NCBI RefSeq assembly: GCF_013394165.1
Contig: NZ_CP041330.1
Span: forward strand, 1,418,501-1,482,500
From: Pseudoalteromonas sp. Scap06
GTDB lineage: Bacteria; Pseudomonadota; Gammaproteobacteria; Enterobacterales; Alteromonadaceae
Direction: 5' to 3'
DNA length: 64,000 nt
Shown: positions 1-64,000 of the stretch, in pieces
Layout: each line of letters begins with the position of its first letter
Position numbering within the stretch: position 1 is the stretch's first letter
Notes under the pieces: model-generated
What the model saw: only the letters and a program-made list of their open reading frames with translations
The model's database searches: none
What the model was told of the DNA's origin: nothing
Translations under genes and position numbers: made by a program

Positions 1-383
1 AAGGATAAAAGTAAGGCAACGACTAAAAATATTCTCATAAGGATAATGCATTTTTATATGTGCACTTAAGTTTAGTGGGTTATCTGGAATAAACAACTTA
101 AATGTTCTCAGTATTCAAACAATATAAGTATAGCCTTAAAAAGCGATAGCTATTAATATACAAAAATAAGTAACTTAACTTAAATATGACACAATACCGA
201 TTTTTAAAAATGATCATTCTATCGTATTAAATGGCACACTTACTGCGTAAAGTTATTTATATAGAATAACTATATGTTATAGCTTTCGTCTTGTTATTAC
301 GTTATTTTCAGGCGCCATAATAGAACACTAATTTAATGCAATTGGTATGATAATTATAGGTGTTTTTACTAGAGGGAACTTTT
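1..383. other. AT-rich leader region without a gene
   Basis: No open reading frame with a ribosome binding site was found here. The stretch just before 360 contains a TATGATAAT box (about 346-354) that could be the -10 element for the downstream coiled-coil gene; no convincing -35 was identified. Nothing else is recognised. Confidence 0.4.
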
Positions 384-1307
384 ATGGCTAATAAGCCAAT
401 AAGTGAAGATAATCCGTTTGCTAATTTATCTGATGTGCAGTGTGAGCACATCCAAAATTGGTATCAAAAACATATTTCTTTAACTTTAACCAACTTGCTA
501 AAAGGTAGTAAGTCTGGCCAAGTAATAGACAGTAAATTAGAGCAGGCGTTAAACGAAGCATTAATAAACAGTAAACAAACCATAACCTATACAGGTGATG
601 ATAGTTCGCCTATAAAATTACAAAATGCCAGTGTATTGGCAGAGCTCAAAGATACACGTAATTTGTTTCATGGTGCGCAAGTCAAAATAAATAAATTAGA
701 ACAAAAAATAACAACAAGTGCTGACGAAATACAATTACTAGAGGCTCAAAAAAGCGAACTTCAATTAGAAGTACGCAGTTTAAAGCAACGATTAAACCAT
801 GTTTTATCGAGATTAGAATCACAAGGCGTCTCGTTTCAAAAAAGCCATTATGTTGGTCGTATATTGGTGCATGCTTTACGAGCAAGCTTTGAAAATTGGC
901 AACAAACGCCCTCTGGTGAGTCTTTCAAAAATCATGACTTTTACAAGCTGTTTCCTCGGGTTTTGTACTCAAGTTTACTAAAAGAGATAGAAAAACTGCT
1001 AGGTGGGCATGATTATAATGAAATAGAACGCTCGTTGAGTGATTTTGTATTTCAACAAAAGGGTTCTCCAGTTGAGAATTGGCCGGATGAAGACCCGATA
1101 TACGAGACACGATTAATTAACCAAAAACAGTCAGAACTATTAATTAAGCTACAAAGCCAACATCAGCAGAGAAAGAACTTTACCGCCTATTTAGAAAAAC
1201 GTCTTGCTAATACTGGGTTTACTCATAAGCACAGTGATTTACTGATGACTTTAGTTGAGTTTGCGACAAATGATGAGAATAGTAAGTTTTCTAGTTACTG
1301 CCATTAA
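384..1307 (+). CDS. Hypothetical coiled-coil protein
   Basis: A 307-residue protein that I do not recognise. The start is ATG at 384, preceded by a GAGGGA ribosome binding site at about 372; an upstream in-frame GTG at 360 lacks one. The protein has no signal peptide and no membrane segment, so it is probably cytoplasmic. Residues about 75-140 are rich in Glu, Lys, Gln and Leu with heptad-like spacing, suggesting a coiled coil, followed by a mixed alpha-helical C-terminal half. The stop overlaps the convergent binding-protein gene by 4 bp. Function unknown. Confidence 0.75.
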   Translation: MANKPISEDNPFANLSDVQCEHIQNWYQKHISLTLTNLLKGSKSGQVIDSKLEQALNEALINSKQTITYTGDDSSPIKLQNASVLAELKDTRNLFHGAQVKINKLEQKITTSADEIQLLEAQKSELQLEVRSLKQRLNHVLSRLESQGVSFQKSHYVGRILVHALRASFENWQQTPSGESFKNHDFYKLFPRVLYSSLLKEIEKLLGGHDYNEIERSLSDFVFQQKGSPVENWPDEDPIYETRLINQKQSELLIKLQSQHQQRKNFTAYLEKRLANTGFTHKHSDLLMTLVEFATNDENSKFSSYCH

Positions 1308-2119
1308 TTAGCAGTATTTGTTTGGCTAGTCTGCAGTAAAGGTGTAATTAGAGGTGAATGTTGAAGCCCAAGTTGCTTTAGCCTAGCTGCAATATTGCCT
1401 TGCGTGAGTGCTTGCTTTACCCATTTATACAAGGTGCTTATATCTAGCGTGTGGTTTGGGCGAAGTAATAACTGATGATTATAGGTTTGTGCCACTCTCT
1501 CAGACACAAGTAGCAAACGCTTGCTTTTTGGATACTTGCTAAAGTATTGATTTAGGTAAGAACGAGTAACAATAGCGCTATCGCTGCGTTTTTTTAATAC
1601 TAATTCAATACTTCTTTTATGGCTGCTTAATAAAGTCATTTTATATTCGTTTTCAAGAACTGAGGGGCTACTTTCGTAATTAGCTAACGGATAATGGTAG
1701 CCTAAAATACCCACCAAGGTTTTATCTGCTAAGTTATCAAACCAGGCTTGAGACTTGGCAAATTGCTTTAAAGCAATAAATACTTCTGTATCTATGGCTA
1801 CAACAGGGGAGTTACTAATTACATTGTTTCCCTGTAGCCATCCCCAATCTGGGTTCTCAAAAAAAATCGAATCGAATAGGCCATTTTGGTAATCTTTAAA
1901 GCGACGAATGGGTGTGGTTAGTACTAATTCAAAATGATAAGAAGGCTGTATTTTATTTAGCTCGCTTATTAATTCAACGGTAAGACCAGAAGCACGCCCA
2001 TCAACAATTTCTATATAAGGAGGGAACTCATAGCCACCTACTTTTACCACAGTTTTTGCATGAGCTTCTTCAACTGAAAAACCAAGTAAGGCTAGTAAAA
2101 TGAGCGTAACAAACTTCAT
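1304..2119 (-). CDS. Periplasmic substrate-binding protein (SBP_bac_3-like)
   Basis: A 271-residue secreted protein with an N-terminal signal peptide (hydrophobic core LILLALLGFS, cleavage near AHA-KT). The region after it (VKVGGYEFPPYIE, then GLTVELISELNK) matches the start of family 3 solute-binding proteins, as in polar amino-acid ABC transporters. No permease or ATPase gene is adjacent, so it is an orphan binding protein; such orphans are common in Alteromonadales and may feed a remote transporter or a sensor. The ligand cannot be inferred. It is convergent with the preceding gene with a 4-bp overlap. Confidence 0.75.
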   Translation of the reverse strand: MKFVTLILLALLGFSVEEAHAKTVVKVGGYEFPPYIEIVDGRASGLTVELISELNKIQPSYHFELVLTTPIRRFKDYQNGLFDSIFFENPDWGWLQGNNVISNSPVVAIDTEVFIALKQFAKSQAWFDNLADKTLVGILGYHYPLANYESSPSVLENEYKMTLLSSHKRSIELVLKKRSDSAIVTRSYLNQYFSKYPKSKRLLLVSERVAQTYNHQLLLRPNHTLDISTLYKWVKQALTQGNIAARLKQLGLQHSPLITPLLQTSQTNTAN

Positions 2120-2313
2120 AGTTAAATCCTTCCTTAGCGTGCTTTTGATATATTAATTTATAAGATAGTCTATTTGTTAACATAGTATGAATTATCAAGC
2201 AATAAATTCTAACTTTGCAGGGTGATTAAATGGATGTTACTTGATATTTATTAAGCAAGTGTAGATCGAGTGCGCTTTTTTGGAGTGTTTTTGATATTGG
2301 GGGATTACCCAAT

Positions 2314-2397
2314 GTCGGGTGGCGTGGCTTTGCCACTTAACCGACCTACGTTCCCAACAATTAACGTAGGTTGGATAAGCCGGAGGCGTCATCCGAC
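2314..2397. repeat. REP palindrome pair upstream of the RAYT gene
   Basis: Two different imperfect palindromes lie side by side. The first (2314-2345) runs GTCGGGTGGCGTGGC, then the complementary GCCACTTAACCGAC. The second (about 2365-2397) contains GTAGGTTGGATAAGCC and ends GCGTCATCCGAC. Both recur downstream of the RAYT gene, giving a BIME-like arrangement. Confidence 0.8.
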
Positions 2398-2430
2398 GAT
2401 GTTTAGTCGTTTATTATAAGGAGATTTTTT

Positions 2431-2928
2431 GTGAGATATCGTCGAAATTATCAACCAGGAGGAACGTATTTTTTTACGGTTAATTTGCAGGATCGTAAAA
2501 AATCATTACTGGTTGAGCATATTGATTTATTGCGTGAGGCTGTGCGCTGGGTAAAAATGCATAAACCATTTTATATTGATGCGTGGGTAGTGTTGCCTGA
2601 TCATATGCATGCAGTGTTAACCTTACCCAAAGGTGATAGTTATTACTCTGGACGTTGGCGCGAAATTAAAAAACGTTTTTCTAAAGGCTTGCCTAAAAAC
2701 GAACATTTATCACTCGCACGCGTTAATAAAAATGAACGAGGGATTTGGCAACGCCGCTTTTGGGAGCATACTATTGTTGATGAACGTGATTATTGGCACC
2801 ACGTAAATTATGTGCATTTTAACCCGCTTAAACATGGTTTGGTTGAACGGGTTATTGATTGGCCTCATTCAAGCTTTCATAAAGCGGTCGCATCAGGAAT
2901 GTACAGCCGCAATTGGTGTGGGGAATAA
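2431..2928 (+). CDS. REP-associated tyrosine transposase (RAYT, Y1_Tnp)
   Basis: A 165-residue HUH single-strand transposase of the REP-associated type. The start is GTG at 2431 behind an AAGGAG ribosome binding site. Visible hallmarks are the HUH motif LPDHMH (H58 and H60) and the Y127-x-H-F-N-P segment that carries the likely nucleophilic tyrosine, followed by KHGLV, typical of the family. Enzymes of this family nick and join single-stranded REP sequences. Cognate-looking REP palindromes lie on both sides (2314-2397 and 2975-3145) and one REP pair occurs about 40 kb away at 43.7 kb. The reading frame is intact, so the protein may be active. Confidence 0.92.
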   Translation: MRYRRNYQPGGTYFFTVNLQDRKKSLLVEHIDLLREAVRWVKMHKPFYIDAWVVLPDHMHAVLTLPKGDSYYSGRWREIKKRFSKGLPKNEHLSLARVNKNERGIWQRRFWEHTIVDERDYWHHVNYVHFNPLKHGLVERVIDWPHSSFHKAVASGMYSRNWCGE

Positions 2929-2974
2929 TTAATACCTTATATGTGGGTGTTTCCCATACGTCCCCAATAATTAA

Positions 2975-3145
2975 CGTAGGTTGGATAAGCCAGAGGCGTC
3001 ATCCGACAATGTTGGATAATTCGAAGGCGTCATCCGACGATGTTGGATATTAATCAATATCGGTGCAGGTTTTGCTTTATGTTGGGTGATGTTTGGGGTC
3101 GGGGGTCACCAATGTCGGGTGGCGTGGCTTCGCCACTTAACCGAC
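2975..3145. repeat. REP cluster downstream of the RAYT gene
   Basis: Three REP copies: one at about 2975-3007 (almost identical to the 2365-2397 copy), a diverged copy at 3011-3037, and one at 3114-3145 that differs from the 2314-2345 copy by a single base in the hairpin loop. The order of repeat types mirrors that upstream of the RAYT gene. Confidence 0.8.
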
Positions 3146-3164
3146 CTACGTTCTTTTTTTGAAT

Positions 3165-3228
3165 TGGTACGACTGAGTGGATTCGAACCACTGACCTCTG
3201 GACCAGGTGATCAAGAGTAGGTAGTGCT
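3165..3228 (-). repeat. tRNA-Val 3'-end repeat, copy A
   Basis: Transcribed on the minus strand, this unit ends in the exact T-arm, acceptor 3' strand and CCA of the neighbouring tRNA-Val, with one change in the T arm. The anticodon region is replaced by a block reading GATCACCTGGTCCAGAGG, and the 5' acceptor and most of the D arm are missing. It cannot fold as a full tRNA. Confidence 0.75.
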
Positions 3229-3259
3229 TTTTCTTTTTTGATAGTGTAGATATGGAGAT

Positions 3260-3322
3260 TGGTACGACTGAGTGGATTCGAACCACCGACCTTGGAGCGG
3301 GTGATTAAGAGTAGGTAGTGCT
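3260..3322 (-). repeat. tRNA-Val 3'-end repeat, copy B
   Basis: The same design as copy A but the most diverged in the central block (CTTGGAGCGGGTGATTAAGA on the plus strand). The T-arm and acceptor 3' strand with CCA are identical to the intact tRNAs. It lies between intact tRNA copy 1 and repeat A in transcription order. Confidence 0.72.
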
Positions 3323-3345
3323 TTTTCTTGAGATGTTTTTTGAAT

Positions 3346-3422
3346 TGGTACGACTGAGTGGATTCGAACCACCGACCCCTACCATGTCAAGGTAGTGCTC
3401 TAACCAACTGAGCTACAGTCGT
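3346..3422 (-). tRNA. tRNA-Val (GAC), copy 1
   Basis: A complete 77-nt cloverleaf on the minus strand including the encoded CCA (3346-3348). The acceptor stem ACGACTG pairs with CAGTCGT. The D arm contains GCTCAGTTGGTTAGAGC, the anticodon stem CTACC pairs with GGTAG around the loop TTGACAT (anticodon GAC, valine), and the T loop is TTCGAAT. It closely resembles E. coli tRNA-Val(GAC). Confidence 0.96.
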
Positions 3423-3471
3423 ACAATTTTAAATTCTTAAATTAAATATACTTTTAGGGGTGAAGTATATT

Positions 3472-3535
3472 TGGTACGACTGAGTGGATTCGAACCACCG
3501 ACCTCTGGACCAGGTGATCAAGAGTGGGTAGTGCT
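3472..3535 (-). repeat. tRNA-Val 3'-end repeat, copy C
   Basis: One of three tandem units of about 104 bp. Each consists of a truncated tRNA 3' part and a shared spacer that contains CTTCAACGTACTTTAAATAC. Its central block differs from copies D and E by only a few bases. Confidence 0.78.
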
Positions 3536-3575
3536 ATTTCCTTCAACGTACTTTAAATACATTATTTACTAATTT

Positions 3576-3639
3576 TGGTACGACTGAGTGGATTCGAACC
3601 ACCGACCTCTGGATCGGGTGATCAAGAGTAGGTAGTGCT
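3576..3639 (-). repeat. tRNA-Val 3'-end repeat, copy D
   Basis: Second of the three tandem ~104-bp units. The spacer is identical to that of copy C. The tRNA-derived part again keeps the T arm and acceptor 3' strand with CCA but no 5' half. Confidence 0.78.
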
Positions 3640-3679
3640 CTTTCCTTCAACGTACTTTAAATACATTATTTACTAATTT

Positions 3680-3743
3680 TGGTACGACTGAGTGGATTCG
3701 AACCACCGACCTCTGGACCGGGTGATCAAGAGTAGGTAGTGCT
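3680..3743 (-). repeat. tRNA-Val 3'-end repeat, copy E
   Basis: Third tandem unit, immediately downstream (in transcription) of intact tRNA copy 2. The period to copy D is 104 bp and to the tRNA 102 bp; its spacer lacks a few bases of the version in C and D. Confidence 0.78.
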
Positions 3744-3781
3744 ATTTCCTTCAACGTACTTTAAATACATTTTACTAATTT

Positions 3782-3858
3782 TGGTACGACTGAGTGGATT
3801 CGAACCACCGACCCCTACCATGTCAAGGTAGTGCTCTAACCAACTGAGCTACAGTCGT
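3782..3858 (-). tRNA. tRNA-Val (GAC), copy 2
   Basis: A 77-nt tRNA identical in sequence to copy 1, with encoded CCA at 3782-3784 and anticodon GAC. It is the upstream intact tRNA of the minus-strand unit and is followed by repeats E, D and C before tRNA copy 1. Confidence 0.96.
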
Positions 3859-3981
3859 ACTATAAGTCTACATACTATTTAATTCGTCCATGAAGCTTCA
3901 TCCTGTCGGCGTCCTGCCTCCACCTCGTTCGGCTGCGAAGCTTCGCTTCGGTCCAATCTCGCCCAACTGAGCTACAGTCGT
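3859..3981 (-). pseudogene. tRNA-Val 5' half interrupted by a short GC-rich insertion
   Basis: Reading the minus strand from 3981, the sequence begins exactly as the intact tRNA-Val genes (ACGACTGTAGCTCAGTTGG) and then breaks inside the D loop. What follows (about 3885-3960) is GC-rich with a GAAGCGAAGCTTCGC palindrome and a GGCAGGACGCC core. The rest of this tRNA is absent, so it is a remnant of a third tRNA gene. Confidence 0.7.
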
Positions 3982-4025
3982 ATTGCATGTATTTAAGAGT
4001 TGTTAATTGCTTAACAACGGTCGCT

Positions 4026-4054
4026 AATATATAGCGTGATGGGGAGTGAATCAA
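4026..4054 (-). promoter_or_regulatory. Sigma70-type promoter for the tRNA-Val unit
   Basis: On the minus strand a -35 box TTGATT (4049-4054) and a -10 box TATATT (4026-4031) are separated by exactly 17 bp. The -10 is followed by the GC-rich discriminator AGCGACCG, as expected for a stringently controlled stable-RNA promoter. It lies about 45 bp upstream of the first tRNA-like sequence. Confidence 0.65.
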
Positions 4055-4094
4055 GCATGTTTATGCTATTTGAGTTTATTTGCCGTTTTTTTAT

Positions 4095-5144
4095 TCATAT
4101 TGGACTGATTTCACACGTTTTATAAAATTTTTGCCACCATATAACATGCTCTTTTGCTGACGATTTTAGCTGAGCGAGTAAGTTTTTAGCGTTTGGGTCA
4201 AGAAGAGCATTTATCTCTTCACTGCTTACTGCTTGATTAAACCACAGCTGCACATACAGCGGCTGCAATGTTTCTAAATAACCACTAAGCTGCGCTTGAT
4301 AAGGCTGAATTTGTTTTAAATAATATTTATTGAATATATTACTGACAATTTTAGCTTGCTGCTTGTTTTTACCCTTTGGGCATATATCTTCTAGCGTTAA
4401 AGTATTTACAAACTGGGTGGCCGCATGATTTAAGCTAATTTGTTCACGCGCGGCATGAATAAGTTGTTGGTTAAACTCGTATTTGTTAAGCGGCTCAAGC
4501 GCTGACAAAATATCATCACTGTTTATTGCCATACTATTTTGGTTTTCTATTAGCTGTTTTATGGTAGTTAGCTTTTTAAGCCCCTCAACTGTGTCGCTAA
4601 ACCCAGCTGGTTGAGTGCTGAGCTCTTGGCCGGTTAATTGCCAACTGCTGTTGAGCTCGGGTTCACTAAATAACATATTGTTGAAAAACTGAGTGAGCTG
4701 AGCTTGTTTTTGAGTTTTTGCCGCAGCAATTTTGTTGTAAATCTTGCTTTGTTTATCCAAGCTATTTAAACAGTTTTGCGCGCTTTGAATAAAATCTATT
4801 TGGTACTTCAATTGACTAGCGGCGGTGGCCGTTTTACCTAACTGATTATTATGCTCACTTATTAAAACGTTCAGTTTACATTGGCTAATACCAGCAAGTT
4901 CAGTTATACCAATTTTAATTGCGGGCTGAAAGGTATTTTTAGGCGCGACTAACGTGAGTTGTTGCAGTGGATTTCTCTTTGGCTCGGGAACTTGAAAGGT
5001 ACTACTTAAGCGAGACAAATAAGTTTTATTTGCCTCACTGGGCTGCTCTGAGCAGCCAAAAAGAAATACACAACACACTGCCAGTAACCAACTAAGTGGC
5101 AGTGTGTTATTTATAGATTGTTTAAGAGAGAATAAATGGTTCAC
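4095..5144 (-). CDS. DUF3080 family lipoprotein
   Basis: A 349-residue protein with a lipoprotein signal: hydrophobic core LLAVCCVFLFG and lipobox LFGC, with Cys31 as the likely lipidated residue. The rest is largely alpha-helical and matches my recollection of the DUF3080 family found in marine gammaproteobacteria. The gene overlaps the end of the upstream MATE gene by 23 bp, so the two are translationally coupled and probably one operon. Function unknown; an envelope role beside an efflux pump is an inference from context. Confidence 0.75.
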   Translation of the reverse strand: MNHLFSLKQSINNTLPLSWLLAVCCVFLFGCSEQPSEANKTYLSRLSSTFQVPEPKRNPLQQLTLVAPKNTFQPAIKIGITELAGISQCKLNVLISEHNNQLGKTATAASQLKYQIDFIQSAQNCLNSLDKQSKIYNKIAAAKTQKQAQLTQFFNNMLFSEPELNSSWQLTGQELSTQPAGFSDTVEGLKKLTTIKQLIENQNSMAINSDDILSALEPLNKYEFNQQLIHAAREQISLNHAATQFVNTLTLEDICPKGKNKQQAKIVSNIFNKYYLKQIQPYQAQLSGYLETLQPLYVQLWFNQAVSSEEINALLDPNAKNLLAQLKSSAKEHVIWWQKFYKTCEISPI

Positions 5145-6477
5145 GTTTAAATCGCCTATGCACTGTCAGCATCAGTAGTACAGCTGCAACTGATAATCCA
5201 ACGATAATGCCTATCCAAAAACCATGCGGGCCCATTGCTGGCACTATTAAGTCTGTTCTTGCTAATACGTAGCCTAAACTAAAGCCGATTAACCAATAAG
5301 AGATAAAAGTAATATAAGAAATAGGCGCGGTATGCTTTAACCCTCTCAATATACCATTTGCAGCTACTTGTAATGCATCAGGAAGTTGATAAATACAGGC
5401 TAAAATCATAATTGATGAAGCAAGTGCGAGTACCGCAGGGCTATCGCTATAAAGCTGGCTAATCACATCGCGACCTATAAAAGTAATAAAAGCGATAAAT
5501 AGGGCGATAATTGCCGCTAAAATATAACTTGTAGACACGGCTACTTTTAATTGGTCTAAATGATTTTGCCCAAATAAATTACCAATTCGTATGCTAATTG
5601 CAATTGAGAGGCTAAGAGGCATCATAAATAATAGTGCCGTGACACTGGCTGCAATTTGATGGCCAGACACAGCCACCGCACCTAAGTGCGCAATAAATAA
5701 AGGTATACAGGCAAACAATGTTACTTCAAAAAAAGTGGCTAGTGATATAGGAATACCGAGTTTGGTAATAATACCTATGGTTTTAAAGTTAGGTTTTTCA
5801 AAGCCCGCTAATAAGCCTTTGGCGTCTACTTTTTTGCTGAGCTGGCAATAAGTCACCTGCGCAATGGCCATAACAGTAAATACGAGTGCGGTAGCGATAC
5901 CACAACCGGCTCCGCCAAAAGCTGGTAGGCCAAATAAGCCATTGATAAAAATATAATTGAGTGGAATGTTTACCGCAAGCCCTAGTAGGCTAATATAAAA
6001 TGCAGGCTTGGTCATCCCCATGCCTTCGGTCATATTTCTATAAACGGTAAAAATTAAAAAGCCAAACACACCCCACTTAACAAAATGAATGTAGTCAAAG
6101 GCAAGTCCAGCAATTGCTGGGGTGGTGTTTAGCTGTAAAATAACAGTATTGGCAAGCTGCGCCGCACTAAAACCAGCAATACTTAAAAGGAGTGTTAAAT
6201 AAAGGGCTTGCTGAAAATAATGGCTGATGCCGTTACGATCTTTAGCACCAGCGAATTGGGCAATAACGCCCGTTAATGCTAATAAAACCCCTTGTATTGC
6301 TAATAAAATTGGGTTCCATATCCCCGTTGCAATTGATAGTGCAGCTAAATCGGTAGGGCTCACTTGTCCGGCCATAATGGTGTCAACCACAGACATTAGT
6401 ACTAAAGTTACTTGTGCTAAAAAAACGGGAACGGCAAGAGAAAGTAAACGTTTGGCTTCCCAACTACAAAAAGTCAT
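5122..6477 (-). CDS. MATE family efflux transporter
   Basis: A 451-residue inner-membrane protein with about 12 hydrophobic segments, of the multidrug and toxin extrusion family (NorM/MdtK type), which exports cationic compounds using a Na+ or H+ gradient. The N-terminal pattern (LAVPVFLAQVTLVLMSVVDT, then AGQ) is characteristic. It is divergent from ribE, the arrangement also known for mdtK and ribE (ribC) in E. coli. It overlaps the following DUF3080 gene by 23 bp. The substrate is unknown. Confidence 0.9.
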   Translation of the reverse strand: MTFCSWEAKRLLSLAVPVFLAQVTLVLMSVVDTIMAGQVSPTDLAALSIATGIWNPILLAIQGVLLALTGVIAQFAGAKDRNGISHYFQQALYLTLLLSIAGFSAAQLANTVILQLNTTPAIAGLAFDYIHFVKWGVFGFLIFTVYRNMTEGMGMTKPAFYISLLGLAVNIPLNYIFINGLFGLPAFGGAGCGIATALVFTVMAIAQVTYCQLSKKVDAKGLLAGFEKPNFKTIGIITKLGIPISLATFFEVTLFACIPLFIAHLGAVAVSGHQIAASVTALLFMMPLSLSIAISIRIGNLFGQNHLDQLKVAVSTSYILAAIIALFIAFITFIGRDVISQLYSDSPAVLALASSIMILACIYQLPDALQVAANGILRGLKHTAPISYITFISYWLIGFSLGYVLARTDLIVPAMGPHGFWIGIIVGLSVAAVLLMLTVHRRFKREPFILS

Positions 6478-6667
6478 AAAAAACAGCTATTCAGAAAAAC
6501 ATAGTCGCATTGTAATCTATTGTGATCAGCCAAGCTATGCTGGTGGTCGGTGTTTGTATTTAATTCATCTTGGTGGTGAAAATAACCATGAATAAGTGCT
6601 ATTAAGTGAATGATTTTGTCTTTTGATACGTTAAACTAGTACTTTGTAAGAAATAGAAGCGATTTTT

Positions 6668-7294
6668 ATGTTTACCGGTATTATTCAAACTCAAGCAACG
6701 GTAGTTTCTAAAACCCATGCACAGGGCGTATTGCGTCTGGTAGTTTCTGTCAATGAGCAATACGTGAAGCATTTAGACTTAGGTGCCAGCATCGCTATAA
6801 ATGGTTGCTGTTTGACTGTGGTAAAAGTAGAGCTAAGTAATCACGATGTGGTTGCTCAAGTGCATTTTGATGTTATTGACGAAACTCTGCAGCTAACTAA
6901 TCTTGGGCAACTGGAATTGGGTAGTTTAGTTAATTACGAGCGTTCAGTGTCATTTGGTACTGAGTTGGGTGGGCATATTGTATCTGGACATATTCATTGC
7001 ACCGCAAAAATTGCGCAAATAGTGAAGTTAGAAAACAACTACAAAATACAGCTCAGCCTGCCACAAAAATGGCAAAAATATGTGTTATACAAAGGATTTG
7101 TATCTGTTAATGGTGCAAGTTTAACGGTGGGTAATATTGATGAGTTTGGCTTTTGGTTGCATCTAATACCAGAAACACTCGATATAACTAATTTAGGTGA
7201 AGCCGTTGTGGGTGATGAGTTTAATATTGAAGTCGACCAGCAAACCTACACAATTATAAACACCGTTGAAAACTACATGCGCCAACATAGCTAA
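6668..7294 (+). CDS. ribE: Riboflavin synthase, alpha subunit
   Basis: A 208-residue enzyme that dismutates two 6,7-dimethyl-8-ribityllumazine molecules into riboflavin. The start MFTGII is invariant for the family. The two tandem lumazine-binding barrels are visible: NGCCLTVV and GGHIVSGHI in the first half, NGASLTVG and LHLIPETLDITNLG in the second. It is the single-gene type as in E. coli, apart from any rib operon, and divergent from the MATE gene. No FMN riboswitch is visible upstream. The 3' end overlaps the convergent cysteine-rich gene by 4 bp. Confidence 0.95.
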   Translation: MFTGIIQTQATVVSKTHAQGVLRLVVSVNEQYVKHLDLGASIAINGCCLTVVKVELSNHDVVAQVHFDVIDETLQLTNLGQLELGSLVNYERSVSFGTELGGHIVSGHIHCTAKIAQIVKLENNYKIQLSLPQKWQKYVLYKGFVSVNGASLTVGNIDEFGFWLHLIPETLDITNLGEAVVGDEFNIEVDQQTYTIINTVENYMRQHS

Positions 7295-7494
7295 AATATT
7301 TGTTCGTCATCGCTGTCCACATGTAACTCTAACTTGTTACGTGCATAGTCTATATGCATGTTCAAGTGTATAAGGTTACAACAGGCACTACATTCTTCAT
7401 AGTAGTCTTGATCGCCCATACTGGCATCGAGATCTAAATGAATATGGTGTCCACAATGTGGACAGGCGATGCGTTGTGATAAAAAGTCTTTCAT
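7291..7494 (-). CDS. CPXCG-motif cysteine-rich small protein
   Basis: A 67-residue protein with two CxxC knuckles: CPHCGH near residue 11 and CSAC near residue 36. This matches the Cys_rich_CPXG small-protein family, presumably zinc-binding and cytoplasmic. An acidic C-terminus (SDDEQIF) is typical. It is convergent with ribE. Function unknown. Confidence 0.8.
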   Translation of the reverse strand: MKDFLSQRIACPHCGHHIHLDLDASMGDQDYYEECSACCNLIHLNMHIDYARNKLELHVDSDDEQIF

Positions 7495-7602
7495 AATAAC
7501 ACCTCATAAAAACTAAGTTTTTTTACGTGGGTAGCACACAACGGGCTTACACTAAATATAGTGCTTATATCTTGTTTACTGCATTTATTTTAGTTTACGA
7601 GT

Positions 7603-8472
7603 TTAGTCTAGTAAGTTTATTAGTTTATCAACGTGCTCTTTAGCCTGATTTAGATAATGACCCGCAAAAATGTTAGCGTTGTTTAAAACAGGGTAAAGCT
7701 GATAAACAAGCTTACGTTGCTCATAACCCTGTGCTAAAGGGTAGTGGTGCTTGTAGGTATCATAAAAATCCTCTGGAAGGGGAGCATAGAGCTCGCTCAT
7801 AGCAATATCGACTTCCCGATCACCGTAATAGCAGGCGGGGTCAAACAAGGTCGGAATGTTATTTACAAAGCCCAGGTTACCACGCCAAAAATCGCCATGT
7901 AATAATGAGGGTAAAACATGATGATTATGCAGTGTCTCTTTTACTAAATTTATTAGTTGTTCGGGGTCTGAAAGTACAATGTCTTTTTCAGCTAATAGTT
8001 GTAATTGCCAACCAATACGTTCTTCTGCAAAAAATACATCCCATTTTTTATGCCACTGATTAGGCTGAAGCGTTGAGCTTAAATAATTGTCGGTATCAAA
8101 ACCAAACATCGCTTGCTGGTGTTTTTGATGTAACATGGCAAGATGCTCCCCCATAGTTGACCAATGAGTGTGGGGAAGCTCGTCAAATGTAAGCCATTCT
8201 AATACAATGAAGGCGTATTCTATATTGGCCCCAGTTATAATACAGTCTGGCACCATAAATACACTGTTTTGAGTAAGCTGTTTTAAGCCTTGAGCTTGAG
8301 CCTCAAAGCGCTCTAGCTCATGTTTTTGCCCAACTTTAACTAAGTAATTGTGCTTGCCATCGCTTAAATGAAACAACTTATCGGTGGATGTGTTTTGCAA
8401 CTGACGTTTATGGGTGTGTTTAAAATCATAATGGATAGCCTGGCTGATCTCTTGATTGATTGTTTTCCACAT
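7603..8472 (-). CDS. Fructosamine kinase family protein (YniA-like)
   Basis: A 289-residue protein of the fructosamine-3-kinase family, related to aminoglycoside and choline kinases. The start ATG at 8472 (MWKTINQ) is preferred over an in-frame GTG at 8484 because AAGGTGA lies just upstream and overlaps that GTG. Visible motifs are the catalytic loop LLHGDFWRGNLGF and the metal-binding FDPACYYGDREVDIAM. Family members phosphorylate ketosamine adducts on glycated proteins or metabolites, leading to deglycation; the true substrate of bacterial YniA-like enzymes is less certain. Confidence 0.88.
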   Translation of the reverse strand: MWKTINQEISQAIHYDFKHTHKRQLQNTSTDKLFHLSDGKHNYLVKVGQKHELERFEAQAQGLKQLTQNSVFMVPDCIITGANIEYAFIVLEWLTFDELPHTHWSTMGEHLAMLHQKHQQAMFGFDTDNYLSSTLQPNQWHKKWDVFFAEERIGWQLQLLAEKDIVLSDPEQLINLVKETLHNHHVLPSLLHGDFWRGNLGFVNNIPTLFDPACYYGDREVDIAMSELYAPLPEDFYDTYKHHYPLAQGYEQRKLVYQLYPVLNNANIFAGHYLNQAKEHVDKLINLLD

Positions 8473-8593
8473 AACAATAGTCACCTTTTAAACCTATAAA
8501 TAAACTATGGCAAAAAGGGATTAAATAAACAAATTAATCGGTGTAAAATTAATACTATCAATTTCTGATACAAATCACTGAAATGGAATAAAA

Positions 8594-9286
8594 ATGAATA
8601 AAAGTTTTATCACTAACTTATTAGCAGCGTGTTGTGTTGTTATTGGTTTTGTATTTGAACAAACCATTGTACTTTCTGTGGGCTTATTTGCACTCTCCGG
8701 TGCAGTTACAAACTTACTCGCTATTCATATGCTGTTTGAAAAAGTGCCGTTTTTATATGGTTCGGGTGTGATTGCACTTAAGTTTGAAAGTTTTAAAGTG
8801 GCTATAAGAAACTTAATACTTACGGAGTTCTTTTCTGAGCATAAAATAGACAAGCTTCTAAGCAAGGCTCAACCAACGATAGACTTTGAGTCAGTTATTT
8901 ATAAGGTGGATTTAAATCCCGCATTCGATAATTTGTTAGTGGTTATTGAGCAATCACAATTTGGTAGCATGCTTGCAATGTTTGGCGGCACTGAAGCCGT
9001 TGAGCCAATGCGAGAAAAGTTTATTGAAAAAATGCAATCATCACTGGTGCAAATAAGCGACACCGACGATTTTAAAACACTATTAAGCGATATGTTAACC
9101 CAAGGTAATAACGCGGAAAGTTTGCATAATACGGTGCTTAAGTTAGTGGATGAACGCTTAGATGAACTCACCCCTAAAATGGTGAAAGAAATAATTCAAA
9201 CCATGATCCGCGAACACTTAGGTTGGCTCGTTGTATGGGGTGGGGTGTTTGGTGGCTTATTTGGTTTGTTGGCAGCGCTTATTTAA
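8594..9286 (+). CDS. DUF445 family membrane protein
   Basis: A 230-residue protein with a hydrophobic N-terminal hairpin (residues about 5-45, ending GAVTNLLAIHMLF), a long helical middle domain and a C-terminal membrane segment (VVWGGVFGGLFGLLAALI). The GAVTN-LA-HMLF pattern is diagnostic of DUF445. It is short for the family. An inner-membrane location is inferred; function unknown. It is monocistronic and followed by a 9-bp-stem hairpin. Confidence 0.8.
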   Translation: MNKSFITNLLAACCVVIGFVFEQTIVLSVGLFALSGAVTNLLAIHMLFEKVPFLYGSGVIALKFESFKVAIRNLILTEFFSEHKIDKLLSKAQPTIDFESVIYKVDLNPAFDNLLVVIEQSQFGSMLAMFGGTEAVEPMREKFIEKMQSSLVQISDTDDFKTLLSDMLTQGNNAESLHNTVLKLVDERLDELTPKMVKEIIQTMIREHLGWLVVWGGVFGGLFGLLAALI

Positions 9287-9299
9287 TAATAAATATACG

Positions 9300-9325
9300 T
9301 TAAGCAGGTACTAAGCCCTGCTTAA
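9300..9325. terminator. Hairpin after the DUF445 gene
   Basis: TTAAGCAGG and CCTGCTTAA form a perfect 9-bp stem with an 8-nt loop, 14 bp past the DUF445 stop. There is no T-tract, so it may stabilise the 3' end instead of terminating on its own. Confidence 0.45.
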
Positions 9326-9369
9326 CGTGTTTGACTCGAGTAAATTAAACGCATTTAAAACCTGTAATA

Positions 9370-9732
9370 TTATTTAGACCCCGCCATAATAACCACAAGC
9401 GGTTTGTTTGCTTTTGCTAAATCTCTTATTGACGTACTAGTAGATGCTTCAATATTTAAAAAGCGTGCTGATTTATTTAAATCATACAGCGTTACAAAGT
9501 CACCCACTGATAAATCATTACAGAGTAATTTTTTGCTAATTACATGTTTATCTATACGTAGATCTTTCATTGTTCTGAGCAGTGTCAGTCTTTTGTTAGA
9601 TGCAACGGCCATGCAAGCTTGGGTACCGGGTGATGAATCAGCGGCAACAAAAGTGGCCGCCATTACAGGAGCTGTTAATGTTGCTGCGCCCAATAATACA
9701 GTTGAATATAGAGTTGCTTTGAAAGAAATCAT
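9370..9732 (-). CDS. Small secreted protein, DUF3718-like
   Basis: A 120-residue exported protein. The start ATG at 9732 is chosen because AAGAGG lies just upstream; it gives a clean signal peptide (MISFKATLYSTVLLGAATL, cleavage near VMA-AT). The mature part has two cysteines (ACMAV and LLCND) in a pattern like DUF3718 proteins of Alteromonadales. A disulfide is likely in the periplasm. Function unknown, and the family call is from memory. Confidence 0.65.
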   Translation of the reverse strand: MISFKATLYSTVLLGAATLTAPVMAATFVAADSSPGTQACMAVASNKRLTLLRTMKDLRIDKHVISKKLLCNDLSVGDFVTLYDLNKSARFLNIEASTSTSIRDLAKANKPLVVIMAGSK

Positions 9733-9759
9733 AGTATTTGCCTCTTTGTTTATATGCAA

Positions 9760-10175
9760 CTTAAGTATTGCTTAATGTAGCCGAAATGTTGTTAACTGAA
9801 TGGGGTAAGCTGTAAGAAGATGTGTATATAAATTGTGCAATTTTGTAGGTGTATGAAAAGTTGTTCATAAGTAACCTGAATTATGGATAATAAATCTATC
9901 TCAAGCAGCTATTTTCAGCGCTAACTGCGTTGAATTTACTTGCAATAGGCTCGCTATTGACGCGAAAATTCGCCTTGTTTTCACTGTAAATTTCTGGCTG
10001 GAGAAAACAAACCAAATTATTAATATAATTCAATATTTTAGTAAATCTCTTAACCAGAGTTCAGGTTAAGTAATTTATTTTTGACACACTTTAGCGTTTT
10101 CCTACTGAAATATTTTTTCAGGCTGTTATTATCGCGCCCTAAATTTGTGGCATTTTATATTTTTGGAGCGCAATT
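9760..10175. other. Intergenic region with a possible dispersed repeat
   Basis: No gene is seen. The segment about 9900-10010 is less AT-rich than its surroundings and contains the hairpin CAATAG-GCTCG-CTATTG. It resembles intergenic repeats I associate with Pseudoalteromonas, but no second copy exists in this window. Confidence 0.35.
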
Positions 10176-10961
10176 GTGAATAAAACGTTAGCAAGTTACT
10201 ACCAGCAAGCTTATGCGTGTGAGCAACAGCATTTTAACCAATGTTTTTATTGCGGCTGTGAGGCAACAGAGCGCGATCATTGCCCGCCATTGCATATGCT
10301 ACAAAGTATTATTGATCTAGGTGAAGAAGCTGACTTTGTTGCCATTGCAGCCTGTTACGAATGCCATGCATTACTTCACAATGAGCGATTAATGACCATT
10401 GATGAGCGATTTAGCAAACTTAAAAAGAAATTATCTAATAAGTATGCAAAACCTCTGCGTGTTTACAACATGTGGGAAGAAAACGAACTCGCTGATATGA
10501 GTGATGAATTTGCGCATAGTATTCAAGCAGGTATGAAGCTAGGTAAAGAAGCGGCTGAGCGACTAGCCTTTACGGGCTTTAGTTATGCCACTGAGGAAGC
10601 ACGTGTCACAGTGCGTGAAAAAACTAAAGAGTTTGATGTTGAAGGCACTGTATTTACCGATTTCAAAGAAGCGCTTAACTATTGCATTACTGTATTAAAA
10701 GTACAAAAAAGTGACTTTTATAAAATTTTAGTGGAAGACTATCAAGGTGATTTTAATAAGGCATTGAGTCAATACAGACATCGTCATGATAAAGTTACAG
10801 CCGCAAAAGATGGTAATACATTGATTAAAGATTTTTCAAAATTACATAAGCAAAATTCGGATTTTGTAACACGAACGGTTAAACACTTTATAAGTAAAGA
10901 TCCATCGCTCACCACCGAAGGAGCTCTGGATAAGCTTTATAACAATTATATAAAAAAATAA
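10176..10961 (+). CDS. Hypothetical protein with HNH-like zinc motif
   Basis: A 261-residue protein starting at GTG 10176, preceded by TGGAG. The N-terminal 70 residues carry C23-x2-C26, then ERDHCPP (H35), then C60-x2-C63, a layout reminiscent of zinc-bound HNH or treble-clef domains. The rest (80-261) is charged and helical with no recognised domain and no membrane segment. A nuclease role is possible but not shown; it may just be a structural zinc site. It is monocistronic between AT-rich spacers. Confidence 0.7.
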   Translation: MNKTLASYYQQAYACEQQHFNQCFYCGCEATERDHCPPLHMLQSIIDLGEEADFVAIAACYECHALLHNERLMTIDERFSKLKKKLSNKYAKPLRVYNMWEENELADMSDEFAHSIQAGMKLGKEAAERLAFTGFSYATEEARVTVREKTKEFDVEGTVFTDFKEALNYCITVLKVQKSDFYKILVEDYQGDFNKALSQYRHRHDKVTAAKDGNTLIKDFSKLHKQNSDFVTRTVKHFISKDPSLTTEGALDKLYNNYIKK

Positions 10962-11061
10962 TTACAGAAATTCACCTTAAATAACCGCCTTTTCACCTGT
11001 TTTTTTAGCTTTATGCGTTTGCTTTCGCTAAAGTAGTAAAAAAACAGGAGAACCTAAAAAC

Positions 11062-12444
11062 ATGCAAAAATTTGCTCCCTCATTGTTAGCTGTTGGTTTA
11101 GCAGCAGCACTTGTTGGTTGCCAAGAAAGCGGCCCACAAGATGACAAAGTAACCATTAATAAAAACCCATACCCAAGTACTTACCAACCGGTAGCGACAT
11201 CAAGCACGTTAATCACCAATGCGACTGTATTAACAGGGACGGGTGAGCGTTTAGATGAAGCTGATGTATTAATTGTCGACGGTAAAGTGCAGCAAATTGG
11301 TAAAGATTTAACCGCTGATGCAGATACCACCATCGACGCACAAGGTAAATGGGTAACACCAGGCATTATTGACGTTCATTCACATTTAGGTGCTTATCCA
11401 AATCCATCGGTTGAGTCTCATCAAGATGGTAACGAAATGACCAGTCCAAATACTGCAGAAGTATGGGTTGAGCATTCAATTTGGCCACAAGATCCAGGTT
11501 TTAATCGCGCACGTGAAGGCGGTATTACGTCATTACAAATTTTACCGGGTTCGGCTAATTTATTCGGTGGACGTGGCGTTACCCTTAAAAATGTACCGGC
11601 TCACACCATGCAAGGAATGAAATTTCCTGATGCGCCATACGGTTTAAAAATGGCATGTGGTGAAAATCCTAAACGTGTTTACGGTCGTAAAGGCGTATTA
11701 CCGATGACACGTATGGGTAATATGGCAGGATATCGCACAGCATGGATTGGCGCTCAAGAATATAAGCGTGAGTGGGATAAATACGATGCTGATTACGCTG
11801 CGGGTAAAAACCCAGAAGCTCCACATCGTGATATTAAATACGATACATTACGTGGTGTTTTAGAAGGTGAAGTTCGTATTCACAATCACTGCTACAAAGC
11901 AGAAGAAATGGCGATGATGATCGACCTTTCTAAAGAGTTTAATTACCATGCCGGCACATTCCACCACGGAATTGAAGCCTATAAAATTGCTGATTTATTA
12001 GCTGAAAATGGCTCGTGTGCAGCACTTTGGCCAGACTGGTGGGGCTTTAAAATGGAAGCCTACGATATGGTGCAAGAGAACGTAGCTATTGTTGATGCAG
12101 TTAAAAACTCATGTGCTGTTGTGCACTCAGATTCTGATACGACGATTCAACGCTTAAACCAAGAAGCCGCAAAAGTAATGTACAGTGCAAACCAAAATGG
12201 GTTTGATATTTCTGAGCAACACGCGATTAAATGGATCACGTCTAACGCCGCTAAATCATTAGGCATTGAAGATAAAACAGGTTCACTTGAAACAGGTAAA
12301 CAAGCTGATGTTGTTATTTGGAATCAAAGCCCGTTTAGTGTTTATGCAAAAGCAGAGCAAGTGTTTGTTGATGGTGCAAAAGTTTACGATAGAAACGATA
12401 GCGCATTCCAAGCACAAAGTGATTTTATGTTAGGTCAACAATAA
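11062..12444 (+). CDS. Amidohydrolase family lipoprotein
   Basis: A 460-residue metal-dependent hydrolase of the imidazolonepropionase/dihydroorotase superfamily, exported as a lipoprotein (lipobox LVGC, Cys20). The metal site is present: H106-S-H108 in VTPGIIDVHSHLG, later histidines in RIHNHC and TFHHGIEA, and the aspartate of VVHSDSD. The C-terminal SLETGKQADVVIW closes the beta-sandwich domain typical of the family. The ribosome binding site is CAGGAG. It is followed after 12 bp by a related gene, so the two form an operon. The substrate is unknown; a periplasmic cyclic amide or peptide-like bond is plausible. Confidence 0.88.
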   Translation: MQKFAPSLLAVGLAAALVGCQESGPQDDKVTINKNPYPSTYQPVATSSTLITNATVLTGTGERLDEADVLIVDGKVQQIGKDLTADADTTIDAQGKWVTPGIIDVHSHLGAYPNPSVESHQDGNEMTSPNTAEVWVEHSIWPQDPGFNRAREGGITSLQILPGSANLFGGRGVTLKNVPAHTMQGMKFPDAPYGLKMACGENPKRVYGRKGVLPMTRMGNMAGYRTAWIGAQEYKREWDKYDADYAAGKNPEAPHRDIKYDTLRGVLEGEVRIHNHCYKAEEMAMMIDLSKEFNYHAGTFHHGIEAYKIADLLAENGSCAALWPDWWGFKMEAYDMVQENVAIVDAVKNSCAVVHSDSDTTIQRLNQEAAKVMYSANQNGFDISEQHAIKWITSNAAKSLGIEDKTGSLETGKQADVVIWNQSPFSVYAKAEQVFVDGAKVYDRNDSAFQAQSDFMLGQQ

Positions 12445-12456
12445 GGAGCACCCAGA

Positions 12457-13698
12457 ATGAAAAAATTATCACGTTCGTTTTCGCTTTCTCTGGTTGCTGC
12501 AGGGCTACTAGCATCGGGTGCCGTGAGCGCCAAGTCATTAGCAATCATTAATGCAACTTTGCATACATCTTCAGAACAAGGTGTATTAGAAGGAGCTAGC
12601 ATTGTAATGAATGAAGGCAAAATCACTGCCATTAACCCTAGCGATGTTAAAGCTGACAAAGTTATTGATGCTAAAGGTCAAATAGTGACGGCTGGTTTTA
12701 TCGCCAGTGTAAATCAGCTTGGCTTAGTTGAAGTAGGTGCAGTTGCCGGTTCTCGCGATGCAGGAGAAGACAAAGCAGGTATCGATTTTGATGCAAGCTT
12801 AGCATTCAATCCTCGTTCAAGCTTAATTCCTTATGCACGTAAAGGCGGTATCACTCGCGATTTGATCACCCCATACGGTGGTGACAGCATATTTGCAGGC
12901 CTAGCAAGTGTTGTTGATTTAAGTGGTAGCTTTGAAAGCGTAGATAAAAAGCAAGCTGCACTAGTGGTTCATTTAGGTGAGCGTAGTAAAGGTTCTCGTG
13001 CATTTACCTTGCAAACGCTTATTAAAAAATTAGATGAGCATCAAACCAAAGCAAGTAAAGACGCTAAAAAAGACGACGCTAAGCCAAGTGCTGAAGACAC
13101 GGTAATGGCTAAAGTACTAAAAGGCGATATACCATTACTAATTAGTGTGTCGCGTGCATCAGATATTGTTGAACTAATAAAAGTGAAACAGCAGTTTGGC
13201 GTAAACATTGTCCTTAATGGCGCTCAAGATGCCGTTGTAGTTAAAGATCGCATCGCTAAAGCAGGCATTCCTGTGATCATTAGTGCAATGGATAACTTAC
13301 CAGGTAGCTTTGATTCGTTGCATGCGAGCTTGAATAATGCCGGCATACTAGAAAAAGCCGGTGTTAAAGTGCTACTAACTGTGGGTGGTGACGCAAGTCA
13401 CAATGTTTACCAGCTTCGCTACGATGCCGGTAACGCAGTGTCTTACGGTATGAGCCAACAAGGCGCATTAAAGGCCATGACTTCGAATGTGGCTGATGTA
13501 TTTGGTATTAACGCGGGTAGCCTAGAAGTAGGTAAAGCCGCTGATGTTGTTATGTGGAGTAACGACCCGTTTGAGCTGAGCAGCCACGTGAATAAAATGT
13601 TTATCAATGGTGTTGAGGTTAGTACTGAATCTCGCCAAGATAAACTGCGTGAGCGCTATACAACAGAGTCGAACATGCCACGCGCATACACAAAATAA
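12457..13698 (+). CDS. Amidohydrolase-like protein lacking the HxH metal motif
   Basis: A 413-residue exported paralogue of the preceding gene, with a signal peptide (LVAAGLLASGAVSA). It keeps the amidohydrolase frame: an N-terminal sandwich strand, GKAADVVMWSNDPFEL at the C-terminus, and a barrel segment LLTVGGDASHNVY. The segment aligned with the metal-binding HSH of its partner reads ASVNQLG, so both histidines are replaced (V85 and Q87). A Lys/Asp-rich insert (about 190-215) is unusual. It could be a non-catalytic or differently metallated partner of the upstream enzyme. It shares an operon with it and ends at a strong terminator. Confidence 0.85.
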   Translation: MKKLSRSFSLSLVAAGLLASGAVSAKSLAIINATLHTSSEQGVLEGASIVMNEGKITAINPSDVKADKVIDAKGQIVTAGFIASVNQLGLVEVGAVAGSRDAGEDKAGIDFDASLAFNPRSSLIPYARKGGITRDLITPYGGDSIFAGLASVVDLSGSFESVDKKQAALVVHLGERSKGSRAFTLQTLIKKLDEHQTKASKDAKKDDAKPSAEDTVMAKVLKGDIPLLISVSRASDIVELIKVKQQFGVNIVLNGAQDAVVVKDRIAKAGIPVIISAMDNLPGSFDSLHASLNNAGILEKAGVKVLLTVGGDASHNVYQLRYDAGNAVSYGMSQQGALKAMTSNVADVFGINAGSLEVGKAADVVMWSNDPFELSSHVNKMFINGVEVSTESRQDKLRERYTTESNMPRAYTK

Positions 13699-13716
13699 AC
13701 GTTTAAAGTTGAATTG

Positions 13717-13740
13717 AAAAGGCCGCATTAGCGGCCTTTT
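13717..13740 (+). terminator. Terminator of the amidohydrolase operon
   Basis: AAAAGGCCGC-ATTA-GCGGCCTTTT is a perfect 10-bp stem with a T-tract, located 18 bp after the stop of the second amidohydrolase. Confidence 0.9.
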
Positions 13741-13752
13741 TCTTAGGCACAA

Positions 13753-13777
13753 AAAAGGCGCTCTGTGAGCGCCTTTT
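13753..13777 (-). terminator. Terminator of icd
   Basis: AAAAGGCGCTC-TGT-GAGCGCCTTTT, an 11-bp perfect stem with T-tracts in both directions, 17 bp downstream of the icd stop on the minus strand. Confidence 0.88.
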
Positions 13778-13793
13778 CATTCATTTAATCGAT

Positions 13794-16469
<2,676 letters not shown>

Positions 16470-16688
16470 TCACCCTATAATATCGCCATTAGGCGCTATA
16501 TTAGTAGCGTGTAGACCTTTAGGGCCCTGTTGTAATTCGAAGGTAACATCTTGACCAGCTTTAAGTGTCTTGTATCCGTCCATTACAATTGTGGAGTAAT
16601 GAGCAAAAATGTCGTTCTCGCAACCGTCTTCTACGATGAAACCAAAACCTTTGGCGTTGTTGAACCATTTGACTTTACCACAAGCCAT
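16470..16688 (-). CDS. cspD: Cold shock domain protein CspD
   Basis: A 72-residue OB-fold nucleic-acid-binding protein. The RNP1-type motif KGFGFI and the N-terminal GKVKWFNNAKGFGF are present. It is divergent from clpS-clpA, the conserved arrangement of cspD in gammaproteobacteria. In E. coli CspD is a stationary-phase inhibitor of replication; a similar role is inferred here from synteny and length. Confidence 0.93.
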   Translation of the reverse strand: MACGKVKWFNNAKGFGFIVEDGCENDIFAHYSTIVMDGYKTLKAGQDVTFELQQGPKGLHATNIAPNGDIIG

Positions 16689-16888
16689 ACTTCTACATCC
16701 TTCTATAAGTTGACTAATTTAGTTATCCTAAACTGTATTGTTTGCTAGACTGACTAAGGTTTAATCAATCACCATTTGACTGTAGTTTATTTAAGCAACC
16801 AGTCAAGTGTTTTAGGTTATTTTTTAACATTTTATTTATTTTTTTATTCAAGTTTGCTTGAGTTACAAAGACAAGACTATATTTAATT

Positions 16889-17206
16889 ATGAGTGGTATG
16901 AAAGATTCTGGTGTTATCGACACCGTTCGCGATAGTGAAAAGCAAAAGTTGCAGCCACCGCGAAAATATAAAGTTGTGTTAAACAACGATGATTACACGC
17001 CGATGGATTTTGTAATAGAGATCTTAATGACGTTTTTTAATATGGATAGCGATAGAGCAACTGATGTGATGCTGCAAATACATCAGCAAGGTAAGGGTAT
17101 ATGTGGTGTTTATAGCGCCGACGTAGCACATACTAAGGCTGAGCAAGTTAACCGCTACTCAAGGGATAACGAGCATCCACTGCTATGTAGTTGTGAGCAG
17201 GAATAA
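16889..17206 (+). CDS. clpS: ATP-dependent Clp protease adaptor ClpS
   Basis: A 105-residue N-recognin that binds substrates with N-terminal Leu, Phe, Trp or Tyr and hands them to ClpA. The core [19 protein letters not shown] and the helix with the conserved histidine ([15 protein letters not shown]) are present. The N-terminal extension is flexible, as expected. It is 68 bp upstream of clpA and likely cotranscribed. Confidence 0.96.
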
Positions 17207-17274
17207 ATACCATAAAGGTGAACTTTCATCTTTGAAGTGCGGTATAAAATTATTATCTCTGTAAGGGGTTGCCA

Positions 17275-19536
17275 ATGCTAAATAAAGACTTAGAACTAAC
17301 TTTGAACACTGCGTTTCGTGAAGCGCGTACACGTCGTCATGAGTTTATGACCGTAGAGCACCTTTTATTAGCTCTACTCGACAACCCATCAGCTGGAGAA
17401 GCGCTTAATGCGTGTGGTGTTGACGTTTCTGGATTAAAAACAGAGTTACTTGAATTTATTGATGAAACCACACCGGTTATTCCTGATTTAGAAGAAGAGC
17501 GCGAAACTCAACCAACACTTGGTTTTCAGCGAGTATTACAGCGCGCGGTATTTCATGTGCAATCTTCTGGCAAAAATGAAGTGACAGGCGTTAATGTGCT
17601 GGTCGCTATTTTTTCTGAGCAAGAAAGCCAAGCCGTGTACTTACTTAAAAAGAATGATATTTCTCGACTTGATATTGTTAACTTTATTTCTCATGGTATC
17701 GCCAAAGGTGACGACGAATTAGGCGATGATACCGACGATATTCATGAAGAGGTGCAAGAAGTAGCAAGCGAAGAAGCGAGTAAGCTCGACAGCTTTACAA
17801 CTAACCTTAATATACACGCTAAAGAGGGTAATATTGACCCGCTTGTTGGCCGTGATAGTGAAGTAGAGCGCACAGTGCAAGTGCTGTGTCGTCGTAAAAA
17901 GAATAACCCATTACTGGTTGGTGAAGCCGGCGTAGGTAAAACTGCTATTGCCGAGGGCTTAGCCTATCGTATTGTTAACGAACAAGTGCCTGAAGTCATT
18001 GCTGATGCGGTTGTGTACTCCTTAGATATGGGCGCGTTACTTGCCGGTACCAAATACCGAGGCGATTTTGAAAAACGCTTTAAAAGTTTATTAAAAGAGT
18101 TACAAGCAAAACCAGGTTCAATCTTATTTATTGATGAAATTCACACCATTATTGGTGCAGGTGCTGCCTCAGGTGGGGTAATGGATGCCTCAAACTTAAT
18201 TAAGCCGTTACTCTCAAGTGGGCAATTACGTTGTATGGGTTCTACCACTTACGGTGAGTACAAGAATATTTTTGAAAAAGATCGCGCCCTTGTCCGTCGC
18301 TTTCAAAAAATTGATGTGCTTGAACCTAGCGTTGAAGATACCACTAAAATTCTTAACGGCTTAAAAGATCGTTACGAAGCACACCATGGTATTCGTTATA
18401 CGCAAAAAGCGTTAAAAGCAGCCGCTGAGCTAAGTGCCAAGTATATTAATGAGCGTCACTTACCTGATAAAGCGATTGACGTTATTGATGAAGCAGGCGC
18501 AAGCCAACGGCTACTGCCTACGTCCAAGCGTAAAAAAACCATTGGTGTATCTGATATTGAGATGATTGTGTCTAAAATGGCGCGTATTCCGCCTCAAAAT
18601 GTGTCGTCGTCTGATAAAGAAACGCTGAAAAACTTAGACCGTAATTTAAAAATGTTGGTGTTTGGACAAGATCAATCCATTGATGCATTAACTTCTGCTA
18701 TTCGCTTATCGCGCTCAGGTTTAGCAAACGAGAACAAACCGGTTGGTTCGTTCTTATTTGCAGGCCCAACAGGGGTAGGTAAAACAGAGGTTACCAAGCA
18801 ATTAGCTAAATGCATGGGTGTTGAGTTTATTCGTTTTGATATGTCTGAATACGTTGAGCGCCATGCGGTGAGCCGTTTAATCGGTGCGCCTCCGGGTTAT
18901 GTAGGTTTTGAACAAGGCGGCTTATTAACAGAAGCGGTGATCAAAAACCCACATGCAGTGGTATTGCTGGATGAAATTGAAAAAGCGCATCCTGATATCT
19001 ACAACATTTTATTACAAGTTATGGATCACGGTACGCTAACAGATAATAACGGCCGAAAAGCTGACTTTAGAAACGTAGTAGTGGTGATGACCACCAATGC
19101 CGGCGTACAAGAAACCACGCGTAAGTCGATTGGTTTTAGTGAGCAAGATCACACACACGATGCAATGGGTGAAATTAACAAAGTATTTTCACCTGAATTT
19201 AGAAACCGCTTAGATAACATTATTTGGTTTAATCACCTCGAGAAAGAGGTTATTTTGCAAGTGGTTGATAAATTTGTTGTTGAGTTACAAGCGCAACTGG
19301 ATAAGAAGTCAGTTAACCTTGAGCTTACTTCTAAAGCACGTGAATGGTTGGCTGATAAAGGCTATGACAAAGCAATGGGCGCGCGTCCTATGGCGCGTGT
19401 TATCCAAGAAGATCTTAAAAAGCAATTGGCTAACGAAATACTGTTTGGTGAGCTAATTTCTGGCGGTACGGTAAAAGTATCGGTTAAAGATAAAAAACTG
19501 CGTTTTGATTACGAGAGTGACTTAACGCCAGCCTAA
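17275..19536 (+). CDS. clpA: ATP-dependent Clp protease ATP-binding subunit ClpA
   Basis: A 753-residue AAA+ unfoldase that feeds substrates to ClpP. The start ATG at 17275 ([11 protein letters not shown]) is chosen over an in-frame TTG at 17269 because AAGGGG sits 6 nt upstream and E. coli ClpA begins the same way. The N-domain (residues 1-140) is followed by two AAA+ modules with Walker A motifs GEAGVGKTA and GPTGVGKTE and sensor regions. It is downstream of clpS and ends at a strong terminator. Confidence 0.97.
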
Positions 19537-19556
19537 CCTAAAAAAGTTAGCAATTT

Positions 19557-19584
19557 AAAAAGCCTGCTTTATGCAGGCTTTTTT
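19557..19584 (+). terminator. clpA terminator
   Basis: AAAAAGCCTGC-TTTAT-GCAGGCTTTTTT, a GC-rich stem with a T-tract, 20 bp after the clpA stop. Confidence 0.9.
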
Positions 19585-19606
19585 ATTTGCCAAAGAAATA
19601 GGCAAC

Positions 19607-19634
19607 AAAAAACCCAGCAAAGGCTGGGTTTTTT
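19607..19634. terminator. Second terminator between clpA and infA
   Basis: AAAAAACCCAGC-AAAG-GCTGGGTTTTTT is a 12-bp stem with T-tracts in both orientations. It probably serves as the infA-side terminator and a backup for clpA. Confidence 0.82.
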
Positions 19635-19635
19635 G

Positions 19636-19683
19636 TTTATTAAATGTAATTACTGGCTACTACCATTAATTACATTTAATAAA
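19636..19683. repeat. Perfect 17-bp inverted repeat
   Basis: TTTATTAAATGTAATTA at 19636-19652 is followed after 14 nt by its exact complement at 19667-19683. The arms are AT-rich, unlike the neighbouring terminators. It sits between the convergent clpA and infA. Confidence 0.85.
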
Positions 19684-19736
19684 CGCTTAAAGCTAGTTTT
19701 CACTAGCCAAAAACTAAATCTCGTTTACGCACTTAC

Positions 19737-19973
<237 letters not shown>

Positions 19974-20045
19974 TTAATAGTTAAACGCTGCAGATTTTGC
20001 CCAAAATACGCCAATAAGTAAAGGCGCAGGGGCTATTTTTGTAAA

Positions 20046-20750
20046 TTAAATAGCCACCCACTGGTCATTGAGCTGTTTTTGGGCGGGTAAAAACTGGGTT
20101 TTATACTTCATTTTGTCACATTCATCTATTTGATAGCCTAAATAAACAAACTGTTTGCGCTGCTGTTTAGCAAATTTAAGCTGCTGTAATATCATTACAG
20201 TGCCTAAACTAAAGTGTTCGTAGTCAGGGTCAAAAAATGTATAAATAGCCGAAATAGCGTTGTCCATACAATCAGTTACAGCAACGGCCACTAAGTTTTC
20301 TTGATCCCAAAGCTCTATAAAGGTGATGGTTAACCAGCTACAAAACAAAAAGCTTTGAAATTGTGATTTATCAGGTGGATACATAGAACCGTCTTGATGA
20401 CGTAAACTAATGTATTTACTGTAAAGTGGATAGTATTGTTCGCGTTCAACTTGAGAATATTTTACCTCAAAGCGGTTTTTTGCTTTGTTAAGTTTACGTT
20501 TTTGCGATTTTGTAGGGATAAACTCATCAGCTAAAACGCGCACAGAACTACACGCGCTGCAAATAGGGCAGTGCGGACGGTAAATTTGGTTACCACTGCG
20601 ACGAAAGCCCAATCCTAATAACGACTCAAACTTATTGCTGCTATAACAACTTGGATCGAGTATCACCAGCAGTTGCTCTTGGCGATCTGGCAAGTAACTG
20701 CATTCAAATGGTTGGCTTAGGCCTATACGAGCTGGAAGTTGTTCATTCAT
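20046..20750 (-). CDS. bpt: Aspartate/glutamate leucyltransferase (Bpt)
   Basis: A 234-residue protein of the arginyltransferase-fold family, which moves leucine from Leu-tRNA to N-terminal Asp or Glu and so creates a degron for ClpS. Family features are the CSYLPDRQEQ segment near the N-terminus, the cysteine cluster CPICSACSSVRV, and the YISLRHQDGSMY and YLGYQIDECDKM blocks. It overlaps aat by 8 bp, so the two transferases are translationally coupled. Confidence 0.95.
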   Translation of the reverse strand: MNEQLPARIGLSQPFECSYLPDRQEQLLVILDPSCYSSNKFESLLGLGFRRSGNQIYRPHCPICSACSSVRVLADEFIPTKSQKRKLNKAKNRFEVKYSQVEREQYYPLYSKYISLRHQDGSMYPPDKSQFQSFLFCSWLTITFIELWDQENLVAVAVTDCMDNAISAIYTFFDPDYEHFSLGTVMILQQLKFAKQQRKQFVYLGYQIDECDKMKYKTQFLPAQKQLNDQWVAI

Positions 20751-21459
20751 ATATCGCGATTAGCTCCTGTGGCTGCCACATACTGGCAGCTGGGGTGTAA
20801 CACTGTGCTTTATTAAGTTTAGTTAAAAATTCTTCACGTGGAATCACGCTGGCACCTAACGACATTAAATAAGGATTTTCTAATTGGCAATCAATAAAAT
20901 GCGCATTATGGCGTTTAAGCCAATTAACCAGCGCCCACATAGCCAGTTTGGAGCAATTTGTTTGATGATGAAACATTGATTCACCACAAAAAACACCTGT
21001 TTGCATAATCCCATATAAGCCGCCTGCAAGCTCTCCCTCGCGCCATACCTCTAAACTATGGGCCAAGCCATTGTGATGGGCATTAATGTACGCCTGTTGC
21101 ATTTGCGGGGTTATCCAAGTGCCATCAGTATCAATGCGTTGATCGCGGCACGCTTCTATCACTTCTTCAAAGGCATGGTTAATAGTTACGGTGACCGGGT
21201 GCTTTTTTAAATGTTTTCGTAAGCTTTTACTAACATGAAAGTCATTAAGCTCAACAATACCGCGCTCACTCGGTGACCACCACATAATTGGCTCGTGTTC
21301 ACTAAACCACGGAAAAATACCAGATAAATAGGCATTTTTTAACCGCGTTACCGATAAACATCCACCAATGGCAAGCAAACCATCTGGATCATCTAATGCA
21401 TGGCTGGGATCAGGAAAAGCAAAGTGGCTTTGAGCGAGTTGATAAAGTTGTTTAGTCAT
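20743..21459 (-). CDS. aat: Leucyl/phenylalanyl-tRNA--protein transferase
   Basis: A 238-residue enzyme that adds Leu or Phe to proteins with N-terminal Lys or Arg, making them ClpS-ClpAP substrates. Recognised blocks are FPDPSHALDDPDGLLAIGG, GIFPWFSEHEPIMWWSPSER, GGLYGIMQTGVFCGESMFH and FIDCQLENPYLMSLGA. It is the first gene of the aat-bpt-infA run. Confidence 0.97.
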   Translation of the reverse strand: MTKQLYQLAQSHFAFPDPSHALDDPDGLLAIGGCLSVTRLKNAYLSGIFPWFSEHEPIMWWSPSERGIVELNDFHVSKSLRKHLKKHPVTVTINHAFEEVIEACRDQRIDTDGTWITPQMQQAYINAHHNGLAHSLEVWREGELAGGLYGIMQTGVFCGESMFHHQTNCSKLAMWALVNWLKRHNAHFIDCQLENPYLMSLGASVIPREEFLTKLNKAQCYTPAASMWQPQELIAIYE

Positions 21460-21589
21460 AACACCGATTGAATAACTGCATGGTCAAGACAAAGTGTAAC
21501 CTGTTGCTTTAAAATCACAAACCACAAATTATTGTGTTCTCTATAGGGTTGAGCAGGGCTTAAATTGCTGTTAGGTAAATTTTAGGCAT

Positions 21590-21615
21590 AAAAAAGCGCG
21601 TTAAAAAACGCGCTT
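21590..21615 (-). terminator. acnB terminator
   Basis: On the minus strand AAGCGCG and CGCGCTT form a stem followed by a T-tract, 24 bp past the acnB stop. Confidence 0.82.
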
Positions 21616-21638
21616 AATTAAATGGTAAACTAATCGAA

Positions 21639-24452
21639 TTAGCTAACCACTTTTACTGGTACAGCTTCACCTGCGTTGAACTTAGTTGTCATTGCTTCTT
21701 CAACAGGTGTAAACGATGTAAGGTCAATACCTTCAACCGCAGACTTATACTCTTCCATAGTCGGGAAACGACCAAGAACAGAAGATAGAACTACAACTGG
21801 CGTAGAACCTAGTAGTGATTCACCTTTTTTCTCAGATGTATCGGCTACTACACGGCCTTGGAAAAGACGTGTTGATGTTGCGATAACAGTATCACCTGGT
21901 TCTGCTTTTTCTTGGTTACCCATACATAGGTTACAACCAGGGCGTTCTAGGTATAAGATATTTTCATACTTAGTACGTGCAGCCGTTTTTGGTTTTGCAT
22001 CGTCAAATTCAAAACCTGCGTATTTAGCAAGAATATCCCAATCGCCTTCCGCTTTAAGCTCATCAACAATGTTGTATGTTGGTGGCGCAACAACCAATGG
22101 CGCTTTGAATGAGATAGAACCGTTTTTCTTCTCAAGGTTACGTAGCATGTGAGCAATAATTTTCATATCGCCTTTGTGAACCATACACGAACCAACAAAA
22201 CCTAAATCAACAGGCTTGTCGTTGTAAAAAGAAACAGGGCGGATCACATCGTGAGTATAACGCTTAGAAACATCATCGTTATTAACGTCTGGATCGGCAA
22301 TCATTGGCTCAACGATTTGGTCTAAATCAACCACAACTTCTGCATGGTATTTAGCGTTGTCGTCTGGAGAAAGTGCTGGCTCTTCACCAGATTGAATACC
22401 TGCAATACGCTTGTCGGCTAAATCGATTAGACCTTGTAGCGTTTGTGCTTCGTTTTCCATACCTTTGTTGATCATGATTTGGATACGTGACTTAGCAAGT
22501 TCAATTGACTTAATTAACGTTTCATCATTTGAAATACAGATTGACGCTTTCGCTTTCATTTCTGCAGTCCAGTCAGTGAAGGTAAAAGCTTGGTCAGCCA
22601 TTAGGGTACCAATATGAACTTCAATGATACGACCTTGGAATACGTTTTCGCCGCCAAATTGCTTAAGCATTTGCGCTTGCGTTGCATGTACAACATCGCG
22701 GAAATCCATATGCTTAGCCATTTTGCCTTTAAACGTTACTTTAACTGAATCAGGAATCGGCATCGCAGATTCACCGGTTGCAAGTGCAACAGCAACAGTA
22801 CCTGAATCGGCACCAAAGGCAACGCCTTTAGACATACGTGTATGCGAGTCACCACCAATGATGATAGCGCGATCATCAATTGTAATGTCGTTCAATACTT
22901 TGTGAATAACGTCAGTCATTGCATGGTAAACGCCTTTCGGGTCACGTGCAGTGATCAAACCAAACTTATTCATAAACGCCATTAGTTTAGGAATGTTTGC
23001 TTGTGCTTTGCTATCCCATACTGATGCTGTATGACAACCAGATTGATAGGCACCATCAACAAGAGGAGAAATCGTTGAAGCAGCCATTGCTTCTAATTCT
23101 TGTGCAGTCATTGGACCGGTTGTATCTTGCGAACCAACGATGTTCACTTTAACACGAACATTTGAGCCAGCGTGAAGTGGCGTATCTGATAGTACACCTA
23201 CCGCGTTACGGTTAAAGATTTTTTCAACCGCTGTTAAGCCTTGGCCTTCGTGTGAAATTTCTTTTGAAGGTGCATAAACAAGCGGCGTTTCAATGCCAAG
23301 AGTTTCAGCAGCAAACGTTTGTAGTTTTTTACCGAATACAACTGCGTAAGAACCGCCAGCTCTCATGAATTCAACTTTTTGCGGTGTGAATGCTGATGAA
23401 ATATCAACAAGCTCTTTATCACCGTTATAAAGCTTCTTCTCTTTAGTATTGATTGTTAGCACAGTACCAGTAGCAACAGAGTAGGCTTCTTCAAGCACAG
23501 CGTCACCATTTGCATCAGTTACTGTATTGCCGTCTGCATCTACTTTTTTAACCCAGTTTTTAAGGTCAAGACCAATACCGCCAGTTACATCAACCGTTGT
23601 TAAGAAGATTGGTGCAATACCGTTAGTACCTGCAACAACAGGTGCAATGTTGATGAAAGGAACGTATGGACTTGCTTGTTTACCAGCCCAAAGTGCTACG
23701 TTATTCACACCAGACATACGTGATGAACCAACGCCCATGGTGCCTTTTTCAGCAATAAGCATTACTTTAGCGTTAGGGTGTTTCTTTTGAAGGGCAACAA
23801 TTTCTTGTTGTGCTTCTTCAGTGATCATGCACTTACCGTGTAATTCACGGTCAGCACGTGAGTGTGCTTGGTTACCTGGAGAAAGTAAATCAGTTGAAAT
23901 GTCGCCTTCACCAGCAATGTAAGTTACTACTTCGATTTTTTCTTCGATGTCAGGTAATTTTGTAAAGAATTCAGCTTTTGAGAAGCTCTCTAGTAATTCT
24001 TTAGCAATTGGGTTACCTGCTTCGTAGGCCGCTTTAATGCGCTCCATATCTGCATCGTATAAGAATACCTGAGTTTTCAGTACTTCTGCAGCTTGTGCTG
24101 CGATTTTTGCGTCATCAGCAAAGGCTAAATCAATTAGCATTTCAATCGATGGGCCGCCTTTCATGTGTGAAAGTAGTTCGAATGCAAATTCTGGAGTGAT
24201 CTCTGCAACGTGCTCTTCACCTAAAATGATTTCTTTTAGAAACTGTGCTTTAACGCCCGCAGCACTGGTTGTTCCAGGTAAAGTATTAAAAATAAAGAAA
24301 TGCAGTGAATCTTTACGGTGCTCGTTATTAGTATCTTTAATTTGATTAATTATTTCTGATACTAGTTCAGCGCTATCGATTGGTTGTGGGCTTAATCCAA
24401 GCTCCGTTTTACGGGTTTGGATTTCTTCCATATATTTTGTATACAAACTCAT
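21639..24452 (-). CDS. acnB: Aconitate hydratase B-type (extended variant)
   Basis: A 937-residue AcnB-family aconitase, which interconverts citrate and isocitrate and often also acts on 2-methylisocitrate. It has the AcnB order: an N-terminal HEAT-like domain (1-150), then the swivel domain and the catalytic [4Fe-4S] domains. Cluster cysteines are visible in VGSCMVHKGDM and RPGCNLCMGNQ. It is about 70 residues longer than E. coli AcnB, part of the excess being an insertion with KKVDADGNTVTDANGDAVLEE near residues 290-315. Ribosome binding site GAGAG; monocistronic. The exact substrate range is not readable from sequence. Confidence 0.9.
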   Translation of the reverse strand: MSLYTKYMEEIQTRKTELGLSPQPIDSAELVSEIINQIKDTNNEHRKDSLHFFIFNTLPGTTSAAGVKAQFLKEIILGEEHVAEITPEFAFELLSHMKGGPSIEMLIDLAFADDAKIAAQAAEVLKTQVFLYDADMERIKAAYEAGNPIAKELLESFSKAEFFTKLPDIEEKIEVVTYIAGEGDISTDLLSPGNQAHSRADRELHGKCMITEEAQQEIVALQKKHPNAKVMLIAEKGTMGVGSSRMSGVNNVALWAGKQASPYVPFINIAPVVAGTNGIAPIFLTTVDVTGGIGLDLKNWVKKVDADGNTVTDANGDAVLEEAYSVATGTVLTINTKEKKLYNGDKELVDISSAFTPQKVEFMRAGGSYAVVFGKKLQTFAAETLGIETPLVYAPSKEISHEGQGLTAVEKIFNRNAVGVLSDTPLHAGSNVRVKVNIVGSQDTTGPMTAQELEAMAASTISPLVDGAYQSGCHTASVWDSKAQANIPKLMAFMNKFGLITARDPKGVYHAMTDVIHKVLNDITIDDRAIIIGGDSHTRMSKGVAFGADSGTVAVALATGESAMPIPDSVKVTFKGKMAKHMDFRDVVHATQAQMLKQFGGENVFQGRIIEVHIGTLMADQAFTFTDWTAEMKAKASICISNDETLIKSIELAKSRIQIMINKGMENEAQTLQGLIDLADKRIAGIQSGEEPALSPDDNAKYHAEVVVDLDQIVEPMIADPDVNNDDVSKRYTHDVIRPVSFYNDKPVDLGFVGSCMVHKGDMKIIAHMLRNLEKKNGSISFKAPLVVAPPTYNIVDELKAEGDWDILAKYAGFEFDDAKPKTAARTKYENILYLERPGCNLCMGNQEKAEPGDTVIATSTRLFQGRVVADTSEKKGESLLGSTPVVVLSSVLGRFPTMEEYKSAVEGIDLTSFTPVEEAMTTKFNAGEAVPVKVVS

Positions 24453-24713
24453 AGAAAACTCTCGGTAATTTACTTGATATGAAGTTAAGCATTTTAACTG
24501 ATTTTACAGTTTCTAGTAATGCCTAAATGAATAAAGCTTTTATTCCTGACGATAATTATAGCTAGTTTTACTTATATAATTTGACGGTATTTGTTGCTCA
24601 CCCTTAGATCCTATCGTACCTGAGCCATTAATTGTATAAATAAGACTAATTTCAACTATAAGCCTAGTGAATGTTGGTGCGGGTACAATTATCTCGGGCG
24701 TAATAATTGGGCA
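24453..24713. other. acnB upstream spacer
   Basis: AT-rich spacer between the trxB terminator and acnB. It should contain the acnB promoter; no gene, repeat or clear operator was seen. Confidence 0.35.
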
Positions 24714-24738
24714 CAAAAAAGGGCTGAAAATTCAGCCC
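24714..24738 (-). terminator. trxB terminator
   Basis: On the minus strand GGGCTGAA-TT-TTCAGCCC is followed by six T residues, 20 bp after the trxB stop. Confidence 0.85.
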
Positions 24739-24758
24739 CAAAAGTATGCTATGTATGC

Positions 24759-25718
<960 letters not shown>

Positions 25719-25985
25719 CTAAACGTTTAATACGGTTTTAATGCGCCCGATTCTAAGAAAAACAAGCAGGAAGTAAATAAAAGATGAGATTATTTTTTTT
25801 CGCAAATTCGGAAGCTGTTCATTAATGTGTACTAGCAAATGACTTACAAGCAGTGCTCGACTAATAAATAGACTGTTAGCCAATAAAACGACGTTAATTC
25901 ATGACCAGCCTGATTTTTTTTGTTATCTTTTAACTAATTTTGATTTGTCACTGCTTAATTATGTGACCTAAGTGAATAGGCAACT

Positions 25986-27311
25986 ATGTTATTTTGGCAA
26001 GAGAAACCCGCATTTGGGTTGACTTCAAAAGACGTTAACGTCTTAACCAATGCGCAAGAATACCGTACGCAATTGTTAGATTTAATTGCCAACGCAAAAA
26101 AACGAATTTATATCACCACACTTTACTTACAAGATGATGAAGCGGGTCGTGAAATATTAGCCGCACTACACAGTGCATCGTTAGCTAACCCTTCGCTTGA
26201 AATAAAAGTATTGGTTGATTTTCATCGCGCACAGCGTGGTTTAATTGGTGCAGAAAAGTCAGAGGGCAATGCAAGCTTATATTGCGACAGCTTAGAGAAG
26301 TTTAATTCAAACGTTCAAGTGTATGGTGTTCCCGTAAAGGCAAAAGAACTGTTTGGGGTATTGCATTTAAAAGGCTTTGTTATAGACGACACATTGCTAT
26401 ATAGCGGTGCCAGTTTAAATAATGTGTATTTGCAATATAGCGACCGATACCGACTTGATCGATACTTTTTAGTCTCGCAAAGCGAGTTATGTGACTCAGT
26501 AGTCGATTTTATCGAATCAACCTTATTGAGCTCTGAAGCGGTTCCAAGAATTGATCAACGACCGCTTAAACGCATGGCTGACTTTAAACTTGAACAAAAG
26601 CAACTTATGCGTGAGCTTAAATCGGCAAGCTATAAAAGTGCGCAACAATTGAATACTCATGCAATGGGCATTCGTTTGTTTTTGGGTTTAGGCCGTCGTA
26701 ATAACGAACTTAATCGCTTAATCAAAGCGCTGTTTGATACTACCGAGCAAGAGTTGGTGTTATACACGCCGTATTTTAATTTTCCGGCTCCTTTAATGCG
26801 CTCTTTGCGTCGCTTATTAAAGCAAGGTAAACAAGTCACTATTGTGGTGGGCGATAAAACCGCAAACGATTTTTATCTGCCACCTAGTGAGCCGTTTAGT
26901 AAAATTGGTGCATTACCGTATTTATACGAAACTATTTTGCATAAATTTGTAAAATCGCAAAAACGCCACATAGATAATGGCAACTTAAACGTTTACCTGT
27001 GGAAACACGAGAGTAACTCGTTTCATTTAAAAGGGATTTGTTGTGACCGTAAAGTGCATTTACTTAGCGGGCATAATTTAAATCCGCGTGCATGGGGGCT
27101 AGATATCGAAAATGGTATTCTGATAGAAGACCCTGAGCAAACGATAATGCGCGACATTGATAATGAACGCCAAGAAATTTTAAAGCATTGTCGTCGTTTA
27201 ACCGGTCCAGATGATTTAGAAACCATGAGCGATTACCCGCAGCCAGTGAAAAAGCTACTTGGTCAAGCTAAGCGCGTAAAAGTCGACTTTATTATTAAAC
27301 GATTTATATAA
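25986..27311 (+). CDS. pssA: CDP-diacylglycerol--serine O-phosphatidyltransferase
   Basis: A 441-residue phosphatidylserine synthase of the phospholipase D superfamily, which makes phosphatidylserine on the way to phosphatidylethanolamine. Two HxKx4D motifs are seen: H127-L-K129 in VLHLKGFVIDD and the second in FHLKGICCDRK. Length and motif spacing match E. coli PssA (about 450 residues). It acts at the membrane surface without membrane segments. It is monocistronic with its own terminator. Confidence 0.95.
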   Translation: MLFWQEKPAFGLTSKDVNVLTNAQEYRTQLLDLIANAKKRIYITTLYLQDDEAGREILAALHSASLANPSLEIKVLVDFHRAQRGLIGAEKSEGNASLYCDSLEKFNSNVQVYGVPVKAKELFGVLHLKGFVIDDTLLYSGASLNNVYLQYSDRYRLDRYFLVSQSELCDSVVDFIESTLLSSEAVPRIDQRPLKRMADFKLEQKQLMRELKSASYKSAQQLNTHAMGIRLFLGLGRRNNELNRLIKALFDTTEQELVLYTPYFNFPAPLMRSLRRLLKQGKQVTIVVGDKTANDFYLPPSEPFSKIGALPYLYETILHKFVKSQKRHIDNGNLNVYLWKHESNSFHLKGICCDRKVHLLSGHNLNPRAWGLDIENGILIEDPEQTIMRDIDNERQEILKHCRRLTGPDDLETMSDYPQPVKKLLGQAKRVKVDFIIKRFI

Positions 27312-27351
27312 CATTTGGGTCTGTTGACCGCAGACTCTAAGATTTAGACAC

Positions 27352-27380
27352 AAAAAAAGCAGCTAATTAGCTGCTTTTTT
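27352..27380. terminator. Bidirectional terminator between pssA and ald
   Basis: The perfect palindrome AGCAGCTAATTAGCTGCT is flanked by A- and T-tracts, so it can end both convergent genes. Confidence 0.88.
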
Positions 27381-27429
27381 AATGCTTATACCTAAATGAT
27401 GGCTTAGGTATAAGCGGTAACAATAATAG

Positions 27430-28551
27430 TTACGCGTTTTCTACTGCAGTGCGTGGGTCAACATATTCCATGTTGAACGCTTCAGCTACTTCTTTGTAAG
27501 TTACTTGGCCTTTAAGTACGTTTAAGCCTTTTAAGAAGTGAGCGTCATCTAGTAGTGCCTTTTTGTAACCTTTGTTTGCAAGGTTAATGATAAACGGTAA
27601 TGTTGCATTGTTAAGTGCAAACGTAGATGTACGTGGAACAGCACCTGGCATGTTAGCAACACAGTAGTGAACAACTTCATCAACGATGAAAGTAGGATCA
27701 GCGTGCGTAGTTGCTTTAGACGTAGCAATACAACCACCTTGGTCGATTGCAACGTCAACAATTGCAGCGCCAGGCTTCATTGCTTTAATGTGTTCAGCAG
27801 TTACTAGTTTAGGTGCAGCAGCACCTGGGATAAGTACACCACCAATTACTAGGTCAGCTTCAAGTACGTGCTTCTCAAGCGCATCAGCTGTTGAGTAAAT
27901 AGCTTTAACTTTGTTACCAAACTGTGCGTCTAGTGCACGTAATACGTCGATGTTACGGTCAAGTACAACAACCTCAGCACCTAAGCCAACGGCCATTTGT
28001 GCAGCGCTACGACCAACCATGCCGCCGCCAATAACAACTACTTTAGCTGGCTCAACACCGGGTACACCACCTAGTAACATACCACGACCGTGGTTAGCTT
28101 TTTCTAGCGCTTGTGCACCTGCTTGAATAGACATACGACCAGCAACTTCACTCATTGGCGCTAAAAGTGGTAAACCACCGCGTGAATCAGTTACTGTTTC
28201 ATACGCAATACAGATTGCTTTACTTTTAACAAGGTCTTCAGTTTGTGGAAGATCCGGTGCAAGGTGAAGGTAAGTGAAAAGAATTTGGTCTTCACGTAAC
28301 ATTGCACGCTCAACAGCTTGAGGCTCTTTTACCTTGATGATCATTTCTGCTTTTGCAAAAACGTCAGCAGCTGTTTCTAAAATTTCAGCGCCTGCTTGAA
28401 CATAATCATCATTTGTAAAACCAATGCCCATACCAGCATTCGTTTCAACAATCACTTGGTGGCCGTGATTTACAAGTTCGCGAACACTCGCAGGAACCAT
28501 ACCTACACGGTACTCGTGGTTTTTAATTTCTTTAGGTACACCAATAATCAT
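27430..28551 (-). CDS. ald: Alanine dehydrogenase
   Basis: A 373-residue NAD-dependent enzyme that deaminates L-alanine to pyruvate and ammonia reversibly. Family signatures are [18 protein letters not shown] at the N-terminus, the active-site region around VKEPQ and HLAPD, and the Rossmann motif [14 protein letters not shown]. It is divergently transcribed from an Lrp gene 139 bp away, and Lrp-type control of ald is well known, so regulation by this neighbour is likely. Confidence 0.96.
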
Positions 28552-28690
28552 AATTTTGCCTTGTTAGAACGGGATAAAAATTTTCCACTATTATATTCAT
28601 GCCAGGGTAGTGTGTCTCACCTTTTTTTAAGCCCTTTGTAGTGTTAGTATCTGTAAAATTAATTTTATTAGAATAAAAAACTAAAAAGCC

Positions 28691-29170
28691 ATGCATAACT
28701 TATTAGACCGTATTGATCGCAAAATTTTAGTCGAATTACAACTTGATGGCCGCCTGTCAAATGTTGAACTGGCCCGACGAGTTGGCCTAAGCGCCACGCC
28801 CTGTCTAGAGCGAGTGAAAAAGCTAGAGCGAGAAGGGTATATTTTAGGCTATAAAGCCGTGGTTGATCCTGCCAAGCTTGGTCAAGGGCTTTCTGTGTAT
28901 GTGGAAGTAACCATTACCAAAACATCGCCCGACGTGTTTGAAGAGTTCAGTGCTGCTGTTAGAAAGCACGAAGAAATTATAGAATGTCATTTGGTTTCTG
29001 GTAATTTCGACTTTTTATTAAAAACCCGGGTTAACGATATGTCAGAATACCGAGGGGTACTTGGTGATATATTATTAAAGCTGCCCAATGTGAGTGAAAG
29101 TCGTACCTACGTAGTAATGGAAGAAGTAAAAGGTGAAGAAGGCGTTGTTATTCGTCCTTTTGTTGCTTAA
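28691..29170 (+). CDS. lrp: Leucine-responsive regulatory protein
   Basis: A 159-residue Lrp/AsnC transcription factor closely matching E. coli Lrp (LDRIDRKILVELQLDGRLSN, ECHLVSGNFDFLLKTRV, SRTYVVMEEVK). The helix-turn-helix lies at about residues 20-55 and the RAM ligand-binding domain at 70-150. It is divergent from ald and upstream of ftsK, as in enteric bacteria. It senses amino acids, chiefly leucine or alanine. Confidence 0.95.
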   Translation: MHNLLDRIDRKILVELQLDGRLSNVELARRVGLSATPCLERVKKLEREGYILGYKAVVDPAKLGQGLSVYVEVTITKTSPDVFEEFSAAVRKHEEIIECHLVSGNFDFLLKTRVNDMSEYRGVLGDILLKLPNVSESRTYVVMEEVKGEEGVVIRPFVA

Positions 29171-29366
29171 TGATAAAGTAACAGCCTTTAATATACTTTT
29201 ATCGTTGCAGCCAACTTTGCTTTTTTAATGAGTGTACGACTAAATAATAAAAACTTGTTCATAATCAGGCCATCATGGTTAAGATAAAGTGCATCAAAAT
29301 ACATTTCCTGCTAAGGTATTCTATTGCCAAGTGAGTGTAAAAAATAATAATGAGGGATAGGTAATT

Positions 29367-31856
29367 ATGCGCCTAAACGGTGTACAAAGACTATTAGAAA
29401 CGGGGCTCATCGTCAGCACCTTTGCAGCGGTATTTATTTTATGTGCTTTAATTAGTTTTCATCCTGCCGATCCTGCTTGGTCGCAAACGGGTGAGTTTAC
29501 CAATGTACAAAATATCACAGGTACGGCGGGCGCGTGGGTGGCCGACATTTTACTTCTTACCTTTGGTTGGCTTGCCTATTTTGTGCCAGCGGCTATTCAG
29601 CTGCTTGGCTATTTAGTGTTTAAGCAGCCACACCGTATTTTGCAACTCGATTACACCACACTTGGATTACGTATTATTGGCTTTGCGCTGTTTATTACCT
29701 CAGCCACCGCTATCAGCAGTATTAATTTTGACGATATTTATAATTTTTCATCCGGTGGGGTAGTGGGCGATGTGATTGCATCGGCGATGATGCCTGCGTT
29801 TAATTTTACCGGTACCTCTATTTTACTGCTGTGTTTCTTTTTTGCAGGATTAACCCTATTAACGGGTGTTTCGTGGGTACAATTTGTTGATTACTTGGGT
29901 GATTTAATTGTTAGGTTATACCGCTTTTTGGTTACCTATGCTCGCGGTTGGATGCAACGCGAACGCATTGCAGGTAAAGTTCAAGACGAGCAACCCGATG
30001 CCTATTTTGAAGATGACACACGCCAACAAGAACCTGAGCTTGCTAATAAAACAGCAGACAAACCAAAAGCACTCGACAAACCAACAACTAAAGTAAACGC
30101 GCCGCAAGACGACGAGTTTATGCCGTTTGACGAGCTTGACCAAATACTCGATCAAGAAATTAGCTTTAGCGCCATAGACGATGAACCTATGGACACAGAG
30201 GCAGCACTTAATGCGCTTGATCAAAGCCCAGTGGTTGAACCTGAAAAACCAGCTACAACAGTGGTTTCACCAGCAAGGCCAATTAACAAGCCAAAATCAG
30301 GGTTTCAACCGCCGCCAACTGCCAAAGAGAAGTTTGAGCAATTATTAGAGCAAGAGCCACCTCCGGGGCCATTGCCATCATTAGATTTACTCGACAGACC
30401 CGACAAAGCAAAAAATCCAATTTCGCAAGAAGAGCTTGATAGTGTATCGCGCCTTGTAGAAACAAAACTACTCGATTTTAACGTGCAAGCAACCGTGGTT
30501 GGAGTTTACCCTGGGCCTGTTGTTACCCGTTTTGAGCTTGATTTAGCACCGGGTATTAAGGTGTCTAAAATTACTGGGCTGTCAAAAGATTTAGCGCGCT
30601 CGCTATCGGCAATTAGTGTGCGAGTGGTTGAAGTTATTCCGGGTAAAACCTATATCGGTATTGAGCTGCCTAATAAATACCGTGAAATTGTACGTTTATC
30701 AGAAGTCATAAACGCACCTAAGTTTGAGCAAAACCCATCGCCATTAACCATGGTGCTTGGTAAAGATATTGCAGGGCAACCTGTGTGTGCTGACCTAGGT
30801 AAAATGCCACATTTATTAGTTGCCGGTACAACGGGTTCAGGTAAGTCAGTGGGCGTTAATGTAATGATATTAAGCTTACTGTATAAATCGGGCCCAGAAG
30901 ATGTTCGTATGATCATGATTGACCCGAAAATGCTTGAGCTTTCTGTTTACGAAGGTATTCCGCATTTATTGTGTGAAGTTGTGACCGACATGAAAGAAGC
31001 CGCTAACGCGCTGCGTTGGTGTGTAGGTGAAATGGAACGCCGCTATAAGCTGATGTCGGCTTTAGGTGTACGTAACTTAAAAGGTTACAACCAAAAAGTA
31101 ATGGAAGCTAAAGAAGCGGGCTACCCAATAATGGATCCATTATTTAAAGACACCGACGGCATGAAAGACGGCCCTGATGAACTGGACAAATTACCTAGCA
31201 TAGTGGTGGTTATTGACGAATTTGCCGACATGATGATGATTGTAGGTAAAAAAGTTGAAGAGTTAATTGCCCGTATAGCGCAAAAAGCGCGTGCTGCGGG
31301 TATTCATTTAATTTTGGCAACACAGCGTCCGTCGGTTGATGTAATAACCGGTTTAATTAAAGCGAACATACCTACACGTATGGCGTTTCAGGTATCAAGT
31401 AAAATAGATTCGCGCACCATACTGGATCAACAAGGCGCAGAAAACTTATTAGGCATGGGTGACATGCTTTATTTACCGCCAGGCACCAGTGTGCCAGAGC
31501 GTGTGCATGGCGCGTTTGTAGACGACCATGAAGTACATGCCGTGGTAAACGATTGGAAAGCCCGTGCTAAACCAAATTACATAGACGAAATTTTAAATGG
31601 CGATGCCACTGAAGATATTTTATTACCAGGGGAAGCCAGCGAGAATGGCGATGAAGAGTCAGATCCGTTATACGACGAAGCGGTCGCCTTTGTAATAGAA
31701 ACCGGAAAAGTATCGGTATCATCAGTGCAACGTAAATTACGTGTAGGCTATAACCGTGCTGCACGTTTAGTAGAACAAATGGAAACATCAGGTATCGTGA
31801 GTGCACCAGGACATAACGGCGCTCGCGATGTATTAGTACCTAATGGAGCAAATTAA
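29367..31856 (+). CDS. ftsK: DNA translocase FtsK
   Basis: An 829-residue cell-division protein that pumps DNA through the septum and activates XerCD recombination. It has about four N-terminal membrane segments (residues 15-180), a Pro/Glu-rich linker (about 200-330), the RecA-like motor with Walker [13 protein letters not shown] and Walker [12 protein letters not shown], and a C-terminal gamma domain reading KOPS ([20 protein letters not shown]). The linker is short compared with E. coli FtsK. Its stop overlaps the lolA start by one base. Confidence 0.97.
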
Positions 31857-32482
31857 TGAAAAAATTAAGTAGTTTATTATTGGTATTGGGCAGTTTAGTT
31901 GCTATGCCAAGTTTTGCTGACGACAGCCAAGCATTACAAGATAAGTTATCGACCTTAAAAAGCTTTAAAGCACAATTTAAACAAAACGTAACCGACGGTG
32001 AAGGCCAACTGGTAATGCAAGGCCAAGGCAATATTGCGCTGCAACAGCCATTGATGATTCGCTGGCAGCAAACTAACCCAGACGACACGTTATTTGTGTC
32101 AAACGGCGATAAAACCTATTACTTTGATAGCTTTGCTGAGCAAGTAACCATCATGAAAACCAGCGGTTTAATTGACTCTACACCGTTTATATTGCTCACC
32201 TCTAAAGACCCTGCGCAATGGGAAAAATACAGCGTGCTTGCCACCGATTTAGGCTTTAGCATTACCCCAAATAAAGGCGTTGAAAGCCAAGTAGAGCAGC
32301 TTGATATTACTTTTGCTGATAACGAGCAGGGGCTTGCAAAACTGGTGGTTAAAGATAACTCAGGCCAGCTATCTGCGTTTACATTTAGCAATGCACAGGT
32401 TAATACTGAGCTTGATAAAACAACTTTTGAATTTACCCCGCCAGCGGGTGTAGAAATAGACGATCAGAGTAACGGTGAGTAA
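31856..32482 (+). CDS. lolA: Outer-membrane lipoprotein carrier protein LolA
   Basis: A 208-residue periplasmic chaperone that ferries lipoproteins to LolB. The signal peptide is [15 protein letters not shown]. The mature fold starts [17 protein letters not shown] and contains the family pattern [15 protein letters not shown]. It is translationally coupled to ftsK (TAATG overlap) and to rarA (8-bp overlap). Confidence 0.95.
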
Positions 32483-33818
32483 TTTAGGTTTTAACTTTGG
32501 GCCCGATGTACGCCCACTCGCTGCGCGTATGCGCCCTTTATCGCTAAACGATTACATAGGGCAGCAGCATTTACTAAGTAGCGATAAACCGCTGCATCAA
32601 GCCATTGTTGCAGGGCGTTGCCATAGTTTAATTTTATGGGGGCCGCCAGGGGTGGGTAAAACTACGCTCGCGCAAATTATTGCCAATCATGCCGATGCTG
32701 AACTAATTCAAATGTCGGCAGTAACGGCGGGCGTAAAAGATATACGCGATAGCGTAACCCAAGCGCGCGATAACTTACAAAGCCGCGGCCAGCGTACTCT
32801 AATGTTTGTTGACGAAGTTCACCGCTTTAATAAATCTCAGCAAGATGCGTTTTTACCGCATATTGAAGATGGCACTTTTATATTTGTAGGCGCGACCACC
32901 GAAAACCCCTCGTTTGCGCTTAATAATGCGATTTTGTCTCGTGCAAGGGTATATGTTTTAAAATCCTTGCAGGAAAGCGATTTATACACGGTAATTGAGC
33001 GTGCACTTAAACAAGATGAGCAATTAAGCCAAAAACACATCGTGATTGCAGATAACGCCAAACAGGCGCTATGCCAAGCAAGTGGTGGCGATGCTCGTAA
33101 AGTGCTTAATTTACTCGAGCAAGCAGTCGATTTAACCACTGAGCAAAACGGCCAATTTCATGTTGACGAACAGGTACTCAGCCAAGTACTCCCTTCGCAT
33201 TTAGCGAAATACGATAAAGGCGGCGATGAATTTTACGATTTAATTTCGGCGTTTCATAAATCAGTGCGAGGCAGTTCACCCGATGGTGCGCTTTATTGGT
33301 ACTGCCGTATTTTAGCCGGTGGCGGCGACCCGCTTTATGTTGCAAGGCGCTTATTAGCGATTGCCACTGAAGATATTGGCAACGCCGATCCGCGCGCGAT
33401 GGAAGTGGCTTTAAACGCATGGGATATTTTTCAGCGTGTTGGCCCCAGTGAAGGCGAGCGCGCAATTGCACAGGCCACCTTGTATTTAGCCAGCGCACCT
33501 AAAAGCAATGCGGTTTATATGGCGTTTAACCAAGCTAAAGACGATGCTAAAAATCAGCCAAGCTACCCAGTGCCAGAGCATTTACGCAATGCCCCCACTA
33601 ATTTAATGAAAGACTTAGGTTATGGCGCAGAGTATCGATATGCGCATAATGAAGAAGGCGCATTTGCTGCTGGCGAAAAATACCTACCGCCAGAAATGGA
33701 TGGCAAACAATACTACCAGCCAAGTGATCGTGGACTTGAGCAAAAAATTAAACAAAAGCTCGATTATTTAAAAGAGCGCGACGCGCAAAGCCCAGTAAAA
33801 CGTTATGAGCATGATTAA
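32475..33818 (+). CDS. rarA: Replication-associated recombination protein RarA
   Basis: A 447-residue AAA+ ATPase of the RarA/MgsA/WRNIP1 family that acts at stalled replication forks. It starts at GTG 32475 inside lolA. Motifs: Walker [10 protein letters not shown], Walker [10 protein letters not shown], and the C-terminal tetramerisation domain with [14 protein letters not shown]. Its 3' end overlaps crcB by 14 bp. Confidence 0.96.
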
Positions 33819-34191
33819 ACTTTACATGATGATAGCTCTTGGCGGAGCCTCAGGAGCCTGTTTACGGTTTTTTATTAGCGAAACCATGCTAAAACTCCTC
33901 GGTAGGGGATTCCCTTTTGGTACGTTGACGGTTAATATTCTGGGTTCATTGTTGATGGGCATTTTGTACGGTTTAATCGATAAGCAGGTTATTGCCGTTA
34001 GTCCCGCTAAAACCCTCATCGGAATTGGCTTTTTAGGTGCGTTAACCACCTTTTCAACATTCTCAATGGATTCGTTGTTGTTATTACAACAAGGTCACTT
34101 TATTAAAATGGCCCTCAATATCATCTTAAACGTGATGGTGTGTATTTTTATGGCTTGGCTGGGCCTTCAGCTAGTAATGCAAAAAGGTTAA
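33805..34191 (+). CDS. crcB: Fluoride efflux transporter CrcB/Fluc
   Basis: A 128-residue four-helix membrane protein that forms dual-topology dimeric fluoride channels. Signature segments are [27 protein letters not shown] and [17 protein letters not shown] single full-length gene implies a homodimer. It is embedded between rarA and serS with an overlap and a 9-bp gap. No fluoride riboswitch is visible in the adjoining sequence, so it seems constitutively expressed with the operon. Confidence 0.95.
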
Positions 34192-35505
<1,314 letters not shown>

Positions 35506-35545
35506 AGTACTAGCTGTCAGTTTTTAGCTATAAGCTTTAAGAAAG

Positions 35546-35578
35546 AAAGCCGCTGTTTTAACAAACAGCGGCTTTTTT
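35546..35578 (+). terminator. serS operon terminator
   Basis: GCCGCTGTTT-TAAC-AAACAGCGGC with a following run of six T residues, 40 bp past the serS stop. It marks the end of the core segment. Confidence 0.92.
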
Positions 35579-36004
35579 ATGGGTAAAAGGTTCGAGGTTA
35601 AAGGTAAAAGTATAGAAATAAAGAGTTGTGAGATTAATTCGGTGTGAAACTCACCGCGTAGGAATAGGCTTTAGCGCGTTCAATCTGTCTGTTCTTATTA
35701 TCGGTTTACAGAAATCATAGCTAAAAAAGGTGATCTCACAGCGTAAATTTACAAAAACAAACACTGTATATAGACCTGTTTTGTATTTTGTCTAATATTA
35801 CTGATCTCTACCATTATTGTGTATTTTTGCATTTGTAAAACATCAGACTAAGTCAACTAATTCTTTACACCTGTTTATTTGAGGGCTAAGGTGAATGTAT
35901 TGTGATACATGGACATTTTTGGTTTATAAAGCGACAAATGTTGTATACAAATTGTTCTGCTTTCAATGTGCAATATTTGTATAAAATATCAAAAGGAGTT
36001 ATTG
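35579..36004. other. AT-rich entry to the accessory island
   Basis: About 425 bp without a supported gene. It separates the compact serS operon from a run of AT-rich decayed genes. No tRNA, attachment site or long repeat was recognised. Confidence 0.4.
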
Positions 36005-36540
36005 ATGAATAAAAATAAAGTAGGTATGCGCTACTCTTTACCGAAAAATTCGAGTGAAGCTATGAGGAAGTTAGCTGAAATATTAAAGGTACCAACACAT
36101 AAATTAATTGGGGATAAAGACCAAATAGTAATGACTATGAGTGGACCATTTTGTACCGACAATTAAATCGTTTAGATAAAATGTCAGTAATGAGGATGAT
36201 TCAAGATTTATCTTATCCACAATTACAATATGAGCTTAGAGTTAAATGTTTAGACTCAGTAGTTAAACCACAATGGGCTGAGTGATACTTAACAAATGAA
36301 GAGTTAAAAGAAGTTTTAGATTTTCACAGCCAACTCAATAGGTGGTCAAGCTTGCTGGGGGAAAATCCTGGAGCGTATGGTGTCGGCGGTTCTGTATGGA
36401 GTATCGCTAAACAGGGGGCATCAACTGGGAATGTAACTGTTTTAATAGCTTCGCTGATACTTATCGGTGCCCATGAGTTTTCTTATAGCGAGACCCAGAA
36501 GTACTCTAATGAATTAGAGCGACGTAAAGTTTTAAATTAA
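36005..36540 (+). pseudogene. Decayed gene of unknown function (frameshift and in-frame TGA)
   Basis: A start ATG at 36005 follows an excellent AAAGGAG site and opens MNKNKVGMRYSLPKNSSEAM, but this frame ends at 36166. Coding resumes without a gap in the -1 frame (LYRQLNRLDKMSVMRMIQDL), is stopped by TGA at 36283-36285 (context QWAE*YLTNEE), and continues in the same frame to 36540. A parsimonious reading is one gene of about 178 codons with a one-base frameshift and a Trp-to-stop change. The C-terminal part has a hydrophobic segment (VTVLIASLILIGAHEF). I do not recognise the family. AT-rich, unlike the upstream core genes. Confidence 0.6.
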
Positions 36541-36548
36541 GGAAGAAC

Positions 36549-36914
36549 ATGAATCATATTAAAACTTGCAGCTTCTTTGCAATTCTTTACACAATGCTAA
36601 TATTTTTTGGTGTATTTATTCATTCTATTTTAAAGATAACACCTGAAGTAGGTTTAAATATTGTAGCGTTAATTGCTACAACTTATGTGGTTATTAAGCT
36701 TAAATATATAAACTTTTTTGAAAGTAAATTACAACTTCTTTTCTCTATATTTGGTGGAGGGTTGACAATTATAACTGCTTACCTGTTGGCTGTTATATTT
36801 AATAGTTTTACTCAGCCGACCATAAATGAAGGGGTTGTGCTTTTTGTTTTCAATACATTAGTTATTTATCTAACCATTCAAGTAGTGATCAAAAAAAACA
36901 TAATAAGGCAATAA
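36549..36914 (+). CDS. Small membrane protein, unknown
   Basis: A 121-residue protein with four hydrophobic segments (about 9-30, 34-52, 60-84 and 95-115), starting at ATG 36549 behind GGAAG and 8 bp after the preceding decayed gene. The spacing suggests it was cotranscribed with it. There is no recognisable family. Its composition is AT-rich. It could be an immunity-like or accessory membrane partner of the decayed gene, but nothing in the sequence shows this. Confidence 0.55.
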   Translation: MNHIKTCSFFAILYTMLIFFGVFIHSILKITPEVGLNIVALIATTYVVIKLKYINFFESKLQLLFSIFGGGLTIITAYLLAVIFNSFTQPTINEGVVLFVFNTLVIYLTIQVVIKKNIIRQ

Positions 36915-37115
36915 AGTCGGATTTGTAACAGTTTGCTCGGTTTCACTTCGATTAACATTTTAGCAAACTGTTACTCACCTCTTATTGCGGCGTTGAGGCT
37001 GAAGAATTACTCTTTCTAGGTACGTATCTTACTACATTTAATTGATTGTTTTTTAAATTTAAATTCATTTGTTAGCTGTGATCTAATAGGTATTATTCAC
37101 CTACGGTAAACCGTT

Positions 37116-37331
37116 ATGGCTAACCACTAGCCTGACTTACCCTGTCAAAATGAATTCATTCCTATCAATTTCGATGAGCAAATTTTGTCTGACATATTAG
37201 AATATGCACTTTGTTATATTATCGAAAATAAACTCGACTTGTCGGGCTTTGACGCGTGGTATAACAACGATAAAACGGGTGCAGCGGCGTATCCGCCCAC
37301 GGTGATGTTAAAGATTATTTTACTCGGTTAA
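37116..37331 (+). pseudogene. IS1182-like transposase N-terminal remnant
   Basis: The frame from 37116 reads MANH, a TAG stop, then QNEFIPINFDEQILSDILEY and KLDLSGFDAWYNNDKTGA, ending LKIILLG and TAA. This matches the N-terminal DUF772 region of IS1182-family transposases (FIPVDF-EQ-LPGTFEYAL). Only about 70 of roughly 450 codons remain and there is an internal stop. Confidence 0.75.
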
Positions 37332-37629
37332 GAATAAACTAGACACCCACTCTAATTTTTGCAGTTTGGCGAACTAAGTACTAGGCCTTCATCAGTGTGA
37401 AAACAAGCTTGGTGTCTTATAGCAATCGCAAGAAAGCGTCAAGTAAGCTTGGTTGATACAAAGTACTACCACTGTATATCACGTTGTGTTCGGCGTGCTT
37501 TTTTGTGCGGTGAAGACCATTTTACTGGTCACTCTTTTGAGCATCGCAGAGGGTGGGTTGAAGACAAATTCCTTGAGTTAGCCAAAATATTTTGTATTGA
37601 CGTCTGTGCTTATGCCGTTATGAGTAACC

Positions 37630-37700
37630 AGCAAAATGTTGGAACATTTTACAACAGCGCAGTTGGCCCGGAGGGCGGAAGGCAGGATGCCTGAAGTACA
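37630..37700. repeat. Short GC-rich insert inside the transposase remnant
   Basis: This insert replaces the HUH region of the transposase frame. It contains GTTG...CAAC arms around 37638-37655 and a GGCAGGATGCC core that resembles the GGCAGGACGCC core of the element interrupting the tRNA gene at about 3.9 kb. Confidence 0.5.
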
Positions 37701-37970
37701 TGCATTTAGTGTTGTATGTAGATGACAAAAAAGCGAACAGACTGAATGATAAAGCGATTGTTATTCGCTGGCACAAGCTGTGTAAAGGTACTGTCCTTAC
37801 GCAAAAGTACATACAGGGTGAGAAGCTAAGTAAAGCTGAACTTATCTTTTTTAATAAAACAGTAAAGGAATATCGAGAGCGCCTATCAAGTCTTAGCTGG
37901 TTTATGCGGTTGTTAAATGAAGACATTGCGCGCAGGGCAAATAAAGAAGATAACTGCACAGGTAGGTTTT

Positions 37971-38039
37971 ATTCGCTGCCATCCATGGCTCTCACCCTTC
38001 GGGCTGCCTAACGGCATTCAAATTTATTCCCTATAAATA
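37971..38039. repeat. Second short insert inside the transposase remnant
   Basis: About 70 bp separate the expected contiguous residues GRF and WEGRF. The insert holds the GC-rich palindromic stretch GCCATCCATGGCTCTCACCC and then an AT-rich tail. Confidence 0.5.
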
Positions 38040-38644
38040 TATGGGAAGGGCGGTTTAGGTCACAAGCACTTCTTGATGAAGCCGCACTTTCGGCCTGCAT
38101 GGCGTATGTCGACTTAAACCCAATCAGAGCTAAAATGGCTAACACCCCAGAAGAATCTGACCATACCAGCGCCCAACTACGCTTAACATGTGCAAAGAAA
38201 ACAACCAAAACAACTGCTCCGATTTGCAGGTATGTCACGTCAAGTTATGCCAAAAGGGATGCCGTTTGAGTTAAAGTCGTACCTTGAACTTGTTGAGCTA
38301 ACTGGACGAATAATTCGAGAAGATAAACACGGCCATATTGATAACACCCAACTTCCTTTACTGGAAAGACTCAATATATCTCCTGAAAACTGGTTAAAAC
38401 TCACCACACAATTTACACGCGTATTTCACGGCGCAGTTGGCAGGGGGACCTCGCAAGCTAGTTATTGTGAAAATTTGAAACTGCATCATGCGATTATTTT
38501 TATGCGTGGAATTTAGATTTAAGAGTAATAATTGCTTATTTACTGGGTGAAATAAAATTAACGTAGCCGTAAAGCATTAATAATTGACCTAAAAAGTAAA
38601 TCTAATAATACAGCTTTGCTTGTTAAATTAGAGTTGGTGTGAAT

Positions 38645-38724
38645 TTAGTTGGTTTTCTAACAGCTCTTGAACCACCTTTCTTTTAAATTCCTCTGTAAGT
38701 TTACGAAACACTTTTTACTTTCAT
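38645..38724 (-). pseudogene. IS3-type orfA N-terminal remnant
   Basis: On the minus strand an ATG at 38724 follows a TAGGAG site and begins MKVK; after a one-base slip the frame reads KVFRKLTEEFKRKVVQELLE, the hallmark start of IS3/IS150-type OrfA helix-turn-helix proteins. Only about 25 codons are recognisable. Confidence 0.5.
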
Positions 38725-39029
38725 TACATCTTACTCCTAAATATATGTCTACTTTTATGGAGTCAGATCACCACTACAGTGCTGGGATCAAATTTGAACC
38801 AAAGCGGAAAGCCTTGGTGTGAGAAGATTTACTTTTATTGAATTATTTATTGTAACTGTATAAGATATAATTATTTAATATTTAAGGATATTTAATGAAA
38901 GTATGAACTCGGGCCTGTAGAGTATATTATACCTCACAGTATTGAAATAGGGGCTATGGATAGCGATAACCTTTGAGAAGAAGGTGAGTCACTCTGTTTG
39001 TATTTTTGGTTAAATTTGAACATAATTAT
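38725..39029. other. AT-rich spacer before the BNR-4 gene
   Basis: No gene is supported. A GAAGAAGGTGAG stretch near 38977 looks like a ribosome binding site but is too far from the next ATG. Confidence 0.35.
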
Positions 39030-40373
39030 ATGATTTTTTTTTTAAGTACACTGATTTCACTTGTCTTTTTTAGTTTTACTCACCCTTGTTACAGTAAAGA
39101 AATTACAAATATGGGGGGCGGAAGAAACCCTTGGCACCCTAGCCATATCATAGGTAACGCAGGAATGTATTATGACGGTGTTACATACTTTGTATTTCAG
39201 TCAGGAGGATCTCAGAATTGGCTTGACCCTGCAATAATGTCTTTTTCACATAAAAATAACACAATAAGTGGACCTTATAAAATAGGAGATAATAAGTTAG
39301 CTAAACTAAATGATATGCATGGTTCTCCAGCATTAACAATAGATAGTGGGGGCTATCTCCATGTTGTATACGGTGGGCATGGCTTTGTAAATAATGGTGA
39401 GATGGTTCATGCAATTTCAAAACGTCCTAAAGATCCAAGAGAGTGGAGATATATAAAAAATATTGATCCAAACACAACCTATCCAAACCTAAATAAAATT
39501 AATGATGGGACAATTATTTATAGTTATCGTTCTGGAGGACATAGAGATTCTTGGTTAGTGTCATACTCAATAAACCAAGGAGAGACTTTCGAAAACACAG
39601 AAGAGGTACTGAGCTCAGGGAAAATAAGGTTTGATGAGAAATATTTTCTTAAGGAGAACAATCTATCTTTCTGGAAATCTATTAATCAATCATACTATTA
39701 TGACAGTTGGTATGCTTCCTTTTTTTCTGGAAGTAACGACTCAGTCCACATGCTTTTTAGGTATCACGCTTGCGCGAATGATTTTGGTACAGATTATCAT
39801 AATGAGAGAAGAGTTAATTTATATTATGCTCGGCGTGATAAAGATGGGCACTGGTATAATATTTCAGGAAAGAAGCTATCTTTACCCATAAGCAGAGAGT
39901 ATGCAAATAGAAATAATATTATTTGGAAGTCTGAAGTTATTAAGGGTAAAGGTAAATTACAAGGCGCTGTATTTTCACATTTAACAACGGATATCTCAGG
40001 GAATCCTTATATTAGTTTAATGTCAGGTACTGCTCAGTGGAGAAAAGAATTAGAGAATAAATATGTTGGTATTGGTAACTTAGAGGTTGGGAAGTTTGTT
40101 TTTAAAATGGCACCAGACATAGGTGTGATTAAAGTACTAGGCAAGAACACTTTAGAGTTACAGTCAGATGATGGGAAATATATTACTACATCGCAAGGAG
40201 ACGAATGGTCTACGGGTATAAGAAACATTAGCTTGCCCATTAAAAGGTTAACTGAAATCAAAGATTCTCAGTCTGATGCTCGCTTTTTGGCACTAGAAAA
40301 AAAACCTTCTAAAGACTTAGAAAACGTAAAAATTTACCTATTAGGTGAGAATGGATTTATTTTCAAAAATTAG
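39030..40373 (+). CDS. Secreted BNR-4 repeat protein, candidate polysaccharide-active enzyme
   Basis: A 447-residue exported protein (signal peptide IFFLSTLISLVFFSFTHPCYS). The start ATG at 39030 is chosen over an upstream in-frame TTG because it gives a clean signal peptide, though its ribosome binding site is weak. The N-terminal half carries the BNR-4 propeller pattern: DMHGSPALTIDSGGYLHVVY, GHG, then TYPNLNKINDGTIIYSYRSG. This fold is shared by PL24/PL25 ulvan lyases and related seven-bladed propellers; whether it is a lyase, hydrolase or binding protein is not certain. AT-rich and isolated among decayed genes, consistent with horizontal acquisition. Confidence 0.72.
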   Translation: MIFFLSTLISLVFFSFTHPCYSKEITNMGGGRNPWHPSHIIGNAGMYYDGVTYFVFQSGGSQNWLDPAIMSFSHKNNTISGPYKIGDNKLAKLNDMHGSPALTIDSGGYLHVVYGGHGFVNNGEMVHAISKRPKDPREWRYIKNIDPNTTYPNLNKINDGTIIYSYRSGGHRDSWLVSYSINQGETFENTEEVLSSGKIRFDEKYFLKENNLSFWKSINQSYYYDSWYASFFSGSNDSVHMLFRYHACANDFGTDYHNERRVNLYYARRDKDGHWYNISGKKLSLPISREYANRNNIIWKSEVIKGKGKLQGAVFSHLTTDISGNPYISLMSGTAQWRKELENKYVGIGNLEVGKFVFKMAPDIGVIKVLGKNTLELQSDDGKYITTSQGDEWSTGIRNISLPIKRLTEIKDSQSDARFLALEKKPSKDLENVKIYLLGENGFIFKN

Positions 40374-40384
40374 TTCTTATGATG

Positions 40385-40411
40385 AGATCTGCTAGATTTT
40401 ACTAGAGATCT
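40385..40411 (+). terminator. Terminator after the BNR-4 gene
   Basis: AGATCT-G-CTAG and CTAG-AGATCT form a 10-bp stem with one bulged base, followed by AAAAAGTTTTTTT, 12 bp past the stop. Confidence 0.7.
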
Positions 40412-40515
40412 AAAAAGTTTTTTTCATTTGAAATTAGGATGATTGGCATATGTTCGAATGGAGTTAAAATATGTTTTATTAGTATGATATACCTAATAAA
40501 TTAAAGGAATTTCTG

Positions 40516-41055
40516 ATGTACTGATTATTTATAGTCCTAGCATTAATGTTAAGCTTTTCAAGTTCTGCAATTGAAAATGTTATATTTAATAAATACTATT
40601 TTCCAATTAACGATAGTTGGGAAACGATGAGAGTTTTAGAGAAAGATGAAGGTTTTGCCCTAGTCAATAGTCAAATGCAAACTTTGAGCATTAGAAAATT
40701 TGATAACAATGACTCATTGATCACTTTAGAAGATGGAAGTACAATTCCTCTAGTTGATATACATTTAGACAGCCTAACAAATTCAAATTCGGACATAGAA
40801 AGTAAAGTTTATAAGGAAATCAAGAATAGCTTCTCTAGAGTAAAAGAGATTCAAAACAAAACTAACTCCCTTACCTTATTCGTCGAAGTCAAGCCAGATT
40901 TAATTTATACACAAATTGCCTATTTATATTCAAAAGAAAATGGAATTTTTATTGGGATTACCTCAACAATACCTGAGAGAGATTTTTTAAAATTTTTAAA
41001 ATCAATCCACGAAAAAAATAAGGAAGTTAAATGTCAAATCCTATCGAGCAACTAG
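40516..41055 (+). pseudogene. Small secreted protein with a stop at codon 3
   Basis: An AAAGGA site 7 nt upstream points to ATG 40516 as the native start, but its third codon (40522-40524) is TGA. Continuing in frame gives a complete signal peptide (LFIVLALMLSFSSSA) and a mature domain of about 160 residues to 41055. Internal initiation at ATG 40546 would yield 169 residues with a truncated signal peptide. The family is unrecognised. Either the gene is newly dead, or it is expressed weakly by reinitiation. Confidence 0.6.
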
Positions 41056-41801
41056 ATAAATAAGATCAAGAAAACCTACAATTTATATTACAAAAAAACG
41101 TATCCTGAAAGTAGTGTCTTTAAAGAAAACAAGCCTTCGATTGAAACTCAAAAGTCTATATGCAAGCTCTTAAGACTAATACTTTTTGTAACAAAGCAAG
41201 GACAGCGCTTACTACTGAATTAGCTACAGTAGAACAGATATACAGGGGTAAGTTTAAAATGGTCGTCAATAAGGTTCTAAAAGAAATAAAAGGTCATTAT
41301 AAAGAAAATAACCTTAACTTTTTTATTTGCAATCAGGTAATAAAGTATAAAACCAAAGGGGTTACCCATTAGAAAGTTCCGATCAAGCAGGCAGCTGTGT
41401 TTCCTTGATCTTTTTATTCAAAAACCAAGTGTTCTTATTATTTAAACTCAATTTAAATATGACTACGCACCTAGTAATGACGTCGATTGGTGTGAATACG
41501 CACCAGTCACCCATATGAATTTAGGCAGTATAATTAAGCATTATTGATGATTAATTAATGCCCTTGGCTTTCGCCTCAGTCATCGTTTAGTACCGATGTC
41601 AGTCCAGTTTCTGCTGTGTTTACACACTGCGCTGTAACAATCCGGTGGTTTATGCTTGAACATAACCAACCCTTTGTGGCTCAAACATTGGGCATATCCA
41701 GTATTTAAAATATGAGCGGTTAACGTGCAGGCTCAATCAAATCTAGTGGTTTTACCAACCCCATTACTAGCTCAACACATTAACCTAATTTTTTATAGTC
41801 G
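41056..41801. other. Decayed AT-rich region
   Basis: No intact gene is supported. A 70-codon open frame at 41160-41372 has no ribosome binding site and no recognised family. A short frame around 41456-41547 reads KYDYAPSNDVDWCEYAPVTH and ends at TGA, and may be the tail of a lost gene. Both look like debris. Confidence 0.4.
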
Positions 41802-42820
41802 CTAAGTAAACGCCTTGTGTTCATCAAATGGGACATTATCTTTAAGCACGTGATAACAGGCTCTTGCGAGCTTATGCGCAACCGTTTTAATTGCGATAAC
41901 TTGGTTCGTTTTAGCCAGTTTTCGTTGATAATATTTTTTGATTGTCGGGTTGTACCGAATGGCAAAATTAGCGGCCTCAGTAAACGCCCACGCTAAATAA
42001 CGATTACCATTCTTCTGATTCGTAGCGCCTTTCTTCTTCCCATTGCTGTATTTTGCACTTTTAACGCAGCGACAATAGGAGGAGAAATTACCTGGACTAT
42101 CAAAACGTTTAATAGTGCCTGTCTCTAACATAATGGTCAGTGCTAAGGCATTCCCAATCCCATAAACTCAGGGGAGAGCGATGTTTGTTGTAAAATAGCG
42201 CTCTCTATTGCATTAATTTGCTGTTGGGCACAGCGTATTAATGAGAGGTTAGAAATGACTGACAGTGCAGTATTCATTGAGGTAAAGTCTGCGTGTACCT
42301 GCTCAGTATTAACGCCTTTTCTGATAGCGGCCATTTGTTTTATTTTGTTGCTACTGAGCTTGTATCCAAGATGACGCATGTAACAACTTTGCACTGATAA
42401 TAAGTTTTTTGTGGACTGTTGAACAATGTCCATTCGTTTACGCATTAAGTCTCGAACAGCCCTGAGCTCTCGAGGATAAATATAGCCCACAGGTAGAATG
42501 TTTAAACGTAGCATTTCAGCTAACCAACACGCATCACTGTGATCGTCTGCATATTTTAAGCATGAGTATTGTTGAATTGCCGCAGGGTTCGCTAAGTGAA
42601 GTGTAAACCCTTCATCCATTAAAGCATCGACTAACCAATACCAATTAAATGTTGATTCGACAACAAGCCTTATCAACTTATCTTTATAAGGACTTAGAAA
42701 AGATAAAATGACAGAAATGTCATTATTTAAACGCTTAACGGTAAGTGTTTCACCATGTTCATTAATGATAGCAATAACACAATTATTTGAATGCAAGTCA
42801 ATTCCACTACATAGTTTCAT
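41802..42820 (-). pseudogene. IS110-family transposase, frameshifted
   Basis: The N-terminal frame (42820 to 42143) has the RuvC-like DEDD domain: GIDLHS with Asp8, VVESTFNWYWL with the Glu, and YADDHSDACWLAEML with the later acidic residues. It runs to a stop at MGLGMP. The C-terminal Transposase_20 domain follows in another frame from about 42160 (GIGNALALTIMLETGTIKRF) to 41802. The usual LLTVPGIG junction is damaged, so a small deletion or indel near 42160 broke the gene. Bridge-RNA-guided recombination is known for this family. Confidence 0.88.
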
Positions 42821-42823
42821 ACC

Positions 42824-42887
42824 AAGCTCCTCGAAATACAGTTTATGTTTTGGTCAACACAACTGTACCGAAAAACTCGAGGAGCTT
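42824..42887. ncRNA. Structured RNA candidate beside the IS110 remnant (bridge RNA?)
   Basis: An outer 11-bp stem AAGCTCCTCGA (42824-42834) / TCGAGGAGCTT (42877-42887) encloses an inner 7-bp stem TACAGTT (42837-42843) / AACTGTA (42861-42867) with a 17-nt loop TATGTTTTGGTCAACAC and an asymmetric internal loop. It lies just upstream of the transposase start, where IS110-group elements encode their guide RNA. The structure is seen directly; the bridge-RNA role is inferred. Confidence 0.45.
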
Positions 42888-42935
42888 TCTATATGATTAT
42901 CAAATCTTGACTTCAGACATTAGAACTAAAATTTC

Positions 42936-42965
42936 TCAAAGCGGCTTGATTTAAGCCGTTATTTT
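42936..42965 (+). terminator. Hairpin with T-tract
   Basis: GCGGCTT-GATTT-AAGCCGT is followed by TATTTTTC. It could end a plus-strand transcript, possibly from the IS110 noncoding end, or mark the element border. Confidence 0.45.
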
Positions 42966-43185
42966 TCTCTAAAAGCACAGCGTCTCGTATTCTCTTTGTG
43001 AAATAATGTTGCTTTGCCAACATAAGTTTTGTGCGTTTGGGGGGAGTTATTTTTAGCATATTATAATTATGATATAGGCGTTGGTGAAAAGCCATTTGTT
43101 TACTTATTTATAAGGTGGATTGTTTTCATAAGTGTTTGTAATATAGTGTCTATTAATCAACCTAAATATAGAATAAGGAACATTC

Positions 43186-43614
43186 ATGGAATTAGTCAAA
43201 ACCACAAGTTTGAAATTTGATGTAACAGAAACTGGTCATCAAATAATACAAGCTAAAATAAACGGACATAAAGTAAATTTAATTTTAGATACAGCGGCGG
43301 GTGCATCTGTTTTAGATAGGGCATGTATTAAAAAGCTTGGAATACAAGAGAAACTAAGTGAAGAAAATGCCGCAGGTTTAGGTACAGCCGACCACGAAAT
43401 GGGCTTATTAGACGTTTTAAAATTTGAATTAGCAGGTCAGTTGTATGAAAGTACAGAGTTTGTTTCACTTAACCTAGACCATGTTCAGCCCGCTGGTGGT
43501 GACAAAATAATACATGGGTTATTAGGCTCTCCATTTTTTAGAAAATACCAAGTTGTGTTAGATTTTGGTACTGATACACTGACAATTAGTGAGCCATTAG
43601 CTGATTGTGAGTAA
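43186..43614 (+). CDS. Retropepsin-like aspartic protease (clan AA)
   Basis: A 142-residue protein with the single-domain retropepsin layout: IILDT-type catalytic triad as LILDTAAGASVLD (Asp35) and a C-terminal GLLGSPFFRKYQVVLDF hydrophobic Gly motif. Such proteins dimerise to form one active site. There is no signal peptide. The start ATG at 43186 follows TAAGGA. It is a lone gene between the IS110 remnant and a REP pair. The substrate is unknown. Confidence 0.82.
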   Translation: MELVKTTSLKFDVTETGHQIIQAKINGHKVNLILDTAAGASVLDRACIKKLGIQEKLSEENAAGLGTADHEMGLLDVLKFELAGQLYESTEFVSLNLDHVQPAGGDKIIHGLLGSPFFRKYQVVLDFGTDTLTISEPLADCE

Positions 43615-43698
43615 TTAAAGTGGCTTTTTTAAGCCGATATTTTGCATATCTAGCACAGCGTGATAAGTCGGGTTGCCCCAAGTGAATTAATCATTTTT

Positions 43699-43774
43699 GT
43701 AGGATGGCGCAGCTTCGCCACTTATCCGACCTACGTTAAAAGGTAGGTTGGTTAAGCCAAAGGCGCGACCCAAC
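43699..43774. repeat. Remote REP pair
   Basis: Two palindromes: GTAGGATGGCGCAGC with GCCACTTATCCGACCTAC (43699-43736), and GTAGGTTGGTTAAGCC to GCGCGACCCAAC (43743-43774). They are diverged relatives of the REPs around the RAYT gene 40 kb away. Confidence 0.75.
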
Positions 43775-43803
43775 AGAGTTCTAATTTAGGTGTCACAAGT
43801 TGG

Positions 43804-43985
43804 TTAATGTAGTTACTTAATTTGTGTGTTTATAACACTATAAAAGCAGCGAATTTGCATGAGTTTCATTAGTAACACTATAATAATCACTTACTCTTGA
43901 GCTTAATTGCAAAAGAGCTAATCAAGCTTTAAATTGCAACGCCATGACTCTATATCCTATTCTATAGATTGTTCGCTGTGCTTAA
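43804..43985 (+). pseudogene. 5' fragment duplicate of the MEST-like hydrolase gene
   Basis: The segment from about 43804 repeats the promoter/leader of the intact hydrolase gene (GTAGTTAC, then TGTGTTTATAAC) and its first 30 or so codons. From ATG 43859 the frame reads MSFISNTIIITYS, stop, A, stop, LQKS, stop, SSFKLQRHD and aligns without gaps to MNVISNTTIITDSLASWHKS and QSTFQFQGHD of the gene at 45286. Three stop codons are present. It ends near the response regulator stop. Confidence 0.82.
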
Positions 43986-43986
43986 T

Positions 43987-45099
43987 TTATTCAACTGCTT
44001 TTAAGCGTTTTGTTATGGCTTGTAATTTTTCTTCTAGTGTAAAAGACAGGACTAAGGTTTCTTCTACAATTTCTTTCGTTTCGTCAACTAATCCTACTAG
44101 CTCCGACTCTTGCTCTTCATCCAAACCTAGAGTGATCATTTTTGATTGTATAGCTTGAGATAAATCATTAACGAGTATTTTTACTTGCTTATCTTGCTCT
44201 GAGCATAGTTTATTTATAGCACTAAAATCATCAGCAAGTTGGCTCTTGAGGGTGTTTAAAGCTTGTTGACGTATCGTCGCTTTTTCTAATTGCTGTTCAA
44301 TAAATTCCATTCGGCTTTCTATAATAGTAAGTAAAATAGCAAAATTATCTCGAAGTCGTCCGAGTAAGCCTTCGTCTTTTGCATTTATTCCTTTTACAAG
44401 TATTGAGCAAGCAGGCGCGTTAAATAATAGGTTAGAGCTAAATGGCACTATTCGTTTTGCTCTTCTGCCTAGTTCAAGAATTTCTTTTTCCAGTTCAGAA
44501 ATAGTTTGTTTTGGAAATTGGTGATATTGGTTTGCTACCCTAAACTCTACACAGCAGCTAGCGCCTGCATTGGTAAAGTACTGCTGTACGTTAGCAAATA
44601 ATGCATCTAAATCGGTTACGTCAAGGTTGTCAGTAAAGAATGAAACTAACTCTCCGAGTTCACTCGCTTGTTGCATTGAGGTAAAAGCAGTTGTAGAGGC
44701 AACATCGTACATTTCTTTTAGATTATTTCGCTCTGTAATACGCAGTTCAACACGCTTTAATTTTTCGTTAAGTTCCTTAAAGTCTACTGGCTTGGCAATA
44801 TAATCATCGCCGCCATACCCATATGCTATGAGTTTGTCTTCACTTGATGTTAAAGCGGATATAAATATAATTTCGCAATCATCGTATTCACCGGATTGAG
44901 TTATTTGTTCAACTAAATCATAACCAGTAAGGCCATTACTAAGTAAAATATCCATCAGGACGACTTGTGGTTGATGCTGTTCCATTAGTGCTAATATTGG
45001 CTCGGTTCCATCAGATGAAGCAATATCGTGTTGCTTAGAAAGCGCAATTTCCATGATGTTTCTATTTTGAGGGTTATCGTCAACGGACAATATTTTCAC
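43987..45099 (-). CDS. Response regulator with an uncharacterised helical output domain
   Basis: A 370-residue protein. Residues 1-120 form a receiver domain: acidic pair D7-D8, phosphoacceptor Asp50 in VVLMDILLS, and the Lys of YIAKPVDF. The C-terminal 250 residues have no DNA-binding, GGDEF or HD motif; they contain a globular part with two cysteines (SCCVEF) and a coiled-coil-rich tail (260-370). No histidine kinase is adjacent. It is sandwiched between the decayed and intact copies of the hydrolase gene, transcribed in the opposite direction. It may act through protein-protein contact. Confidence 0.85.
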   Translation of the reverse strand: MKILSVDDNPQNRNIMEIALSKQHDIASSDGTEPILALMEQHQPQVVLMDILLSNGLTGYDLVEQITQSGEYDDCEIIFISALTSSEDKLIAYGYGGDDYIAKPVDFKELNEKLKRVELRITERNNLKEMYDVASTTAFTSMQQASELGELVSFFTDNLDVTDLDALFANVQQYFTNAGASCCVEFRVANQYHQFPKQTISELEKEILELGRRAKRIVPFSSNLLFNAPACSILVKGINAKDEGLLGRLRDNFAILLTIIESRMEFIEQQLEKATIRQQALNTLKSQLADDFSAINKLCSEQDKQVKILVNDLSQAIQSKMITLGLDEEQESELVGLVDETKEIVEETLVLSFTLEEKLQAITKRLKAVE

Positions 45100-45228
45100 T
45101 TTGACTCCTTAATTTAGTTATTGTCGTCCTATCTTAAATGATATTAGTCATGGAAATGGCTACCCGCAAATAATCGACTTATGTATATTTTTCATTACTT
45201 ATTTAAGTGATACAACTTGAACCCTCAA

Positions 45229-45285
45229 TTAAGGTAGTTACCTAATTTATGTGTTTATAACCCCTATTAAAGCGGAGAAATTGTC
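45229..45285 (+). promoter_or_regulatory. Leader of the hydrolase gene, duplicated upstream
   Basis: The block GGTAGTTACCTAATTTATG and TGTTTATAAC followed by TATTAAAG recurs at 43806-43858 with few changes. Its conservation in both copies suggests promoter function (TATAAC or TATTAA as -10). AGCGGAGAAA before ATG 45286 supplies the ribosome binding site. Confidence 0.5.
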
Positions 45286-46182
45286 ATGAATGTCATTAGC
45301 AACACTACAATAATCACTGACTCATTAGCTTCGTGGCATAAGAGCCAATCGACGTTTCAATTTCAAGGTCATGACATTGCATATCATGTGCAAGGGGAAG
45401 AGGGCGCGCCGTGTTTATTACTGATCCATGGTTACCCAACCGCAAGTTGGGATTGGCATAATCAATGGGCTGCGCTCACTCAACACTTTAAGGTGTTTAC
45501 CCTCGATATGCTGGGCTTTGGTTTTAGTGATAAACCAAAAAACAGTCGCTACACCATTAGTATGCAAGCGGATTTACTGACATATTTTTTAAAGCTGTTC
45601 AATGTAAAAGCAGCGCATATTTTAAGCCATGATTACGGTGACACAGTTGCGCAGGAGCTACTTGCTAGAAGCAACTTAAATGAAGCACATGCCATAAAAA
45701 TACAAAGCATCTGCTTTCTTAACGGCGGGTTATTTCCAGAAACACATAAACCGGTATTATTGCAAAAGCTGTTACTTAGCCCGATAGGCGCTTTAGTGTC
45801 GCGACTTGCGAACTATAAAAGTTTTAAGCATAATTTTGACAATATATGTTCTATACCACTTGCTGAAAAAGAGCTAAACGAATTGTGGCAGTTAATTGAA
45901 TACAAACAGGGTAAGCCTGTAATGGCAAAACTGATTTATTACATCACAGAGCGTAAATTACATCGCGCTCGTTGGGTGAGCGCTTTACAACAAGCAGATA
46001 TACCCATGCGGTTAATTTGCGGTATGGACGACCCTGTTTCGGGCCGTCATATGGTTAAACGATATCGCGAATTAATCATTAATCCAGATATTATTGAATT
46101 GGAAGGGGTAGGACATTACCCGCAATTAGAACAACCAATTCAAATAACTCAGTCCTTTTTTGAATTTCATACATTAAAATAA
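45286..46182 (+). CDS. Alpha/beta hydrolase, MEST/epoxide-hydrolase-like
   Basis: A 298-residue alpha/beta hydrolase. The oxyanion motif HGYP (48-51), the nucleophile elbow LSHDYGD with Asp116 as likely nucleophile, the acid in GMDDPVSG and the His of GVGHYPQLE are seen. An aspartate nucleophile points to epoxide-hydrolase or dehalogenase chemistry instead of an esterase. The blocks GFGFSDKP, LSHDYGDTVAQELL, NGGLFPETHKPVLLQKLL and HYPQLE strongly resemble animal MEST (PEG1). There is no signal peptide. A decayed 5' copy lies 1.4 kb upstream. Substrate unknown. Confidence 0.88.
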   Translation: MNVISNTTIITDSLASWHKSQSTFQFQGHDIAYHVQGEEGAPCLLLIHGYPTASWDWHNQWAALTQHFKVFTLDMLGFGFSDKPKNSRYTISMQADLLTYFLKLFNVKAAHILSHDYGDTVAQELLARSNLNEAHAIKIQSICFLNGGLFPETHKPVLLQKLLLSPIGALVSRLANYKSFKHNFDNICSIPLAEKELNELWQLIEYKQGKPVMAKLIYYITERKLHRARWVSALQQADIPMRLICGMDDPVSGRHMVKRYRELIINPDIIELEGVGHYPQLEQPIQITQSFFEFHTLK

Positions 46183-46185
46183 AGA

Positions 46186-47382
46186 CTAATTTGGCGTTAC
46201 CAGCATCAGCTTTGCCTTTTTGCCATCGGTTAATATCGCTACATTACCTTCAGCAGTAACAAACACATCTCTGAGCCTGCCTTTAGCCTCTGGGAAAATA
46301 TGTGATTGGGTGAACTCACCATTTGCTAAATTAACGCTGTAGAGCTTTTTATCGACCAATGTAGTAATAAGTACGTGGCGTTGCAGTGAAGGGAAGGCTG
46401 CATGCATAGAGCCATAATATGCCATGCCTGATGGCGCAATTGAGGGCGTCCAATCTACGGTTGGTTTAGCCATGCCTGGGTAGTCTCTAAAGGGCGAAAT
46501 ACGTGCTTGCGAGTAGTCATCACCGTTGGTTATTACTGGCCAGCCGTAATTGGTGCCAGCCTTTAAGTAGTTGAGCTCATCACCGCCTGCGGGGCCGTGT
46601 TCGTGGCTAATGATTTGCTTGGTATCGTAATCATAAACCAAGCCTTGCAAGTTACGGTGCCCGAGTGAATAAATGGCATGCGCGGTAGGGGTTTCATGTT
46701 TAATAAACGGGTTATCGCTTGGAATGGTGCCATTTAAATTAATTCGTAGCACTTTACCTAATTGGCTGGTTATAACTTGTGCTTGCTCGCGGTAGTCAAA
46801 GCCATCACCACTTGAAAACAGTAAGCTATTATCGGGCAGTACAAGCGCCCGGCCAGAGTAATGCTGCGGTGTGCCCTTATCGGTGGCAACTTTATAAATA
46901 ACTTTTGGTGCTGAAAACTGCTCGCCATCAAACTTAGCTTTGGCAATAACGAGTCTGTTTGCATCAAGCTCACCTTGGGCATAAGTGAATATTATTTCTT
47001 TTGATTCACTGTAATTTGGCGAAAGTACTATATCGAGTAAACCGCCTTGCCCTGCAACGTATAAGCCCTCGAAGCTTATTTTAACTCGGCTTTGTTGGTT
47101 GTTTTTTATGATGACAACATGGCCATCACGCTCTGTAACTAACCACGTATTGTTTGGGAGCTTAACCATGCTCCATGGTGAATTGAGATCTGTTGCTAAG
47201 GTACTAGCAGTATATTGCTGTGTTGGTAATTCGGCACTGACGTTACAAGAAAACGTTAAAAGCGAGAGTAGCGTAATACAACGTAGAGATTGTTTACCCT
47301 GCAAGCCTTTGCTAGTGTAAGGAAAAAGTTTTATTTTAAGTTGAGATAACCATGCAGTTTTTAACACGTATACTCCCGTCAT
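46186..47382 (-). CDS. PQQ-dependent sugar dehydrogenase (Asd/GDH-B type)
   Basis: A 398-residue beta-propeller protein of the soluble aldose dehydrogenase family (E. coli YliI relative), which oxidises sugars in the periplasm with PQQ. Family segments: LNSPWSMVKLPNNTWLVTERDG, QGGLLDIVLSPNY, YSLGHRNLQGL, HGPAGGDELNYLKAGTNYGW and SIAPSGMAYY. The start is uncertain: ATG 47382 overlaps the divergent gene at 47352 and leaves a long N-region before the hydrophobic core ITLLSLLTFSCNVSA, and a TTG at about 47304 is an alternative. It is convergent with the hydrolase, with a 3-bp gap. Confidence 0.85.
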   Translation of the reverse strand: MTGVYVLKTAWLSQLKIKLFPYTSKGLQGKQSLRCITLLSLLTFSCNVSAELPTQQYTASTLATDLNSPWSMVKLPNNTWLVTERDGHVVIIKNNQQSRVKISFEGLYVAGQGGLLDIVLSPNYSESKEIIFTYAQGELDANRLVIAKAKFDGEQFSAPKVIYKVATDKGTPQHYSGRALVLPDNSLLFSSGDGFDYREQAQVITSQLGKVLRINLNGTIPSDNPFIKHETPTAHAIYSLGHRNLQGLVYDYDTKQIISHEHGPAGGDELNYLKAGTNYGWPVITNGDDYSQARISPFRDYPGMAKPTVDWTPSIAPSGMAYYGSMHAAFPSLQRHVLITTLVDKKLYSVNLANGEFTQSHIFPEAKGRLRDVFVTAEGNVAILTDGKKAKLMLVTPN

Positions 47383-47813
47383 TTCTAGTTTCTTGGTTGC
47401 TTACATTCACTCTTGCTAGCTTGTTTCATAGCCAATACGTTGTCAATCAATTAGTTAATGTAGGTGTCGTGGTGGGCTTTAATGATTGTGTTAATTTAAC
47501 CCTTGAAGACTGGCTTGGCTTGCTACCCACTTACGGCGCTATTATTGCTATTGCATTGAGTATTGCATTTTTTGTGACTTGGTTTATCGCGAAAAAGCTT
47601 AAAAATCAGGGAGTACAATTATTTGTAATTGCGGGTATTGTAGCGTTTGCAACAGCGTTAATTGCTATTGAATCTATTATGAATATTACCATTATTGCGG
47701 GTGCAAGAGGCTGGGGGTTTTATGCGCAATTATGTGCAGGTGCAGTAGGGGGTTATGTATTTGCAAAACTCATTAAGGCAAATAAGCAAAAGGCAGAGCA
47801 TCACGGTTTTTAA
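47352..47813 (+). CDS. Hypothetical membrane protein
   Basis: A 153-residue protein with about four hydrophobic segments (residues 8-25, 58-80, 88-108 and 115-140), starting at ATG 47352, and a basic C-terminus (IKANKQKAEHHGF). It is divergent from the sugar dehydrogenase and overlaps its predicted start by 31 bp. It belongs to no family I can name. Confidence 0.7.
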   Translation: MQFLTRILPSFLVSWLLTFTLASLFHSQYVVNQLVNVGVVVGFNDCVNLTLEDWLGLLPTYGAIIAIALSIAFFVTWFIAKKLKNQGVQLFVIAGIVAFATALIAIESIMNITIIAGARGWGFYAQLCAGAVGGYVFAKLIKANKQKAEHHGF

Positions 47814-47834
47814 GTCCGTATTGGTCTGTAATGT

Positions 47835-47861
47835 AAAAAGCCGCTATAAATACAGCGGCTT
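47835..47861 (-). terminator. Terminator of the NRAMP gene
   Basis: On the minus strand GCCGCT-GTATTTAT-AGCGGC is followed by TTTTTAC, 27 bp downstream of the NRAMP stop. Confidence 0.75.
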
Positions 47862-47887
47862 CTGTGTGTAAGAATTGCGTAGTGATA

Positions 47888-49087
47888 TCAAAAAATCAAA
47901 CTAAAAAGTTTATAACCACTTAAGCCAAAAATAAGCACTAATACTGGTAAAGTAAATAGGTTTACCAACACTGAGTTAGTGTATTTACCCATTACAGAGC
48001 GTTGATTTACTAGCCAAACAAGGTAGGCAGTTACAATTGGCAATAATAAACCATTAGCGGCTTGGGCAAAAATTATCACGGCAACAGGGTCTAAACCCAG
48101 AGATGCTACGGCAGCACCAAATAATAAAATAACAATGGCAACGCCTTTAAAGCGAGTGTTATCCATTTTATTTGACCAACCTAACATGCCACATACCGCG
48201 TAAGCGCCGGCAAGGGGAGCCGTAATAGCGCTGGTTAAGCCTGCGGCAAATAAACCAATAGCAAAAAAGTAATGGGCGGCATCACCTAGTAAGGGTTCAA
48301 GTTGTACCGCCATATTGGCAGCACTTATTTGCCCTGCATCGGTGCCATAAAACGCCACTGATGCGGTTGATAAAATAGCTAAGGTGATCACGCCACCTAG
48401 GGTGATGGACACGCCCGTATCTATATTGGTTTCTTTAATTACTTTTTGTTTGTCACTCTCGCTGTCATGGCGAGCAGCCAGTACCCCTGAGTGTAAAAAT
48501 AAGTTATATGGCACTATGGTCGTACCTACCAATGCTAATACTGTGGTAACTGAGCCCTCTGGCATGCTAGGAACAAAACCAGCTAATATGTCACTGAGCG
48601 AGGGAGCCGCCATAACAAGCGTAGAGATAAACACTAGGCTCATTAAAATCACTAGTAAAATAAGCGCATTTTCAACAACTTTGTGTTTACCGCTATACAG
48701 TAATACGGCACTTAAAAATGCAATCAGTGGTGTCCAAAGTTGGGCATTTACCTGAGGGAATATTTCAATTAATCCCATGCTGGCACCGCTTAAATTACCA
48801 GCCTCGTAGGCGGCACTGCCAACACCAATGGCGCTGATCACTAAAAATATAGCAAGAGATTTAAATAGGGGAGTTTCAATATGGGCTCTTAGTGCTTGTG
48901 CTAAGTCTTGCCCGGTGGCTACGCCTAGGCGCGCCGCCATAGATTGTAATAATATGGTGGCAATTACTGAAAATAGTAGCGTCCATATTAGTGCAAAACC
49001 AAAGTTTGCACCCGCTACGCTCGCGGTGGTAATAGTCCCTGGTCCAATGAAGGCAGCGGTGACGAGTAGTCCTGGTCCTAATCGCAT
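47888..49087 (-). CDS. NRAMP-family transporter with altered metal-site motifs
   Basis: A 399-residue inner-membrane protein with about 11 hydrophobic segments and NRAMP organisation. The canonical metal-binding motif of helix 1 (DPGN) reads G15-P-G-T18 (AFIGPGTITTASVAG), and the helix 6 motif (usually MPHN) reads V192-P-Y-N195 (GTTIVPYNLFLHSG). Loss of both the Asp and the Met ligand argues against ordinary Mn/Fe uptake of the MntH type. The start ATG at 49087 follows AGGG. It could transport Mg2+, another cation or a non-metal substrate. Confidence 0.82.
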   Translation of the reverse strand: MRLGPGLLVTAAFIGPGTITTASVAGANFGFALIWTLLFSVIATILLQSMAARLGVATGQDLAQALRAHIETPLFKSLAIFLVISAIGVGSAAYEAGNLSGASMGLIEIFPQVNAQLWTPLIAFLSAVLLYSGKHKVVENALILLVILMSLVFISTLVMAAPSLSDILAGFVPSMPEGSVTTVLALVGTTIVPYNLFLHSGVLAARHDSESDKQKVIKETNIDTGVSITLGGVITLAILSTASVAFYGTDAGQISAANMAVQLEPLLGDAAHYFFAIGLFAAGLTSAITAPLAGAYAVCGMLGWSNKMDNTRFKGVAIVILLFGAAVASLGLDPVAVIIFAQAANGLLLPIVTAYLVWLVNQRSVMGKYTNSVLVNLFTLPVLVLIFGLSGYKLFSLIF

Positions 49088-49466
49088 AGTTTGACCCTAA
49101 TAGTGCTTTTTATATTGCTATTTAAAGTTACACCTAACGTTTTATAACGCGATGCCTGTAATTATTGCTGCCACTTATACTAAGTGCCTTGCAGCATTGG
49201 CCGCCCCTTGGCTTTGCCTTTTTTGATAACCATATGTTAAAAAAGGTCGCGTAGCATACCAACTTGTATATAAATTTAAAGGGGATAGGTTGCGTTTGCC
49301 TAAACTTTAAACGATTTAATAGGTTTTAGTTGTTATCAAGCTTTGGTACCAAGCAAAAATCTTATATGATGTTGACAATAGCACACAATATAAACTTTCA
49401 AAGGCGACCATTATTAGTGACTGTAATACATCACCTTTAGCTGATAACTCAGAACAATCCCCTGAG
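49088..49466. other. Intergenic region upstream of the EEP gene
   Basis: About 380 bp without a gene. It should hold divergent promoters for the NRAMP and EEP-family genes. No repeat or clear operator recognised. Confidence 0.35.
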
Positions 49467-50558
49467 ATGATGATAACCAATTCAACATTAAAAATAGCCA
49501 CATTTAACCTGTTTAATTATCTTGAGCCACCTAATGCTTATTATGAGTTTGAGCGGATATATACCGCGGAGCAATGGGCAAAAAAACAGCGCTGGATTAT
49601 TGATTATTTAACCGAGCATCAGCCCGATGTAATTGGCTTTCAGGAAGTGTTTAGCATTGAGTCGCTTAGAGAATTAGTAAAGCAGCAAGGTTATGCGCAC
49701 TTTGCTGTGGTGGATGAGCCACAGGTAATAGATGATTTTATTTATAAACGCCCCGTTGTGGCAATAGCTGCAAAATACCCCATTGCTGAAGTAGCGAGCG
49801 TAAAACACGACTATGAGCTTGCCAGTACTTTAGGTTTAACTGAAGATTTTGCCTTTAGTCGTAAAGTTCTTAGAGCCACAATAAATTTGCCGCATATCGG
49901 TAATACCGATTGCTATGTGGTGCATTTTAAATCTAAACGGCCATCAATTGAGATTGATGAAAATAATAAAGAACTAACCGCTGAAAAAAACATTATTGAA
50001 ATTTTAAAAGCAAATGTAGCGGGTGGCTGGGGCTCAACTATTCAGCGCGGTAGTGAAGCAACATTGCTGATGATAGAAATGATAAGCCGTCGTGAGGCCA
50101 CGCAACAGCCTATGATATTAATGGGAGATTTTAATAACGACCTAGCTGATGGCGTTTTAAGCCATTTACTAACCAATACACTGCGTTTTTCCCCTACGTT
50201 TGATAGTAAAACTTACCTTGCAAAATATTGTCTTAACGATGCGTGGCAGTTATTTACAAAGTTAAACGATGATTGCGAGCTTGATGAAGCACCTAATGAG
50301 CCAATAAAAGGTATTACCGATAAAGATAATCGAGGTTTAAAACTACCACGAAAAGCAACGCATTACTTTGGCGCAAGCAGCTCTGTGCTTGATTATATTT
50401 TGCTATCTTGTGAGTTTGATTCTGGCTATGACGACAGTTTTTTTGAAGTAAGCGATTATCATACTTACGATCGTCATTTAATTAACCCCGAGTTTGAGCG
50501 CGACGATTTAAGTACCGATCACGGCGTTGTATGTATCACGCTTAAACTGCGGGAATAA
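49467..50558 (+). CDS. Endonuclease/exonuclease/phosphatase family protein
   Basis: A 363-residue protein of the DNase I/EEP fold. Catalytic motifs: KIATFNLFNYL (Asn), DVIGFQEVFS (Glu), MILMGDFNNDLADGV (Asp-x-Asn) and STDHGVVCITL (Asp-His). A long insert (about 170-210) and an acidic segment near 265-300 are unusual. There is no signal peptide, so it is probably cytoplasmic. Members range from nucleases to inositol phosphatases; the substrate is not evident. Tandem ATG codons open the frame and the ribosome binding site is weak. Confidence 0.85.
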   Translation: MMITNSTLKIATFNLFNYLEPPNAYYEFERIYTAEQWAKKQRWIIDYLTEHQPDVIGFQEVFSIESLRELVKQQGYAHFAVVDEPQVIDDFIYKRPVVAIAAKYPIAEVASVKHDYELASTLGLTEDFAFSRKVLRATINLPHIGNTDCYVVHFKSKRPSIEIDENNKELTAEKNIIEILKANVAGGWGSTIQRGSEATLLMIEMISRREATQQPMILMGDFNNDLADGVLSHLLTNTLRFSPTFDSKTYLAKYCLNDAWQLFTKLNDDCELDEAPNEPIKGITDKDNRGLKLPRKATHYFGASSSVLDYILLSCEFDSGYDDSFFEVSDYHTYDRHLINPEFERDDLSTDHGVVCITLKLRE

Positions 50559-50610
50559 TGATTAACTCACCACTGTTTAGATATTATGCCAAACAGTGGC
50601 GGGTCGTTAT

Positions 50611-51774
50611 TTACTGACGAGGATTTATCTCTAAAGGTGACAAGGTAATGGTGGCATTACTACTTGCGCCTTTGTAACCTTGATACTCTTTGTTTTCAAA
50701 CAGTGTGTAAAAAACATCGACATAATCATCATTATTGGTAAACCATTCATCAGGCATTGCTTTAAGTAACTCATTAGTGAGTTTAGGAATAATAGTATAG
50801 CCCTGTGCTTGTAAGTCAGGGATACTTGCCATTACTTGCTCTGATATTTCTAATAACTTCATTGCTAAGGTTTTATAATTTGTGTTGTCATCTTGCTCCA
50901 TTAAAAGCAAATCGACAGCTTGCCAACGATAACGTTGCCAATGAATTAAAACCTGATTAGGGCTGTAATTGGTTTTATCATGATCTAAATAAGGTAAATC
51001 AACAATATCTAATATTGGTTCATCTCTGCTAGGATCGATCCCCGTTACGATGGCATAGACTTCTGCTTTACCTGAAATCCAAGGTTCTTTATCATCCTCT
51101 AAATGTATTTTTTTCAGCACGCTAGTTTGTAATGGCTGATCATTATTTAATTGATTTTGTGGGCTAACCATGTTTTTGCTGAATTTGTTAGCTGACAAAA
51201 TTCCTTTCATTACTGCAATACCCGCACCCTGTACTTTTTGCTGATCTAATTCGACAATAAAAATAGGTTGAGTTGGCATTTGGTCTACGCTTAAATAATG
51301 AATGTTACCAAACTGATCGAACGCTTCAATCTCGCTCCATTGGCTATCGTCACCAGCGGGTGCAAATGCGAATAAAGGGTTTTCACCTTGTTGCCAATCA
51401 GTTAGCATGGTTTCGCTAGCTAAACGCACTTGTAACAAGCTTCCTGTATTTTTAGGTAAGCCTTTAAGCTGTTGTAAGGCACTATTTGCCTGACTTATAT
51501 TACGTTGTGTATGCCGTGCTACTGTTGATAACTGATCAGCATTTAAAACTAAGTTATATTTATTTACTGATTGTTTTAAATCAGCATTCAACACTGAATA
51601 ATTAAGCGCTACTTGCTTTGCGAAATTACGCTTAATAGTTGCTACGTTTTTGTATTGAGCTTGCTGTACCAAGCTTTCTGCATTTTCAATATGATCTTGA
51701 GCTGAAAAAGCAGGTACTGATATAAAGTTCAATAATGCCGCCGTAGCTAAAGATTTGGTTATTTTATTTTTCAT
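50611..51774 (-). CDS. Secreted protein, DUF3103-like
   Basis: A 387-residue exported protein with a signal peptide (TKSLATAALLNFISVPAFSA). The first 120 residues of the mature part are helical and Gln/Leu-rich; the rest is a mixed domain with VEAxYAIVTGIDPSRDEP-type strands and an acidic C-terminus. I associate it with the DUF3103 family of Vibrio and Pseudoalteromonas, from memory. It is probably extracellular or periplasmic. Function unknown; monocistronic. Confidence 0.65.
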   Translation of the reverse strand: MKNKITKSLATAALLNFISVPAFSAQDHIENAESLVQQAQYKNVATIKRNFAKQVALNYSVLNADLKQSVNKYNLVLNADQLSTVARHTQRNISQANSALQQLKGLPKNTGSLLQVRLASETMLTDWQQGENPLFAFAPAGDDSQWSEIEAFDQFGNIHYLSVDQMPTQPIFIVELDQQKVQGAGIAVMKGILSANKFSKNMVSPQNQLNNDQPLQTSVLKKIHLEDDKEPWISGKAEVYAIVTGIDPSRDEPILDIVDLPYLDHDKTNYSPNQVLIHWQRYRWQAVDLLLMEQDDNTNYKTLAMKLLEISEQVMASIPDLQAQGYTIIPKLTNELLKAMPDEWFTNNDDYVDVFYTLFENKEYQGYKGASSNATITLSPLEINPRQ

Positions 51775-52042
51775 AAAAATTCCGCCGTTCCATTTTTAGT
51801 AACATCTATAAAACAACAATTAGAATAAATGCTCAAGTTAAATTTATAAAATACGTAATTAGTATTAATATTATGTCAAAGTTTAATATACATTACATAA
51901 ATACCGTAATTTTTATATAAAGCAGGAATCTATTACAAAAAATGTATATTTTGTAAAATAATTTATATACATATCAGTTGGTTAAATTTGGCTTAATAGT
52001 TGCTTTAACTATTATTCTAATAACAACACAAAGGAAAAAACA

Positions 52043-52462
52043 ATGACCGATATTGCACATTCTGCGTTTGTAGCATTTTACCTATACTTAATTATGATGT
52101 TAGTTCAGTGGGCCGTTGCGACGTTTAGTAAGGCTAAACAACCTGGTGCAGTGCCAGGGAAAATTGATAAAGAGCTATCTCATGGGAGCTTTATATTTAG
52201 AGCGCATCGTACTTTTCATAACACCTTAGAAAACAGTGCACTATTTATAGGAACGGTTTTATTTGCTTTTGTGATGAATTACCACAGCTCGGTATTTGCA
52301 ATATGTATATGGGTATATGTGATTGCACGCTTAATTCATATGGCACTGTATTACGCAATCGCCACCGAGAAAAACCCCAGCCCGCGTAGTTACTTCTTTT
52401 TAATAAGTGTGATTGCAAACATTGTGATGTTAGTGCTATTGGGACTGCGATTAGCAAGCTAA
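52043..52462 (+). CDS. MAPEG family membrane protein
   Basis: A 139-residue protein with four membrane helices, matching MAPEG proteins (membrane-associated proteins in eicosanoid and glutathione metabolism). The signature FRAHRTFHNTLENSALFI between helices 1 and 2 is clear. Bacterial members often have glutathione transferase or peroxidase activity. The start ATG at 52043 follows AAAGGAAA. A strong terminator follows. Confidence 0.88.
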   Translation: MTDIAHSAFVAFYLYLIMMLVQWAVATFSKAKQPGAVPGKIDKELSHGSFIFRAHRTFHNTLENSALFIGTVLFAFVMNYHSSVFAICIWVYVIARLIHMALYYAIATEKNPSPRSYFFLISVIANIVMLVLLGLRLAS

Positions 52463-52470
52463 TGAAATGG

Positions 52471-52504
52471 TTAAAGCGAAAAGCAAATCGGCTTTTCGCT
52501 TTAA
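52471..52504. terminator. Bidirectional terminator between MAPEG and collagenase genes
   Basis: TTAAAGCGAAAAGC-AAATCG-GCTTTTCGCTTTAA is a perfect 14-bp stem that serves both convergent genes. Confidence 0.9.
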
Positions 52505-52516
52505 AAAATATTTATA

Positions 52517-55318
52517 CTATCGGCAACCAGTACTATTAAAGTCAACCACTAGACTTGCGCCCTCACTGTTTCCAGAGACTTTTAGGTACCCCCAAAATTG
52601 CTCCTGATCACGAATGAAAATACACTCGTTATTCGCACTATTGGCAGAGTTTGCAATCTCGTTACTACCATTTGGCCAAGTACTATTCGAGTAACTTAAG
52701 TCAATATTACCGCTACCATTTGCTGATGTTATTGAAATACCTGACTGACTATTTACATCTGCAATGGCAAACCACATTGGACCACTGTTACTTAAACATA
52801 TGACTTCACCATCTTTAAGGCGGCCTTTACTTTGCCCTGATGACGTTGCACATGCATCAGGCAGTGAACTACGCGTTTCTTTATATGATGCAGTGAGCTT
52901 TACATTATCATAGTTATTATAACCGTTTACCATTACATGATAGTTTCCTACGTGGGCAGGATTGAAAATACATTGTTCGTTATTTCCTTCAAGGTATGGG
53001 CGACAGTCATAGCGAGATAAGGTTGGCTCTGAGTTATAACTGACGTATAAATCAGCATCCCCTGAGCCATCATTTAGACTAAATGTTAATTCGCTAGCGC
53101 CAAAAGGGACGTCAAAATTAAACTGTAACTGGGTGTTTTGCTTTTGAGAAATAAAAAGGGGTTGACCATTTATGAGCGTTTGTTTATTGCCTTGAGTATT
53201 TTCAGTTACGGTTGCGATAATTGTTTTCATATCAATGTCGCCATCGTTATCAGTGACGGTTAATGATACGGTATATTGACCTGACTGCGTGTAAGTATGT
53301 ATTGGATTGGCATCTGTGCTGCTAATACCGTCGCCAAAGAGCCAAGTATAACTTACGATATTTCCGTCGCTATCGTTACTACCAACACTTGAGAACGTAA
53401 TAGGGGTATTTTCTAGGCCCGAATATGGGCCATTTATATTGGCACTCGGTGCAATATTTAACGGCGAACCATATACCAACTGATCGCACCATTGCACAAA
53501 TTCATTTTCATAGTTATTAGCCCAATGTTGGGTTTTATTTTTGTACGCACGCCAATTTCCTTGACGTGTGTCCGTGAGCATAGCGTTGAGTTGTTCTTTG
53601 TAGCGCTCAAACATAAAGCGTACCCCTAAATAGCCCCAACGATAAATTCTATCTTGATCAAAACCATCGTAGTTAGTGGCAAATATTTGCTGCAGGGTAA
53701 AGCGCTGTCCATTTTTAATGGTATTTATTGCCGCTTCATTATCATTTTGATTCGCGATGTATTCTGCGACCCCCTCAGACCACCATACAATGTCTTCGGT
53801 TGGTGAGTTGAAGTTACCATATAAGTTAAAACGACCGTCTAAGTAATGAACATATTCGTGCTCTAAATTCCATACAAAATGATCCGCTTTTGCATAGCTT
53901 GCTTCATAAGCTACAAAGTTGGCTTCGTTATCAGTATCAGAAGGATCGCCCTCTAAATACATTCCGCCATTATTAGTATTAATACCAAAAATGGCTTTGG
54001 CATACTTGCTATAGTCGTCACTACTATCAAAAATATTTACGTATAAAAAACGGTTATAATCATTCGCGACAGGCATATTTTCTGTGGCTAATTTAGTATG
54101 AAATAACCCTTCTTCAGCCTGCATTGCATCACATGCTGCAGCGTGTTGAGCTGCTGTCATCGCCTGTGAACGGATTTTTATGGTGTTGCTACAATTATAT
54201 TGCTGGGAAAGTACTTGTTGAGTGAGTGTATCTACAAAATTACAAACACCAAACTTACTGCAATCAGTGTAATAATTTACAATGTCTGCAGCGCCAAGCC
54301 ACACGGCATCACCATAGCCATAACTTTGATAGGTATTAAAAATATTAGTTAAGCCTGCGTCTACATCAGGTTGAATACTTGCTTTAGAATATTTTTTAAG
54401 GCGCGCAAGCTCACTTGCTGCATTTACTATTAAAAACTCTCCGTCAGATCCAATTAACCATTGTTTTTGCGTAAATTCACTTAATTTTATTGCTAAAGCT
54501 TTATCGTTTGCTATTAACGTTACAAATTCTCCATTCCACTGCCCGCGATATAGCAACGTAAAAATTCCATTAACTGCATTACTCATATTCCAACTGCTCG
54601 CATAACTTTTATCAAAACGCGTTAGCCATTGCTTAACAACTTCAAGATAACGATGTTGTTGTTCAGCACTATCCATTGTAATAATGACTTCTGACAGTGT
54701 TTTACCATGGTCATCGTTGTTATCATAAAAATGTTGATTGTTTACAAAGGCATTAATGGCATCTGCAACGCTAGGAGTTACCAATGCAGGAAAGTCGATA
54801 GAGTCATTATAAAACTCTGCATAAAAGCCGGTTCGCAAATATAAAAATAAAGCTTCGATCTGCTCATTGCCACCACCAGTGTAACTTTGTGAAAGTGAGT
54901 TAGCATGGTTAGCTACAGCAATCATATTATCGGTGGTAAAAATCTGTGGTTGAAGATCGGTTGCAGCGAATAACTCGTTGATACACCGTGTACCTTGGCG
55001 CTTTACTTCGTCAATAATCGTAATGGGATTTGCAACAGCAAGGGCATTCAAATCACAATTAACGGCCATTACCTGGCTTAACATTCTCTTCGTTCTAATA
55101 TGTTGCTGTATTGGCGTTTGTTGAGGTAGCTGTTGCGGCTTTTTTTGTGATTGTGCCACAGGTGCATTGCTATTACTGTATTGGTTTACGCCGTGATGCA
55201 TGACGCGCTCTACAATAGCAGGCTGCGGTTTAAACGTTCGTTCTTGCTGGGAATGTGCAGTTGCAAAGCCGGTGATACCTAATAGCGGTAAGGCCAAAAT
55301 AAATTTATATATTTTCAT
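52517..55318 (-). CDS. Secreted M9-family collagenase
   Basis: A 933-residue secreted zinc metalloprotease of the Vibrio-type collagenase family. Order: signal peptide (ILALPLLGITGFATA), M9N activator-like domain (about 85-420), catalytic domain with H487-E-Y-V-H491 and the third ligand Glu515 in WWSEGVAEYIA, a PKD domain (about 625-705: GPYSGLENTPITFSSVGSND), and two pre-peptidase C-terminal (PPC) domains (about 715-810 and 825-930). PKD and PPC domains help binding of insoluble collagen and are often trimmed on secretion. It is monocistronic and fits a particle-degrading marine lifestyle. Confidence 0.93.
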   Translation of the reverse strand: MKIYKFILALPLLGITGFATAHSQQERTFKPQPAIVERVMHHGVNQYSNSNAPVAQSQKKPQQLPQQTPIQQHIRTKRMLSQVMAVNCDLNALAVANPITIIDEVKRQGTRCINELFAATDLQPQIFTTDNMIAVANHANSLSQSYTGGGNEQIEALFLYLRTGFYAEFYNDSIDFPALVTPSVADAINAFVNNQHFYDNNDDHGKTLSEVIITMDSAEQQHRYLEVVKQWLTRFDKSYASSWNMSNAVNGIFTLLYRGQWNGEFVTLIANDKALAIKLSEFTQKQWLIGSDGEFLIVNAASELARLKKYSKASIQPDVDAGLTNIFNTYQSYGYGDAVWLGAADIVNYYTDCSKFGVCNFVDTLTQQVLSQQYNCSNTIKIRSQAMTAAQHAAACDAMQAEEGLFHTKLATENMPVANDYNRFLYVNIFDSSDDYSKYAKAIFGINTNNGGMYLEGDPSDTDNEANFVAYEASYAKADHFVWNLEHEYVHYLDGRFNLYGNFNSPTEDIVWWSEGVAEYIANQNDNEAAINTIKNGQRFTLQQIFATNYDGFDQDRIYRWGYLGVRFMFERYKEQLNAMLTDTRQGNWRAYKNKTQHWANNYENEFVQWCDQLVYGSPLNIAPSANINGPYSGLENTPITFSSVGSNDSDGNIVSYTWLFGDGISSTDANPIHTYTQSGQYTVSLTVTDNDGDIDMKTIIATVTENTQGNKQTLINGQPLFISQKQNTQLQFNFDVPFGASELTFSLNDGSGDADLYVSYNSEPTLSRYDCRPYLEGNNEQCIFNPAHVGNYHVMVNGYNNYDNVKLTASYKETRSSLPDACATSSGQSKGRLKDGEVICLSNSGPMWFAIADVNSQSGISITSANGSGNIDLSYSNSTWPNGSNEIANSANSANNECIFIRDQEQFWGYLKVSGNSEGASLVVDFNSTGCR

Positions 55319-55735
55319 AACTTTCCTTTGATAATGATTATCTCAATCTGTAGTACACAATTGAGGTACAGGGTTGTATCATTTTTCTCCCTTTGCAATC
55401 AATAAGTTTTACTTTTAGTTTTAAAGTTAATGCTTTAGTTTGTTAGGTGTTAAGCTTTGGAGGCAATGAAGTCGCATTAGATGCGAAGCACTTGTAGACT
55501 TAAAGATTTAAGCAGACTCATAATATTTTTAACTCAATAGCTATTATCTTTAGTGAGCAAGGGCTTATAAACGGGTGAGTTTTGTTGATTTATATAAAGT
55601 TATTTGAAGAGATGACTAAATTAATATTCTTTAATGGCGTTTTATTTAAAGCGAATCTGATAGTGAATTCATAATATCACTTTAAAATACGATGCGCGTC
55701 TGAGGGGAATTCGGTCCGCGCAATTATTCCTTGGT
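55319..55735. other. Collagenase upstream region
   Basis: About 415 bp without a gene. GATAATGATTATCTC at 55329-55343, just upstream of the collagenase start, resembles half of a Fur box (GATAATGAT repeated), so iron control is possible. No other structure was recognised. Confidence 0.35.
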
Positions 55736-56638
55736 TTATTGAGTTAGCTTGATTTTTCGGGTCACAATAAAACACATTAATGAGCCTAATGTAACTAAAA
55801 CAACGCCTTGCCAGAATACGCTGGTGAGCGATATTGATAAGTAAATAGAGGCAAATAGTGTTGATAACACAGGAATAAAGTAAGACAAGGTGCCTAACAA
55901 CACTAGGTTACCGCCAATGATCGCTTGGTTCCATAGTGCGTAACCTCCACCAATAACAATACCTGCTAATACTAAGGTCAAGCTAGAATATAGGCTAAAC
56001 TCAAAGCTGGGTTCATTACTCAGTCCGTAACTTATCCATAAAGAGATTGCCGTGGCTGCAAAAAATACACTAATGGCATTTTTACCCTCGCTAAGTTTAA
56101 CCGTTACACTGCAATACACAGCCCAAATAAACGCCGCTGCAAACGCCATGGAGTAGGGTAATGGATTGTCACTAATATTAGCGGTTAATACTCCTACAGA
56201 TAAACCACTATTACCTGCAATGCACCATGCAACGCCTAAAAACGCAATCAGTATGCTCGGGTAGACTAATGCGCTTACTTTAATGCGGTTAACAATAATC
56301 GATAATAAAATGGTTAACGCTGGCCAAAGGTAGTTAATAATCGCCATTTCTAACGTTTGCTGGCGACTATTTGCAAAGCCAAGCGATAAAGCCAAACACA
56401 TTTCGTAAATCACAAATAAGCTGCCACCAAAGACTAAATAGCGCTTTGGATAATTGTTTAGCTTTGGTACACCCATGACAAGCATTAAAAAAATCGCACT
56501 GACGCTATAAATCAAAGCAGCACCGCCAATTGGGCTAAATAACTCCGATAAATCACGAACAAAAGCAGTTAAACTGCTCCAAAGTAAAATAGCGAGCACC
56601 CCATAGAGGGTGTATTTATGTTTAATTAAAAAAGACAT
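55736..56638 (-). CDS. yddG: DMT-family exporter, YddG-like
   Basis: A 300-residue, ten-helix inner-membrane transporter of the EamA/DMT superfamily. It aligns block by block with E. coli YddG, an exporter of aromatic amino acids: LWSSLTAFVRDLSE near the N-terminus, PIGGAALIYSVSA, VIYEMCLALSLGFAN, EMAIINYLWPALTIL, FIWAVYCSVT, GTLSYFIPVLS and FWQGVVLVTLGSLMCF. It is monocistronic. Substrate by homology only. Confidence 0.87.
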   Translation of the reverse strand: MSFLIKHKYTLYGVLAILLWSSLTAFVRDLSELFSPIGGAALIYSVSAIFLMLVMGVPKLNNYPKRYLVFGGSLFVIYEMCLALSLGFANSRQQTLEMAIINYLWPALTILLSIIVNRIKVSALVYPSILIAFLGVAWCIAGNSGLSVGVLTANISDNPLPYSMAFAAAFIWAVYCSVTVKLSEGKNAISVFFAATAISLWISYGLSNEPSFEFSLYSSLTLVLAGIVIGGGYALWNQAIIGGNLVLLGTLSYFIPVLSTLFASIYLSISLTSVFWQGVVLVTLGSLMCFIVTRKIKLTQ

Positions 56639-56739
56639 GGAGAGCTACTTAATGAAAAACAAAAGTAACACTTTAATATATATCAAGGGGTAGGGCATTA
56701 GTTTTACTAACTTTTAGTCTGATAGGTAGTAGCAGCATG

Positions 56740-57021
56740 TAGGGTCTTTTTAATCGTGGCGCGAGGTTTGTAACCTCGTGAGCAGTTGATAACTGCTCAC
56801 GCGTTATTCTACTGGCTTACATCCATGTAAGAATAAGTAAGTCCGAGCAAAGTTTTCGCGTCTTGCTAACGCTCCTTACCTACATTCAGTGGGCAACAAA
56901 GAGTAAATCCACCCTAGGGAAGAGCTCGATGGGCAGCGCCTGTTTGGCATTGATGCAGCGTTATTGCCTAAATGCCAAACAGATTACTACAAATCTAACC
57001 TTAAAAGACCAACAGACCCTA
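56740..57021. repeat. Hairpin-rich ~280-bp element with terminal inverted repeats
   Basis: Terminal 8-bp inverted repeats TAGGGTCT (56740-56747) and AGACCCTA (57014-57021) bound a gene-free segment. Inside are two abutting perfect hairpins, CGAGGTT-TGT-AACCTCG (56762-56778) and GTGAGCAGTT-GAT-AACTGCTCAC (56778-56800), and a third, CTGTTTGGCATT / AATGCCAAACAG (56940-56982, 19-nt loop). It looks like a MITE or other non-autonomous repeat. Confidence 0.65.
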
Positions 57022-57063
57022 GTTAAATAATTTAAATAGCATCCACAAATATAGAAGGGTTAT

Positions 57064-58335
57064 TTATTCAATATTTACCTGAATGCTGCTTACTTGATTA
57101 TCGTAGGTCGCTGAAACAATAAAACTACCAGCGCTATTCGTTTTACTGGTTAATCTATAAACCGCATTCTCTGTACCTGCGCTAATTAATTTTGTAGTTA
57201 CCAAACTGCTTCCATTAATGCTCCAATCAGCAAATTCAGTTACATTCACACTTGAAGTTTCATCACTGCCATTAGCCGTCAGTGTGAGATTAATTGAACC
57301 AAGAGGGGTCATAGTTAATATTGAACTGCCATCATTTATTTGAAGATCATTTAAATCATCAGAACCATCGACTGTTACTGTAATAATTTTCTGCTTGTTG
57401 CCACAGCTGCCAATTAATTGAGTTTCACCAGACTTGAGAGCAACAAGCGTTCCTTTGTTTTCGCCTTCATCTGTTATACCAATATAACGGGTTCCTACTT
57501 GCGACCAAGTAATAGTGTCATTAATAGTCTTAGCTTCTTGAGCTACCAAAGAGGCAATTGCACTAACTTGAATACGATCGCCAATATTAAGATTGATCTC
57601 TTCAGTTGGCTCATCATTAACTAAAATATCGATAGACTCTAAATTTTTAGGATCTGCTTTCACTGTCAGCTTACCAAGAACATTGTCTATTTTAGCTGTA
57701 ATAGTTGTATCTTCAACATCAGGAGCGGATGTAAACAATAAGCCGTCAGAGTTGATTGTTGCAGTACTGCCGTTATCAACAGCAAAACTTAAACCTCTAA
57801 TGGTATTTAAAGATGTATATCCATCAGCATAGGTAAGATCGGCTGATAATTGCGCAGGTATACATGTATTAATGTAATCAATGTTAGAAGCGGCTGTTTT
57901 TAAGTTAATTTCAGTGACTGAGACATCACTTACTGAAACCTCACCTTCACCTGAGATATCATTGATGGTAGTTCCTGTGATAGATACAGCCCCTTGGTTT
58001 GCTGTAGTACTCGAAACCGCATTTACAACACCATTACTATTTACAGTTGCAATAGTCGGATCGTTAGATTCCCAGGTTAACTCACTAGTAATGTCGCGCG
58101 TGTCACCATTACTATCTATACCCGTAGCACTTAATTGTAATGTCTCACCTGGCTTTAAGCGTTTTTGATCTCCAACTATCTTAACAGATTCAATAATGGT
58201 GCCTTCAGAACGAAGTTTGTCTAACTGTATTGCTTTTGCAAGATCCGTTGTATCACTTTCAGAACCGCAACCCGTAACGCTGATAATAAATAATGTGGTT
58301 ACAGATAATTTAAAAAAACTGTGTGTATTAATCAT
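57064..58335 (-). CDS. Ig-like (BIG2) domain lipoprotein
   Basis: A 423-residue exported lipoprotein: signal LSVTTLFIISVTGC with the lipobox Cys. The start at 58335 is preferred over ATG 58356 because AAGGAAG precedes it. Residues about 45-130 form a bacterial Ig-like group 2 domain (LKPGETLQLSATGIDSNGD, ITSELTWESNDPTIATVNSN); further Ig-like repeats follow, diverged. Such proteins are surface-exposed adhesins or scaffold proteins. It lies 28 bp downstream of a small outer-membrane barrel gene on the same strand. Confidence 0.8.
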   Translation of the reverse strand: MINTHSFFKLSVTTLFIISVTGCGSESDTTDLAKAIQLDKLRSEGTIIESVKIVGDQKRLKPGETLQLSATGIDSNGDTRDITSELTWESNDPTIATVNSNGVVNAVSSTTANQGAVSITGTTINDISGEGEVSVSDVSVTEINLKTAASNIDYINTCIPAQLSADLTYADGYTSLNTIRGLSFAVDNGSTATINSDGLLFTSAPDVEDTTITAKIDNVLGKLTVKADPKNLESIDILVNDEPTEEINLNIGDRIQVSAIASLVAQEAKTINDTITWSQVGTRYIGITDEGENKGTLVALKSGETQLIGSCGNKQKIITVTVDGSDDLNDLQINDGSSILTMTPLGSINLTLTANGSDETSSVNVTEFADWSINGSSLVTTKLISAGTENAVYRLTSKTNSAGSFIVSATYDNQVSSIQVNIE

Positions 58336-58362
58336 ATTTCTATTGCTTCCTTTCATACATAA

Positions 58363-58875
58363 CTAAAAGTGATAAACAAAGCCTAAGGTATAACCTATTA
58401 TTTCAATATCATCACCTTTGAAAAGGGATTGATAACCAAGTCTTATTTGAGTGTTTTCTAAATAAGGAATTTGCTGGTGCATTGCGACTCCCCAAGAAAA
58501 ACCATCATATTTATAATCACCATTTATTGACGCGGAAGGATTAGACACAACAACTTGATTTTTTGCATAACCCAATGAAACGTCCAGACCAAAGCCATTG
58601 ACTACATCAGATTGCATAACAAAATAAAGGGCCAAGCTTTTGTCTAAATTAAACTCAGTATTGTAGATATGATCGCTGCTGCTAGATGCTAGGTAATGCG
58701 CTTCAAAAGCCATGTTATTGTTACTGATACCAGCACGTATTAACGCACTTTTAGGGGTTGCGTTTTCATTACTTATTTTGATATCACTCATCATGTAGTC
58801 AACACCAATATATGGAGTATCAGCAAAACTATTGAATGATGCGGTAAGTAAAAGTAGTGTATAAATTTTTTCCAT
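58363..58875 (-). CDS. Small outer-membrane beta-barrel protein
   Basis: A 170-residue exported protein. The start at 58875 (MEKIYTLLLLTASFNSFA) gives a clean signal peptide; upstream in-frame ATGs do not. The mature part alternates polar and apolar residues in eight or so predicted strands and ends with YTLGFVYHF, a C-terminal Phe signature recognised by BamA. It resembles OmpA/OmpW-sized barrels. It precedes the Ig-like lipoprotein gene and may share its transcript. Function unknown. Confidence 0.72.
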   Translation of the reverse strand: MEKIYTLLLLTASFNSFADTPYIGVDYMMSDIKISNENATPKSALIRAGISNNNMAFEAHYLASSSSDHIYNTEFNLDKSLALYFVMQSDVVNGFGLDVSLGYAKNQVVVSNPSASINGDYKYDGFSWGVAMHQQIPYLENTQIRLGYQSLFKGDDIEIIGYTLGFVYHF

Positions 58876-59079
58876 AAATCTTAACTTATAGTCCATCGGT
58901 ATTTTGGGTACAAATAGTATTAAATCGCCTTGCATTAATCAAGCTGAGCAGTTTACTTAATATATAATTAGCGGTTAATTATACTTTTTCGAATACATTA
59001 TAATTATTCAAAATGTTATCAAGATAAGAATTTAATTAGGTGTGTAAGGTATCGAAAGTAGTACCTTACACACTGGTAT

Positions 59080-60927
59080 TTATTCAATACCAATAAAGCC
59101 GCCAGTTTGATGTACCCACAGTGCAGCGTAAATGCCGCCTTGGGCAATTAACTCATCGTGACTGCCTTGCTCTACAACACCACCTTCATCAAGCACAATA
59201 AGCCTGTCCATTTGTGCAATGGTTGATAATCGGTGTGCAATAGCAATAACCGTTTTGCCTGTCATTAAATCATCTAAGCTTGCTTGAATAGCTGCTTCTA
59301 CCTCTGAGTCTAAAGCGCTGGTGGCTTCATCAAGTATAAGAATAGGCGCGTTTTTAAGTAACACCCGAGCAATAGCAATCCGCTGGCGTTGCCCGCCCGA
59401 GAGGGTTACTCCTCGTTCGCCCACTTGTGCCTCAAAGCCTTTATTGCCTTTGCTGTCTTCTAAATCGTTTATAAAATCGAGCGCTTTGGCTTGTTTGGTC
59501 GCATCGAGCATTTCCGCTTCGGTTGCATCAGGTCTGCCGTATAAGATGTTGTCTTTTACTGAGCGGTGCAGTAGTGAGGTGTCTTGGGTGACCATAGCGA
59601 TATAGCGGCGAAGGCTTTCTTGGCTTACATCAGTTATATTTTGGCCATCAATACTAATACAGCCTTTGGCTGTATCGTAAAAACGTAGCAACAAGTTAAC
59701 TAATGTGGATTTACCCGCGCCAGAGCGACCCACTAAGCCAATTTTTTCGCCCGGTTTAATATTTAAGTTTAAACCGTTAATTACTGGACCTCGGTTATTT
59801 TCATTAGCGGTTTTACCATAATTAAAGTGTACATTGTTAAAGTCGATTGCCCCTTGAGTTACTTTTAAACTATCGGCTTTTGGCTTGTCATCAACCGCAA
59901 TCGGGTTTGAAAGGGTGCGCATGCCATCGGCTACGGTACCAATGTTTTCAAATAAGCTGCTAATTTCCCACATGATCCATTGGGCCATGCCATTAAGCCT
60001 TAACGACAAACTCAATGCTACTGCAATAGCCCCCGCACTAATGGCACTTAACGACCATAAATACAAAGACACCGCTGCCACCGAAAATACCAGTAAATAG
60101 TTCAAGCTTTGAATAACCACATTAAGGCTGGTTACCAAACGCATTTGTTTATATACAGGCTGTAAAAATACGTCCATGCTTTGTTTAGCATATTGCTCTT
60201 CGCGTTGGGTGTAAGAAAACAGCTTAATGGTTGAAATATTGGTGTAGCTATCAACAATACGGCCGGTCATTTCTGAGCGTGCGTCAGCTTGTGAGCTTGC
60301 AATGCTTTTTAACCGTGGTACAAAGTAAATTTGCACGCAAATATATAATGCTAACCACACTAATAACGGCAGCATCAAGCGCCAATCTGAGGCGGCCACT
60401 AAAAACACCATTGAGCCAAAATAAACGGCAATGTACATCAATACATCAAGTAACTTAGTCACTGACTCTCGCACAGCCAATGAGGTTTGCAGTACTTTAG
60501 TGGCTATTCGCCCGGCAAATTCATTTTGATAAAAGCTAACACTTTGGCGTAATAAATAACGGTGCGCTAGCCAACGAATCGACATCGGATAGTTGCCTAA
60601 TAAAGCTTGATGTAAAATGGCCGACCTAAAAAATACCACCACAGGCATCACAACTAGGAGCATTAACCCCATTTTTATTAATTCGGATTGTTGCTGCAAA
60701 AAAAGTTCTTCAGGGGTGTACTCGCCAAGCCAGTCAACCAGTTGCCCCATGTAACTAAATAAAGACACTTCTAAAATAGCTAATAATGCGGCACTAAGCG
60801 ACATAAGCACCAACGACAGTTCCATGCCTTTGGTGTAATGGCGGCAAAATGCAAATAAGGTATTAGGAGGCTGAGACGGAGAACGCTCCGGAAACGGTTT
60901 AGTCATCCGTTCAAATAATCGATACAT
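59080..60927 (-). CDS. ABC transporter, fused permease and ATPase (exporter type)
   Basis: A 615-residue half-transporter with six membrane helices (about 35-325) and a nucleotide-binding domain: Walker A VGRSGAGKST, Q-loop VTQDTSLLHRSVKDNI, signature VTLSGGQRQR, Walker B LILDEATSALD, and the H-loop histidine in AIAHRLSTI. Members of this MsbA-like group export lipids, drugs or peptides. It works as a homodimer. No partner gene is adjacent and the substrate is unknown. Confidence 0.92.
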   Translation of the reverse strand: MYRLFERMTKPFPERSPSQPPNTLFAFCRHYTKGMELSLVLMSLSAALLAILEVSLFSYMGQLVDWLGEYTPEELFLQQQSELIKMGLMLLVVMPVVVFFRSAILHQALLGNYPMSIRWLAHRYLLRQSVSFYQNEFAGRIATKVLQTSLAVRESVTKLLDVLMYIAVYFGSMVFLVAASDWRLMLPLLVWLALYICVQIYFVPRLKSIASSQADARSEMTGRIVDSYTNISTIKLFSYTQREEQYAKQSMDVFLQPVYKQMRLVTSLNVVIQSLNYLLVFSVAAVSLYLWSLSAISAGAIAVALSLSLRLNGMAQWIMWEISSLFENIGTVADGMRTLSNPIAVDDKPKADSLKVTQGAIDFNNVHFNYGKTANENNRGPVINGLNLNIKPGEKIGLVGRSGAGKSTLVNLLLRFYDTAKGCISIDGQNITDVSQESLRRYIAMVTQDTSLLHRSVKDNILYGRPDATEAEMLDATKQAKALDFINDLEDSKGNKGFEAQVGERGVTLSGGQRQRIAIARVLLKNAPILILDEATSALDSEVEAAIQASLDDLMTGKTVIAIAHRLSTIAQMDRLIVLDEGGVVEQGSHDELIAQGGIYAALWVHQTGGFIGIE

Positions 60928-61036
60928 ATTAGAAGCTTATTAAGTATTTATAGAGATGTCCCATTATACCATTGTAAAATACAAAGGCGCAGTGGGAATG
61001 AGATGTTTAAGTGTTATCTTAAGTTGAGTTAACGCT

Positions 61037-61492
61037 TTAAAGTTTTGTGTGACCGGTTTTATTTTTTACCAGCCAGTAAGATATACCTAAGGCTATTGTT
61101 ACCAATGCAAGGCCAACAATTTGCTCTGAGGTCACTAATTTTAAATCTAAAACAATAATTTTACGTGCCACAGCCATTAGTGCGGTGGCAATAACCAGTT
61201 CAACCGGCAGTGAGCTTGAACCTAAATATAAACGAATGTTAGTAAATATTTCTACTGCTATAAGCACCACCATAAAAGCACCAAAGGTTTGTAGAATGTC
61301 TTCAATGTTTAATAAAAAGTAAGGGGGAGAGCTCAATCGCATATATAAAACATATACTACATCAGCAATACTCCAAAAAATAACCAACACCATGAGTACC
61401 GCTAATATTTTAATGGCAAAGCGAATCGCATGATGTAAATACTGCATAAGGGGATCAACATGATCCTCAGGTAATTCTTCGTGTTTCTTCAT
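61037..61492 (-). CDS. psiE: PsiE family membrane protein
   Basis: A 151-residue inner-membrane protein with four hydrophobic segments, matching the PsiE (phosphate-starvation-inducible) family: AIRFAIKILAVLMVLVIFWS near the start, then FMVVLIAVEIFTNIRLY and ALMAVARKIIVLDLK. The biochemical role of PsiE is not known. No Pho box was identified in the adjoining region. Confidence 0.85.
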   Translation of the reverse strand: MKKHEELPEDHVDPLMQYLHHAIRFAIKILAVLMVLVIFWSIADVVYVLYMRLSSPPYFLLNIEDILQTFGAFMVVLIAVEIFTNIRLYLGSSSLPVELVIATALMAVARKIIVLDLKLVTSEQIVGLALVTIALGISYWLVKNKTGHTKL

Positions 61493-61764
61493 ATTTTTAC
61501 AGCACCTTATTATTTTAAACAGGGTATATAAAATGATAGCTGATTAATCGTGTTTCTCTCCTTAGTATACGTACAAATCAGTATAAGTGATTATTTTTAT
61601 TAAACTAGCGTACTTATTAGTTGCAAATGAACTAGGCCGAGCAAGCTAGCTAATGTTAACTAAATGTAATTTAACCTGAGGTTTTTAACGTCTATCTCAA
61701 ATGCATTGCTGTATAACTGCAGAGCTGTCATTTTAAAAACATCAACAATAAGGATTAAACTGCT

Positions 61765-63159
61765 ATGTCAATTTCACCTTTAAAGTTAGTTACTCGGATT
61801 ATTAAGTATAGTGCGGTTGCATCTGTTTGTAGCGCGTCATTTTATAGTGTGGCGACACAAACCACACAACAAGCATCATTGCATAATATTGCAGGGCAAA
61901 TTTCAGCGCAGCGTATTGGAGATGATATTCAAACGTTGGTGGATTTTGGGACTCGCCATACTTTATCTGAAACTAAATCGGATACTCGTGGTATTGGCGC
62001 GGCAAGGCGTTGGATAAAAAAAGAATTTGAAGCAATTTCTGCACAGTGTGGTGGCTGTTTAGAAATACTAGAAGTAAAGCAAACCATTTCGGGAGAAAAG
62101 CGTATTCCTAACCCTGTAGAAGTGGTTAATATAATTGCGATTCAGCGCGGTAATACCGATCCTAACCGTATGGTGATGATGTCGGGAGATATAGACTCGC
62201 GGGTTAGTGATGTTATGGACTTTACTAGCGATTCACCGGGGGCAAACGATAATGCATCAGGGGTGGCCGGTGTTATTGAAGCTGCACGGGTGTTATCGCA
62301 ATATACGTTTAATGGCTCAGTGGTATACGCCGCACTCTCAGGTGAAGAGCAAGGTTTATTTGGTGGTAAAATTTTAACTGCTTACGCACAAAAAAATAAC
62401 TGGCAGGTTCATGGTGTTTTAAATAACGACATGATTGGCAATATTACCGGCATTAATGGCGTAACCGATAACACAACTGCACGCATTTTTTCTGAAGGCA
62501 CGCGCGTCGTTGAAACTAAAGAACAAGCCCGCACTCGTCGTTTTACCGGCGGCGAAGTTGACTCAGCGAGCCGTAATTTAGCACGTTACATAGACACCAT
62601 TGCTGATAAATACATTGAAAACTTAGATACCATGCTGGTATATAGGCTCGACCGCTTTGCCCGAGGCGGGCATCACCGTCCGTTTAATGATGCGGGCTTT
62701 GCGGCTGTGCGTATTATGGAAACCAACGAGCATTATGACCGCCAACATCAAGACCTGCGCACAGAAAATGGGGTTGTGTACGGTGATACCATTGATGGGG
62801 TCGATTTTGATTACGCCGCAAAGCTAACTTCATTAAATGCGGTTAGTCTTGCGTCAATGGCATGGGCTCCTGCGCCTCCAAAAGAAGTGAGAATTAGTGG
62901 TGCTGTACGCGCCAGTACCACTCTTACTTGGCAGCCAACAGAAGATGAAAATGTAGCGGGCTACCGTATATACTGGCGCTACACCAGTGAGCCACAATGG
63001 CAATATAGCCAATGGGTTGATAATGTCAGTGAATTTACACTAAAAAATGTGGTTATTGATAACTACTATTTTGGGGTGGCTAGCGTGAATCAACAGGGTA
63101 TTGAGTCGCCAGTGGTATTCCCAGGTGCTGTAGGCTCGTTTGATCACAATATAAAGTAA
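61765..63159 (+). CDS. Secreted M28-family aminopeptidase-like metallopeptidase
   Basis: A 464-residue exported protein, with the signal region in residues 1-30. The catalytic domain has the M28 ligand set: MMSGDIDSRV, SPGANDNASGVAG (Asp), ALSGEEQGLFGG (Glu pair), LNNDMIGN (Asp) and a C-terminal His in NEHYDRQHQD. The region 370-460 reads as a fibronectin type III domain (PKEVRISGAVRASTTLTWQP). It is probably an extracellular or periplasmic aminopeptidase. AAGGA precedes the start ATG. Confidence 0.88.
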   Translation: MSISPLKLVTRIIKYSAVASVCSASFYSVATQTTQQASLHNIAGQISAQRIGDDIQTLVDFGTRHTLSETKSDTRGIGAARRWIKKEFEAISAQCGGCLEILEVKQTISGEKRIPNPVEVVNIIAIQRGNTDPNRMVMMSGDIDSRVSDVMDFTSDSPGANDNASGVAGVIEAARVLSQYTFNGSVVYAALSGEEQGLFGGKILTAYAQKNNWQVHGVLNNDMIGNITGINGVTDNTTARIFSEGTRVVETKEQARTRRFTGGEVDSASRNLARYIDTIADKYIENLDTMLVYRLDRFARGGHHRPFNDAGFAAVRIMETNEHYDRQHQDLRTENGVVYGDTIDGVDFDYAAKLTSLNAVSLASMAWAPAPPKEVRISGAVRASTTLTWQPTEDENVAGYRIYWRYTSEPQWQYSQWVDNVSEFTLKNVVIDNYYFGVASVNQQGIESPVVFPGAVGSFDHNIK

Positions 63160-63280
63160 GTGTGCTTTGCTTGAAAATTCAGCAAACAGCTGCGAATAAG
63201 GTGTTAAGCACGCTATTTATGCTTGCGCCTTATTTGTTATGCCCTTAAAGTGTAAACAAAGAAGTAAAAAGGTTATTAAA

Positions 63281-63727
63281 ATGCAGCAACAAGAACAACA
63301 ACCATTAACACCAAAGCAGCAAGCTGAACTTCAGCAACAAGAAATTAAATGGCAGCGCGAGTGTTTTCAAAATGCACAACAACATTTAGCTGAAAAAGGC
63401 ATTATGCCTAAAACCTTGCTTGAAAAAGAAAGTCGTTTTTTAGCGCCTTTATGTGCGCTTTGGAAATTTAAAGCGCAAAACGGTAAGAGTTACTGGGTGA
63501 TCACAGGTCGTTTACCAACCGATCACGCTGAAGCGTCTGCAGCAAAAGATGCACGTGATGCCATGCGTTATTTTTCATTGCAGTGGCAGTTAAAGGCCGA
63601 CCAAATTATTACAGCGGGTCCGCGTGATAAAACCCAAGCCGACTTTGCAAACTTACTTATAAATCGTGCTCACGGCTTATATGAAATGCATGAAAATGAG
63701 CAGCTTTGGGCAAAAGAACCAGCTTAA
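63281..63727 (+). CDS. DUF4826 family protein
   Basis: A 148-residue cytoplasmic protein, starting at ATG 63281 (MQQQEQQPLTPKQQAELQQQ) behind AAAAGG; the upstream ATG at 63239 lacks a ribosome binding site. After a Gln-rich N-terminus the domain runs WKFKAQNGKSYWVITGRLPT, HAEASAAKDARDAMRYFS. I match it to DUF4826, common in Shewanella and Vibrio. Function unknown. A strong terminator follows. Confidence 0.8.
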   Translation: MQQQEQQPLTPKQQAELQQQEIKWQRECFQNAQQHLAEKGIMPKTLLEKESRFLAPLCALWKFKAQNGKSYWVITGRLPTDHAEASAAKDARDAMRYFSLQWQLKADQIITAGPRDKTQADFANLLINRAHGLYEMHENEQLWAKEPA

Positions 63728-63749
63728 AAATAAACGTAATTACCCTTTA

Positions 63750-63785
63750 AAAAAACCTAACTTAGGTAACTAAGTTAGGTTTTTT
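63750..63785. terminator. Bidirectional terminator
   Basis: AAAAAACCTAACTTAG-GTAA-CTAAGTTAGGTTTTTT, a perfect 16-base-arm palindrome with A/T tracts, between the DUF4826 gene and the convergent gene at the window edge. Confidence 0.9.
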
Positions 63786-63807
63786 CAGCTATTGCCTTGC
63801 AAGAAGC

Positions 63808-64000
63808 TTAATACGCGCTATCTACTCGCACTGTGTTATTGGTTAAGTAGATTAGGCGAACATTATCCCCTTGATGAAAACGCATAGCGGGATCGCTGTC
63901 TTGTACCACCATAAATTGCTCACCACTTTCTACTTGTATCAGTAATTCAACGAGCTGTGTGTTTTCATAGCGCTGTGTTTGCTGCTGATTATGAGCAACG
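63808..64000 (-). CDS. C-terminal end of a possible SlyB-like lipoprotein (partial)
   Basis: The last 63 codons of a gene that enters from the right edge. The readable end (LVELLIQVESGEQFMVVQDS, then FHQGDNVRLIYLTNNTVRVD) resembles the C-terminal beta domain of glycine-zipper outer-membrane lipoproteins of the SlyB/Pcp kind. The N-terminus and lipobox are outside the window, so the family call is tentative. Stop TAA at 63808-63810. Confidence 0.55.
   Translation of the reverse strand, partial: VAHNQQQTQRYENTQLVELLIQVESGEQFMVVQDSDPAMRFHQGDNVRLIYLTNNTVRVDSAY

Follow-up and report, generated by a model that had tools for sequence, protein, structure and literature searches.

Behind the tRNA-Val(GAC) genes of Pseudoalteromonas sp. 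Scap06, five repeat units combine a tRNA 3′ end with a C/U-rich block, and sequence comparison makes it likely that this module is a genuine RNA element that has been little studied, as opposed to debris. The five units may be TLR-like RNA modules co-transcribed with tRNA-Val(GAC), such that growth-coupled small RNAs would be cut from the tRNA transcript, a reading to which we give a probability of about 0.5. Comparison across genomes shows that the 3′ end of a unit derives from the tRNA immediately before it and mostly stays identical to it, and that conservation of the block extends throughout the family. In the type-1 class alone, a new 5′ strand shows covariation with the 3′ end, with which it would form the closing stem of a hairpin.

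Organization of the tRNA-Val(GAC) array

The array lies on the minus strand at 3858-3163 of the window, the whole 64,000-nucleotide stretch of DNA analysed. ARAGORN, TRF, a repeat search and alignment of the tails agree with the original prediction that it comprises two intact tRNA-Val(GAC) genes and five tail-bearing units. In transcription order, the first tRNA (3782..3858; ARAGORN; Rfam RF00005, 70.2 bits) is followed by unit E (3678..3781; conserved core 3680-3748, block 3715-3732), unit D (3574..3677; core 3576-3644, block 3611-3628 with one mismatch) and unit C (3470..3573; core 3472-3540, block 3507-3524 with one mismatch), then by the second tRNA (3346..3422; ARAGORN, Rfam), unit B (3258..3343; core 3260-3327, block 3294-3311 with two mismatches) and unit A (3163..3257; core 3165-3233, block 3200-3217 with one mismatch), all on the minus strand. 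The predicted unit length of about 104 bp is exact for E, D and C (104 nt each) and too long for B (86 nt) and A (95 nt); TRF reports an array at 3470-3813 with a period of 104 bp, 3.3 copies and a score of 646.

The tails of the units match the tRNA closely. A repeat search finds the 35-nt tRNA 3′ end in seven copies in the window (two tRNAs and five units), and the last 18 nt of the tRNA are matched without mismatch by all five units. Local alignment of the last 32 nt of the tRNA with the units gives scores of 64, 64, 64, 64 and 59 against 18 for the best of 20 shuffles, which rules out likeness by chance. Each unit is built of a spacer, GCACTACC, the block, and then GGTC, the T arm, the acceptor 3′ strand and CCA. 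The block, CTCTTGATCACCCGGTCCA or near forms of it, replaces the anticodon arm in all units, just as had been proposed from the letters of the window. It had also been proposed that the units keep the tRNA 3′ end and miss the 5′ half; the first part stands (18/18 nt in 5/5 units), and the second needs correction, as the retained GCACTACC corresponds to the D-stem and the 5′ strand of the anticodon stem of tRNA-Val. Within the source genome, with up to three mismatches allowed, the block occurs only at the tRNA-Val(GAC) array, in five places.

The leader of the array holds a 20-nt copy of the tRNA-Val 5′ end (3963..3982, minus strand; repeat search) and, between this fragment and the first tRNA, a G+C-rich element (3887..3964, minus strand) that is single copy in the source genome. 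Fused in this way (3887-3982), they are a 5′ mirror of the 3′ units. The leader element is also found at tRNA-Val(GAC) in G028 and G098, in two copies each, and in close congeners. Upstream of the array, a consensus scan picks out promoter-like hexamers TTGATT-17-TATATT (4026..4054, minus strand), a weak match among eight sites in 2 kb where 5.2 are expected. Further upstream lie a gene for a DUF3080 protein (4095-5144) and, next to it, a MatE transporter. Just beyond the other end of the array is a REP-associated tyrosine transposase (2431-2928; NF047646, 195 bits), beside which stands a 31-bp tandem repeat (2980-3049).

Conservation and structure of the units

The original prediction held that conservation of the block argues against random decay, and the comparison of genomes bears this out, with the block kept across genera while spacers diverge. 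An earlier measure gave a block identity of 0.78 over 16 positions, with 1.00 at CTCT and 0.34 and 0.29 in the spacers (40 loci from 39 genomes, L014 and L086 being from the same genome; L012 and L013 are two assemblies of a single species). That value is biased and partly reached by construction because the units were selected by the block itself, with an exact CTCT required, and the retest therefore used selection by the tRNA tail only. Among the 112 copies so picked from 38 genus loci, intact tRNAs excluded, the 50 nt preceding the tail contain a perfect CTCTNNAYNNCCC in 101 and one with at most two mismatches in 111, and it occurs in 475 of 5600 shuffled copies. Identity at spacer positions -75 to -51 of the same copies is 0.25-0.47 per position. 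The loci of both measures originated from searches with the unit.

A model consisting of GCACYACC plus the block (R2) matches 63 of 108 genus genomes, leaving 45 without a match under strict filters. In the family, it matches 59 of 395 genomes in 20 of 52 genera at E<=0.01, where about four are expected by chance; 21 of the 59 belong to the genus Pseudoalteromonas. The exact 19-mer of the block is present in 13 records of named genomes, ten of them Pseudoalteromonas (carriers include P. prydzensis, P. rhizosphaerae, P. fuliginea, P. haloplanktis and P. distincta) and three others, a number close to the two or so that chance would give. Rapid divergence of the block among close strains had been named beforehand as the sign of neutral debris, and comparison of the locus among Pseudoalteromonas genomes did not find it. 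A single unit in L019 (1298-1380, minus strand) has a 14-nt stretch of the block doubled in tandem. No Rfam family covers the block; HPnc0260 and the other matches to known RNA families fall below their cut-offs and overlap antisense tRNA. The titles and abstract openings of the literature searched do not name the element.

The tail of a unit follows its neighbor. For 31 of 33 type-1 units (13 of 15 where the copies of the genome differ) it is identical to the tail of the closest tRNA copy upstream, and the same holds for 18 of 25 other units (8 of 12 where they differ), in a comparison that takes in 58 of 64 units, the remaining six having no upstream tRNA in the stretch or no standard tail. 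Tail identity with the upstream tRNA is a hallmark of the E. coli TLRs (PMC8144298). In G062 (L036) the D arm is still present in the units, whose departures from tRNA-Val lie mainly in the anticodon arm and the 5′ acceptor strand. The units therefore descend from tRNA-Val copies that acquired about 22 nt in place of the anticodon arm, and the lineage of the window has lost the D arm as well.

Units E, D and C fold better than shuffled sequences (z of -3.3, -2.9 and -2.7), and units A and B fold no better (z of -0.23 and -0.35). In the predicted folds, a new 5′ strand, GTACGTTGAAGGA (E 3747..3759, D 3643-3655, C 3539-3551, minus strand; assigned from folds and covariation), pairs with the borrowed T-stem and acceptor strand. 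The type-1 class in relatives (33 units) has the form GTAY-N-YNAAGGA, in which Y covaries with the tail: T-A pairs in 19 units, C-G in 11, T-G in two and C-A in one, or 12, 8, 1 and 1 when counted by genome (Fisher p = 2.4e-4, uncorrected for kinship). Across 25 aligned units, 86.5% of the cells of the closing stem are paired, against 18-48% when one strand is slid, and none of 500 shuffles reaches the percentage paired or the covariation score, again uncorrected for kinship. These 25 were drawn from the 33 type-1 units by omitting seven rows of the window's clade, with a register shifted by one, and L094, with an indel; window unit C is in neither set. Pairs of the closing stem changed on both sides number two, which 85 of 500 shuffles reach, and the count of further pair types is reached by all. 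In a set of 89 standard-tailed units, pairing of the 5′ stretch is stronger with the unit's own tail than with the other tails in 32 and weaker in 51, and the closing stem is thus a trait of one class. RNAalifold places no pair within the block in sets of 38 and 62 units. Two other candidate structures were rejected: covariation is absent from the alternative hairpin ACUACC/GGUGGU and from the T arm, whose T-stem pair 60-70 is disrupted in 15 of 25 type-1 units.

Units behind other tRNA genes

The block is not confined to one host tRNA. Sixteen family loci were fetched, and ARAGORN finds a tRNA-Val in twelve of them, nine GAC and three TAC; the four loci without one are L168, L181, L169 and L177, the last a contig end that holds TAC-type units. 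Block-bearing units (CTCTTTAYMRCCCGCGCCRA and near forms) stand behind tRNA-Val(TAC) in L178, L179, L182 and L188 and mostly end in the tRNA-Val(TAC) tail AGTATCGTCCACCA (two of three units in L188). The blocks of the GAC and TAC types are identical at 14 of 20 positions, a value reached by 29 of 200000 shuffles. At E<=0.05, a search outside the family returned 27 of 394 genomes where chance would give about 20, with six of the 27 in Pseudoalteromonas' own family. Five loci from outside the family were fetched, and in four of them the 1.3 kb taken contains no tRNA; the fifth, L186, is real and belongs to another family, with four units behind two tRNA-Val(TAC) genes, three bearing a full tail and one decayed (by eye). 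Model R3 finds three of these four.

The source genome was scanned over 29 tRNA regions and the window, placed by 97 tRNA hits, and tRNA-derived units were found at five other tRNA loci. At tRNA-Ser(GCT) there are two RtT-like units of 184 nt each (L105/L166, G000:C1 about 56300-56900), which are the best RtT matches in the genome (24.1 and 23.5 bits; cut-off 45) and whose 5′ GGGAGGGT complements the tRNA-Ser 3′ strand; given this complementarity and the weak RtT scores, RtT-like units seem to be present on another tRNA. Loci L139, L145, L161 and L155 carry units at tRNA-fMet (three), tRNA-Leu(CAA) (one), tRNA-Arg(ACG) (two, one from the scan and the second by eye) and tRNA-Val(TAC) (four, located between tRNA genes and lacking the tRNA 3′ end). 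Inserts resembling CTCT are seen by eye in tRNA loops of the fMet and Arg units. The block and the fMet units of the same genome agree at 12 of 20 positions, which 437 (deep consensus) or 283 (window block) of 200000 shuffles reach; at E<=10 these fMet units are not matched by models R2 (10 regions) or R3 (29 regions).

Known systems, alternative explanations and meaning

The closest known counterparts of the Val units are the TLRs of E. coli, 22 genes at ten loci that were first described in 1978 and that, by the account of a 2021 paper, had no known function before work on three rRNA-linked members (PMC8144298). Like these, the Val units lie downstream of a tRNA on the same strand, in one to several tandem copies, and all five end in 18 nt identical to the upstream tRNA 3′ end; their position and strand also suggest that they share the operon transcript of the tRNA. 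Unlike E. coli TLRs, they have as their body a C/U-rich block replacing the anticodon arm, their borrowed end is longer (32/32 nt in four of five units), and they are found behind Val tRNAs of Pseudoalteromonas' family. With RtT RNA (RF00391, rttR of tyrT), to which the array had originally been likened, the resemblance holds for the anatomy of tandem units and, in E, D and C and not in A and B, for a 5′ strand that pairs with the tRNA-derived 3′ strand. It does not extend to sequence: the RtT covariance model has no match on the Val array at its gathering cut-off or at E<=5, and no shared body sequence was seen. The claim that the tyrT repeat acts in amino acid starvation was later retracted, as stated in PMC8144298. 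As with RrA, RrB and RrF, which are transcribed with their operon in E. coli, the units stand behind stable-RNA genes; the E. coli RNAs differ in lying between two intrinsic terminators and in binding CsrA, whereas a consensus scan of the Val array detects none of the former. The units share descent from tRNA-Val with tRNA pseudogenes, most plainly in G062, and differ from them in a non-tRNA block conserved across genera. Repeated tRNA loci of the same genus are already in print, in a review passage on P. haloplanktis that concerns tRNA genes and leaves such units unmentioned (PMC3820357).

If the units are indeed TLR-like modules, they would be co-transcribed with tRNA-Val(GAC), and their tRNA-like 3′ ends would act as processing signals. 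Maturation of the tRNA precursor would then also free RNAs of about 70-105 nt ending in CCA, and these could use the block to contact a partner, either RNA or protein, as a signal proportional to tRNA synthesis, that is, to growth rate. Release as small RNAs is supported by the precedent of the E. coli rrA/B/F TLRs, which are transcribed with rRNA, yield processed sRNAs and bind Hfq and CsrA; cleavage at the repeat by RNase E has been suggested (PMC8144298).

Several alternatives were weighed. First, the array could terminate the tRNA operon in a Rho-dependent manner and buffer its 3′ end, with the C-rich block loading Rho and the tRNA-like ends allowing clean trimming, which we consider unlikely. 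A consensus scan detects no intrinsic terminator in the Val(GAC) array, whereas the Ser, fMet, Arg and Leu units of the same genome are flanked by hairpin-plus-T terminators (by eye). A C-rich, G-poor stretch at the array end (3199..3276, minus strand; C 0.32, G 0.09), a candidate rut site, falls in the 99.9th percentile of the window's 78-nt stretches. The excess of C over G, in percentiles within the window, is strong across units B and A (98.9th for 3328-3251, 99.9th for 3276-3199), reaches the 97.8th at the end of C and, against this explanation, is missing over E and D. Because the scan detects no intrinsic terminator in the array and its last units have this excess, Rho-dependent termination may apply, and the tyrT repeats of E. 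coli are located in a Rho-dependent terminator. However, block-bearing units in G267 and G570 themselves precede terminators (by eye), and a Rho site is not known to need a kept 20-nt sequence.

Second, the units could be neutral debris, a damaged tRNA copy multiplied by unequal crossing-over, with gene conversion keeping the tails similar. Higher-order tandem duplication is plain in G048 (12 units), the terminal units of arrays are decayed (by eye), and the genus genomes without a match fit this explanation too. What makes it improbable is the block: being absent from the tRNA, it cannot be maintained by gene conversion from the tRNA, yet it is retained across genera and at two tRNA genes while spacers diverge, and the 5′ strand covaries with the tail.

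Finally, it is very improbable that the units are scars or decoys of integrases using tRNA-Val(GAC) as attachment site: in other genera this tRNA does look like an integration site, since G637 (L181) and G626 (L168) carry a phage-integrase-domain frame about 150-200 nt from a tRNA-Val(GAC) 3′ half with units downstream, but the L168 and L181 junctions retain the anticodon loop TTGACATGGTAG, which the units lack, so that the att core (anticodon loop to CCA) is not kept in them, the exact 19-nt block is in no viral contig, the plasmid and phage matches listed (8 of 122 and 8 of 66 records) are essentially to tRNA only, and the block also stands behind Val(TAC). A phage or plasmid origin of the block is likewise unsupported among the viral-contig, plasmid and phage matches listed.

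The reading of the units as TLR-like modules admits a broader form, doubtful but possible, in which the block is a modular RNA element that settles behind different Val tRNA genes and adopts the tail of its host, with maturation excising growth-coupled small RNAs that share a seed. If this were true, the fMet, Arg, Leu, Ser and Val(TAC) units would be sisters in a general, overlooked layer of tRNA operons. By the sequence characters compared here, the Val units are a variety of TLR conserved beyond the genus. In the Val family, a conserved seed-like body recurs in many genera and at two host tRNA genes, one class has a covarying stem, and congeners differ naturally in whether they carry the units, so that comparison, deletion and small-RNA sequencing can put its function directly to the test.
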